The notes under the pieces were generated by a model. It made no database searches. It saw only the letters and a program-made list of their open reading frames with translations, and was not told the origin of the DNA. This document shows, one piece after another, positions 1 to 39,108 of a stretch of 39,108 bases of DNA; positions within the stretch are counted from its first letter, which is position 1, and each line of letters opens with the position of its first letter. This DNA comes from Candidatus Neoruminococcus faecicola (GTDB lineage: Bacteria > Bacillota > Clostridia > Oscillospirales > Ruminococcaceae), in assembly GCA_904398325.1 (NCBI GenBank), contig CAJFPC010000005.1:1-39108 (forward strand), given 5' to 3'. Made by a program: the position numbers and the translations under genes.

Positions 1-63
1 AAATATATGATAGACTATCCAGTTTTATCCCGCCGGGCTGCCGGCGCCAAGGAGGTGCCCGAT

Positions 64-1119
64 TTGCCGAAACGAATGCTGTCCCCCAGCGGGCTGGCGG
101 CGCTGGCCGTCTCGCTGGGGCTGATCCTGCTGTGCCTGGCGGATTCCGCCACGGTGGCGCAGGGGGTGACCCGCGGCCTTGATCTGTGCGGCGGAGTGCT
201 GCTGCCCTCGCTGTTCTTTTTTATGGTGCTGGCCTGCTTTCTCTCCTCCAGCGGGCTGGTGGAGCTGCTGGCGGTTCCGCTGCGGCCGCTGGCGGCGCTG
301 TTGGGCCTGCCGCGGGAAGCCGCCGCCCTCTTTTTGATGAGCGTGCTGGGCGGCTACCCCGTGGGCGGGCGGCTGATCTCCAACCAGGTGAAGGCCGGGC
401 GGCTGGATCTGCCGTCGGCCCGGCGGATGCTGCCCTTCTGCATCAACCCGGCGCCGTCCTTTGCTATTGTAGGGGTGGGCGGCATGATGTTCGGCAGCTT
501 AAGGCTGGGGGCGCTGCTGTTTTTCAGCTGCCTTGCCTCTTCAGTGGTGCTGGGCATCTGCACCCGCCGCAAAGCGCCGGCCGCGGCCGGTGCGCCCTGC
601 CTGACCCGGCCCGGCATCGCCGCCGCCCTGGTGGAGGCCGTTCAGTCCGCAGCCGGCGGGATGCTGGGCATGTGCGCCTATGTGCTGCTTTTTTCGGTGC
701 TGACAGCCCTGGCAAAGGCCCATCTGCCGGGCCGCCTGGCCACAGCTGCCTCCGGCATTTTGGAGGTGACCTGCGGCGTCAGCGCCGCCAGTGCGGAAGG
801 CTCCTTCGGCGGATTTTTGCTGGCGGCCTTTTTTCTGGGGTTCGGCGGGCTCTCCATTCTCTTTCAGGTGAGCTCATTTTTTGAGCCGGGGCAAATCCCC
901 TTCGGGCGGCTGATGATGTCAAAGCTGGCGGGCGGTGTGCTGACCGCGGTTTTTGCCGGGCTGGCAATGCGGTTTCTGCCGGCGGGGCTTCTGCAGGTTT
1001 TCCTGCCCGCCTACCGTCCCCAAGCGCTGAGCGGATATCATATTTCCGGCAGCATCGGGCTGTTGCTTCTGGCTTCTTACCTGCTTTTTTCCTTAAATTC
1101 CCGGCGGAAATGTCACTAA
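64..1119 (+). CDS. ylbJ: Sporulation integral membrane protein YlbJ
   Basis: Polytopic membrane protein of the YlbJ family, which has nucleoside-recognition/gate-type domains and is needed for normal spore formation in Bacillus; its transported substrate is unknown. About 350 residues with roughly eight hydrophobic segments. The diagnostic stretch GGYPVGGRLI follows the third segment, and a later PSFAIVGVG loop fits the family. The frame is open from an ATG at 7, but the only good ribosome binding site, AAGGAGG at 49-55, sits 8 bases before a TTG at 64, with a further ATG at 76, so I take TTG 64 as the start. It is read in the same direction as the next two genes, but a separate promoter follows it. 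Family assignment is firm; the start is inferred. Confidence 0.87.
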   Translation: MPKRMLSPSGLAALAVSLGLILLCLADSATVAQGVTRGLDLCGGVLLPSLFFFMVLACFLSSSGLVELLAVPLRPLAALLGLPREAAALFLMSVLGGYPVGGRLISNQVKAGRLDLPSARRMLPFCINPAPSFAIVGVGGMMFGSLRLGALLFFSCLASSVVLGICTRRKAPAAAGAPCLTRPGIAAALVEAVQSAAGGMLGMCAYVLLFSVLTALAKAHLPGRLATAASGILEVTCGVSAASAEGSFGGFLLAAFFLGFGGLSILFQVSSFFEPGQIPFGRLMMSKLAGGVLTAVFAGLAMRFLPAGLLQVFLPAYRPQALSGYHISGSIGLLLLASYLLFSLNSRRKCH

Positions 1120-1124
1120 TTTCA

Positions 1125-1153
1125 TGGACTTTTTAGTCGGATTTTGTTATGAT
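1125..1153 (+). promoter_or_regulatory. Sigma-A-type promoter, extended -10, for the 1177 and 1433 genes
   Basis: A -35-like TGGACT (1125-1130) is separated by exactly 17 bases from TATGAT (1148-1153), which is preceded by TG at 1145-1146 (extended -10). It lies just after the ylbJ stop and about 24 bases before the next start codon. Seen in sequence; not experimentally supported. Confidence 0.5.
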
Positions 1154-1176
1154 GAAAGCAATGACACAAGAAAGCG

Positions 1177-1404
1177 GTGATCGTTTTGTTCCGGCATAAA
1201 CTCTTCGGCAGCCAGATCGAACCGGACTGCAGCTACTGCAAATTCGGCAGCCCTATGAAAAAAAGCAGCCGGATCGTCTGCGCCAAGGGCGGCATTGTTT
1301 CCCCGGGTTTCCACTGCCGCCGGTTTGCCTACGACCCGCTCAAACGCGTTCCGCAGCGGCCAAGAAGGCTGCCCCGGTTTGACCGCTCGGATTTTGAACT
1401 CTGA
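1177..1404 (+). CDS. Small four-cysteine (probable zinc-binding) conserved protein
   Basis: A 75-residue protein from a GTG start. Cysteines at residues 18, 21, 35 and 47 form a C-x2-C...C...C pattern that could hold one zinc. The segment around residues 38-60 (KGGIVSPGFHCRRFAYDPLK) and the acidic C-terminal DFEL end look like a recurring small clostridial protein that I recall but cannot name. No signal peptide or membrane segment. The ribosome binding site is poor (only AAGAAAG nearby); TTG 1186 is a possible alternative start. It is preceded by its own promoter and followed after 28 bases by the secreted amidase gene, so the two are probably cotranscribed. Function unknown. Confidence 0.6.
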   Translation: MIVLFRHKLFGSQIEPDCSYCKFGSPMKKSSRIVCAKGGIVSPGFHCRRFAYDPLKRVPQRPRRLPRFDRSDFEL

Positions 1405-1432
1405 AAAAAAGCATCTGCTTTGGGAGGTTGAA

Positions 1433-4030
1433 ATGAAAAGGATTTTAAAACTCCTGCTGGTCCTTGCCCTGGCCCTGGGGCTGATCGGCGCCCCCATGCT
1501 GCCCTCCGGCGCTGCGGAAAATGGCAGCAGCGTCTTTTCCGACGATTTGCGGGGCGTGATCCTGGGCGAAGGGGATTACCGGCAGCCCGTCATCACCAAC
1601 GACTACACAGCCTACGACTATGCAGAACAGTTTGCCGACCAGCTGGCAGCGCTGGCCGACGAGCAATACAACGCCGTATTTTTAACGGTGGACCTGAGCG
1701 CCCGCACCTATCTGGATCAGACCGCCGAAAAGGAGAATGTCTCGGGCAGCTATGTGTTTTACAATCCGGTCAGCGCGGCGGTGGAAGCCGCCGACAGCCT
1801 GGGGATGCAGGTGTATCTTTACAGCCCGGCCGCCTCGGGGGACACCCTGGCGCAAAACGCCGCCCTCTTTGAAAAGGCCGGCGTGGACGGGATCATCCTT
1901 TCCGGCTCCGGCAACACTCTGACCGGCGCTCTTCAGGCGGCGGCAGCGGCAGCGGATGTATCAATCGGCGCCGCCTATGACGCCTCTGACAGCACTACCG
2001 CCTCTGCCCTGGCCCCGCTGGCCGGCGGCACGGCAGATCTCATCCTGCCGGTGATGAACACCACCACCCACGGCAGCTATGCGGGCTATCTGGCCGCAGC
2101 CATGGAGGATTTCTCCGGCGCCCAGGTGGTGACCATCAATCCGGCAAGCAAAATCGGCAGCGAGCTGGGCGGCACCACCCTGACAGAGGACGACATCCTC
2201 TATCAGATTTATTTAAACCACCTCTATGAGGCGGACGGCATGGTGATGGATTCCGCCGCCGCTTTAACAGACGGCGACCTGGGCCGCCGCATCGCCTGGA
2301 TGTTCGCCAGCACCGAGAGCTTCGGCTCCGCCGCTGCGGATATGTCCATGCCCAACACCCTTTCCATCGGCAAGCCCACCACCGCCACCATGCAGACCAC
2401 CTACGCCAAATACTTTATTTCCGGCGATTCCATCCCAGGCACCACGCTGTACATGAACGGCGTGGAGGTGCCGCGGTATTCCTCCGGCGGCGCCTTCGGC
2501 ATCCTGGTGGATCTGGAACTGGGCGAGAACGTCTTCACCTTCACCCAGAGCGGCCAGACCTCCAAGACCGTGCGCATCACCCGGTATTCTGCCTCGGGCA
2601 GCGCCTCCACCATCAGCCGCATCACCCAGTCCTCCATGTTCCCCTCTTCGGACAGCGCCGTGAAGGCCGGTGAGGAAACCACCTTCACCTGCATCGCCCC
2701 GGCGGGCGCCAGCGTGACCGCGACCATCAACGGCCAGCGGGTGGCGATGGAGCAGGTGGCGGCCGCTTCCACCGGGGTGCCGGCCACCTTCCGCGGGACC
2801 TTTGTGCCCACCTCGGATCAGGATGACCGCACTGTCTCGGCGGGCAAGGTGACCTATACCCTCACCTACCAGGGCAGCACCACCAGCTATACCTCCACCG
2901 GCAACCTGTATGTGGTGGGCGAGGACGCAGATTTCATCATCCGCACCACCACCTATGCCTGCGCCGTTTATGAGGACCCGGAGAAAACCATCGACGAATT
3001 TATCTCCTCCTTTAAAGAGGGCACCACTGATATTGTGGTAGATGAAAAGACCGCCGGTGGCTACACCTACTATCAGCTGGCCATGGGCGGCTGGGTGCGC
3101 AAGGGCAACACCGAAATCGTCACCGACACCACCAGCGTGGCCAATACCATCGGCAGCGCCAGTGTGACCGCCTCTTCCACCGACACCACCAAGAAGGAAA
3201 ACTACAAATTCTCCGGCCTGTTTGACGCGCCCTACCTGGTGGAGGAAAGCGCCGACGGCAGCACTTTAACCTTTACCTTCTACAACACCACCAGCCGCCT
3301 GCCGGGCGGCACCGTCGCCACCGGCAATTTTGCCACGGTGCAGCAATCTTCTTCCGGCGGCAGGGTGACGCTCACCTTCCGCATGAAGGAGGATCTCTGG
3401 GCCTGGGATCTGGTGCACACCGACCAGGGGACCACCATCAGCCTCAAGACCAAGCCGGTGATCGATGCCGATTCCCTGCAGCCGCTGCAGGGGCTCAAGA
3501 TCGTCCTTGACCCGGGCCACGGCGGCACGGATTCCGGCGCCATCTCCGCAGTGGGCACCTATGAGAAAAACATCAATCTCAACGCCGCCCTCTATCTGAA
3601 GGCCCAGCTGGAAAACCTGGGCGCCACCGTCTACATGACCCGCACGGACGACAGCTACAGCGTGCTGGACGACCGCCTGCGCTGGATCGAAACCGTAGAT
3701 CCCGACCTGCTTTTGTCGGTGCACCACAACAGCGTGGCGGAAACGGTGGACGCCAACAAAACCAGCGGTATGGAAATCTATTATTACACCGACCGCTCCA
3801 AGGAGCTGGCGGAAATGATCCTGGAGGATCTGGACGGCAACTCCAACCGCCCGATGAAGCAGGCCTACAACTCCTACTATTACATCACCCGGATCGACAG
3901 CGCCCCTGCCATGCTGCTGGAGCTGGGCTACACCCCCAACCCCAGCGAGTGCGAGGATATCTGCAGCTCCTTCCAGATGATCAAGCAGTCCATCACCATC
4001 GCCAACAGCGTGGTCAAATACTTTGAATAA
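1433..4030 (+). CDS. Secreted multidomain N-acetylmuramoyl-L-alanine amidase
   Basis: An 865-residue exported peptidoglycan hydrolase. ATG 1433 follows a strong GGGAGG (1422-1427), and the first ~28 residues are a classic signal peptide (MKR followed by a long Leu/Ala core). The C-terminal ~180 residues are an Amidase_3 catalytic domain: DPGHGG with zinc ligand His696, second ligand Glu711 (YEKN), third His764 (SVHHN) and catalytic Glu830 (LLELGY). Before it come an AMIN-like beta domain (~600-690), an SH3-like stretch (~500-570) and Ig-like beta regions (~330-490). Residues ~35-330 resemble a GHL10-type glycosidase-like TIM barrel (alternating hydrophobic strands, VDGIILSG, ADGMVMDS), unusual in an amidase. 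It probably cleaves the amide bond between MurNAc and the stem peptide in the wall or spore cortex. Catalytic assignment is firm; N-terminal domains are inferred. Confidence 0.9.
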   Translation: MKRILKLLLVLALALGLIGAPMLPSGAAENGSSVFSDDLRGVILGEGDYRQPVITNDYTAYDYAEQFADQLAALADEQYNAVFLTVDLSARTYLDQTAEKENVSGSYVFYNPVSAAVEAADSLGMQVYLYSPAASGDTLAQNAALFEKAGVDGIILSGSGNTLTGALQAAAAAADVSIGAAYDASDSTTASALAPLAGGTADLILPVMNTTTHGSYAGYLAAAMEDFSGAQVVTINPASKIGSELGGTTLTEDDILYQIYLNHLYEADGMVMDSAAALTDGDLGRRIAWMFASTESFGSAAADMSMPNTLSIGKPTTATMQTTYAKYFISGDSIPGTTLYMNGVEVPRYSSGGAFGILVDLELGENVFTFTQSGQTSKTVRITRYSASGSASTISRITQSSMFPSSDSAVKAGEETTFTCIAPAGASVTATINGQRVAMEQVAAASTGVPATFRGTFVPTSDQDDRTVSAGKVTYTLTYQGSTTSYTSTGNLYVVGEDADFIIRTTTYACAVYEDPEKTIDEFISSFKEGTTDIVVDEKTAGGYTYYQLAMGGWVRKGNTEIVTDTTSVANTIGSASVTASSTDTTKKENYKFSGLFDAPYLVEESADGSTLTFTFYNTTSRLPGGTVATGNFATVQQSSSGGRVTLTFRMKEDLWAWDLVHTDQGTTISLKTKPVIDADSLQPLQGLKIVLDPGHGGTDSGAISAVGTYEKNINLNAALYLKAQLENLGATVYMTRTDDSYSVLDDRLRWIETVDPDLLLSVHHNSVAETVDANKTSGMEIYYYTDRSKELAEMILEDLDGNSNRPMKQAYNSYYYITRIDSAPAMLLELGYTPNPSECEDICSSFQMIKQSITIANSVVKYFE

Positions 4031-4045
4031 CCTCCACAAAATGCA

Positions 4046-4081
4046 GGGCCTGCCCCATTCCAAAACGGGCAGGCCCTTTTT
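4046..4081 (+). terminator. Intrinsic terminator after the amidase gene
   Basis: Perfect 10-bp stem GGGCCTGCCC (4046-4055) / GGGCAGGCCC (4067-4076) followed by five T, 15 bases after the amidase stop codon. Confidence 0.9.
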
Positions 4082-4088
4082 GCAGCAG

Positions 4089-4118
4089 AAAAAAGCCCGC
4101 CTGTCCAGGCGGGCTTTT
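4089..4118 (-). terminator. Intrinsic terminator of hpf (probably bidirectional)
   Basis: Stem GCCCGCCT (4095-4102) / AGGCGGGC (4107-4114) with a 4-base loop; six A on the plus strand before it (4089-4094) give six U on the minus transcript, and four T follow on the plus side. It lies 20 bases past the hpf stop. Confidence 0.88.
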
Positions 4119-4137
4119 AAAAATAAGGCAAGAGAGT

Positions 4138-4671
4138 TTATTCTTCCACTTCAATGAGGCCGTAGCCGCCGTCGTTGCGGCGATAAACCACCGAAACAGT
4201 GTCGCTCTCGCTGTTGTGGAAAATAAAGAACTGGTGGCCGATCATATTCATCTGCAGAATGGCCTCGTTGATATCCATCGGTTTTAAGACGAAGCGCTTG
4301 TTGCGCACCACCTCAAACTCCTCCGACTCGCTGGCCGGCGCGGCATAGTCGTCAAAGGCGCCGAAATTGACCTCTTTGACCCGTTTTTCCAGCTTCTTTT
4401 TATTTTTCACGATCTGCTGAATCAGCAGGTCGACAGCGCCGTTGAGGGAGATCGCCCGGTCCTCGCTGACGCGCTCACCCCGATAGAGCATCCCCCTGGA
4501 GCGGACGGTGATTTCCACGCGCTCGCGGCCGTTCTCGTTGGAGACCAGCACCGATGCCTCGGCGGTGGGGTCATCCTGAAAGAATTTATCCAGCTTGGCC
4601 AGCTTTTTCTCAATCTTCTCACGGAAGGAATCTTTGACCATCGTCTTTCTTGCAGTGACTGTAATGTTCAT
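4138..4671 (-). CDS. hpf: Long-form ribosome hibernation promoting factor HPF
   Basis: A 177-residue cytosolic protein that binds the 30S decoding region and pairs 70S ribosomes into inactive 100S dimers in starvation or stationary phase. The N-terminal half (1-100) is the RaiA/HPF beta-alpha-beta fold (start MNITVTARK, basic Lys-rich helices). The C-terminal domain (~125-177), which dimerises in the long form, carries the recognisable NEAILQMNMIGHQFFIFHN and ends in YGLIEVEE. The length is typical of long HPF. ATG 4671 has an AGGAG complement at 4680-4684. It is monocistronic, with its own strong promoter and its own terminator. Very secure. Confidence 0.97.
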   Translation of the reverse strand: MNITVTARKTMVKDSFREKIEKKLAKLDKFFQDDPTAEASVLVSNENGRERVEITVRSRGMLYRGERVSEDRAISLNGAVDLLIQQIVKNKKKLEKRVKEVNFGAFDDYAAPASESEEFEVVRNKRFVLKPMDINEAILQMNMIGHQFFIFHNSESDTVSVVYRRNDGGYGLIEVEE

Positions 4672-4732
4672 ACTGACAACTCCTTCATCTGTTCTCGAAA
4701 CTTATAGAGATATTCCATAAATTTCTAATGTC

Positions 4733-4761
4733 ATTATAACAGATATTATGCAAAATTACAA
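4733..4761 (-). promoter_or_regulatory. Strong extended -10 promoter of hpf
   Basis: On the minus strand TTGTAA (4761-4756), a 17-base spacer, then a perfect TATAAT (4738-4733) with TG one base before it. The -35 begins only 4 bases after the amidohydrolase stop. No SigB- or SigH-specific pattern was recognised. Confidence 0.75.
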
Positions 4762-4764
4762 CAG

Positions 4765-5916
4765 TTATCTGTGAATTCCTCCGAGAAAGACTGCTTCCGG
4801 CCGGGTGCCCACGGCAAAGGGGTCGCCGTCCCAAAGTGTAAAGTCCGCATCCTTGCCGGGGGCCAAGCTGCCCAGCCGATGCTCCAGATGCAGGATTTTG
4901 GCCGCATCGATGGTGATGGCCCGCAGCGCCCTCCGGCGGTCGCCCTCCATCGCCAGCAGGCTGCTGGGCGCCAGCATGTCGACCGGCACCTCCGGATGGT
5001 CGGTACAGACGGTGGTCAGGATGCCCGCGTCCGCCAGCCGGGCGGAATTCTCATACACTGCCCGGGCCAGCTCCGGCTTGGTGCGGGTGGAGAGCACCGG
5101 CCCGGTGATTACGCCGGTGATGCGGCTTTCGCGCAGCAGGTCGGGGATCAGATACCCTTCCGTACCGTGGACAATCACCAGCGAAAAATCAAACTCCTCC
5201 GCCAGGCGCACCGCCGTCATAATGTCATCCGCCCGATGGGCATGGATATGGGCGTCGATTTTGTGCTCCAAAAGCGGCAGCAGCGCCTCGCAGCGGATAT
5301 CGTATTCCGGCAGATCGCAGTCCTCGTTTTCCCGGGCGCGCTTCAGGTCGCTCAAATAGCGCTTGGCCTTGTAAAGCTGCTCCCGGATCACCGCGGCCGT
5401 CGCCATACGGGTGATGGGGCCGCTGTCCTTTTCGTGATAGGTCATTTTGGGGTTTTCCCCCAGAGCCATTTTGATGGCCAGAGGGTGGGAGACCACCATC
5501 TCATCCACGCAGCGGCCAGCCGTTTTCAGGGCGCACATCTGCCCCGCAATGGGATTGGCGCTGCCCGGCCCGGTGACCAGCGTGGTAATGCCGCTGCGCA
5601 GAGCCGTTTCAAAGCCGCGCTCATAGGGGTTGACCGCGTCAATGGCCCGCAGGTGCGGTGTGCAGGGGTCGCATTCCTCGTTGCCGTCGTCCCCTTCCAG
5701 TCCCAGGCCATCCTCCCACATGCCCACATGGCTGTGGCTGTCGATCAAGCCGGGCAGCAGCAGCTTGCCGCCGGCATCCAGCTGTTCCTCCCCCGGCTGC
5801 GGGACATATTCCTCCATGGGGCCCAGCTCCCGGATGATGCCCTGCTCCCAGCGCAGGAATCCGCAGGGGATCTCCTGGGATTCCACGGGGATCAGGTGCG
5901 CATTCAATATAACCAT
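4765..5916 (-). CDS. Metal-dependent amidohydrolase (imidazolonepropionase-like superfamily)
   Basis: A 383-residue TIM-barrel hydrolase of the amidohydrolase superfamily (COG1228-like); substrate not identifiable. The N-terminal beta sandwich ends in PGLIDSHSHVG, the HxH metal motif. Further ligand candidates are HIHAH (~230), VHGTEG (~260) and the Asp in CTDHPEVP (~310), and the C-terminal SLAPGKDADFTLWDGDP is the usual closing strand set. The frame runs back to 5967, but ATG 5916 has AGGAGG (5927-5922) at correct spacing and yields the canonical start MVILNA, so I use it. A terminator-like hairpin lies immediately upstream of the ribosome binding site, with no promoter between. Family assignment is firm, function open. 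Confidence 0.88.
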   Translation of the reverse strand: MVILNAHLIPVESQEIPCGFLRWEQGIIRELGPMEEYVPQPGEEQLDAGGKLLLPGLIDSHSHVGMWEDGLGLEGDDGNEECDPCTPHLRAIDAVNPYERGFETALRSGITTLVTGPGSANPIAGQMCALKTAGRCVDEMVVSHPLAIKMALGENPKMTYHEKDSGPITRMATAAVIREQLYKAKRYLSDLKRARENEDCDLPEYDIRCEALLPLLEHKIDAHIHAHRADDIMTAVRLAEEFDFSLVIVHGTEGYLIPDLLRESRITGVITGPVLSTRTKPELARAVYENSARLADAGILTTVCTDHPEVPVDMLAPSSLLAMEGDRRRALRAITIDAAKILHLEHRLGSLAPGKDADFTLWDGDPFAVGTRPEAVFLGGIHR

Positions 5917-5931
5917 AATAGCCTCCTTCAC

Positions 5932-5959
5932 AAAAAAGGGGGCGCATCTCTGCACCCCC
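5932..5959 (-). terminator. Intrinsic terminator after the S1 gene, abutting the next ribosome binding site
   Basis: Minus-strand stem GGGGGTGCA / TGCGCCCCC (one G-U pair, GAGA tetraloop) followed by six T. It lies 24 bases after the S1 gene stop. The T run ends 4 bases before the AGGAGG of the amidohydrolase gene, leaving no room for a promoter. Confidence 0.85.
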
Positions 5960-5983
5960 TCAATCAATCCTTGCTGCTTGCAG

Positions 5984-6424
5984 TCAGCGTCCGCGGCGGC
6001 TGCTGCCCCGCTTGGCGTCCATCACCCGTTTCAGGTCGGACATCTTATCGTCGCTGGTCTGCTTAAACTTGTTCATCATATCCTCAAAGGACATATTCTC
6101 GTTGGATTTGCGGCTGTTGAACCCGCCGTAATCCATATTCGGGCGGTATCCGCGCGGCAGGTTATTCCTCCGCTGCTGCTGGGGCGGCGGGGGCAGGGCG
6201 CGCTTGATGGAAAGGCTGATCTTGCCATCCTCCGCAATGTTGAGGATCTTCACCTTGACCACGTCGTTTTCCTTCAAATGGTCGCGAATCTCCTTGACAT
6301 AGGTGTTGGAAACCTCCGAAATATGCACCATGCCAACCTTTTTATCTTCCAACTCCACAAAGGCGCCGAACTTCGTGATGCCGGTGACTTTGCCTTCCAC
6401 AATGCTACCAACTTCCAATGCCAT
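5984..6424 (-). CDS. yabR: S1-domain RNA-binding protein (YabR/GSP13-like)
   Basis: A 146-residue cytosolic protein. Residues 1-75 form a complete S1 OB-fold (VGSIVEGKVTGITKFGAFVE, then GMVHISEVS and the closing DGKISLSIKRA). The tail is basic, with a PPPPQQQRR linker and an RG-rich C-terminus (SSRRGR) suited to RNA contacts. YabR/GSP13-type proteins bind ribosomes or RNA. Last gene of the yab-divIC cluster, exactly where yabR sits in Bacillus. The ribosome binding site AGGGAGGA (6444-6437) is 12 bases from ATG, slightly long. A strong terminator follows. Confidence 0.9.
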   Translation of the reverse strand: MALEVGSIVEGKVTGITKFGAFVELEDKKVGMVHISEVSNTYVKEIRDHLKENDVVKVKILNIAEDGKISLSIKRALPPPPQQQRRNNLPRGYRPNMDYGGFNSRKSNENMSFEDMMNKFKQTSDDKMSDLKRVMDAKRGSSRRGR

Positions 6425-6459
6425 AAAAAAGCGAAATCCTCCCTGGCCCGATGGGCCTC

Positions 6460-6747
6460 TCAGTTGCCGGAAACATCCACGTACACATGCTCGTTGGGAT
6501 AGCCGTAATCCAGTTTCTCACGGGCAATACGCTCCACGTACTCCTCGTCCTCCCCCATGACGATCAGGCGCTCAATATCCTTGTTGGCGATGCGCTGATC
6601 CTCACAGGCCTGGGTGATATCCAGGATCTGCTGCTCCATTGCTGCTATCTCCACTTGGGATTTCACCAGGGAAACCACAGCATAGACCGCGAACAGGGCG
6701 ACGCATATCCGGAAAGCGAAGCTGCTCTTAGTTTTTGTTTTGGCCAC
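6460..6747 (-). CDS. divIC: Septum formation initiator DivIC/FtsB family
   Basis: A 95-residue bitopic division protein. A short basic cytoplasmic tail (AKTKTKSS) is followed by one membrane helix (~11-28), an extracellular coiled coil (~30-62) and the family-typical end EEYVERIAREKLDYGYPNE. DivIC works with FtsL and DivIB in septal wall synthesis. The start codon is GTG (6747), with AAGGTG upstream, and it overlaps the 3' end of yabQ by 20 bases, implying translational coupling. Position between yabQ and the S1 gene matches Bacillus gene order. Confidence 0.93.
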   Translation of the reverse strand: MAKTKTKSSFAFRICVALFAVYAVVSLVKSQVEIAAMEQQILDITQACEDQRIANKDIERLIVMGEDEEYVERIAREKLDYGYPNEHVYVDVSGN

Positions 6748-7273
6748 TGTATTTCACCTTTTTCTTCGCAATGATATTCCCAACAAGAGCATTATACAAT
6801 AAGCAAAAGGCCTTTTTCAAGCTATTCTGCAGATATTTTGAAAAAAATTTTAATTTTTTATGAATGAGCCGGAAGGGCAGCATCGCCAGGCTGCCCAGCG
6901 CCCGCAAAAACCAGCGGACCGGCCGCAAAACCAAACAATCAGCCAGCCGCCCCACCAGTGCCGCCGCCCGGTAGCAGCAGCGCGCCGCCAGATAGAAGCT
7001 CTCGCCCAAAATCAGGCGGTAAAGCACCCCGCCGATCACCATGCCGGCCACCAGGTAGAACCGCAGGCGGCCATCCTCCGCCGCCAGCAGAAAGAAAAAC
7101 ACCGCCACCGCACAGACTGCACCGAAGGACAGATCCTCCAGAAAAATCACCAGCCCGGGATGGTGGAATTTGCGCCGCAGCATTTCCAGGCAGTCGTAAA
7201 AAAGGGCAAGCGCCGCCCCCAGCAGCCAGGATTGGCAGAAAGCCAGCGTCTGCTCCGTCACGGTCAGCGTCAT
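6728..7273 (-). CDS. yabQ: Spore cortex biosynthesis protein YabQ
   Basis: A 181-residue membrane protein of the YabQ family, required for cortex formation in Bacillus, where it sits in the membranes around the forespore. The first half has about four to five hydrophobic helices beginning at residue ~8, with the characteristic FYDCLEMLRRKF near residue 25 and an LEDLSFGAVCAV helix. The second half is basic and amphipathic with no clear catalytic motif, ending KKKVKYSGQ. ATG 7273 lies 14 bases after the yabP stop. It overlaps divIC downstream. Expression in Bacillus is from the mother cell; a weak SigE-like site is noted upstream of yabP. Confidence 0.9.
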   Translation of the reverse strand: MTLTVTEQTLAFCQSWLLGAALALFYDCLEMLRRKFHHPGLVIFLEDLSFGAVCAVAVFFFLLAAEDGRLRFYLVAGMVIGGVLYRLILGESFYLAARCCYRAAALVGRLADCLVLRPVRWFLRALGSLAMLPFRLIHKKLKFFSKYLQNSLKKAFCLLYNALVGNIIAKKKVKYSGQNKN

Positions 7274-7287
7274 CGCACCGCCGCCCT

Positions 7288-7566
7288 TCAGCGCAGCAGC
7301 CTGGCGAAAAATCCGCCCCGGGCCGGCTGGTCGTCTGCGTAGGAAAGCAGGTAGATTTCCCCTTCCAGATCCAGGTCGCCGCTTTCCACGTCGATCTTGT
7401 TGATATGCAGGCCCATCCCCTTGATGGTCAGGGTGCCCAGATCCGTGAAGGCGACGATGGTTTCTTCGTCAAAGCTGTCAACGTCCCGCACGCCGGTGAC
7501 GGTCATCTCCCGGCGTTCCCGCAGCACTACCGTGTGGGGAGGCAAATTCCTCATTTCTTCTGCCAT
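7288..7566 (-). CDS. yabP: Sporulation protein YabP
   Basis: A 92-residue YabP/YqfC-family protein, an outer-surface/cortex morphogenesis factor in spore formers. The small beta-rich fold is visible: LRERREMTVTGVRDVDSFDE, then IVAFTDLGTLTIKGMGLHINKIDVESGDLDLEGEI broken by regular hydrophobic alternation, and a basic tail FFARLLR. A strong GGAGGA lies upstream of ATG 7566. Sits between rqcP and yabQ as in Bacillus. The pair yabP-yabQ is good evidence that the organism sporulates. Confidence 0.94.
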   Translation of the reverse strand: MAEEMRNLPPHTVVLRERREMTVTGVRDVDSFDEETIVAFTDLGTLTIKGMGLHINKIDVESGDLDLEGEIYLLSYADDQPARGGFFARLLR

Positions 7567-7593
7567 AGTCCCATCCTCCTTTTTCCCTTCTAC

Positions 7594-7622
7594 AGGATAT
7601 GGGACAGCAGTGCATTTTAGAC
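7594..7622 (-). promoter_or_regulatory. Weak candidate SigE-type promoter before yabP
   Basis: In the 69-base gap between rqcP and yabP the minus strand has GTCTAAA (7622-7616), 14 bases, then CATATCCT (7601-7594). The latter resembles the SigE -10 consensus CATACAMT at 6 of 8 positions; the -35 match is poor. Proposed because yabP and yabQ are mother-cell genes in Bacillus. Confidence 0.25.
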
Positions 7623-7635
7623 TAAACCGCCTGCC

Positions 7636-7875
7636 TCACAGGATGGTGTAGCAGCCGGCGGCATCCCCTTTGAGCACATGCTCGGCAATCTGGTCCACCC
7701 GCACCTTCAGGGGGTTCTGGCCCAGGTTGATCTCGATCACATCCCCTACCTTCACGTCGTAGGAGGCCCTGGCCACCCGCCCGTTGACCACAATGCGGCC
7801 GCCGTCGCAGGCCTCGTTGGCCACGGTGCGCCGCTTGATGAGTCGGGTGACTTTCAAATATTTATCCAATCTCAT
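7636..7875 (-). CDS. rqcP: RqcP (YabO), S4-domain ribosome quality control factor
   Basis: A 79-residue S4-fold RNA-binding protein. In Bacillus RqcP works with RqcH on obstructed 50S subunits to add C-terminal alanine tails to stalled peptides. The S4 signature is complete: MRLDKYLKVTRLIKRRT, ANEACDGGRIVVNGR and SYDVKVGDVIEINLG. The true start is ATG 7875: its ATGA overlaps the stop of the upstream lipoprotein gene by 4 bases, and AGGAG lies at 7890-7886. Length and position before yabP are standard; the unusual part is the upstream partner. RqcH is not in this window. Confidence 0.93.
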   Translation of the reverse strand: MRLDKYLKVTRLIKRRTVANEACDGGRIVVNGRVARASYDVKVGDVIEINLGQNPLKVRVDQIAEHVLKGDAAGCYTIL

Positions 7876-9614
7876 GAGACTGATTCTCCTTCCAAATAAT
7901 CGATAGCAGCCCACTGGCTGGTGACGCTGCCGTCCGCTTCCAGATTCTGCACCTCCACCAGCAGCTGGCCGTTTTCCAGCCGGGCATCGGGGACATAGGC
8001 ATAATTCTTGACGCTCTCAGAGACGCGGCAGCCGGTGTCGATCTGACGCACCAGCGCGCCGCTCTGGTCAAACACCGCCACCGACAAGGGCACAAGATAG
8101 CTCAGCCCCTCTCCGCCGCCCACATCATAGCCTTCCGGCCGGCAGAGGGCTACTAACAGCTGGTTTTGCCTGTCCGCCAGCAGCTTGAGCGCCCAGCGCC
8201 CCTTCCCGTCTGCCGCGTCGGGAATCGCAAAGGCGCCCTCCATCCGCTCCAGGGTGTTGGCGTCATAAGCGACCGGCTGGTAACCGGCCCCGATGAGGAC
8301 CACATCCTCCCCCAGAAAGACCGGCTCCGGCCCGCCGGAAAGATATTTCGCCAAAAACCGCACTGTGCCCGCCTGGGCATCATACAGGGCATAATTGCCG
8401 CCCATGACATCCCCGGCGCCAGTCAGGCCCATCAGATAAAGCGCCTTCTGCCCAGAGGGGGACTGGGCCACCAGCTGGCCTTCGGCCAGGTCGCCGGTGG
8501 TATACTGGTACTCCACCTCGCCGGTGCCGGCGGCAAAATCCAGCCGGAGATCCAGTTTCAAAGCGGGCGCCTCCAGGAATACCCTGTTTTCGTCCGGGCA
8601 GGAAAACTGTATCCCGCTTTCCTCCCATTCACTGCGGTAGCAGGCCTCCTGGAACTCCAGGCTCAGATGCTCCGCCGCAAAGCGCAGCGCCCGGCGGCCG
8701 CCGGGGCCATCCAGCACGGCGATGCCGCTGTTGCCGATCGTCGTGTTCCCCGTTGGGTCATACAGCTCATAGAGCCTCAGGGTGCCGTTTTCCGTATCGG
8801 CCGCCAGAAGCGGGGTGTAGGCAGCCGTCTCCCCCGTGGCGGTGGAAAGCATCAGCCGGTTTTCCAGCAGCCAGGTGTCTGTCTGGCCGGGAAGGTTCAC
8901 CATCGCCTCACCCACCGGCCGGAACACGCAGGGATTGGAGGAAATCAGACGCTCATCCCGGTCAAAGGTGGTGCCGTGCTCTCCGGCGGGGAATTCGCTG
9001 CGGCCAAGCTCCCGGCCCCCGTCATCCACCAGAAGGAAAAGGTTGCGATCCTCCTGCCAGAGCAGCAGGCCATAGCCGCCGTTTTCTGCCGGGGCGGCAT
9101 CCAGAATCTCAGTATCCCCGCCCACTTCGGTTTCATACAGCATCACCGGGGCGAAATCCTCCGCCGCCGGGTCCAGGATCATCACCTGCCAGGGGGTCAC
9201 TGCCAGCAGCTTATCCTCCCCTGCGGCGCCGATGCCCAAGGCACAGACCCGCATATTGGTGCCGACCTCCTCCCAGACATGGCTGTCGTCCGGCAGGTAG
9301 AGGCCCTCCAGCTCCAGCTGGAGGCTGCCCGCCTTGCTGGTGAGGGCCACCTCATGGGTGAACAGGCTGCCGGATTCCAAAGTAGCCTGGCCGCTTTGCA
9401 GCGTCACGCCAAGCTGCTCCAGCAGGTCTTGATCGACGCCGCTGGCCAGCACGCTTTCCAGGTTCTGGTCCACCGCCTGCTCCATGGCGGTGCGCTCCTG
9501 CTGCTCCTGCGAAGCGCTGCTCTCCGGCTGGGAGCTGCTTTCCAGCTCCTGCCTATTCTGGCAGCCGCAAAGCAGCGCCGCCAGCACCAGGCAGAAAAGA
9601 ATGGTTTTTTTCAA
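7872..9614 (-). CDS. Large predicted lipoprotein, probable beta-propeller, unknown function
   Basis: A 580-residue exported protein I cannot assign to a named family. A TTG start (9614) follows GGGGAGGA (9629-9622) at 7 bases. The signal peptide is MKKTILFCLVLAALL followed by a CGC lipobox, with Cys19 the likely lipidated residue, then a Ser/Gln/Glu-rich linker (~20-45). The rest is beta-rich with repeated units such as KLLAVTPWQVMILD, GGYGLLLWQEDRNLFLLVDD and VVLIGAGYQPVAYD, typical of WD40/TolB-like propellers, with no catalytic motif seen. It is the first gene behind its own promoter, and its stop overlaps the rqcP start, so it leads the rqcP-yabP-yabQ-divIC-yabR transcript. It has no counterpart in the Bacillus cluster. 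Confidence 0.75.
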   Translation of the reverse strand: MKKTILFCLVLAALLCGCQNRQELESSSQPESSASQEQQERTAMEQAVDQNLESVLASGVDQDLLEQLGVTLQSGQATLESGSLFTHEVALTSKAGSLQLELEGLYLPDDSHVWEEVGTNMRVCALGIGAAGEDKLLAVTPWQVMILDPAAEDFAPVMLYETEVGGDTEILDAAPAENGGYGLLLWQEDRNLFLLVDDGGRELGRSEFPAGEHGTTFDRDERLISSNPCVFRPVGEAMVNLPGQTDTWLLENRLMLSTATGETAAYTPLLAADTENGTLRLYELYDPTGNTTIGNSGIAVLDGPGGRRALRFAAEHLSLEFQEACYRSEWEESGIQFSCPDENRVFLEAPALKLDLRLDFAAGTGEVEYQYTTGDLAEGQLVAQSPSGQKALYLMGLTGAGDVMGGNYALYDAQAGTVRFLAKYLSGGPEPVFLGEDVVLIGAGYQPVAYDANTLERMEGAFAIPDAADGKGRWALKLLADRQNQLLVALCRPEGYDVGGGEGLSYLVPLSVAVFDQSGALVRQIDTGCRVSESVKNYAYVPDARLENGQLLVEVQNLEADGSVTSQWAAIDYLEGESVS

Positions 9615-9670
9615 GGCTCATTCCTCCCCTTGGCCGGCGCTTTGCCCTGCGCCCGGCCCTATATAAAGCC

Positions 9671-9699
9671 AGTATAACAAAAAATCGGAAATGCGGCAA
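9671..9699 (-). promoter_or_regulatory. Extended -10 promoter of the lipoprotein-rqcP-yab operon, inside the HU terminator
   Basis: Minus strand TTGCCG (9699-9694), a 17-base spacer, TATACT (9676-9671) with TG upstream. The -35 is the loop of the preceding terminator hairpin, and the terminator T run forms most of the spacer, so the two signals share sequence. Confidence 0.6.
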
Positions 9700-9716
9700 C
9701 GCACCTCCGATTTTTT
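9679..9716 (-). terminator. Intrinsic terminator of hup (symmetric)
   Basis: Arms TCGGA (9685-9689) and TCCGA (9706-9710), with an inner GCG-rich extension, flanked by six A and six T. It lies 22 bases past the HU stop and could act on both strands. Confidence 0.8.
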
Positions 9717-9737
9717 CTGTGCCTATTCAGTTAAAAA

Positions 9738-10013
9738 TCACTTGGAAACGGCATCCTTGAGCGCCTTGCCCGCCCGGAAAGAAGGCAGCTTGCTGGCCTC
9801 GATCTGGATCTGTTCTTTGGTTCTGGGGTTGATACCCATTCTGCCGGCGCGCTCTTTGACCTCGAAGGTGCCGAAGCCAACCAGGGCGACCTTTTCACCG
9901 GATTTAAGAGCCTCGGTGATCACGTCGATTACAGCGCTGACAGCCTTGTCGCTGTCTTTTTTGGTGATGCCCGCCTTTTCGGCCACTGCGCTAATCAAAT
10001 CAGCTTTTGTCAT
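9738..10013 (-). CDS. hup: HU family DNA-binding protein
   Basis: A 91-residue nucleoid-associated histone-like protein. The HU fold is complete: [20 protein letters not shown] helices, [17 protein letters not shown] beta arm start, the NPRT intercalating tip and the closing [13 protein letters not shown]. Two ATGs are possible. I choose 10013 because GGAGGG (10027-10022) is 8 bases from it but only 2 from the ATG at 10019, and family members usually begin in the MNKxEL style. The start overlaps the mazG stop by 14 bases. HU between mazG and rqcP is common in Clostridia. Confidence 0.96.
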
Positions 10014-10845
10014 TTTCATAACCCTCCGTGTTTTTAATTTCCTTGTTTTTAGCTTGCTTCCAAAGGCTATCCAGCACAGCGATATCGCTGCCTTTCAGGG
10101 GGATTCCCTGGGCGTCGGCCAGCCGTTCCACCTCGGAAAAACGTGAAATAAATTTATCACAAGACCTGTTTAAACTTTCCTCCGGCTCCACTTCCAGAAA
10201 ACGGGAAATGTTCACCACGGAGAAAAGCAGGTCGCCAAGCTCCTCCCGGATATGGGCAGGGGAGCCTTCTCCCACCGCCTCTTTCAGTTCCTGCAATTCG
10301 CTTTCCAAATCGCGCATAGCCATCGCAAGATCAGGATAATCAAACCCCGCCTTGGCGGCACGGCCCTGCACCTTGGCGCTGCGCATCAAAGCGGGCAGCA
10401 CCCGGGGCACCTGACGCAGCGTCTCGGCGGCACTCTGCGGCTTTTTCTCCTCTTTTTTCGCCTGCTCCCAGCTTTTGAGCGCCTCGGCCTCATCGCCGGC
10501 CTGAACGCTGCCAAACACATGGGGATGGCGGAACAAAAGCTTTTTGCAGATGCCATCGCAGACCTCTGCAAAATCAAAGCTGCCGGCCTCTTCTTCCAGC
10601 CGGGCATGGAACACCACCTGCAGCAGCACGTCGCCCAACTCTTCTTTTAAAAGGGCGCGGTCCTCGTTGTCGATGGCTTCCACCGCTTCGTAAACCTCTT
10701 CAATAAAGTTGGCGCGGATGCTGTGGTGATCCTGCGCCCGGTCCCAGGGGCAGCCCTGGTCGCTGCGCAGAATCTGCATGATTTTTACCAAATCATGGAT
10801 GTCATATTGTTCCTTGATCGGATAGTCCACCATTCTCTTCACCAT
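10000..10845 (-). CDS. mazG: Nucleoside triphosphate pyrophosphohydrolase MazG
   Basis: A 281-residue house-cleaning enzyme that hydrolyses NTPs/dNTPs to monophosphate and pyrophosphate. Two MazG repeats are visible. The first has [19 protein letters not shown] and [15 protein letters not shown]; the second has LQELKEA and [16 protein letters not shown], with the EExxE/ExxD metal-binding acids. The N-terminal tetrapyrrole-methylase domain found in Bacillus YabN is absent. Start uncertain: ATG 10845 has no clear ribosome binding site, while ATG 10833 has GGTGA five bases upstream. A TATAAT at 10888-10883, just after the spoVB stop, could be its -10, but no good -35 fits. Confidence 0.93.
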
Positions 10846-10849
10846 ATCA

Positions 10850-10879
10850 TAAAATCAAAATGGCGGCACTCGCTCCGCC
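10850..10879 (-). terminator. Weak terminator-like hairpin between spoVB and mazG
   Basis: Minus strand stem GGCGG (10879-10875) / CCGCC (10866-10862), loop of 8, followed by ATTTTGATTTTA. The stem is short, so it may only attenuate. It lies directly in front of mazG. Confidence 0.35.
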
Positions 10880-10888
10880 TGTATTATA

Positions 10889-12631
10889 TTACCCTAAAAG
10901 TGACCTTTTTGCAAGTATTTTCGCAATTTTTTCCCCTTTGGGAAGCAGCAGGACATCCTCCCGGGTGATGGTTTTCGTCAGCAGCAGCACTGCCGCGTAG
11001 ACCAGCCCGCCGATACCGATAGCGAGGAAGACATCCAGCCGGGAGGAAATCAGCCGGCTGATGATCCCATAGGAGGCCCAGGCTGCCGCCGCGCACATCA
11101 GCCCGGCAAACAGCGGCTTGAGAAAGACCGACCGGTAATTGAGCCGGATATGGGTGGTCTGCACCAGCACATATAGACTCAGACAGACGATGGCCGTATA
11201 GCAGAAAATATTCCCGAAGGGGGCGCCTTTGATGTTGACGCTGGGGATGGCCACCAGGGTGAAGTTGGTGGCCAGCTTCAGGATGCCGCCGATCAGCATC
11301 AGCCGCACCGGCACCGACACCCGGCCCACCGCCTGCAGCATGCTGTTGATGGGGGCGGAAAGCGCCACCAGAATGGCACTGATGCCCATCACCCGCATCA
11401 GCGGAACCACGATGGTGGCCTCATTGGGGCGGGCGGCAAACAGCAGATGCAGAATCGGGTCCGCCAGGGCGGAAAGCCCCAGCCCAGCCGGAATCGCCAC
11501 CATGGCCGTCACCCGCAGCACCGATTCCACATTGGATTTGATCAAAGCCCGGTCCCGCCGGGTCCAGGCGGCGGAAATGGTAGGCAGCGCGCTGATGCCC
11601 AGGGTGGTGGTCAGCGCCGGCACCAGGTTAAACAGCGACACCGTCAGCCCGGTGTAGGAGCCGTATAAAAACCGCGGGACCTCGCTGTTTTCGATGGAGG
11701 CGGGCAGATAGGCCTGATACATCTGCAGGATGACCTCCGGGGCGCGCTCCATGGCGGAAGTCAGCCGCGACATGATGGAGGCCAGATCGATCAGAGTGGT
11801 CAAATTCACCGTCAGAGACCCCAGGCACACCGGCAGGGCGATCAGCACCAGCCGCTTCATAATCCGTTTGCCGGAATGAGCCCGGGGGGAACCCTCCACC
11901 ATCCGGCGGGTGATGCCGTCCCCTTTCAGCTTGTGACGCAGCCACAAAAAAGCAGCGCCTGCCGCCGTGCTGGCAGTGACGCCCAGGATGGCCGCCGCCG
12001 CCGAATAGGGCAACACCTCGATCTGGGCGCGCTCCAGGCTTTCCACCGCGCGGCCGAAGAGCATGCCGGTGGCCTCGTAATCGGAAATCCCCTTCGCCGT
12101 CACCCCATAGGCCAGCAGGATGCCGGCCGTCAGCTTGGTGACCGCCTCAATCACCTGGGAAAGGGCGGTGGGCACCATATTGCTGAGCCCCTGGTAATAG
12201 CCCCGCACCGCCGCCATCAGGCAGCCGAACAGGATCGCCGGGGAAATGCACACCACTGCATAATAGGCGCCGGGGTTGTTGACAAAATGGGTAAAGGGCC
12301 CCGCCCCGAAAAAAATCAGGCAGAAGCCCGCCACCCCGGTGATGACAAACAGCACAAAGGAGCAGCGCAGCACCCGGCGCACATCCCGGTAGCGCCCCTG
12401 GGCCGCAAACTGCGACACCATTTTGGAGACGGCCACCGGCAGCCCCGCCACCGAAATGGAATAAATGGGGTTGAACAGGTCATAGGCCGCTGAAAAATAA
12501 GACATCCCCACCCCGCCCAGAATATTGGTCAGGGGGATTTTGAACAGAGCGCCGATGATCTTCACCACCACCATGGCGCACATCAGCACCAAAGCCCCTT
12601 CCAGAAAGCTCTTTCTGCCGGTCTTCTCCAA
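10889..12631 (-). CDS. spoVB: SpoVB/YabM-like MOP-superfamily flippase
   Basis: A 580-residue polytopic membrane protein (about 14 helices) of the polysaccharide/lipid-II flippase group that includes SpoVB, YabM and MurJ. Family signs are FLEGALVLMCAMVVVKIIGA at the first helix, LFNPIYSISVAGLPVAVSKM, LGISALPTISAAW, and the C-terminal EDVLLLPKGEKIAKILA that ends many SpoVB relatives. It probably flips an envelope precursor lipid, possibly for spore cortex. The start codon is TTG (12631), with GAGGAAG 7 bases upstream. Located where yabM sits in Bacillus (before mazG), so orthology to yabM is as likely as to spoVB itself. Confidence 0.87.
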   Translation of the reverse strand: MEKTGRKSFLEGALVLMCAMVVVKIIGALFKIPLTNILGGVGMSYFSAAYDLFNPIYSISVAGLPVAVSKMVSQFAAQGRYRDVRRVLRCSFVLFVITGVAGFCLIFFGAGPFTHFVNNPGAYYAVVCISPAILFGCLMAAVRGYYQGLSNMVPTALSQVIEAVTKLTAGILLAYGVTAKGISDYEATGMLFGRAVESLERAQIEVLPYSAAAAILGVTASTAAGAAFLWLRHKLKGDGITRRMVEGSPRAHSGKRIMKRLVLIALPVCLGSLTVNLTTLIDLASIMSRLTSAMERAPEVILQMYQAYLPASIENSEVPRFLYGSYTGLTVSLFNLVPALTTTLGISALPTISAAWTRRDRALIKSNVESVLRVTAMVAIPAGLGLSALADPILHLLFAARPNEATIVVPLMRVMGISAILVALSAPINSMLQAVGRVSVPVRLMLIGGILKLATNFTLVAIPSVNIKGAPFGNIFCYTAIVCLSLYVLVQTTHIRLNYRSVFLKPLFAGLMCAAAAWASYGIISRLISSRLDVFLAIGIGGLVYAAVLLLTKTITREDVLLLPKGEKIAKILAKRSLLG

Positions 12632-12686
12632 ACTGTCACTTCCTCACACGCAAACTCACTGTTATCCTATCAGCGCCGGCCGGCAT

Positions 12687-13523
12687 TTATGCATCCCGGC
12701 CCGCCAGGCGGCTGACAATCTCCCGCACCAGCGCGATAAAGGTGCGGGAAACGCGCTGGCCGATCTTAAGCACCTCATCATTGGTGATCGGCGCCTGGGA
12801 GATGCCTGCCGCCATGTTGGTGATGCAGGAAAGCCCCAGCACCGGCAGCCCGGCATAGCCGGCCATAATCACCTCCGGCACGGTGGACATGCCCACCGCG
12901 TCGGCGCCCAGGGTGCGCAGCGCGCGGATCTCCGCAGGGGTTTCATACTGGGGGCCGCTCATGAAGGCATAGACCCCCTCCCACAGCGGAATGCCCAGGC
13001 GGGCCGCCGCTTCTTTGGCCAGGGCCTGCAGATCCTCCCGGTAGACGTGGGAGATATCAAAAAACCGCTCCCCCAGCACCTCTTTGGCAAAGCCGCGGGT
13101 GGGGCTCTCGGCGCAGAGCTTGATGTGGTCGCAAATGAGCATCAGGCCGCCCTGCCCGAAGGAGGGGTTGATCCCCCCGGCAGCGTTGGTGACAATCAGG
13201 GTCTCGATGCCCATACACTTCATCACCCCTACCGGGAAGGCGGTTTCCGCCATGGAGTAGCCCTCATAATAATGGTACCGGCCGGACATGGCCGCCACCG
13301 GCACCCCGTCCAGACAGCCCAGATAAAGGCGGCACTGGTGATAAGGGTCTTTCACCCGGGGGAAATGAAGGATATCGCTGTAATCGATCGCTGTCACCTC
13401 GGTCAGCTCCTCGGTGATCCGCCCCAGGCCGGAGCCCAGGATGATGCCCACCCGCGGGCGCAGGGGGGTCTGCTGCAGCAAAAAGCGGGCGCTCTCTTCA
13501 AAATCCTGATAGGTATAGACCAT
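12687..13523 (-). CDS. punA: Purine nucleoside phosphorylase (trimeric, PNP I type)
   Basis: A 278-residue cytosolic enzyme that cleaves inosine/guanosine with phosphate to base and ribose-1-phosphate. Diagnostic sites are the phosphate-binding GSGLG (Ser31), RYHYYEGY, NAAGGINPSF, the purine-contact Glu in QYETPAE, GMSTVPEV and TNMAAG. I use ATG 13523, 7 bases from AAGGAG, because the longer frame starts at an unsupported TTG (13541). The zinc-ribbon gene terminator abuts its ribosome binding site. It is probably part of nucleoside salvage along with the kinase encoded at 14101. Confidence 0.94.
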   Translation of the reverse strand: MVYTYQDFEESARFLLQQTPLRPRVGIILGSGLGRITEELTEVTAIDYSDILHFPRVKDPYHQCRLYLGCLDGVPVAAMSGRYHYYEGYSMAETAFPVGVMKCMGIETLIVTNAAGGINPSFGQGGLMLICDHIKLCAESPTRGFAKEVLGERFFDISHVYREDLQALAKEAAARLGIPLWEGVYAFMSGPQYETPAEIRALRTLGADAVGMSTVPEVIMAGYAGLPVLGLSCITNMAAGISQAPITNDEVLKIGQRVSRTFIALVREIVSRLAGRDA

Positions 13524-13539
13524 GCTGCGTTCTCCTTTC

Positions 13540-13567
13540 AAAAAGAAAGGGGGAAAATCCTTCCCCC
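13540..13567 (-). terminator. Intrinsic terminator of the zinc-ribbon gene, abutting the punA ribosome binding site
   Basis: Minus strand GGGGG (13567-13563) / CCCCC (13553-13549), with inner A-T pairs, followed by TTTCTTTTT. The T run ends just 3-4 bases before the AAGGAG of punA. Confidence 0.75.
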
Positions 13568-13580
13568 GCTTTGGTTTGCT

Positions 13581-14015
13581 TTATTCCTCCGTATGCTGTT
13601 CCGGCAGGGCTGCCGGTTTTTCCAGCCCGGCCTCGTCCTCCTTCCTGGCCTCTTCTACTGCCAGGTTGGCGCCGCACTGATTGCAGAACAGGCTGCCCGC
13701 CTTGTTCTGCGCGCCGCAGAAGTCGCAGCGGACCGTCTTTTTCACCGCGTGGTACCGGTCGGAGACATCATCCAGCTTGGCGCGGATCTCGTCGATGCCC
13801 TCGATGCAGGTGTCGATCAGATCCTCATTGACCGCGCCGGATTTTTTCATATCATAAACAATGGCGCCCAGGTCGGCATAGGCATCCCGCAGCTCGGAAT
13901 TGGCCTGGATCTCCTTGAGCTTGAGCTTGGAGACCTCCACCACCTCCCCCGTCTTTTTGCTGGCGGCAGAGGCATAGACCTTGGCCTTATCCATAATTTT
14001 ATCAAAATCAATCAT
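13581..14015 (-). CDS. Coiled-coil plus zinc-ribbon protein, unknown function
   Basis: A 144-residue soluble protein. Residues 1-85 are helical and charged (MIDFDKIMDKAKVYASAAS, KKTGEVVEVSKLKLKEIQ), of coiled-coil character. A zinc ribbon follows: CDFC and, ten residues later, CNQC. An acidic, disordered tail ends the protein. Similar helical-plus-ribbon proteins are common in gut Clostridia, with no known role. ATG 14015 is preferred to 14024, since the AGGAGG (ending at 14024) would touch the latter. It has its own strong promoter and terminator, so it is transcribed alone. Confidence 0.82.
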   Translation of the reverse strand: MIDFDKIMDKAKVYASAASKKTGEVVEVSKLKLKEIQANSELRDAYADLGAIVYDMKKSGAVNEDLIDTCIEGIDEIRAKLDDVSDRYHAVKKTVRCDFCGAQNKAGSLFCNQCGANLAVEEARKEDEAGLEKPAALPEQHTEE

Positions 14016-14047
14016 GAAAAACATCCTCCTTTCAGAATGCTGGTTTC

Positions 14048-14076
14048 ATTATAAACGCTTCCCCTGCCCTTTTCAA
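14048..14076 (-). promoter_or_regulatory. Sigma-A promoter of the zinc-ribbon gene
   Basis: Minus strand TTGAAA (14076-14071), 17-base spacer, perfect TATAAT (14053-14048). Best -35 in the window and the one strong promoter without a TG extension. The -35 lies within an imperfect CCCTTT/AAAGGG hairpin that may end the upstream kinase transcript. Confidence 0.75.
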
Positions 14077-14100
14077 CCAAAGGGGACAGGAATTTACAAA

Positions 14101-15036
14101 TTAAATGCCAAAAAATTCCCCGGTCAAAGCGCCGGAAGGCACCTCCTCCAGCGGGATGGGATGAAACCTTTCCGCCCGCCGCAGCAGGTCATCCAGCTTG
14201 CTTTTTTCCTGTTCATCCTGCACCTCGCCGGATGCCTCCACCCGCTTTAAAAAATGGGAATACAGACAGGGCTCATACCACATGGTGCTGTCGATCACGC
14301 CCTCCACCTGGCGCCGGTAGGGGATGATATTGACCTGCTCGGCCGCCAGGATGGACCACCACTTGGAAAGGGTCATGGAGGCCGGATAGCCGCGGAAGGC
14401 GCTGTCCCGGATCATGCGGCGGGTCAGGCGGATATCCTGTGGGGTGAGGATGATCTCCTCTTCACGGTAGATGGTGCTGCGCACATTGACATATACCCGG
14501 TAAAACCGCTCCGGGGAAAGGCCTGCGTGCATCCTGGGGTTGAGGGAATGGATGCCCTCGATGATGATATGGTCATGAGGGCCCACCTGCAGAGGGGTCT
14601 GATCCAGCAGCTGCTTGCCGGCGGCAAAATCAAAAGCGGGCAGCATGGTGCGGCCGGTCTGGGTCACCTCTGTCATGCACTTCCGGATCAGCGGAAGGTC
14701 CAGACATTCAAAAGAATCGAAGTTGGGGCTGCCGTCCGGCAGCTTGGGGTAACGGTCAGAATCGATAAAAAAGTTGTCCGTCGAGATCACATGGCAGCAC
14801 TGGCCGCCCTCACAGAGCCTGGTGCAGAGCAGCTGCGCCGTGGAGGTCTTGCCCGACGAGCTGGGCCCGGCCAGAAAGATGATCTTGGCCTCGCTGTGGG
14901 CCAGAATATCCCGCGCCACCTGCTCCAGCTGATGGGCAAAATCCTCCTCGCTGGCGCGGATCAGCTCCTGCGGGCAGCGCAGGGCCATCTGGTTGATGCC
15001 GTCAAAATCCAGGGAATTAGTACCCGTTCTCAGCAA
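14101..15036 (-). CDS. P-loop nucleoside (uridine-like) kinase
   Basis: A 311-residue kinase of the phosphoribulokinase/uridine kinase group. The P-loop GPSSSGKTS lies at 57-65, followed by the substrate motif STDNFFIDSDRYPKLPDG, then FDFAAGKQ, IIIEGIHSLNP (Walker-B-like) and RLTRRMIRD (lid). Clostridial relatives often carry an N-terminal TGS/ThrRS-like region of about 200 residues, which is absent here. Likely product is UMP or another NMP; substrate unproven. The start is TTG 15036, overlapping the hemZ stop by 20 bases, so translation is probably coupled to hemZ. Confidence 0.83.
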   Translation of the reverse strand: MLRTGTNSLDFDGINQMALRCPQELIRASEEDFAHQLEQVARDILAHSEAKIIFLAGPSSSGKTSTAQLLCTRLCEGGQCCHVISTDNFFIDSDRYPKLPDGSPNFDSFECLDLPLIRKCMTEVTQTGRTMLPAFDFAAGKQLLDQTPLQVGPHDHIIIEGIHSLNPRMHAGLSPERFYRVYVNVRSTIYREEEIILTPQDIRLTRRMIRDSAFRGYPASMTLSKWWSILAAEQVNIIPYRRQVEGVIDSTMWYEPCLYSHFLKRVEASGEVQDEQEKSKLDDLLRRAERFHPIPLEEVPSGALTGEFFGI

Positions 15037-16477
15037 AAAAATCCACCACTTTCTGTTTTCGTTTCAAAATCTCATCAAAACGGCTGATGTATTCGTATGG
15101 ATATTTAAAGTTGAAAATGCGCTCGATGCGGTCTTTGGCGCAGCATTTCAGCTTGGTAACGCCGCCGCCCCCCACCGAGAGGATGGTGTGGGTCTCATCC
15201 ATAATGTAAATGTTGTAGAGCCCCTCCTTGCCCGGCCGGGCAAAGCCGGTATTCTCCAGGTTGGCCAGGGTGTTGCGCTGCCGGTAGAGATAATAGGGCA
15301 GATAGCCGCTGCCGGTGAGCTTTTGCTGGGCATAGTCCACCATCTGGGCCACCTCGTCGATCTGCCTTCTGTAAAGCTCCACTCCTTGCATGTTAAAGCT
15401 GGAGGAGCGCTTGACCGAGAGGGTGTGCACCGTGACGTTTTCCGGCGCCAGGGCGGCGATCTGGTCGATGGTCTGGGCAAAGCGGGCGGGGGTATCCTCC
15501 GGCAGGCCGGCGATAACATCCATGTTGATGCTGTCAAAGGGGAACTGCCGGGCCAGGAAGTATTTTTCCACCGTCTGGGCAGCAGTGTGCTTGCGTCCGG
15601 AGGCCTGCAGCACTGCGTCGCAGAGGCTCTGGGGGTTGATGCTGATGCGTCCCGCCCCCGCCTCATAAACGGCGGCCAGCTTCTCCCCATCGATGGTATC
15701 CGGCCGGCCGGCCTCAAAGGTGTATTCCCACAGCCCCTCAAGGTCAAAATACTGCGCCACCGCTCCAGTCAGCCGGCGGATCTGCTCCGGTGTCAGAATG
15801 GAGGGCGTCCCTCCCCCGAAATAGACGGTGCGCAGCCGCAGCCCTGCGGCATCCGCCAGACGGGCGGTCTCAGCCAGTTCCCGCACCAGGCAATCCAGAT
15901 AGGGCTCGATGAGCTTGTGGGTCTTCTCGATGGAGTGGGACACAAAAGAACAGAAATGGCACCGGCTGGGGCAGAAGGGGATGGAGATGTAGAGGCTGTA
16001 ATCCCCGGGGCCGGTCCGCTCCAGCGCGGCACGTTCCCCCCGCATGGTGGCAAGGGCGAGGTCCGTCTTGCGGCGGCTGACGCGGCATTCCTCCTCAAAA
16101 TAGCGGCGCAGGGCCGCTTCTCCCTCCCCCGCCTCATAGCGGGCGCGCAGCAGCTTCACTGGCCGGATGCCGGTGAGGATGCCCCAGGGAGGCCGGCGCC
16201 CCGTCACCTGGCAGCCGCCCTCAAAAAAAGCGATGGCCATGCTGTATTCCAGCGCCTTGCCGCCCTCCGGGGCGGGCTCGCCTGCAAAACGGCGGCAGCC
16301 CTCCCCCAGGCAGAATTCCACCACCGGGCGGCAGTCCTCCACCCGGGTGACAATGGCGCGTTCCTCTCCGGCAGGGGCCCCCTCATGGTGCAGGGTGACC
16401 TTCTCCCCTGGGAAAAACAGCATGGTCATACATTCCATTTCATAGTGAAAGGGATGATCAAGAATATAAAGTTCCAA
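15017..16477 (-). CDS. hemZ: HemZ-type radical SAM coproporphyrinogen III oxidase-like protein
   Basis: A 486-residue radical SAM enzyme. The iron-sulfur motif C-x3-C-x2-C is at Cys169, 173 and 176 (FCPSRCHFCSF). YFGGGTPSILTPEQI and FEAGRPDTI are typical of HemN/HemZ, and the extended N-terminal ~165 residues and the C-terminal GGGGVTKL distinguish HemZ. Known HemZ proteins are implicated in anaerobic oxidative decarboxylation of coproporphyrinogen; no other haem gene is present here, so the role is inferred. TTG 16477 is 7 bases from GGGAGG; the longer GTG start at 16492 would lie within that site. Follows the MBL gene as in many Clostridia. Confidence 0.9.
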   Translation of the reverse strand: MELYILDHPFHYEMECMTMLFFPGEKVTLHHEGAPAGEERAIVTRVEDCRPVVEFCLGEGCRRFAGEPAPEGGKALEYSMAIAFFEGGCQVTGRRPPWGILTGIRPVKLLRARYEAGEGEAALRRYFEEECRVSRRKTDLALATMRGERAALERTGPGDYSLYISIPFCPSRCHFCSFVSHSIEKTHKLIEPYLDCLVRELAETARLADAAGLRLRTVYFGGGTPSILTPEQIRRLTGAVAQYFDLEGLWEYTFEAGRPDTIDGEKLAAVYEAGAGRISINPQSLCDAVLQASGRKHTAAQTVEKYFLARQFPFDSINMDVIAGLPEDTPARFAQTIDQIAALAPENVTVHTLSVKRSSSFNMQGVELYRRQIDEVAQMVDYAQQKLTGSGYLPYYLYRQRNTLANLENTGFARPGKEGLYNIYIMDETHTILSVGGGGVTKLKCCAKDRIERIFNFKYPYEYISRFDEILKRKQKVVDFFAENGY

Positions 16478-16483
16478 CTTTTT

Positions 16484-16511
16484 GCCTCCCACAGCCTCGC
16501 AGCCGGAGGCT
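16484..16511 (-). promoter_or_regulatory. Alternative hairpins over the hemZ ribosome binding site
   Basis: The RNA can pair AGCCTC (16511-16506) with GAGGCT (16498-16493), leaving the ribosome site free, or GCCTCC (16510-16505) with GGAGGC (16489-16484), burying it. The two 6-bp pairings are mutually exclusive. Short stems, so this may be chance in GC-rich DNA. Confidence 0.3.
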
Positions 16512-16557
16512 CACGAGGGTCCGTTCCTTATGTAAAGTGACTCAGCTTTTCAGCCGT

Positions 16558-17184
16558 TCACTCCTCCGCACGCACATAATAATTGGTACGGCGCTCCCGT
16601 TCCAGGGTGGACTGAGGCCCATGGCCCGGCAGCACCCGGTAATCCCCCGGCAGACGGTAGAGCTTTTTCACCGATTGGATCAGGGTATCGTAATCCCCGC
16701 CGTACAGATCGGTGCGGCCGATATCCCCGGCAAACAGGGCATCCCCGGTGAAAAGGCAGTCCCCCGCCTGATAGGTGAGGCTCCCCTTGCTGTGGCCGGG
16801 GGTAGCATACATCTGAATGGTCAGCTCATCCAGCTGCAGGATGCCGCCCTCCCGGAGGGTCTCAAACGTTTCCACCCGGTAGCCGGGCCCGCCCATCATG
16901 CTGGCACAGCTCTTGCGGGGATCGGTGAGCATTTCGGCATCTTCCGCGCCGATGTAGACGGGCAGATCGGGGTAGGTTTCCCGCAGGCCGTTCACCCCGC
17001 CGATGTGGTCAAAATGCCCGTGAGTGAGCAGGATCATCCTGGGGGTAAGGCCGTTTTCCTGCAGAAATCTGACAATATCCCGGTACTGGGCGCCGGGATC
17101 GATAACGGCGGTGTTTTTTTCCCGGGAAATAAGAAAATAACAGTTGGTCTGCACCATGCCGACCACAATGCTTGCTACTTGCAT
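16558..17184 (-). CDS. Metallo-beta-lactamase-fold hydrolase (glyoxalase II-like)
   Basis: A 208-residue dinuclear metal hydrolase. The HxHxDH motif is His55, His57, Asp59 and His60 (LTHGHFDHIGG). Other ligands are in TPGHSKGSL, FTGDALF and LPGHGPQS. Most similar in layout to small glyoxalase II/YcbL-type thioesterases; the true substrate is unknown. Conserved neighbour of dtd and relA in Clostridia. ATG 17184 follows GAAGGGAA. Gap to dtd is 31 bases, consistent with one operon. Confidence 0.9.
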   Translation of the reverse strand: MQVASIVVGMVQTNCYFLISREKNTAVIDPGAQYRDIVRFLQENGLTPRMILLTHGHFDHIGGVNGLRETYPDLPVYIGAEDAEMLTDPRKSCASMMGGPGYRVETFETLREGGILQLDELTIQMYATPGHSKGSLTYQAGDCLFTGDALFAGDIGRTDLYGGDYDTLIQSVKKLYRLPGDYRVLPGHGPQSTLERERRTNYYVRAEE

Positions 17185-17215
17185 GTTGGTTCCCTTCTTT
17201 CTAAACCTGTTAAAA

Positions 17216-17674
17216 TTATGACTTTGGCATCAGCTCGTCGCTGTCCAGCCAGAGGGTGACGGGGCCGTCGTTGACGAGGGCCACCTGCATTTCCGCGCCG
17301 AAGCGCCCGGCCTGCACCGGCACGCCCAGACGCTCCACCTGGGATAAAAAGGCCTCGTAGAGCCGGTTTGCCTGCTCCGGGGCTGCGGCCCCCACAAAGC
17401 TGGGGCGCCTGCCCTTTTTGCAGTTGCCGTACAGGGTAAACTGAGAGACGGCCAGCATCTGCCCGCCGGATTCCAACAAAGAGCGGTTCATTTTCCCCTC
17501 TTCATCCGAAAAAATCCGGAGGGAAACCGCCTTTTGCGCCAGATACTGCACCTGGGCCTCACCATCCTGCGGGCCGATGCCCACCAGCACCAGCAGCCCG
17601 GGGCCGATGGCGCTGATGCGCTCCCCCTGGATGGTGACGCTGGCCTCGGTGACCCGCTGCAAAAGCAGACGCAT
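17216..17674 (-). CDS. dtd: D-aminoacyl-tRNA deacylase
   Basis: A 152-residue homodimeric proofreading enzyme that removes D-amino acids (and Gly mischarged on tRNA-Ala) from tRNA. Both active-site signatures are present: SQFTLYG at ~78 and NDGPVTLWLDS near the C-terminus, the latter with the cross-subunit Gly-cisPro. The N-terminus MRLLLQRVTEASV is standard, and the length is normal. ATG 17674 has GGGAGG 8 bases upstream. Lies directly after relA (17-base gap) as in Bacillus. Confidence 0.97.
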   Translation of the reverse strand: MRLLLQRVTEASVTIQGERISAIGPGLLVLVGIGPQDGEAQVQYLAQKAVSLRIFSDEEGKMNRSLLESGGQMLAVSQFTLYGNCKKGRRPSFVGAAAPEQANRLYEAFLSQVERLGVPVQAGRFGAEMQVALVNDGPVTLWLDSDELMPKS

Positions 17675-17691
17675 CCAAAATCCCTCCCAAA

Positions 17692-19887
17692 TCAGTTAAA
17701 GGTGCGGTCAATCGAGATGACGCCCTTGATCTTCTTAAGATTGGCCAGCATATAGTTGAGCTGGTTGATATCGCTGACGCCGACGGTGATGTTGATATCC
17801 ACGCAGTTATCCTTGATGGCACGGGCAATCAGCGAATGAATGGGGATGCGCATATTGCTGATCTCGATGCTCACATCCGCCAGCATGCCGGGGCGGTCGT
17901 GAGCGACAATCTCCACCGTGGATTTGAATACCCCGTCCGCATGGGTATTCCACCAGGCGTTGACCCAGCGGGCCGCCTGCTCGGGGTCGTTTTTGGCGTT
18001 CTGATAATTCTGGCAGTCCTTCTTATGGATGGAGACGCCGAAGCCCCGGGTGACAAAGCCCACGATTTCATCGCCGGGCAGCGGATTGCAGCAGCGGGCA
18101 AATTTGACCAGGCAGCTGTCCAGCCCCTCCACCACCACGCCGCTGGAGGATTCCTTCTTCTTGCCCTGCTGGCCGGACTGGGAATTGGTGATGGCCTTTT
18201 CCATACGCTGCTCGTTGGTCTGCTTGAAGCGCTTGACATATTCTTCCTTCACCTTGGGGATGATCTTGCTGACCTGCACCCCGCCGTAGCCGATGGCGGC
18301 ATAAAAATCATCCAGGGTATTGAAATAATACCGCTTGGCGATATCCAGGATGAAGGGATCGCGCTGATCCTCCTCCAGCTGGATGTTGTTGCGCCGAAAC
18401 TCCGCCTCCAGCTCCTCCATGCCCTGCTGGATGTTCTCCTCCCGCCGCTCTTTCTTAAACCAGGTGCGGATTTTGGTGCGGGCGCCATTGGTGCGCACCA
18501 CCTTCAGCCAGTCGCGGCTGGGGCCGTGGCCGGGGGCGTTGGTGGTGATGATCTCCACAATCTGGCCGGTGGCCACCTTGGTATCCAGCGAGACGATGCG
18601 CCCGTCGATTTTGGCGCCCACGGTGCGGTTGCCCACCTCGCTGTGGATGGCGTAGGCAAAATCGATGACTGTAGAGCCCGCCGGCAGGCTGAGCACATCC
18701 CCCTTGGGGGTAAAGACGAATACCTCCTCCGGGGCGATATCGGATTTGATGGAGCGGATGATATCCTGAGCGTCCCCGCTTTCCTTCTGGGATTCCAAAA
18801 GCTGCCGGACCCAGGCCAGGCGGTCCTCCAGCTTATCCTTGCCGGCAATGCCGGCCTTGTATTTCCAGTGGGCGGCGATGCCGTATTCCGCCGTGTGGTG
18901 CATATCAAAGGTGCGGATCTGCACCTCGAAGGGGATAGCCTCCGTCTCCGGATCCAGGACGGTGGTGTGCAGCGACTGGTACATGTTGGCCTTGGGGGTG
19001 GAGATATAATCCTTAAAGCGGTTGGGCAGCGGGCGGAACATATCGTGGATTTCGCCCAGCACGTTGTAGCACTCGTTGACCGTATCCACAATCACCCGCA
19101 CCGCATAGACATCATAGATTTCATCAAAGTTGCGCCCCTGCATATACACCTTGCGGTAGATGCCGTAGACGCTCTTGATGCGTCCCTCCAGCACCATGTG
19201 GGGATGGTCGGCGCAGATGCGGTCTCGGATTTTCGTTTTGATATGCTCCAAAAAGGAGACCCGGTCCTCGTGGCGCTTGGCCAGCTGCTGCTCGATCTCC
19301 TCATAGGCTACCGGGTCCAAATAACGCAGGGAAAGATCCTCCAGCTCCTCCTTGATGGCGCGGATGCCCAGCCGGTGGGCCAGCGGGGCGTAGACCTCCA
19401 TGGTCTCGAGGGATTTCTGGCGGCGCTTCTCATCCCGCATGCAGGCCATGGTGCGCATATTGTGCAGCCGGTCGGCCAGCTTGATGATGACCACCCGCAC
19501 GTCATTGGCCATGGCCAGCAGCATTTTGCGCACGTTTTCCGCCTGCTGCTCCTCCCGGGAGTGGAAGGGCACCTTGCCCAGCTTGGTGACGCCGTCCACC
19601 ATGGAGGCCACGTCGCTGCCGAATTTTTTGGCGATGGTCTCCAGGGGAACGTCGGTATCCTCCACCACATCGTGCAGCAGCGCCGCCGCCAGGGTGTCGG
19701 TATCCATGCCCAGGTCCACCAGGATGGAGGTCACCTCCAGCGGATGGGTGATATACGGCTCGCCCGAGACGCGCTTCTGCCCCTCGTGGGCCTTTTCCGC
19801 CAGCTGGTAGACCTCTGTCAGCTTATCCAGGTCCACCTGGCGGTCGTTCTCGATGATTTTCTGTTTTAAATCCTCAAAAGTCATCAT
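17692..19887 (-). CDS. relA: Bifunctional (p)ppGpp synthetase/hydrolase RelA/SpoT (Rsh)
   Basis: A 731-residue stringent-response enzyme. Domains in order: HD hydrolase with HDVVEDTD (His72-Asp73) and conserved YITHPLEV; (p)ppGpp synthetase (~240-350) with DEIYDVYAVRVIVD, RFKDYISTPKANMYQSLHTT and the downstream FEVQIRT; TGS (~390-450) beginning VFVFTPKGDVLSLPAGS; zinc-finger/helical region with RCCNPLPGDEIVGF; C-terminal ACT (~655-731). Both catalytic halves look intact, so it should make and degrade alarmone. The ATGATGA start overlaps the recJ stop by 4 bases; the apt gene usually found between recJ and relA is missing. Confidence 0.97.
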   Translation of the reverse strand: MMTFEDLKQKIIENDRQVDLDKLTEVYQLAEKAHEGQKRVSGEPYITHPLEVTSILVDLGMDTDTLAAALLHDVVEDTDVPLETIAKKFGSDVASMVDGVTKLGKVPFHSREEQQAENVRKMLLAMANDVRVVIIKLADRLHNMRTMACMRDEKRRQKSLETMEVYAPLAHRLGIRAIKEELEDLSLRYLDPVAYEEIEQQLAKRHEDRVSFLEHIKTKIRDRICADHPHMVLEGRIKSVYGIYRKVYMQGRNFDEIYDVYAVRVIVDTVNECYNVLGEIHDMFRPLPNRFKDYISTPKANMYQSLHTTVLDPETEAIPFEVQIRTFDMHHTAEYGIAAHWKYKAGIAGKDKLEDRLAWVRQLLESQKESGDAQDIIRSIKSDIAPEEVFVFTPKGDVLSLPAGSTVIDFAYAIHSEVGNRTVGAKIDGRIVSLDTKVATGQIVEIITTNAPGHGPSRDWLKVVRTNGARTKIRTWFKKERREENIQQGMEELEAEFRRNNIQLEEDQRDPFILDIAKRYYFNTLDDFYAAIGYGGVQVSKIIPKVKEEYVKRFKQTNEQRMEKAITNSQSGQQGKKKESSSGVVVEGLDSCLVKFARCCNPLPGDEIVGFVTRGFGVSIHKKDCQNYQNAKNDPEQAARWVNAWWNTHADGVFKSTVEIVAHDRPGMLADVSIEISNMRIPIHSLIARAIKDNCVDINITVGVSDINQLNYMLANLKKIKGVISIDRTFN

Positions 19888-21944
19888 ACCGCAACACTAT
19901 CGCCTTTCAGCCGCTCTTTCAGGCGGCTTAAAATCCGGGAATCCTGCAGATTCACCTTCCGCTGTGTATCCCCGATTTCCAGCGCCTCTCCCCCGCCCGG
20001 AAGCGAGCGCGCCAGATCAAATTCCTTCAACACATCCACTGCCGCATACAGCCGTCCCAATTCCAGCTGGGGGTCGATGCGCCAGCAAAGATCCAGCATG
20101 CCGTACTGGATTTTCTTTTCCCGCCTTAGGCGGCGGTACAGGGCCGCCAGGTATTCCCGGCCGGGATAAAGGCGGCCGCATTCCTCCGCCGTCAGGCTCT
20201 CGCCGCGTCGCCAGCGCTCATACAGGGCGCGGCTCTCAAACAGCTTTGCTTTGTCAAGGCCGGCGGGCCGCACATCCAAAATCCGGGCCGAAACCCGCGG
20301 CGCCCCCTGATAGGTCTGCAGGGAAAGCTCCAGCGCCGCGTCCACCTCTTCCCCCACCCGGTAGGGGAAAGCCTCCGGCGTCTGGAAGAAATAAGCGCAG
20401 CTGAGCCGCCGCCCGCCCTGCTCCAGGCGCAGGCGCAGATGCTTGCCGCCGCCCATGGGGGTGATCTCGCCGATCACCGCCCGGCTGACGGCGAACACCG
20501 GCGTCTCATTCTCACAGCCGAAGGGCTCCAGCACTGTCAGCGACGCCAGCTGGGAAAGCTCCGCCAACTCCAGCGGGATCACCGCGTCGATCAAAATTTC
20601 GCTGACCGGCATCACCGGATGATGCTCCGCCGCGTAGGAGAGAATCCTCTGGCAGAAGGCCTCGCGGTTTTCCGCCTTCATGCTGAAGCCCGCCGCCGCC
20701 GGATGCCCGCCGAATTTGGTGAGCAAATCCCCCGCCGAGGCCACCGCCTCCACCATGGAAAAGCCGGGGATGCTGCGGGCAGAGCCCACCAGCTGGCCGT
20801 CCTCCTCGGTCATAAGGATGCAGGGCTTGAGATATTTCTGCATCAGCTTGGCGCTGACAATGCCGATGACCCCGTGGCTCCAGCCCTCGCCCCAGGCGAT
20901 CAGCACCCGGTGAAAGAGCCGCTCCGGCTCCTGGGCGAGGAACTGCTCCGCCTGGGCGAAGATCTCCTCCTCCAGCTGGCGCCGCAGCCGGTTGAGGCCG
21001 TCCAGATGCCCGGCAAGGCGCTGGGCCTCCTCCTCATCGTCGCTGAGCAGAAGGTCGGCAGCCACCTCCGCCGTCTCCATCCTGCCGGCCGCGTTCATGC
21101 GGGGCGCCAGGCCAAAGGCCACCTGCTCCGAGGCGATGCCCTCCAGCGAGATGCCCGCCAGCTGCGCCAGGCTTTCCAGCCCGGGGGCGCCGTTGTCAGC
21201 CATACGGGCCAGGCCCATCTGCACCAGCAGGCGGTTTTCCTCCTTGAGCGGGACCAGGTCGGCAATGGTGCCCAGCGCCACCAGGTGGGCGTAATAATCC
21301 GCCATTTCGGTGCCGTTGTCCCCTTCCAGAGCGCAGACCAGCTTAAAAGCCACCCCCACGCCCGCCAGATGTTCAAAGGGATAAGGGCAGTCCTGCCGGT
21401 GGGGGTCCACCACCGCCACGGCATCCGGCAGCACCGGCGGCGGGGTATGATGGTCGGTGACCACCACATCCACCCCCAGGCTGTTGGCGTAGGCGATTTC
21501 TTCCCGGGCGGAGATGCCGTTGTCCACCGTGACGATCAGGCGCACCTCATGCTCCGCCAGCAGCTTGACAGCCGGCTTGTTGAGGCCATAGCCCTCGGTA
21601 TACCGGTCGGGCAGATAGTAGGAAATATTCGCCCCCGCCGACTGCAGGTAGCTGACCAGCAGTGCGGTGGCTGTGACCCCGTCGCAGTCATAATCCCCGT
21701 AGACGGTAATCAATTCCCCCAACTCGATGGCGCGGCGGATCCGCTCCACCGCCTGGGGCATATCCCGCATCTGCATCGGATCGTGAAACTGCCTGGGATA
21801 AAGGAAATCCCGGGCCGCTGCGGCATCCTGCAGGCCGCGGGCAGCCAGCACCGCCGCCGCCAGGGGGGAAAGATTCAGTTGTTCCGCCAGGGCAGACGCC
21901 AGCGCAGGGTCGCTGCGGCGCAGATGCCATCCTTTGTTGTTCAC
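19884..21944 (-). CDS. recJ: Single-stranded-DNA-specific exonuclease RecJ
   Basis: A 686-residue 5'-3' ssDNA exonuclease for repair and recombination. DHH phosphoesterase motifs: VYGDYDCDG with Asp84, Asp86 and Asp88; VDNGIS with Asp141; VTDHH with Asp164-His165-His166; then a DHHA1 domain with GWSHGVIGIVSAKL and FGGHPAAAGFS. The OB-fold follows, and a C-terminal extension of ~130 residues beyond it resembles Firmicutes-type RecJ. The start is GTG 21944, with AGAAGG nearby. It heads an operon recJ-relA-dtd-MBL-hemZ-kinase behind the promoter at 22029-22057, with an ~80-base leader holding a CCTCCGGAGG palindrome. Confidence 0.96.
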   Translation of the reverse strand: MNNKGWHLRRSDPALASALAEQLNLSPLAAAVLAARGLQDAAAARDFLYPRQFHDPMQMRDMPQAVERIRRAIELGELITVYGDYDCDGVTATALLVSYLQSAGANISYYLPDRYTEGYGLNKPAVKLLAEHEVRLIVTVDNGISAREEIAYANSLGVDVVVTDHHTPPPVLPDAVAVVDPHRQDCPYPFEHLAGVGVAFKLVCALEGDNGTEMADYYAHLVALGTIADLVPLKEENRLLVQMGLARMADNGAPGLESLAQLAGISLEGIASEQVAFGLAPRMNAAGRMETAEVAADLLLSDDEEEAQRLAGHLDGLNRLRRQLEEEIFAQAEQFLAQEPERLFHRVLIAWGEGWSHGVIGIVSAKLMQKYLKPCILMTEEDGQLVGSARSIPGFSMVEAVASAGDLLTKFGGHPAAAGFSMKAENREAFCQRILSYAAEHHPVMPVSEILIDAVIPLELAELSQLASLTVLEPFGCENETPVFAVSRAVIGEITPMGGGKHLRLRLEQGGRRLSCAYFFQTPEAFPYRVGEEVDAALELSLQTYQGAPRVSARILDVRPAGLDKAKLFESRALYERWRRGESLTAEECGRLYPGREYLAALYRRLRREKKIQYGMLDLCWRIDPQLELGRLYAAVDVLKEFDLARSLPGGGEALEIGDTQRKVNLQDSRILSRLKERLKGDSVAV

Positions 21945-22028
21945 CAGGCCTTCTTCTCCATCCCATCGAAAATTTCTATGCCAGATCCCTCCGGAGGCTT
22001 TGTCCGCCGAAGGGGCACTTATTTTTAT

Positions 22029-22057
22029 ATTTTACCACTTTTTGCGGGATAACACAA
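22029..22057 (-). promoter_or_regulatory. Extended -10 promoter of the recJ-relA operon
   Basis: Minus strand TTGTGT (22057-22052), 17-base spacer, TAAAAT (22034-22029) with TG upstream. The predicted leader of about 80 bases has no T-box or recognised riboswitch. Confidence 0.6.
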
Positions 22058-22105
22058 GAAAAAGCGCCTCATGCCGCCTAAATTCGAAGAAGGCTTTCCC
22101 CACGC

Positions 22106-22132
22106 AAAAAAGGGCTGCCCCTAGGGCAGCCC
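22106..22132 (-). terminator. Intrinsic terminator after the FAD dehydrogenase gene
   Basis: Perfect 9-bp stem GGGCTGCCC (22132-22124) / GGGCAGCCC (22120-22112) with a 3-base loop and six T, 11 bases after the stop. Confidence 0.9.
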
Positions 22133-22143
22133 CATCGTCTGCG

Positions 22144-23736
22144 TCAGCCCTCCAGCGGGCGGTAGTAGGCCGCAATGGCCATGGCGGCGCGCAAACCGTC
22201 CACCGCGGCGCTGATGATGCCGCCGGCATAGCCGGCCCCCTCCCCGCAGGGATATACCCCCGCCGCGCCGGGGGCCTGGCCATCCTCTCCGCGCAGGATA
22301 CGCACCGGCGAGGAGGTGCGGCTTTCCACCCCGGTGAGCAGTGCATCCGGGCTGGCAAAGCCGCGGAGTTTTTTCTCAAAGGCCCGCAGGCCCAGGCGCA
22401 TCATCTCGGCGATTTCCCGGGGAAAAAGGCTGTCAAAGTCTGCCCCGGCCACCCCGCGGGCATAGCTGGGCTGCACCTGCCCCAGGCGCAGCCCGCCCCT
22501 GCCGGCCAAAAACAGCCCGGCTGTCTGGGCGGGCGCCGTCTGGCAGCTGCCCCCCATGCGGAAGGCCTTCTGCTCCAGCGACCGGGCAAACCCCATAGCC
22601 GCCAGCGGGTCATCGCCGAAATCCTGCCGGCCCACCGAAACCACCAGCGCCGCATTGGCGTTGCGGCCGTCCCGGGCGTAGTAGCTCATGCCGTTGGTGA
22701 CAACGCCGCCCTCCTCCGAAGCGGCAGGCACCACCACGCCGCCGGGGCACATGCAGAAGGTATAAACGCACCGCCCTCCCGGCCCCTGCTGAGAGAGCTG
22801 ATACTCCCCCGGGGGCAGCTTGGGATGGCCGGCCAGCCCGCCGTAAAGGCCCCGGTCGATCTCCTGCTGGAGATGCTCGATACGGGCGCCCACGGAAAAA
22901 TTCTTCGCCTGCACCTGCAGCCCCCGGCGGATCAGCTGCTCCACCGTGTCGCGGGCGCTATGCCCGGTGGCCAGCACCACTGCCTGGGCCGGGATCTGCC
23001 CCTGGTTGGTGGCCACGGCGGTCACCCGGCCGCCCTGCAGCACCAGATCCTCCAGCCGGGTCAAAAAGCGCACCTCGCCCCCCAGGCGGGTCACCTCCTG
23101 CCGGAAGGCCTTGACCACCCGTCGCAGATGATCGGTGCCGATATGGGGCTTGGCCCGCCAGAGGATCTCCTCCGGGGCGCCGTGAGAGGCCAGCTCTTGC
23201 AATACATAGCGGCAAAGGGGATCGTGGATGCGGGTGGTGAGCTTCCCATCCGAAAAAGTGCCTGCGCCGCCCTCGCCGAATTGGACGTTGGTCTCCCCAT
23301 CCAGCGGGCCGCCCTGCCAAAAGCGCTCCACCGCTTCCACCCGGGCGTCCACATCCGCGCCGCGCTCCAGCACCAGCGGGCGGTATCCCTCACGGGCCAG
23401 CAGCAGTGCCGCAAACATGCCCGCAGGGCCGAAGCCCGCTATCACCGGCCTTGCCTGCAGCGGGTTCTGCCCCCGTGTCACCTGGGGCAGGGCGGTCTCC
23501 CGATAGGCCACCTGCGGCGACGCCAGACGCTCTGCCAGGGCCTTTTCGTCGCAGTCCAGCTCCGCCCAGACAGCATAGACCAGCTGGATCTTTTCCCGGC
23601 GGCGGGCATCCACCGACTGCTTATAAATCTCCATGCGGCGCACCGGAGGATTGCCCAGAACCGCCCCGGCCAGGCGGAATGCCTCCTCCCGCGGCGCCTC
23701 CAGCGGCAGCTTGATCTGCGAAACTACAATGGCCAT
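22144..23736 (-). CDS. FAD-dependent dehydrogenase (COG2509-like)
   Basis: A 530-residue flavoprotein of the uncharacterised FAD-dependent dehydrogenase group. After an N-terminal ~95-residue domain (an ACT/ferredoxin-like lead-in, REEAFRLAGAVLGNPPVRR) comes the Rossmann dinucleotide site AGFGPAGMFAA (~100-110). QFGEGGAGTFSDGKLTTR is the group's characteristic stretch; VVLATGHSARD and GVYPCGEGAGYAGGI are the second and third flavin contacts. No membrane segment. Substrate unknown. ATG 23736 follows GGGAGGG; a terminator hairpin sits between it and cdaR. Confidence 0.9.
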   Translation of the reverse strand: MAIVVSQIKLPLEAPREEAFRLAGAVLGNPPVRRMEIYKQSVDARRREKIQLVYAVWAELDCDEKALAERLASPQVAYRETALPQVTRGQNPLQARPVIAGFGPAGMFAALLLAREGYRPLVLERGADVDARVEAVERFWQGGPLDGETNVQFGEGGAGTFSDGKLTTRIHDPLCRYVLQELASHGAPEEILWRAKPHIGTDHLRRVVKAFRQEVTRLGGEVRFLTRLEDLVLQGGRVTAVATNQGQIPAQAVVLATGHSARDTVEQLIRRGLQVQAKNFSVGARIEHLQQEIDRGLYGGLAGHPKLPPGEYQLSQQGPGGRCVYTFCMCPGGVVVPAASEEGGVVTNGMSYYARDGRNANAALVVSVGRQDFGDDPLAAMGFARSLEQKAFRMGGSCQTAPAQTAGLFLAGRGGLRLGQVQPSYARGVAGADFDSLFPREIAEMMRLGLRAFEKKLRGFASPDALLTGVESRTSSPVRILRGEDGQAPGAAGVYPCGEGAGYAGGIISAAVDGLRAAMAIAAYYRPLEG

Positions 23737-23753
23737 AGGGCCCTCCCTTTCTC

Positions 23754-23785
23754 AAAAAAGCGGCGTGGAGAACTCGCCCCACGCC
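23754..23785 (-). terminator. Intrinsic terminator after cdaR, abutting the next ribosome binding site
   Basis: Minus strand GGCGTGG (23785-23779) / CCACGCC (23768-23762), 10-base loop, then GC and six T. It lies 17 bases after the cdaR stop; the T run ends 6 bases from the GGGAGGG of the downstream gene. Confidence 0.85.
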
Positions 23786-23801
23786 GGCCTTGCGTTTTAT
23801 T

Positions 23802-25061
23802 TTAAGAAATCTCGGTGATCTGGAACACCATCTGGTGCTCGCCCACCGCCCACACCAGGCCCTTGCCCGGCGCGGAAACATTCACCGGCAGCATGTGCTG
23901 CCCTTCCATAATCTCGATGGTGGAGGCATCCAGCTCGATGACCAGGTCGTTGGAGGTCATGGTCTCCAGCACCTCGGCCGGGCCGAACACCTGCACCTGG
24001 GCCAGCCGGCGGCTGACAGGGGTGATCTCATATCCGCTGGGGACATTGAGCACCCGCACATTGGTCAGATCGAAATACCGGCTCTCGTAGCCCTCGCTCT
24101 CAAAGGCAACATCGACGGTATCCACATCGTCAATGTTGATAAATCCATCCGGCAGATGCACCGAGAATTCATAGGGCGGGTCCAGCGTCAGGGATTTGAA
24201 ATCGATATAGCCCAGATTCAGCTCGGTGTAGCGGTCCTGCACATCCACCGGCATGGCGCAGCGCACCGTATCCTGCGAGAAGGAGTATTCCAGCTCTTCC
24301 AGCGGGAAATCCGTCGGGATATTGGTGAACCCGATGGTCACCGGCAGATCCTTCACCCGCATCACCGTGATGGTCACATCCACGGTCTCATGATCCAAGT
24401 TCAGATAATCGGATTCCACCGCGTTGCCGTCGGCATCCAGCAGCATCACCTGGCTGGTGACCACCCGGGAGCGGCTCAGCTCCCCATCCAGGTTGACCGC
24501 CACCACGCAGGAGGCCACCCGATCCACCTCCGCCTGGGGGCCGGTGACCACCACCTGGCTGGGAGTCACCGTCTCATCCAGCGCCATGTAGCCGTCCGCC
24601 ACCGAAAGGCCGGTGATCATCGCCTGCACCGTCAGGGTCTTGCTGGCCTGCCGGTCAAAGCGGATGGTGGTGCGCTCCGGCGTATAGGAGACGATCTGGA
24701 ACTCCTTGTCGCTGGTATTGGTCACTGCCACCGGCAAAGAAAAGGAGCCCGCTTCGGTCACGGTGCCCAGCTGGGCATAAGCACTTAAATCATCGCTGGT
24801 CACATTGCCGATCACGCTGCGCTGGCCGCTGATGGTCACGTTGACCGTCTGCTGCTGGGTATCGTCCACCGGCTTAAGGCCGAGCTGCACCAGCTGGGCT
24901 GAGGTGGTATCCACCTGGATGGGCACTCCCCGGACAGTGGTAGTGCCCACCTGGTCGATGAAGTTGACCACAATAAACCAGGAAATCACCGCGATCAGCA
25001 CCGAGAGGATGCGCAGGAAAATATCGTTGTGAAACAGTTCCTTCAAATTGATTTTCTTCAT
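23802..25061 (-). CDS. cdaR: CdaR (YbbR-domain regulator of diadenylate cyclase)
   Basis: A 419-residue protein with one N-terminal membrane helix (~14-35, IFLRILSVLIAVISWFIVV) and an extracellular portion made of apparently four YbbR repeats. These are seen as repeated beta units, each with a VxGP-like turn: VTISGQRSVIGNV, VTGPQAEVDRV, and VFGPAEVLETM. CdaR binds and modulates CdaA at the membrane. The ATG overlaps the cdaA stop by 4 bases (ATGA), so the pair is translated in a coupled way. In Bacillus and many relatives glmM follows; here an FAD dehydrogenase does. Confidence 0.95.
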   Translation of the reverse strand: MKKINLKELFHNDIFLRILSVLIAVISWFIVVNFIDQVGTTTVRGVPIQVDTTSAQLVQLGLKPVDDTQQQTVNVTISGQRSVIGNVTSDDLSAYAQLGTVTEAGSFSLPVAVTNTSDKEFQIVSYTPERTTIRFDRQASKTLTVQAMITGLSVADGYMALDETVTPSQVVVTGPQAEVDRVASCVVAVNLDGELSRSRVVTSQVMLLDADGNAVESDYLNLDHETVDVTITVMRVKDLPVTIGFTNIPTDFPLEELEYSFSQDTVRCAMPVDVQDRYTELNLGYIDFKSLTLDPPYEFSVHLPDGFINIDDVDTVDVAFESEGYESRYFDLTNVRVLNVPSGYEITPVSRRLAQVQVFGPAEVLETMTSNDLVIELDASTIEIMEGQHMLPVNVSAPGKGLVWAVGEHQMVFQITEIS

Positions 25062-25927
25062 CGTTTCACCCTCCGGAACAGGCCCCGTTTCTTTTCGCCG
25101 GGTTGATCTGTCTCTTCACCCGTCAGGCGGCTGACCAGCTCCTTGGCCAGCGTTTCCTTATTAAAGCCCCGCTGGATTTCACCATTATTGGCGATGGAGA
25201 TGGTGCCGTTTTCCTCCGATACCACCACCACCACCGCATCCGATACCTCGCTGACCCCCAGGGCCGCCCGGTGGCGGGTGCCCATTTCCCGGCTGATGGT
25301 CTGGTTATCTGACAAGGGCAGGAAGCACCCCGCCGCGTAAACCTTGTTGTCGCGGATGATCATGGCACCGTCATGCAGCGGCGAATTGGGGAAAAAGATA
25401 TTCCGAATCAGCTCCGGCGTGGGCTGGGCGTCCACCACTGTGCCGGTCTTGACGATTTCGCCCAGCATGGTGGTGCGCTCGATAACGATTAAGGCGCCGA
25501 TTTTCTGGGCGCTCATGGCGGCGCAGCTCTCGCTGACCACCTGGATCATCGACTGGGTGCGCACGCTGCGGGCCATTTTTTCCTCGTCGTTGGCGCCGAA
25601 AAAGGCAAACTGCCGCCCGCTGAATTTCACCCGGCCCACCTGCTCCAGCACCCGGCGGAGCTCCGGCTGGAACACTACCACCAGGGAAATCAGCCCTACC
25701 TGCAGGATGTTGCGCATGATAAAGCTGATGGTATTCAGGTGGATCTGCTCGGCAATGGCGTAGATGACAATAACCGCCAGGATGCCCTTGACCAGCTGGG
25801 CGGCGCGGGTCTCCCGCACCAGCTTGATGATGTGATAGACAATATAAGCCACCACCGCCACATCGAGGATGTCGGTGGGCGATATGGTGCGGAATATGCT
25901 CTGCAGACGGTCAAAAATCGCAATCAC
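25058..25927 (-). CDS. cdaA: Membrane diadenylate cyclase CdaA (c-di-AMP synthase)
   Basis: A 289-residue enzyme that joins two ATP into c-di-AMP. Three N-terminal membrane helices (~18-85, ending QPELRRVLEQVG) precede the DAC domain, with catalytic D186-G187-A188 (LHDGAM) and R218-H219-R220 (GTRHRAALG). The C-terminal tail is basic (KKRGLFRRVKR). The start is GTG 25927 with AGGAAGGA upstream. Promoter at 25963-25990. c-di-AMP controls potassium and osmolyte uptake and wall homeostasis; it is usually essential. Confidence 0.97.
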   Translation of the reverse strand: MIAIFDRLQSIFRTISPTDILDVAVVAYIVYHIIKLVRETRAAQLVKGILAVIVIYAIAEQIHLNTISFIMRNILQVGLISLVVVFQPELRRVLEQVGRVKFSGRQFAFFGANDEEKMARSVRTQSMIQVVSESCAAMSAQKIGALIVIERTTMLGEIVKTGTVVDAQPTPELIRNIFFPNSPLHDGAMIIRDNKVYAAGCFLPLSDNQTISREMGTRHRAALGVSEVSDAVVVVVSEENGTISIANNGEIQRGFNKETLAKELVSRLTGEETDQPGEKKRGLFRRVKR

Positions 25928-25962
25928 GGCAGCCGGTCCTTCCTGTTACTTTCTTCCTATCC

Positions 25963-25990
25963 ATTTTAGCATAACTATCCGGCAATTCAA
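25963..25990 (-). promoter_or_regulatory. Extended -10 promoter of cdaA-cdaR
   Basis: Minus strand TTGAAT (25990-25985), 16-base spacer, TAAAAT (25968-25963) with TG upstream; about 30 bases ahead of the cdaA start. Confidence 0.65.
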
Positions 25991-26044
25991 ACCGTTTTCC
26001 AAAAGTTTTTTCTTCTTTTCACCAGACTTTTCCACCCGGCCTGC

Positions 26045-27181
26045 TCAAAAGCGCTCCCGCACGCAGGCGAGGAAGCTTTCCACCTCCTCCGGCCGGTTGT
26101 AGCTGCCAAAGCTTGCCCGCACCAGCCCTTCCTTCAGGGTGCCCAGGGTGTGATGCGCCAAATAGGAACAGTGCAGCCCGGCCCGCACGGCGATGCCTTC
26201 TTCGGCCAGGCGTGCGGCGGCCTCTTCGCTGGGCAGCCCCTCGGCTGCAAAGGAGACCACCGGCAGAGCGCGGCCATAGGCCGGCGTTTCGCTGTAAAGG
26301 CGAATTCCTTTTATCTCGGATAAGCCCTCATACAGACGCGCCGCCAGGGCCAGCTGCCGCTCATAAAGGTGTCCCGGGCCCTTGTCACGCACATAGCCAA
26401 GCCCCGCCCCCAGCCCCAGGATGCCCAGGGTATTGACGGTGCCGCTTTCCAGCCGGTCCGGCATGAGAGAGGGCTGGGCCCTTTCCTGCGACTGGCTGCC
26501 GGTTCCGCCTTCCATCAGGGTATTCATCCGCGCACCGTGGGGCGTGATCAGCACCCCCGTCCCGGAAGGGCCGTACAGCCCCTTGTGCCCCGGCAGACAG
26601 AGGAAATCGATGAAATCCTTTTTCATGGAAATGGGCAGCAGCCCCGCGCTCTGGGCGCCATCCACCAAAAAGAGGCAGCCCTTCAGCCGCGCCAGCTGCC
26701 CCAGCCGCCGGATCGGCTGCACCCGCCCGGTGACATTGGAGCCGTGGGCGGCCACAATCAGCCGGGTGTTGCCGCGCAGCAGGCGGCGGTAGTTTTCCAC
26801 CGTCTCATCCGGGTCTGAGGAGGTGGGCGCCACATTGTATTCGATCAGCCCCTGCTGGGCCAGCTTGTGCAGCGGGCGCAGTACGGAATTATGCTCCAGA
26901 TCCGACACAATCACATGATCCCCCGCGCTCAGGCAGCCCTTGACCGCCAGATTGAGGGCATGGGTGCAATTCTGGGTGAACACCACCTCCTCCGGGCAGG
27001 AAGCGTCAAAAAAGTCCGCCAGCGCCTGCCGGCAGCTGTAGACCTGCTCCGCCGTGGCCATCGCCATGGGATAGCCGCTGCGCCCGGGGTTGGCGCCGTA
27101 ATGGAAAAACCCCCGCACCATCGCCCGGATAACCGCCGGCGGTTTGGGATAGGTGGTGGCTGCGTTGTCAAGATAAATCAT
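26045..27181 (-). CDS. Cysteine desulfurase-family (class V aminotransferase fold) enzyme
   Basis: A 378-residue PLP enzyme. YLDNAATTYPKP is the classic start; TQNCTHALNLAV, Asp174 (LVDGAQSAG) and the PLP lysine Lys200 (PGHKGLYG) are intact. The catalytic cysteine is Cys338 in RAGLHCSYLAHH. It looks like the clostridial cysteine-desulfurase subgroup rather than IscS/NifS; whether it works on cysteine or selenocysteine cannot be told. The gene overlaps the upstream DUF3343 gene by 14 bases, which ties the two together. No IscU or SufBCD nearby, so sulfur or selenium delivery to another acceptor is inferred. Confidence 0.9.
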   Translation of the reverse strand: MIYLDNAATTYPKPPAVIRAMVRGFFHYGANPGRSGYPMAMATAEQVYSCRQALADFFDASCPEEVVFTQNCTHALNLAVKGCLSAGDHVIVSDLEHNSVLRPLHKLAQQGLIEYNVAPTSSDPDETVENYRRLLRGNTRLIVAAHGSNVTGRVQPIRRLGQLARLKGCLFLVDGAQSAGLLPISMKKDFIDFLCLPGHKGLYGPSGTGVLITPHGARMNTLMEGGTGSQSQERAQPSLMPDRLESGTVNTLGILGLGAGLGYVRDKGPGHLYERQLALAARLYEGLSEIKGIRLYSETPAYGRALPVVSFAAEGLPSEEAAARLAEEGIAVRAGLHCSYLAHHTLGTLKEGLVRASFGSYNRPEEVESFLACVRERF

Positions 27182-27413
27182 CGCGCCGCCCTCCTTCCTC
27201 GCGGGCCTTCACCTGGATGCCCGCCTCCTGGATGAGCCGCTGCGCCCGGTCCGCCTCTTGGGTCAGGACCAGGCCGTAGCCGCAGCCAAAGCGCTCCAGA
27301 TCCCGCCGGTTGCGCACCAGCTGGCAGGGGATGCCCGCCTGCCGCAGCAGCTGCTGGGCGCGCATGGCGTGGGTGACAGAGCCGACAAATAAAATAACAT
27401 GATCTTCTGCCAT
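27168..27413 (-). CDS. DUF3343 protein (putative Se/S carrier)
   Basis: An 81-residue protein of the DUF3343 family, described as putative selenium/sulfur carrier-like. The fold is a small alpha/beta unit: VILFVGSVTHAMRAQQLLRQ, then IPCQLV (Cys30) and FGCGYGLVL (Cys44). The second cysteine, in a CG turn, is the likely persulfide or selenide site. ATG 27413 is 7 bases from GGGAGG; the longer frame from 27431 would start inside the hairpin. It overlaps the cysteine desulfurase gene, a sensible donor for a carrier. Its ribosome binding site is buried in a hairpin (27421-27450). Confidence 0.85.
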   Translation of the reverse strand: MAEDHVILFVGSVTHAMRAQQLLRQAGIPCQLVRNRRDLERFGCGYGLVLTQEADRAQRLIQEAGIQVKAREEGGRRDDLS

Positions 27414-27420
27414 AAAAATA

Positions 27421-27450
27421 CCTCCCGTCAAGCATAGGCTATGCGGGAGG
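27421..27450 (-). promoter_or_regulatory. Hairpin sequestering the DUF3343 ribosome binding site
   Basis: On the minus transcript CCTCCCG (27450-27444) pairs with CGGGAGG (27427-27421), which contains the whole Shine-Dalgarno; inside, CATA pairs with TATG. It is followed by TATTTTT and the ATG. Could block translation, act as an attenuator, or both. Confidence 0.55.
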
Positions 27451-27534
27451 AAAAAGGCGGGTTATCCCGGCCGGGGCCGGGCTCCGGCAGCCCCAAGGCG
27501 GGAATCTGCCGGGCAGGACAGGGCCTTTTGCGGC

Positions 27535-27569
27535 AAAAAAAATCTTCCGGCCCAAAATGTGCCGGAAGA
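27535..27569 (-). terminator. Intrinsic terminator of ispF
   Basis: Perfect 9-bp stem TCTTCCGGC (27569-27561) / GCCGGAAGA (27551-27543), then eight T. It lies 14 bases after the ispF stop. Confidence 0.92.
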
Positions 27570-27582
27570 ATGCGCTGTGAAA

Positions 27583-28071
27583 TTATTTTTCTCCATCTGC
27601 CAGCGGCAGCAGCAGGCAGACCGCATGGGCGGCCATTCCCTCGCCGCTGCCGGTGAACCCCAGCCCCTCCTCGGTGGTGGCCTTCACATTCACCTGTTCG
27701 GGGGCGATGCGGCAGTCCGCAGCAATGCGGCAGCGCATTTCCTCCAGATAGGGCATCAGCTTGGGGCGCTGGGCCAGGATGGTGCAGTCCAGGTTGCCCA
27801 CCTGCCAGCCAGCCCGGTGCAGCTTTTCCGCCACCTGCCGCAGCAGCTGCCGGCTGTCGGCCCCGCGGTAGCATTCCTCCGTATCCGGGAAGTGCCGGCC
27901 GATATCCCCCAGCCCGGCGGCGCCCAGCATGCTGTCCATCACCGCGTGCAGCAGCACGTCGGCGTCGGAGTGACCGTCCAGCCCCCTCTCATAGGGGATC
28001 TCCACCCCGCCCAGGATCAGCTTCCGGCCCGGCGCCAGCCGGTGCACATCATAGCCGTGACCGATTCTCAC
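27583..28071 (-). CDS. ispF: 2-C-methyl-D-erythritol 2,4-cyclodiphosphate synthase IspF
   Basis: A 162-residue trimeric enzyme of the non-mevalonate isoprenoid pathway, forming MEcPP from CDP-ME-2-phosphate. Metal ligands are in GYDVHRL and [26 protein letters not shown] and [16 protein letters not shown] are the substrate and CMP contacts. The start is GTG 28071, whose GTGA overlaps the ispD stop by 4 bases; a longer ATG start at 28089 would lie in the ribosome site GGAGGAGGA. It ends in a strong terminator. Confidence 0.96.
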
Positions 28072-28775
28072 GCTTCTTCCTCCTCCCATCGGGCCGCCAG
28101 CAGCGCCTGTGCCAGGCGCACATCCTGCGGCGCGGTCAGTTTCAGGTTTTCCGGGGAACCCTCGGTGAGATGCACCGCAAAGCCCGCGGCCTCCATCAGC
28201 TGGCAGTCGTCGGTATAATCCCGCCCCTGCTGCCCTGCCAGGGCGCAGGCCTTCAGATACGCCTGGGCGGCAAAGACCTGCGGCGTCTGAATGAGATAAA
28301 GCCCCTGCCGGTCCACCGTCGCGCAGATCATCCCATCCCGGACGCGCTTGACCGTATCCCGCACCGGCACCCCCAGCGCCGCCGCCCCAAAGCGGAAGGC
28401 ATCCTCCGTCACGCGCTGGATCTCCTCCGGCGTCACCAGCGGGCGCGCCCCGTCATGGACACAGTAAAAATCCGCCTCGCCGGCAGCCATCACGCCCGCC
28501 AGCACCGACGCCTGGCGGCTGTCCGCCCCGCGCACCACCGACCGGACCTTCTTTAGGCCGCAGTCCCGCACCAGGCGCAATAGGTCCGGGATCGCCTCCT
28601 CCCGGGCCGCCACCACCACACGGTCCACCGCCGGGCAGCACTCAAAGGCCCGCAGCGTGTGCAGGATCACCGGCATCCCGCCCAAGGGCATCAGCTGCTT
28701 ATCCCAGCCCATGCGGCGGGAAACGCCCGCCGCCGCAATCACCGCCGCCACCAGGGGCTTTCGTTCCACTGCCAA
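28068..28775 (-). CDS. ispD: 2-C-methyl-D-erythritol 4-phosphate cytidylyltransferase IspD
   Basis: A 235-residue enzyme of the same pathway, attaching CMP to MEP. The nucleotidyltransferase glycine-rich loop is [20 protein letters not shown]; further marks are [24 protein letters not shown] (Asp for metal), [15 protein letters not shown] and [11 protein letters not shown], followed by [14 protein letters not shown]. The start is TTG 28775, 7 bases from AGGAGG. Directly before it is a long hairpin with a weak T run. Translationally coupled to ispF. Confidence 0.96.
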
Positions 28776-28792
28776 AATGCTTCCTCCTTCGC

Positions 28793-28830
28793 CAAATCAA
28801 AAGGGCGCCGACAGCCGGTCAGCGCCCTTT
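28793..28830 (-). terminator. Long hairpin between the DivIVA-like gene and ispD
   Basis: Minus strand AAAGGGCGC plus TGAC pairs with GTCG plus GCGCCCTTT: 13 bp with one G-U pair and a 5-base loop, followed by TTTTGATTT. The imperfect T run suggests partial termination; the ribosome site of ispD begins within ~10 bases of it. Confidence 0.6.
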
Positions 28831-28927
28831 CTCCTTTCGTCTGAATATGCGGCGCAAAAAGCCCCTTCCATAAAACGCAGCCTGCCCGGCAGCCTTTGCC
28901 CGCCCCGATCCGCCTGAAACCGCTGGA

Positions 28928-29629
28928 TCACTCTGCGACGATTTCTTCGGCGCTGCGAAAAAACGCTTCCCGCTGCTTCAGGGTGGCCTCTGCCTCCTTG
29001 TCGCAGCTTTCCTGCAGGGTCTTCATGCGCTCCTCCAGCTGCTGCATCTGGCGGCAGCTTTCCTCCATCTGGGCGCGCAGCTGGGCCACAGTGCCGGCCA
29101 GCGCCTGAGAGCGCTCCGAAAGATCCCCCACAAAGACGGCGGCGCTCTTTTCCACCGCCTGTGCCTTGGCCTTGGCCTCCGAGAGGATGTTTTCCGCCGC
29201 GCGGTTGGCCTTGATGATGATATCCCCCACCTCTTTGGCGGCGCTGTCCTCCTGCTGGGCGGCGTTCTGCTGGGCGCTCTGGGCCGCCTCCTCGCAGCGC
29301 TGCTGCAGCAGGCGGTTGTGCTCCAGCTGGATGCGCGCCTCCCGATCCTTCTGGGAAAGCTCCCGCTCCAGGCGGGTCACGTCCCCTTCCTTCTGCGCCA
29401 GGGAGGCCTCCAGCTCCTCCACCCGCTGGGCCAGGGTGGCCAGCTTCTGATCCTGCTCGGCGGAGTATTCCTCATACTTCTGGTTCTGCTGAACCGCATC
29501 CTGCAGCTGGCCCTCCAGCCGCTGCAGCTCCTCCTGGTGTTTCTGATCCTGCTCGCAGATATAATCCAGCACGGATTTTTTGTCAAACCCGCCAAAGGTC
29601 ACAGTCTTAAACACGATATTATCGCTCAT
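28928..29629 (-). CDS. DivIVA-like coiled-coil protein
   Basis: A 233-residue, strongly coiled-coil cytosolic protein. The first ~25 residues (FKTVTFGGFDKKSVLDYI) resemble the short N-terminal DivIVA-type domain used by clostridial division/pole proteins. Heptad-rich helices (~30-125) follow, then KANRAAENILSEAKAKAQ (~145-165), the DivIVA-type C-terminal segment, and a further coiled coil. Likely scaffolds a polar or septal complex; the exact partner is unknown. ATG 29629 is 8 bases from AGGAGGG. It is transcribed from a strong promoter divergent to the HAD gene and is followed by ispD after a hairpin. Confidence 0.8.
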   Translation of the reverse strand: MSDNIVFKTVTFGGFDKKSVLDYICEQDQKHQEELQRLEGQLQDAVQQNQKYEEYSAEQDQKLATLAQRVEELEASLAQKEGDVTRLERELSQKDREARIQLEHNRLLQQRCEEAAQSAQQNAAQQEDSAAKEVGDIIIKANRAAENILSEAKAKAQAVEKSAAVFVGDLSERSQALAGTVAQLRAQMEESCRQMQQLEERMKTLQESCDKEAEATLKQREAFFRSAEEIVAE

Positions 29630-29709
29630 GGGCGGCACCCTCCTGTACAAACTTGCCCGCCGCAGGGCAAAGCCCGCGCAGACGAAATAAAAGAACCGTT
29701 GCTATGGCT

Positions 29710-29737
29710 ATTATAACATTTTATCCGCAAGATACAA
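29710..29737 (-). promoter_or_regulatory. Extended -10 promoter of the DivIVA-like gene
   Basis: Minus strand TTGTAT (29737-29732), 16-base spacer, perfect TATAAT (29715-29710) with TG upstream. Leader about 75 bases. Confidence 0.7.
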
Positions 29738-29807
29738 CATTTTCGCGCGATTTTCACCCAAAATCCGCCCGCAGGCGCATTTTTTCGGGGAGCAGGGGGC
29801 GCCGCCC

Positions 29808-29836
29808 TTTTCATCCGGGCAAAAAGCTGGTATCAT
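29808..29836 (+). promoter_or_regulatory. Extended -10 promoter of the HAD gene
   Basis: TTTTCA (29808-29813), 17-base spacer, TATCAT (29831-29836) with TG at 29828-29829, 34 bases before the start codon. Confidence 0.6.
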
Positions 29837-29870
29837 ATTTCCAGACTATCACACCGGAAAGGACCGAATC

Positions 29871-30527
29871 ATGAACACAAACAAAAAACTGGTCATCTTT
29901 GACCTGGACGGAACCCTCAACGACACTTCCCTCTATGTGATCCCCGCCACCCGCCGCGCCCTGGCTGAAATGGGCGTCACCGGCATCACCGACGAAGAGA
30001 TCATGCGCAATGTGGGCGCCTCCTGGCGGGAGGCCTGCGAGCGGTATCTGCCCGGCCAGCCACAGGAGGTGCACCGGGCCTATTCCGACCGGTATTCTCA
30101 GGCGGAACGGGAGCTGTGCCGGGAACAGCACGGCACCTTCCCCGGCGTGCCGGAGCTGCTCCGGCAGCTGAAGGCGGAGGGCTATCTGCTGGCCATCTGC
30201 TCCAACGCGTCGCTGCGCTATATCAAAATGGTATGCGGGTATCTGGAGTTTCTTCCCTATTTTGATGATTTTGCGCCGCTGGAGCCGGAGATGACCGAGA
30301 AGGCCCAATCCATGAAAAAGCTGCTGGACCGCCTTTGCCCCGACTGGGCGGTCATGGCAGGCGACCGGCACTACGACCTGGAGGCCGCCCGCAAAAACGG
30401 GATCCCCTTCATCGGCTGCGGTTATGGCTACCAGCGGCCGGGGGAGCTGGACGGCGCCGATTTTTACGCCGCGGCACCCTTTCAGGTGCTCCAGGGGGTT
30501 CACCTGCTGGAGAAGCACCGCCCATAA
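29871..30527 (+). CDS. HAD-family hydrolase (phosphoglycolate phosphatase-like)
   Basis: A 218-residue phosphatase of HAD subfamily I with an alpha-helical cap. Motif I is FDLDGTLND (Asp11 nucleophile, Asp13 acid), motif II CSNAS (~104), motif III the Lys near AQSMKKLL (~146), motif IV GDRHYDLEAARKNG (~164). Gph/YqaB-like; substrate not predictable. ATG 29871 follows GGAAAGGA. It is transcribed alone and meets merR tail to tail at a shared terminator. Confidence 0.9.
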   Translation: MNTNKKLVIFDLDGTLNDTSLYVIPATRRALAEMGVTGITDEEIMRNVGASWREACERYLPGQPQEVHRAYSDRYSQAERELCREQHGTFPGVPELLRQLKAEGYLLAICSNASLRYIKMVCGYLEFLPYFDDFAPLEPEMTEKAQSMKKLLDRLCPDWAVMAGDRHYDLEAARKNGIPFIGCGYGYQRPGELDGADFYAAAPFQVLQGVHLLEKHRP

Positions 30528-30532
30528 GCCAG

Positions 30533-30561
30533 AAAAAAAGAGCCGGATACCGGCTCTTTTT
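30533..30561. terminator. Bidirectional terminator between the convergent HAD and merR genes
   Basis: Stem GAGCCGG (30540-30546) / CCGGCTC (30550-30556) with an ATA loop, flanked by A and T runs on both sides; the two genes end 6 and 8 bases outside it. Confidence 0.9.
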
Positions 30562-30568
30562 GTGTTTC

Positions 30569-30979
30569 TCAGGCGCTTTCCCCCTGCTCCTGCCCGGAAA
30601 TGGACTGGGCGAGGCTTTCCTCTTTCTGAAGCAGGATCTCATCGTAGCGGCTGATCTTATAATCCAGGCGGCTGAGCACCTCCTGCATCTGGGCGATGCG
30701 GTCGGCCAGGTTTTTGCGCTCCTCCAGCAAAATCGCCTTGCGGGCGGCCACCGTCTGCCGCCCCAGGGCAAACAGGCGGACATATTCGATCAGGCTCTCG
30801 ATGGGGATGCCTGCGCTGCGCATGCATTTGATAAAATTCACCCAATTGCAGCTGGCCTCGTCATAATCCCGGATACCGCTGGCATTGCGCCTGACCGGCG
30901 GGATCAGACCGATGCGCTCGTAATACCGCAGGGTGTCGGCGGAGATGCCGTATTGCTTGGATACTTCTGCAATGGTCAT
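30569..30979 (-). CDS. MerR-family regulator, AdhR/NmlR-like, with conserved Cys52
   Basis: A 136-residue dimeric transcription regulator. The winged helix-turn-helix is clear (IAEVSKQYGISADTLRYYER, GLIPPVRRNASGIRDY), followed by the helix carrying FIKCMRSAGIPIESLIEYV and a coiled-coil dimerisation helix (~75-118). It lacks the C-terminal metal-binding loop of metal sensors. Cys52 in KCMR sits at the position of the redox/aldehyde-sensing Cys52 of Bacillus AdhR, and Cys44 is nearby; electrophile sensing is therefore inferred. The promoter at 31004-31034 carries a MerR-type operator, so it should control itself. ATG 30979 follows GGGAGG. No obvious target gene is beside it. Confidence 0.9.
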   Translation of the reverse strand: MTIAEVSKQYGISADTLRYYERIGLIPPVRRNASGIRDYDEASCNWVNFIKCMRSAGIPIESLIEYVRLFALGRQTVAARKAILLEERKNLADRIAQMQEVLSRLDYKISRYDEILLQKEESLAQSISGQEQGESA

Positions 30980-31003
30980 GGCAATATCCCTCCCTTTTTT
31001 GTC

Positions 31004-31034
31004 ATTTTATCACCTGGAGTCTGCTCCAAGTCAA
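31004..31034 (-). promoter_or_regulatory. MerR-type promoter/operator of merR (19-bp spacer)
   Basis: Minus strand TTGACT (31034-31029), a 19-base spacer, TAAAAT (31009-31004) with TG upstream. The spacer holds the dyad CTTGGAG (31030-31024)-CAGA-CTCCAGG (31019-31013), one mismatch. Long spacer plus central dyad is the hallmark of MerR activators. Confidence 0.75.
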
Positions 31035-31107
31035 GGGCTTTTGATGAAAAAAACGCCTGTTTTTTACCGGCGGCCGGGCGCTGCCTGCGCAAATCCCCAC
31101 AAAGCCC

Positions 31108-31136
31108 TTGCCGGGACGCCCCGGACATGGTATCAT
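31108..31136 (+). promoter_or_regulatory. Extended -10 promoter of the 31187 membrane-protein gene
   Basis: TTGCCG (31108-31113), 17-base spacer, TATCAT (31131-31136) with TG before it; same nine-base extended -10 as the HAD promoter. Confidence 0.6.
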
Positions 31137-31186
31137 AGAGAAAGCGCGGCCCGCGCCCTCTGCTGCAGGGCCAAAAGGAGGTCTCT

Positions 31187-31606
31187 ATGAGAATCATCGG
31201 CCTGATTGTGCTGATTTTTATTTTGATCAAAGCGGCGGCTCTGCTGTTCGCCCCGTTTATGCTGGCCTTCATGGCGGCAAAAAAGGCCCTCTGCCACATG
31301 GATGAGAAAAAATGGATGGAATATCTCGGCCGCCTTACCCATGCCGGGTTTGCGGTGCGGTTTTTTCTCATCTATCTGGTGCCGATGGTGATTGTCTCCG
31401 CCCTGGGGTATCTATTGTTCGCCCTGTTCGGCTATGAGAATCCCCTGGGCCTGGCGGCGCTGACCTTTGCGGTGGGGATGCTGCTGTCCCTCTGGCAGAT
31501 CTTCCGCCACAAGCAGGAGCTGATCACCCAGCTGGGGCGCATCCAGGCCGGCCAGGCCCCCGAAGAAGAGGACGCCCCTGCAGCGAAAAAAGGCCGCCGC
31601 AAATAA
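31187..31606 (+). CDS. Small membrane protein, unknown function
   Basis: A 139-residue protein I do not recognise. A hydrophobic N-terminal helix (MRIIGLIVLIFILIKAAALL), a polar basic stretch (~30-55, MDEKKWMEYLG), then two helices (~58-80 and ~85-105) and a charged Ala/Lys/Arg tail. No catalytic motif. The ribosome site AAGGAGG is strong. It sits alone behind its own promoter, divergent from merR with ~207 bases between, so it could be a MerR target, but its promoter has a normal 17-base spacer and no dyad. Confidence 0.72.
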   Translation: MRIIGLIVLIFILIKAAALLFAPFMLAFMAAKKALCHMDEKKWMEYLGRLTHAGFAVRFFLIYLVPMVIVSALGYLLFALFGYENPLGLAALTFAVGMLLSLWQIFRHKQELITQLGRIQAGQAPEEEDAPAAKKGRRK

Positions 31607-31723
31607 GGGCGGCGCGATGCCGGTTTCCCGAAAATCTCCAAGAATTGGATGTTTACATTTTATTCAACAATTTTCGCCTTTTTTGGGATAAAATAAGAGT
31701 ATATTTCTGCGTGGGAGGCCCCT

Positions 31724-32584
31724 ATGTTCGGCTACATCCGTCCTTCAAAACCCTGGCTGCGGGTCTACGAGCTGGAAGAATACAAGGGCGTCTACTGCAG
31801 CCTGTGCAAGGATCTGGGCCGGCGGTATGGGCAGCTTTCCCGCATGACGCTCAGCTATGACTTTGCCTTTCTGGCCATGCTGCACCTGGCCCTGGCGGAG
31901 GAGGAGCCCTCCTTTGAGGCGCAGCACTGCATCATCCACCCCATCAAGAAAAACCTCTGCTGCCTGGGCGGCGCGCCGGTTTCACTGTGCAGCGATATCG
32001 CCGTGCTGATGGTTTATTATAAATTACTGGATAATATTGCAGACAGCGGTTTTTTTGCCTCCCTGCCCTACCGGCTTTCCTGGCCGGTAGCAGCCCGCCT
32101 GCGCAAAAAAGCGGCCCGCCGTCAGCCTGAAGCGGATGAGATCATCCGCCGCTGCATGGAGCGCCAGCGCCAGCTGGAGCAGGCGAACACCGCCTCGGTG
32201 GACCTGGCCAGTGAGCCCACCGCCGAAGCCATGGGCGGCATCTGCGCCCTGCTCTCGGCGGATGCCGCCCAAAAGCGGGTGCTGGAGCGGTTCGGCTATT
32301 TCTTAGGGCGGTATATCTATCTGATCGACGCGCTGGACGATCTGGAAGAGGATGCCGCCAGCCACGGCTACAATCCATTTCTGCTGCGGGATGGGGAGCA
32401 TTCCCCCCAGGTGCTGCGGGAAAACGCCCGCGGCTCTTTGTACCTGACCATCGCAGAGCTGGCAAAATGCTATGAACTGCTTACCCTGCGCCGGTTTAAG
32501 CCGGTTCTGGATAATATCCTTTATCTGGGCATGAAGGAAGTCACCCAGCAAATTCTGCAGAAAAAGGAGAATCCCCATGACTGA
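31724..32584 (+). CDS. DUF5685 family protein
   Basis: A 286-residue, mostly helical protein of the DUF5685 family of unknown function. The typical opening is MFGYIRPSKPWLRVYELEEYKGVYC, split here by YKGVYCSLCKDLG (a C-x2-C pair at ~26-29). SYDFAFLAMLHLAL, HCIIHPIKKNLCCLG (more Cys), and the helical VLMVYYKLLDNIADSG followed by DALDDLEEDAASHGYNPF resemble an all-alpha enzyme core with acidic residues, but no reaction is known. ATG 31724 follows GGGAGG. It overlaps the next gene by 8 bases. A TAAAAT lies upstream, but I found no acceptable -35. Confidence 0.85.
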   Translation: MFGYIRPSKPWLRVYELEEYKGVYCSLCKDLGRRYGQLSRMTLSYDFAFLAMLHLALAEEEPSFEAQHCIIHPIKKNLCCLGGAPVSLCSDIAVLMVYYKLLDNIADSGFFASLPYRLSWPVAARLRKKAARRQPEADEIIRRCMERQRQLEQANTASVDLASEPTAEAMGGICALLSADAAQKRVLERFGYFLGRYIYLIDALDDLEEDAASHGYNPFLLRDGEHSPQVLRENARGSLYLTIAELAKCYELLTLRRFKPVLDNILYLGMKEVTQQILQKKENPHD

Positions 32585-33227
32585 CCCTTACAAGGTTCTG
32601 GGCGTTTCACCAGACGCTTCGGATGAAGAAATCAAGACGGCCTACCGCACCCTGGCCAGAAAATACCATCCCGACAATTATGCGGACAATCCCCTGGCGG
32701 ACCTGGCCTCGGAAAAAATGCAGGAGATCAACGCCGCCTATGAGGAGATCACCAACAGCCGCAAAAACGGCCGTCATCAGTCTTCGGGCGGTTATCAGCA
32801 ATCCGGCGGCTACCAGCAGAGCCAGGGCAGCTACGGCGGCTACCAGGGCGGGTACAGCTCCAATCAGTTTGCCGACATCCGGCGGCTGATCAGCCAGGGG
32901 CGCCTGGCCCAGGCAGAGGAGCTGCTGGACGGCATCCCGGACGGCCAGCGGGATGCGGAGTGGTATTTCCTCAAGGGCAATGTCTACTACTCCAAGGGCT
33001 GGCTGGATGACGCCTTCCAATACATCAGCCGCGCCTGCCAGATGAACCCCCAGAATATGGAATACCGCGCCGCTCTCAACCGGATGTCCTGGCAGCGGCA
33101 GAACGGCTCCCCCGCCGGCTTCGGCGGAGGCTACACCCAGGGGACAGGCGGCGGCATCAGCTGCTGCGACATGTGCGCCGCCATGTACTGTGCCGACTGC
33201 CTGTGCAGCAGCTTCGGCAACTGCTGA
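32577..33227 (+). CDS. J-domain protein with TPR-like and Cys-rich C-terminal parts
   Basis: A 216-residue J-domain co-chaperone-like protein. The J domain spans 1-65 with helix II/III and the HPD motif at 31-33 (KYHPDNY), so it should stimulate a DnaK ATPase. A Gly/Tyr/Gln-rich linker (~66-95), a TPR-like helical hairpin (~96-165, AEWYFLKGNVYYSKGW) and a tail with seven cysteines (CCDMC, YCADCLC, final C) follow. It is not DnaJ itself: no zinc-finger CxxCxGxG repeats. AAGGAG is present upstream; the start lies inside the DUF5685 gene. Most likely acts with the DUF5685 product. Confidence 0.88.
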   Translation: MTDPYKVLGVSPDASDEEIKTAYRTLARKYHPDNYADNPLADLASEKMQEINAAYEEITNSRKNGRHQSSGGYQQSGGYQQSQGSYGGYQGGYSSNQFADIRRLISQGRLAQAEELLDGIPDGQRDAEWYFLKGNVYYSKGWLDDAFQYISRACQMNPQNMEYRAALNRMSWQRQNGSPAGFGGGYTQGTGGGISCCDMCAAMYCADCLCSSFGNC

Positions 33228-33248
33228 GGAAAGGTTGGAGGCGCAGCT

Positions 33249-33791
33249 TTGAACAGGAAAAGCTCTCAGGTGGCCATGGGCGGCCTTGCTTCCGCCCTGT
33301 GCGTATTGCTCATGTTCCTGACCGGGATGGTCCCCTTTGCCACTTACGCCATGCCGGCTGCCGCAGGCACCGTGCTGCTGGCGGTAGTCATCGAAAACGG
33401 CCGCAAGGTGGCGCTGCTGGTCTATCTGGCGGTATCCTTCCTCTCCTTTTTTGTGGTGCCGGATCGGGAAGCGGCCCTGATGTTCTTCTTTTTCTTCGGA
33501 TATTACTCCATCATCAAAGGCCCGCTGGACCGCGTGCGGCCCAAGCCCCTGCAGTTTGTCATCAAGACGCTGATCTTCAACGCGGCGGTGATTGCCGCCT
33601 ACTGGATTTTCATCAACCTGTTCGGCATCAAGGATGTGCTGGATTCCTTCGGCACCTTCGGGCAGTATTCCCTGCTGGTTCTGCTGGTTTTGGCCAACAT
33701 CACCTTCTGGATCTACGACTTCTTTTTATCCAACGCCATTGTGGCCTACTGCAACTGGTTCCGGCCGAAATTTTTGGGAAAGAGAAAATAA
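33249..33791 (+). CDS. Polytopic membrane protein, unknown (ECF-S-component-like look)
   Basis: A 180-residue protein with about five membrane helices. The N-terminal pattern (SSQVAMGGLASALCVLLMFL, then PFATYAMPAAAGTVLLA) resembles substrate-binding components of ECF transporters, but I cannot assign a family, and no ECF ATPase is near. The segment EAALMFFFFFGYYSIIKGPLD follows. The start is TTG 33249, 8 bases from GGAGG. It lies 21 bases after the J-protein gene and 2 bases before the next small gene, so it is probably part of that transcript. Confidence 0.75.
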   Translation: MNRKSSQVAMGGLASALCVLLMFLTGMVPFATYAMPAAAGTVLLAVVIENGRKVALLVYLAVSFLSFFVVPDREAALMFFFFFGYYSIIKGPLDRVRPKPLQFVIKTLIFNAAVIAAYWIFINLFGIKDVLDSFGTFGQYSLLVLLVLANITFWIYDFFLSNAIVAYCNWFRPKFLGKRK

Positions 33792-33793
33792 CC

Positions 33794-34033
33794 ATGAAAC
33801 TGTTTGCCATGCTGTTCTGCGCCCTGTTTGGACCGGCTGCCCTGAGCGTCCCCGCGCTGGCGGCCCCGGATGCCCAGGGCATCCGCTCCTGGGGGATGTT
33901 TTTCCTCGGCTTTCTGTTTGTGATGGCGCTCATTTACCTTTTGCTGCTGGCGGTGGGCTGGATCGGCCGCCGGTACGGCAAAACCCCTCCGGACGGCGCG
34001 CCGGACGGGGATGAAAAAGGCAGCAAGCTTTAA
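33794..34033 (+). CDS. Small signal-peptide/membrane-anchored protein
   Basis: A 79-residue reading frame starting 2 bases after the previous stop. Residues 1-24 look like a signal peptide or helix (MKLFAMLFCALFGPAALSV), then a second helix (~34-56, FFLGFLFVMALIYLLLLAVGWI) and a charged tail (DGAPDGDEKGSKL). The ribosome site is weak (AAAGAG), so it may rely on coupling to the upstream gene. A terminator follows 42 bases after the stop. It also continues as an extended open frame upstream on the + strand, which is the reason the true start is easily missed. Function unknown. Confidence 0.6.
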   Translation: MKLFAMLFCALFGPAALSVPALAAPDAQGIRSWGMFFLGFLFVMALIYLLLLAVGWIGRRYGKTPPDGAPDGDEKGSKL

Positions 34034-34074
34034 TCTCCCGACAGGCCGAGGGCCCGCTGCCCTTTTCCCCTGCC

Positions 34075-34097
34075 TCCCCCGGAAGGGGGATTTTTTT
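34075..34097 (+). terminator. Intrinsic terminator after the 31724-34033 gene set
   Basis: Stem TCCCCC (34075-34080) / GGGGGA (34085-34090) with a GGAA tetraloop and seven T. Confidence 0.85.
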
Positions 34098-34119
34098 ATG
34101 TCCCGGCCCTCTGCCAAAG

Positions 34120-34151
34120 AAAAAAATCCCGCCGCAGCGGGATTTTTTTTT
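34120..34151. terminator. Bidirectional terminator between the 33794 and 34159 genes
   Basis: Stem TCCCGC (34127-34132) / GCGGGA (34137-34142), CGCA loop, with long A and T runs on both flanks; ends the DHHW gene on the minus strand 7 bases after its stop. Confidence 0.85.
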
Positions 34152-34158
34152 GTTTGGA

Positions 34159-35316
34159 TCAGTAGGTCAGCTTGGCGATGCTGGCGTCACTGGCGTAATT
34201 CATGAAATTATACATCACCAGCACCTCGTCGTATTCCTTGCCGGCCAGCAGCTCGGTGGTGCGCAATTCGCTGTTGCGGGGGTCCAGCACATCCACCTCG
34301 TCAAAATGATAGAGCAGATATGGGATCAAGCTGTTGGCGTAGGAATCCTTGATGACCAGGATGCGGCTGGTCCGGCCCTCCACATGGTCGCGGTTGGTCA
34401 CCGACTGGATCTCCATAAAGCCCTTGTTGCCCTGCATCAGGCCGGAATATTTATCCCGCAGTGCAAAGCGGTCGTAGGCGTAAATGCCCTCCGAAGGCTG
34501 GCCGTTGACAGTGACCTGCCCCACCGGGATATCATAATAGGTGATCACATCCGGCACCGCGTTGAAGAGCTTCGCCTTGCTGAAATAGGTGCCGTAAAAG
34601 CCGGTGACCTCGGTGGGATTGGCCATCTCCTCCAGGGGGACGGGAGTCTTGCCCAGGCTCTCGATAAACTCGCAGTAGGCAAGGTACGCGCCGTATGTGG
34701 TCCAGTGATGGTCGGTGCGGTAATAAATATACTCCTGCGCGTGGTCAGAGAGCGTCTGCCGGAAATCCACAATCTCCGCCCCGGCCGCGGCCATCTGGCG
34801 GTAGACCTCATCCATATAAGCCAGCTGGTCCACCTGGTGGGCGTCGGCGCCCTCGGGCAGCTTATCCGTGAGGATCTCGTAGGAGTTGGGGATCAGCGAA
34901 AAGGTCACATGCTCAAACTGAGGGAACAGCTCCATAAATTCCTGGATGAACCCGGTGCTCTTCTGGATGCGGTCCTCGTCGGTGGCCAGGTATTTTTCGA
35001 ACATATAATGATCGTCGCCGTAAAGGATGCCGTTGTTTTCAATCTTGGCCAGCGCCCATTCGCTGATGGATTTGACGGTGATCCACTCATCCCGCAGGAT
35101 GAACTGGTCGCTGACATATTCCTCATATTTGGTGGTAAAGCGGTCTTCCTGATCCCTTTCCAGCAAAGCTTCCAGGCTAAATCGGGGCCGGTCGGCCAGA
35201 TAGGCGTTCTCAAACTCGGAAAACTCCCGGGTGGGCGTAATCAGATCCGCCGCGAAAAAGCCGTACAAAAACAGCGCAAACGCCAGCAGAATCGGATATT
35301 TCAGCAGCGATTTCAT
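34159..35316 (-). CDS. DHHW-family membrane-anchored protein (AlgJ/AlgX-like partner of MBOAT)
   Basis: A 385-residue protein with one N-terminal membrane helix (~8-24) and an extracellular domain of the DHHW family. The motif TDHHW is at 201-205; a candidate nucleophile turn is IKDSYANSL (Asp324-Ser325), as in SGNH-like AlgJ/AlgX acetyltransferases. FYGTYFSKAK is another family mark. Located 12 bases after the MBOAT gene, with AAGGGGG overlapping the MBOAT stop, so cotranscribed. Likely receives acetyl (or another acyl) groups from MBOAT on the outside and passes them to a surface polymer; the polymer is not encoded here. Confidence 0.88.
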   Translation of the reverse strand: MKSLLKYPILLAFALFLYGFFAADLITPTREFSEFENAYLADRPRFSLEALLERDQEDRFTTKYEEYVSDQFILRDEWITVKSISEWALAKIENNGILYGDDHYMFEKYLATDEDRIQKSTGFIQEFMELFPQFEHVTFSLIPNSYEILTDKLPEGADAHQVDQLAYMDEVYRQMAAAGAEIVDFRQTLSDHAQEYIYYRTDHHWTTYGAYLAYCEFIESLGKTPVPLEEMANPTEVTGFYGTYFSKAKLFNAVPDVITYYDIPVGQVTVNGQPSEGIYAYDRFALRDKYSGLMQGNKGFMEIQSVTNRDHVEGRTSRILVIKDSYANSLIPYLLYHFDEVDVLDPRNSELRTTELLAGKEYDEVLVMYNFMNYASDASIAKLTY

Positions 35317-35328
35317 CTTCGCACCCCC

Positions 35329-36705
35329 TTAGAAATTCCAGTACAGGAACGGGTTGTAGGTGGCGTCCACCAGATAGCCGGTGCACATCACCAGAACCAG
35401 CACCAGAAACGCTGTCTGCACCAGCGGCAGGCGCTGGGTCTTTTTCTCCAGATAGTTGAAGATCGGCATCGAGCAGAGAATGCCGATGAGGATGGACACC
35501 CCGTAGTTGCGCAGGTAATAGAGCACATCCACCCCGCCGGTGAAATCAAAGAGGCGGGTGAAAAAGACGCCCAGCTGCTCAAAATCCGTGATGGCAAACA
35601 GCCCCCATCCCAGGGTAAATACCAGGATGGTAAATACATGCCCCACCACCCGGTGCTTTTCCAAAAAGCGGCCCAGGAAAATCTTCTCCGCCATGAGCAC
35701 CACGTAATAAAACAGCCCCCACAGCACAAAATTCCAGTGAGCGCCGTGCCAGAAGCCGGTGGCCATCCAGACGATAAACAGGTTGAAATAGGTCCTGCCC
35801 TTGCCCTTGCGGTTGCCGCCCAGCGGGATATAGAGATAATCCCGGAACCAGCCGCTCATGGTCATGTGCCAGCGCCGCCAGAACTCGGTGACGCTGCGGG
35901 AAGTGTAGGGATAATCGAAGTTTTTGGGGAACTGGAAGCCCAGCATCTTGCCCAGGCCAATGGCCATCAGCGAATAACCGCTGAAATCGAAATAAATCTG
36001 CAGCGTATAGGCCAGCAGCCCCAGCCAGGCCAGCCCGGAAGAAATCTCGGCAAAGCCCAGCTGCTGCACCTCGGTCCACAAAGCGCCCACATTGTTGGCG
36101 ATGAGCACCTTGCTGCCCAGGCCCATGATAAACAGCTTGATGCCGTCCTGGATCATGGGCAGCTCGATCCTGCGGCTTTTTAGCTCCCGGTTGATATCGG
36201 TGTATTTGACGATGGGCCCTGCGATCAGCTGGGGGAACAGCACCACAAAGGCGCCGAAATCAATGATATTGCGCTCGGCGTGCACCTTGCCGCGGTAGAC
36301 GTCGATGGTATAGGACATGGTCTGGAAGGTGTAAAAGCTGATGCCCAACGGCAGCGGCAGCCCCAGCTGGGGGATCGCCGTGCCGAAAATGCCGTTGAGG
36401 TTGGCGATAAAAAAGTCGGTGTATTTAAAGAAAAGGAGCATCCCCAGGTTGCCGCACATGGAAAGGGCCAGAAACAGACGCATTTTCACCCGGCTGTCCC
36501 GATTGCGCTCAATGCCGCCGGAAGCGATATAATCCAGCAGGATCGAAAACACCATAATAGGCAGGTAGCGCACCTCGCCCCAGGCGTAAAACACCATGCT
36601 CAGGCACAGCAGGGTGAAATTTTTGAATTTTTTTGGCACCAGATAATAGAGCAGGAACGCAATCGGCATAAACCGAAACAGAAACATCAGGCTGCTGAAT
36701 ACCAT
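35329..36705 (-). CDS. MBOAT O-acyltransferase (AlgI/DltB-like)
   Basis: A 458-residue multipass acyltransferase with about 11 helices. The MBOAT core is clear: LGISFYTFQTMSYTIDVYRG (~121-139), QLIAGPIVKY, QIYFDFSGYSLMAIGLGKML, FWRRWHMTMSGWFRDYLYIP (His280) and TGFWHGAHWNF with the invariant active-site His320. It moves acyl groups from a cytoplasmic donor across the membrane. AlgI rather than DltB is suggested by the DHHW partner and by absence of dltA/C/D. ATG 36705 follows AAGGAC. Its promoter sits inside an inverted repeat. Confidence 0.93.
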   Translation of the reverse strand: MVFSSLMFLFRFMPIAFLLYYLVPKKFKNFTLLCLSMVFYAWGEVRYLPIMVFSILLDYIASGGIERNRDSRVKMRLFLALSMCGNLGMLLFFKYTDFFIANLNGIFGTAIPQLGLPLPLGISFYTFQTMSYTIDVYRGKVHAERNIIDFGAFVVLFPQLIAGPIVKYTDINRELKSRRIELPMIQDGIKLFIMGLGSKVLIANNVGALWTEVQQLGFAEISSGLAWLGLLAYTLQIYFDFSGYSLMAIGLGKMLGFQFPKNFDYPYTSRSVTEFWRRWHMTMSGWFRDYLYIPLGGNRKGKGRTYFNLFIVWMATGFWHGAHWNFVLWGLFYYVVLMAEKIFLGRFLEKHRVVGHVFTILVFTLGWGLFAITDFEQLGVFFTRLFDFTGGVDVLYYLRNYGVSILIGILCSMPIFNYLEKKTQRLPLVQTAFLVLVLVMCTGYLVDATYNPFLYWNF

Positions 36706-36759
36706 TTTTACCGTCCTTTTGGCCTGCGGCCGGGGTTTGATGATGAGTCGGATACAGCG

Positions 36760-36812
36760 AAAAGTCAGCTATTATTTTAGCAGATTTTCCGCCGAAATAA
36801 AAGCTGACTTTT
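36760..36812. repeat. Perfect 11-bp inverted repeat bracketing the MBOAT promoter
   Basis: AAAAGTCAGCT (36760-36770) and AGCTGACTTTT (36802-36812) are separated by 31 bases that contain the putative -10. The loop is long for a terminator, though T residues follow both arms. Confidence 0.7.
36774..36802 (-). promoter_or_regulatory. Candidate extended -10 promoter of MBOAT-DHHW
   Basis: Minus strand TAAAAT (36779-36774) with TG upstream; the -35 (TTTTAT, 36802-36797, 17-base spacer) is poor and touches the inverted-repeat arm. Confidence 0.4.
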
Positions 36813-36838
36813 TAAAATTTTGGGTCTGCCGGGGCAGC

Positions 36839-37390
36839 TCAGTTAAAATAGCTGTCTACAATATCCACTGCGCGCTGGACTTCGTCCTGCGCATCCTTGG
36901 TGGCATCGCCCACAATCAGCAGGAACACATAGTCCCCGCGGGTGATGACACGGCCGGCATTGGCCTTTTCCGTATCCACATACTGGGAGCACATCTGCTG
37001 GATATTCTCCAGCCGGGAATTGAGCGCCTCCTCCACGGCGTCCGCACGGCCCTCCTTGGCTTTGACAGCGATCACATTATCCGCCGAGGTCATGGACATG
37101 GAGAACATCCCGTAATATTCCTCCACATCCTCCTCCAGGTTCAGATACATCAGGTCGCCGGCGATTTCATCATCCAATTCCGCAGGCATCACGATGCCGA
37201 TATCGGTGTTGATCTGCTCCACAATGTCCCGCAGGGTGGCGCCGTCCTTGAGGGTGTTCTTCTCCGCCTGGCTGCTGGAGGACTGGGAAGAAGTGTTCCC
37301 CGCCCCAGAGGAAGAAGTTTCATCCGAGCCGCAGCCGGCCAGGGAAACGGCCATCATGGCGGCAAGCAAATATGCGATAGTTTTTTTCAT
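36839..37390 (-). CDS. DUF4358 lipoprotein
   Basis: A 183-residue lipoprotein: MKKTIAYLLAAMMAVSLAGC is a signal with an LAGC lipobox (Cys20), followed by a Ser-rich linker (~22-42). The globular domain (~45-183) is DUF4358: LRDIVEQINTDIGIVMPAEL, YLNLEEDVEEYYG, ADNVIAVKAKEG and GDYVFLLIVGD. Role unknown; the domain occurs widely in Clostridia, mostly as single lipoproteins. A good AGGAGG lies upstream of ATG 37390. It lies between the MBOAT pair and the ABC transporter, with no terminator seen upstream, so read-through from the ABC genes is possible. Confidence 0.88.
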   Translation of the reverse strand: MKKTIAYLLAAMMAVSLAGCGSDETSSSGAGNTSSQSSSSQAEKNTLKDGATLRDIVEQINTDIGIVMPAELDDEIAGDLMYLNLEEDVEEYYGMFSMSMTSADNVIAVKAKEGRADAVEEALNSRLENIQQMCSQYVDTEKANAGRVITRGDYVFLLIVGDATKDAQDEVQRAVDIVDSYFN

Positions 37391-37484
37391 AGGTTACCTC
37401 CTGATTGATTGCTTCCCTTTTATGGTAAGGAAAAGCCCGGCATTTCTTGCGGTGTGCTGTTATTATTTACAGAATATTCAAAAT

Positions 37485-38228
37485 TTATTTCACCGAGCGC
37501 AGGAAATCCCGGGTGGCCTCCTCCTTCGGGTGGTCAAAAATCTCCTCAGGGGTGCCGCTTTCCGCAATGCGGCCATCCTTCATAAACATCACCCGGTTGG
37601 CCACCCCGCGGGCAAAGCCCATCTCGTGGGTGACCACCAGCATGGTCATCTTCTCCTGCGCCAGCTGCCGCATAACGCCCAGCACCTCCTGGGTGAGCTG
37701 AGGGTCCAGCGCGGAGGTGGGCTCATCAAAAAACAGGATCTCCGGGCTGAGCATCAGCGCCCGGGCGATGGCCACCCGCTGCTTCTGCCCGCCGGAAAGG
37801 TTGCCCGGCATCTCGTCGATCTTATCCAAAAGGCCCACCTTGCCCAGCAGCTGGCGCGCCAGCTCCAGCCCCTGGCTGCGGCTGCCCTTGCCGGTGACGG
37901 TGTAGGGCATCAGCAGGTTATCCCGCACGGTGAGATGCGGGAACAGGTTGTAATTCTGGAACACCATGCCCATTTTGGCCATGATGCGCTTTTTCTCCTC
38001 CCGGCCGGCATAGCGCCCATCCCGCACCAGGTATTCCCCATCCATCTGGATGGAGCCGCCGTCGACGCTTTCCAAATCGATCATGCTGCGCAGCAGCGTG
38101 CTCTTGCCCGAGCCGGAGGTGCCGATGATGGCCACCACGTCGCCGCGTTCCACCGAAAAACTGATCTCCCGCAGCACCTGCAGGGAACCGAAATTCTTTT
38201 TTAAAGAGGTGACTTCAATCAGAGACAT
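37485..38228 (-). CDS. Polar amino-acid ABC transporter ATP-binding protein (GlnQ-like)
   Basis: A 247-residue ATPase. Walker A is GTSGSGKST (36-44), the Q-loop is [12 protein letters not shown], the signature is NLSGGQKQR (~143-151), Walker B is [14 protein letters not shown], and the H-loop is VTHEMGFA. The H/QAL/GlnQ subgroup is shown by HLTVRDNL and [10 protein letters not shown]. Twelve bases separate it from the permease gene, so they share a transcript. Which amino acid is carried cannot be read from this subunit; the binding protein is not in the window. Confidence 0.93.
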
Positions 38229-38240
38229 CCCGCAGCCCTC

Positions 38241-38897
38241 CTAAAACTGGAAGCGTTTTTCCACCCAGCGGAAAAACAGCGTCAAAACCAGGTTCATCAC
38301 CAGATAGATGATGCCCGCGATGAGAAAAACGATGGGCTGGCCATCCCGGCTGACAATGGTGCGGGTATAGTGCAGGATCTCCGGCACCGACACCGCATAC
38401 AGCAGGGAGGTATCCTTGACCAGGGTGACCGACTCATTGGCCACGCTGGGCAGCGACACCCGGATCATCTGCGGGAAAATCACCCGCACAAAGGTCTGGG
38501 CACGGCTGAGGCCCAGCACTCGGCAGGCCTCATACTGGCCCCGGTCGATGGCCAAAAGCCCCCCGCGGAAGATCTCGGCAAAATAGGCCGCGTAGTTGAG
38601 CACAAAGCCCCACATGGCGGCGGTCAGGCGCTCCATCACCAGGTATTTGCCCACGCCCGGCAGATAGGGCAGGCCGAAATAGATAAACATCAGCTGCAGC
38701 AGCAGCGGCGTGCCCCGGATCACATAAATATACGCCTTGGCGAGCCACTGCAGGGGCTTAAGGCGGCAGGTGGCCAAAAGGGTGATCAGCATCCCCAGCG
38801 GGATGCTCACCAGGATGGTGACAAAAAACAGCCCGGTTGCCACCGGCACCCCGGAAAGGATGGCGGGGGCCACCTGCGAAAGGTATTCCCAACTCAT
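38241..38897 (-). CDS. Polar amino-acid ABC transporter permease (HisM/ArtM type)
   Basis: A 218-residue permease with about five helices. The family signs are the PLLLQLMFIYFGLP segment after YVIRGTP, AAYFAEIFRGGLLAIDRGQ (EAA loop start) and the EAA motif EACRVLGLSRAQTFVRVIFPQ. A single permease gene is present, so the channel is probably a homodimer. ATG 38897 follows AGGAGG. Upstream is a promoter-like site at 38945-38973 after two terminator-like hairpins. Partner solute-binding protein most likely lies outside the window. Confidence 0.93.
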   Translation of the reverse strand: MSWEYLSQVAPAILSGVPVATGLFFVTILVSIPLGMLITLLATCRLKPLQWLAKAYIYVIRGTPLLLQLMFIYFGLPYLPGVGKYLVMERLTAAMWGFVLNYAAYFAEIFRGGLLAIDRGQYEACRVLGLSRAQTFVRVIFPQMIRVSLPSVANESVTLVKDTSLLYAVSVPEILHYTRTIVSRDGQPIVFLIAGIIYLVMNLVLTLFFRWVEKRFQF

Positions 38898-38944
38898 GGC
38901 AGTTCCTCCTTGCTGCGCGAGCGTAAACAGTCGATTGCTTTATT

Positions 38945-38973
38945 ATTTTATCATAATAACAAAGAGAAGGCCA
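38945..38973 (-). promoter_or_regulatory. Candidate extended -10 promoter of the ABC transporter genes
   Basis: Minus strand TAAAAT (38950-38945) with TG upstream; a weak -35 TGGCCT (38973-38968) at 17 bases. A near-palindrome (CAAAAGAG ... CTCTTTG) covers the -35 and could be an operator. Confidence 0.4.
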
Positions 38974-39025
38974 GCCTCTTTTGTAAAAATCTGCCGCCGG
39001 GGCCGGATTTTTGCAGCAGGCAGCG

Positions 39026-39057
39026 AAAAAACAGGGCCGGCCCAGTCTGGCCAGCCC
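39026..39057 (-). terminator. Intrinsic terminator of a gene upstream of the window edge
   Basis: Minus strand GGGCTGGCC (39057-39049) / GGCCGGCCC (39042-39034), one G-U pair, then TG and six T. A second, weaker hairpin flanked by AAAAATC/GATTTTT (38985-39012) follows, so two terminators may stand in tandem. Confidence 0.75.
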
Positions 39058-39074
39058 CGCTTCATCCCGTTTGG

Positions 39075-39107
39075 TCAGGCGCTCTCAGGCAGCAGCTTCC
39101 TCAGAGG
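39075..39107 (-). CDS. Possible C-terminal tail of a truncated gene
   Basis: The tandem terminators imply a minus-strand gene entering from the right edge. One frame gives ten codons ending PLRKLLPESA and TGA at 39075-39077, the other an earlier stop at 39085-39087. It could be the missing solute-binding protein, but too little is visible to identify it or even fix the frame. Confidence 0.3.
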   Translation of the reverse strand, partial: PLRKLLPESA

Positions 39108-39108
39108 C

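What the first reader, a model, noticed from the sequence alone, without database searches (positions are those of the whole stretch)
27414..27534. Structured leader with a hairpin that buries the DUF3343/cysteine desulfurase ribosome site
The 120-base gap between the ispF terminator and the DUF3343 start holds several GC stems: CCGGCAG/CTGCCGG, CCCGGC/GCCGGG, and last CCTCCCG pairing with CGGGAGG, which fully covers the Shine-Dalgarno. A TATTTTT run follows the last stem. I see no sigma-A promoter in the gap. The two genes form a sulfur/selenium-handling pair, so a cis-acting RNA switch, thermometer or attenuator is a reasonable guess. It fits no riboswitch class that I recognise.
Basis: partly seen in the sequence, partly recalled or inferred. 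Interest (0 to 1): 0.6.

Follow-up and report, generated by a model that had tools for sequence, protein, structure and literature searches.

The report
Spore promoter nested inside ribosome-site hairpin
The hairpin that hides the ribosome-binding site is real, but it is wrapped around a promoter of the type bacteria use late in making spores, so messages that run in from the neighbouring gene should be silent and only spore-specific messages should be translated, as is known for phage T4 lysozyme and proposed for the Bacillus sigG gene.

Summary
On the minus strand CCTCCCG (27450-27444) pairs with CGGGAGG (27427-27421) and buries the Shine-Dalgarno (SD): local fold z -4.1, SD unpaired with probability 0.003. 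Rfam has no match. The switch, thermometer or attenuator reading is not what the comparative evidence favours. The hairpin's apex is CATAGCCTA, 17 nt after AC: a mother-cell sporulation promoter of the sigma-K type. It is the best-scoring such site on either strand of the window. 78 of 83 DUF3343 leaders across the taxonomic family score above the 99% level of control DNA. Leaders of dpaA (sigma-K regulon) look alike; leaders of spoIIIAA (sigma-E) do not. A relative lacking all three spore markers tested keeps the genes but has no such promoter. The predicted start lies in or next to the 3' arm, so the spore transcript lacks the 5' arm (SD about 33-52% open), whereas read-through from ispF carries the whole lock. 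Similar SD-complementary stems, in different sequences, are over-represented just upstream of this promoter when it lies within 50 nt of the start codon. The architecture matches phage T4 gene e and B. subtilis sigG. The gene pair's place in late sporulation appears new; the lock's function is inferred, not shown.

The parts
27461..27462 (-). -35 element 'AC' (context GGATAACCC) of the sigma-K-type promoter
   Evidence: AC-N17-CATA match; AC at this offset emerges from 83 leaders aligned only on CATA
27435..27443 (-). -10 element CATAGCCTA, preceded by G (27444); forms the apex of the hairpin
   Evidence: Leave-one-out matrix score 14.2, best on either strand of the window
27428..27430 (-). 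Predicted transcription start (13-15 nt after the C of CATA), at the edge of the 3' arm
   Evidence: Inferred from typical -10 to +1 spacing; not measured
27444..27450 (-). 5' arm of the hairpin, CCTCCCG, in the promoter spacer; present only in read-through RNA
27421..27427 (-). 3' arm CGGGAGG, containing the SD GGGAGG
   Evidence: unpaired probability 0.003 with the 5' arm, 0.33-0.52 without
27535..27568 (-). Intrinsic terminator after ispF; limits read-through
   Evidence: Sequence: 8-bp stem CTTCCGGC/GCCGGAAG followed by T-run
27168..27413 (-). DUF3343 / Se_S_carrier protein, 81 aa
   Evidence: Pfam PF11823, E 4.7e-12
26045..27181 (-). Cysteine desulfurase family protein (am_tr_V_EF2568 type), 378 aa, overlapping DUF3343 by 14 nt
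   Evidence: TIGR01977 above cut-off; not SclA, 293 bits against a 525 cut-off
27583..28089 (-). ispF, co-directional upstream gene and source of possible read-through
   Evidence: Pfam YgbB PF02542

Best explanation
The gap holds a late mother-cell sporulation promoter (sigma-K type: AC-N17-gCATAnnnTA) that drives DUF3343 and the desulfurase. The promoter is built into an SD-sequestering hairpin. Vegetative polymerase that reads past the ispF terminator makes an RNA with both arms; the SD is locked and the pair is not translated. During sporulation sigma-K polymerase starts at the edge of the 3' arm; that RNA lacks the 5' arm, the SD is exposed and the pair is made. Shown by computation: hairpin, promoter motif and its conservation, sigma-K-like rather than sigma-E-like character, SD accessibility difference, over-representation of such stems across relatives. 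Inferred: the start site, dependence on sigma-K, existence of read-through RNA, and that the hairpin silences it. My estimates: sporulation promoter 0.88, sigma-K rather than sigma-E 0.75, hairpin acting as an anti-read-through lock 0.5.
For: Aligning 83 DUF3343 leaders on CATA alone gives gCATAnnATR and an unselected AC/ACAA at -19/-18. 78 of 83 leaders score above the 99% point of control DNA; the window site scores 14.2 leave-one-out and is the window's best. dpaA leaders (sigma-K in C. difficile, PMC3789822) have median score 12.1, including 14.0 for this genome's own dpaA; spoIIIAA leaders have median 5.5 with a TTCTA -35. The same paper states that sigma-E and sigma-K share -10 and differ at -35 (ATA versus AC). 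The genome has spoIIGA, sigE, sigG, most of sigK, spoIVA, spoIIIAA and dpaA. The pair co-occurs with spoIVA (95 of 128 versus 6 of 20 genomes, p 1.8e-4); G040, 94% complete without spoIVA, spoIIIAA or dpaA, keeps the pair but scores -2.4. SD lock 0.003 versus 0.33-0.52. Stem over-representation: stems of 8 bp or more in 8 leaders against 1.4 expected; mean z -1.04 only in the window around the promoter; 41% of near leaders in the best 5% of GC-matched mismatches, p 1.4e-4.
Against: No transcription data. The window's own stem is only borderline (5%) against GC-matched controls. In ensemble folds of long RNAs the extra SD protection over shuffled 5' sequence is modest (0.32 versus 0.38, near class). 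The near/far split at 50 nt was chosen after looking at the data. No enrichment in leaders with more distant promoters. Having ispF upstream does not clearly change the signal. The sigK copy seen lacks its last ~17-20 residues near a contig end, so a working sigma-K here is unproven.
Confidence: 0.62

Rival explanations
1. Only the sporulation promoter is functional; the hairpin is a by-product of a C-rich spacer facing a G-rich SD across a near-palindromic -10 box in a GC-rich genome.
For: The promoter motif is far more conserved than any stem; the window's stem is at the 5% level against GC-matched mismatches; ensemble accessibility effect is small.
Against: Across relatives SD-complementary stems near the promoter exceed permutation, shuffle and GC-matched controls, and upstream and coding windows show no such excess.
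Confidence: 0.3
2. A cis-acting RNA switch (riboswitch, thermometer) sensing sulfur, selenium or temperature.
For: SD-sequestering hairpin and further GC stems in the 120-nt leader; sulfur/selenium-related genes.
Against: No Rfam match; no shared fold or pairing register among relatives; leader length and sequence between -10 and start vary from 24 to over 100 nt; the native transcript would lack the 5' arm.
Confidence: 0.04
3. The last hairpin plus TATTTTT acts as an intrinsic terminator or attenuator on read-through RNA rather than, or besides, hiding the SD.
For: A 7-bp GC-rich stem directly before a U-rich stretch.
Against: The U tract is interrupted (UAUUUUUAUG) and runs into the start codon; relatives with SD-pairing stems mostly lack a U run there; a full terminator already follows ispF.
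Confidence: 0.1
4. The promoter is used by sigma-E (early mother cell) instead of sigma-K.
For: Both factors share the CATA -10 (PMC3789822); the window also has GGATAAC near the -35.
Against: AC at the sigma-K spacing dominates in 83 leaders; spoIIIAA leaders from the same family have a different -35 and lower scores while dpaA leaders match.
Confidence: 0.2

Closest known systems
Bacteriophage T4 gene e (lysozyme), soc, 49 and I-TevI leaders (PMC3014915)
   Same: A hairpin hides the SD in longer early transcripts; a late promoter whose sequence encodes the hairpin's 5' strand makes a short, well-translated RNA.
   Different: Phage late sigma gp55 rather than a sporulation sigma; there the structure, start sites and 100-fold effect were measured.
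Bacillus subtilis spoIIIG (sigG) read-through hairpin (PMC5942855 and its reference 52)
   Same: Sporulation gene downstream of a co-directional gene; a hairpin proposed to block translation of read-through RNA cannot form in RNA from the gene's own promoter.
   Different: Forespore promoter (sigma-F/G), 20+ bp hairpin, regulatory gene; here a sigma-K-type promoter, 7-bp outer stem and a metabolic gene pair.
Sigma-K-dependent promoters of Clostridioides difficile and B. subtilis (e.g. dpaA)
   Same: AC -35, CATA -10.
   Different: DUF3343-desulfurase was not found named as a target in the papers searched.
DUF3343 / Se_S_carrier (PF11823) near Sec lyase or cysteine desulfurase genes (PMC5322559)
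   Same: Same small protein next to a desulfurase-family enzyme.
   Different: Earlier work linked it to selenium use; no selD above cut-off was found here, and the link to sporulation is new as far as the library shows.

Membership tests
Sigma-K-type mother-cell promoter | -10 gCATAnnnTA | tested here: met
   GCATAGCCTA at 27444-27435; window's best matrix score
Sigma-K-type mother-cell promoter | -35 AC about 17 nt before CATA, unlike sigma-E | tested here: met
   AC at 27462-27461; dpaA and spoIIIAA controls
Sigma-K-type mother-cell promoter | Organism encodes a working SigK | tested here: inconclusive
   SigK hit above the PRK05803 cut-off but ORF ends ...GISRSYV* close to a contig end
Sigma-K-type mother-cell promoter | Expression depends on sigK | not testable with these tools
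   needs mutants or transcriptomes
Read-through lock (T4 gene e / sigG type) | Hairpin hides SD in the long RNA | tested here: met
   predicted unpaired probability 0.003
Read-through lock (T4 gene e / sigG type) | Gene's own promoter overlaps the 5' arm so its RNA lacks it | tested here: met
   -10 box directly follows the 5' arm; start site itself is predicted, not mapped
Read-through lock (T4 gene e / sigG type) | Co-directional upstream gene | tested here: met
   ispD-ispF upstream, same strand; ispF upstream in 41 of 83 relatives
Read-through lock (T4 gene e / sigG type) | Read-through RNA exists and is translated poorly | not testable with these tools
   needs RNA mapping and reporters
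Riboswitch | Conserved aptamer or covarying fold; Rfam class | tested here: not met
   No Rfam match; no shared pairing register
RNA thermometer | Known thermometer family or conserved SD-pairing motif | tested here: not met
   No Rfam match; melting behaviour itself not testable
Intrinsic attenuator | GC hairpin followed by a continuous U tract | tested here: inconclusive
   U tract interrupted and overlapping the start codon

The most novel reading that the evidence does not exclude
Spore-forming gut Clostridia repeatedly evolve promoter-embedded, SD-complementary stems as translation locks on late mother-cell genes, each with its own sequence, and a DUF3343-desulfurase sulfur/selenium module is a previously unrecognised part of the late sporulation programme across the family.
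Probability: 0.35. Interest if true: 0.62.

Novelty: new member of a known kind. Interest (0 to 1): 0.48.

Why it matters
It gives a testable role (late sporulation, mother cell) to an uncharacterised but widely linked protein pair, DUF3343 and a cysteine desulfurase, so far discussed mainly in connection with selenium. It also suggests that translation locks against read-through, known from T4 and proposed for sigG, may recur at many developmental promoters that sit just downstream of vegetative genes. Because each copy has its own sequence, such locks are invisible to family-based RNA searches.

Tried and rejected
Rfam at gathering and permissive thresholds: nothing above chance. Palindrome GCATAGCCTATGC as a dispersed regulator site: only one exact copy in the genome and not conserved in relatives. 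spoIVA as a promoter control: mostly no isolated promoter, an upstream gene ends close by. Search at class level: 27 of 29 best desulfurase relatives in other families lack DUF3343 directly upstream by my profile, so the test could not be extended. Same-genus relatives: none held. A fixed-register covariation test found no shared register. ispF presence as a predictor of the stem: no clear effect.

Full report
Check of the observation. That hairpin covers the SD of the DUF3343 gene (ATG at 27413). The 141-nt leader folds at -62.7 kcal/mol, z -3.1; the hairpin alone at -17 kcal/mol, z -4.1. Rfam gives nothing.

Genes. The first gene is a Se_S_carrier / DUF3343 protein (PF11823). The second is a cysteine desulfurase family protein (TIGR01977) that does not reach the SclA selenocysteine-lyase cut-off. 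Upstream are ispD and ispF; downstream are cdaA and a YbbR-domain protein. cdaA appears to have its own sigma-A-like promoter (TTGAAT/TAAAAT, sequence). selD is not found above cut-off in this 92% complete genome.

What is conserved. In 83 of the 93 desulfurase loci examined (90 from the same taxonomic family, which the tool leaves unnamed, plus 3 distant ones without it) a DUF3343 frame lies directly upstream. I aligned their leaders only on CATA. This gave gCATAnnATR, and an unselected second element with A and C at -19 and -18, often followed by AA, emerged at a fixed distance. 78 of 83 leaders score above the 99% point of control DNA taken 200-800 nt upstream. The window site, scored with itself left out, reaches 14.2, the best value on either strand of the 39-kb window; the runner-up (13.3) is the reverse reading of the same palindrome.

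Which sigma factor. In C. difficile sigma-E and sigma-K share the -10 and differ at -35, ATA versus AC (PMC3789822). Leaders of spoIIIAA (a sigma-E gene; my own knowledge) from the same family score a median 5.5 and show TTCTA in the -35 region. Leaders of dpaA (sigma-K in C. difficile) score a median 12.1, and this genome's own dpaA scores 14.0. The DUF3343 promoter therefore looks like sigma-K. The genome has SpoIIGA, SigE, SigG and a SigK-type gene, SpoIVA, SpoIIIAA and DpaA. The SigK frame ends early near a contig end.

Link with sporulation. A strong desulfurase relative is present in 95 of 128 genomes with spoIVA and 6 of 20 without (Fisher p 1.8e-4). Of the six, four have spoIIIAA and all four keep the promoter. 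A fifth (G075) has a dpaA match but no DUF3343 frame in the fetched stretch. The sixth, G040, is 94% complete and lacks spoIVA, spoIIIAA and dpaA in all three searches; it keeps the pair but has almost the lowest promoter score of all, -2.4. Relatedness between genomes was not corrected for.

How the hairpin and promoter fit together. The 5' arm occupies the last 7 nt of the promoter spacer; the -10 box is the apex; the predicted start (27430-27428) is at the edge of the 3' arm. RNA reading in from ispF has the SD unpaired with probability 0.003. RNA from the nested promoter has 0.33 to 0.52, depending on the start nucleotide.

Is the lock more than chance? Across the 83 leaders, stems of 8 or more Watson-Crick pairs between the region from 40 nt before the -10 box to its end and the SD occur in 8, against 1.4 after permuting partners. 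Against shuffled upstream sequence, leaders whose -10 lies within 50 nt of the start codon have mean z -1.04 and 9 of 36 below -2; windows further upstream and in the coding region show no excess. Against mismatched leaders of similar GC content, 41% of 37 near leaders fall in the best 5% (Wilcoxon p 1.4e-4), far leaders do not, and the window's leader is at 5%. Examples: CCCTTCC/GGAAGGG (L024), GCATCCCCT/AGGGGATGC (L038), CCTCCTTTT/AAAAGGAGG (L046), TTCCCCTA/TAGGGGAA (L026), AAAATCACCTT/AAGGTGATTTT (L072). They share no register, so this is recurrent complementarity, not a conserved RNA fold. In ensemble folding the extra protection over shuffled sequence is small (0.32 versus 0.38) and absent for dpaA and spoIIIAA as groups. 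The 50-nt split was made after seeing the data. I therefore hold the lock at about 0.5 and the promoter at about 0.88.

Comparison with the known. T4 gene e has the same architecture: a hairpin in early read-through RNA, and late promoters in the region encoding its 5' strand (PMC3014915). The B. [quoted passage not shown] The present case works like these. It is a new instance with a different sigma factor and different genes, and the assignment of a DUF3343-desulfurase pair to late sporulation was not found in the papers searched.

Verdict. The hairpin is real. The RNA-switch guess is replaced by a sporulation promoter nested in an SD-sequestering hairpin, most likely a guard against read-through. 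Transcription start, sigma-K dependence and the translational effect remain to be measured.

Noticed in passing
L051 (G000:C76) 1471-2112: The sigK-type frame ends ...GISRSYV then TAG, short of the last ~17-20 residues of region 4.2, with a hairpin terminator and the contig end about 70 nt later. It could be a skin-like junction, an assembly break or gene decay.
   Followed up: partly
window 27433, + strand: Because the -10 box is palindromic the reverse strand also scores as a sigma-K-like promoter (13.3), pointing antisense into ispF; probably a by-product.
   Followed up: no
L208 (dpaA leader of G088): GAAAACGGAGGAA near the dpaA SD pairs with TTCCTTCGTTTTC in the promoter spacer except for one mismatch (SD open 0.07 versus 0.50 shuffled): a second sigma-K-type gene with the same lock-like layout.
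   Followed up: partly
L162-L191 (spoIIIAA leaders): Many spoIIIAA leaders in this family share a GTTCTA element about 22 nt before CATA, often with GGACA in the spacer: a sigma-E-type consensus distinct from that of dpaA and DUF3343.
   Followed up: partly
L124 (G040): A genome without spoIVA, spoIIIAA or dpaA keeps DUF3343-desulfurase without the promoter motif, suggesting a non-sporulation use of the pair there.
   Followed up: partly
window 25900-26060, minus strand: cdaA, downstream of the desulfurase, has a good sigma-A-like promoter (TTGAAT-N17-TAAAAT), so the sporulation unit sits between two vegetative units.
   Followed up: no
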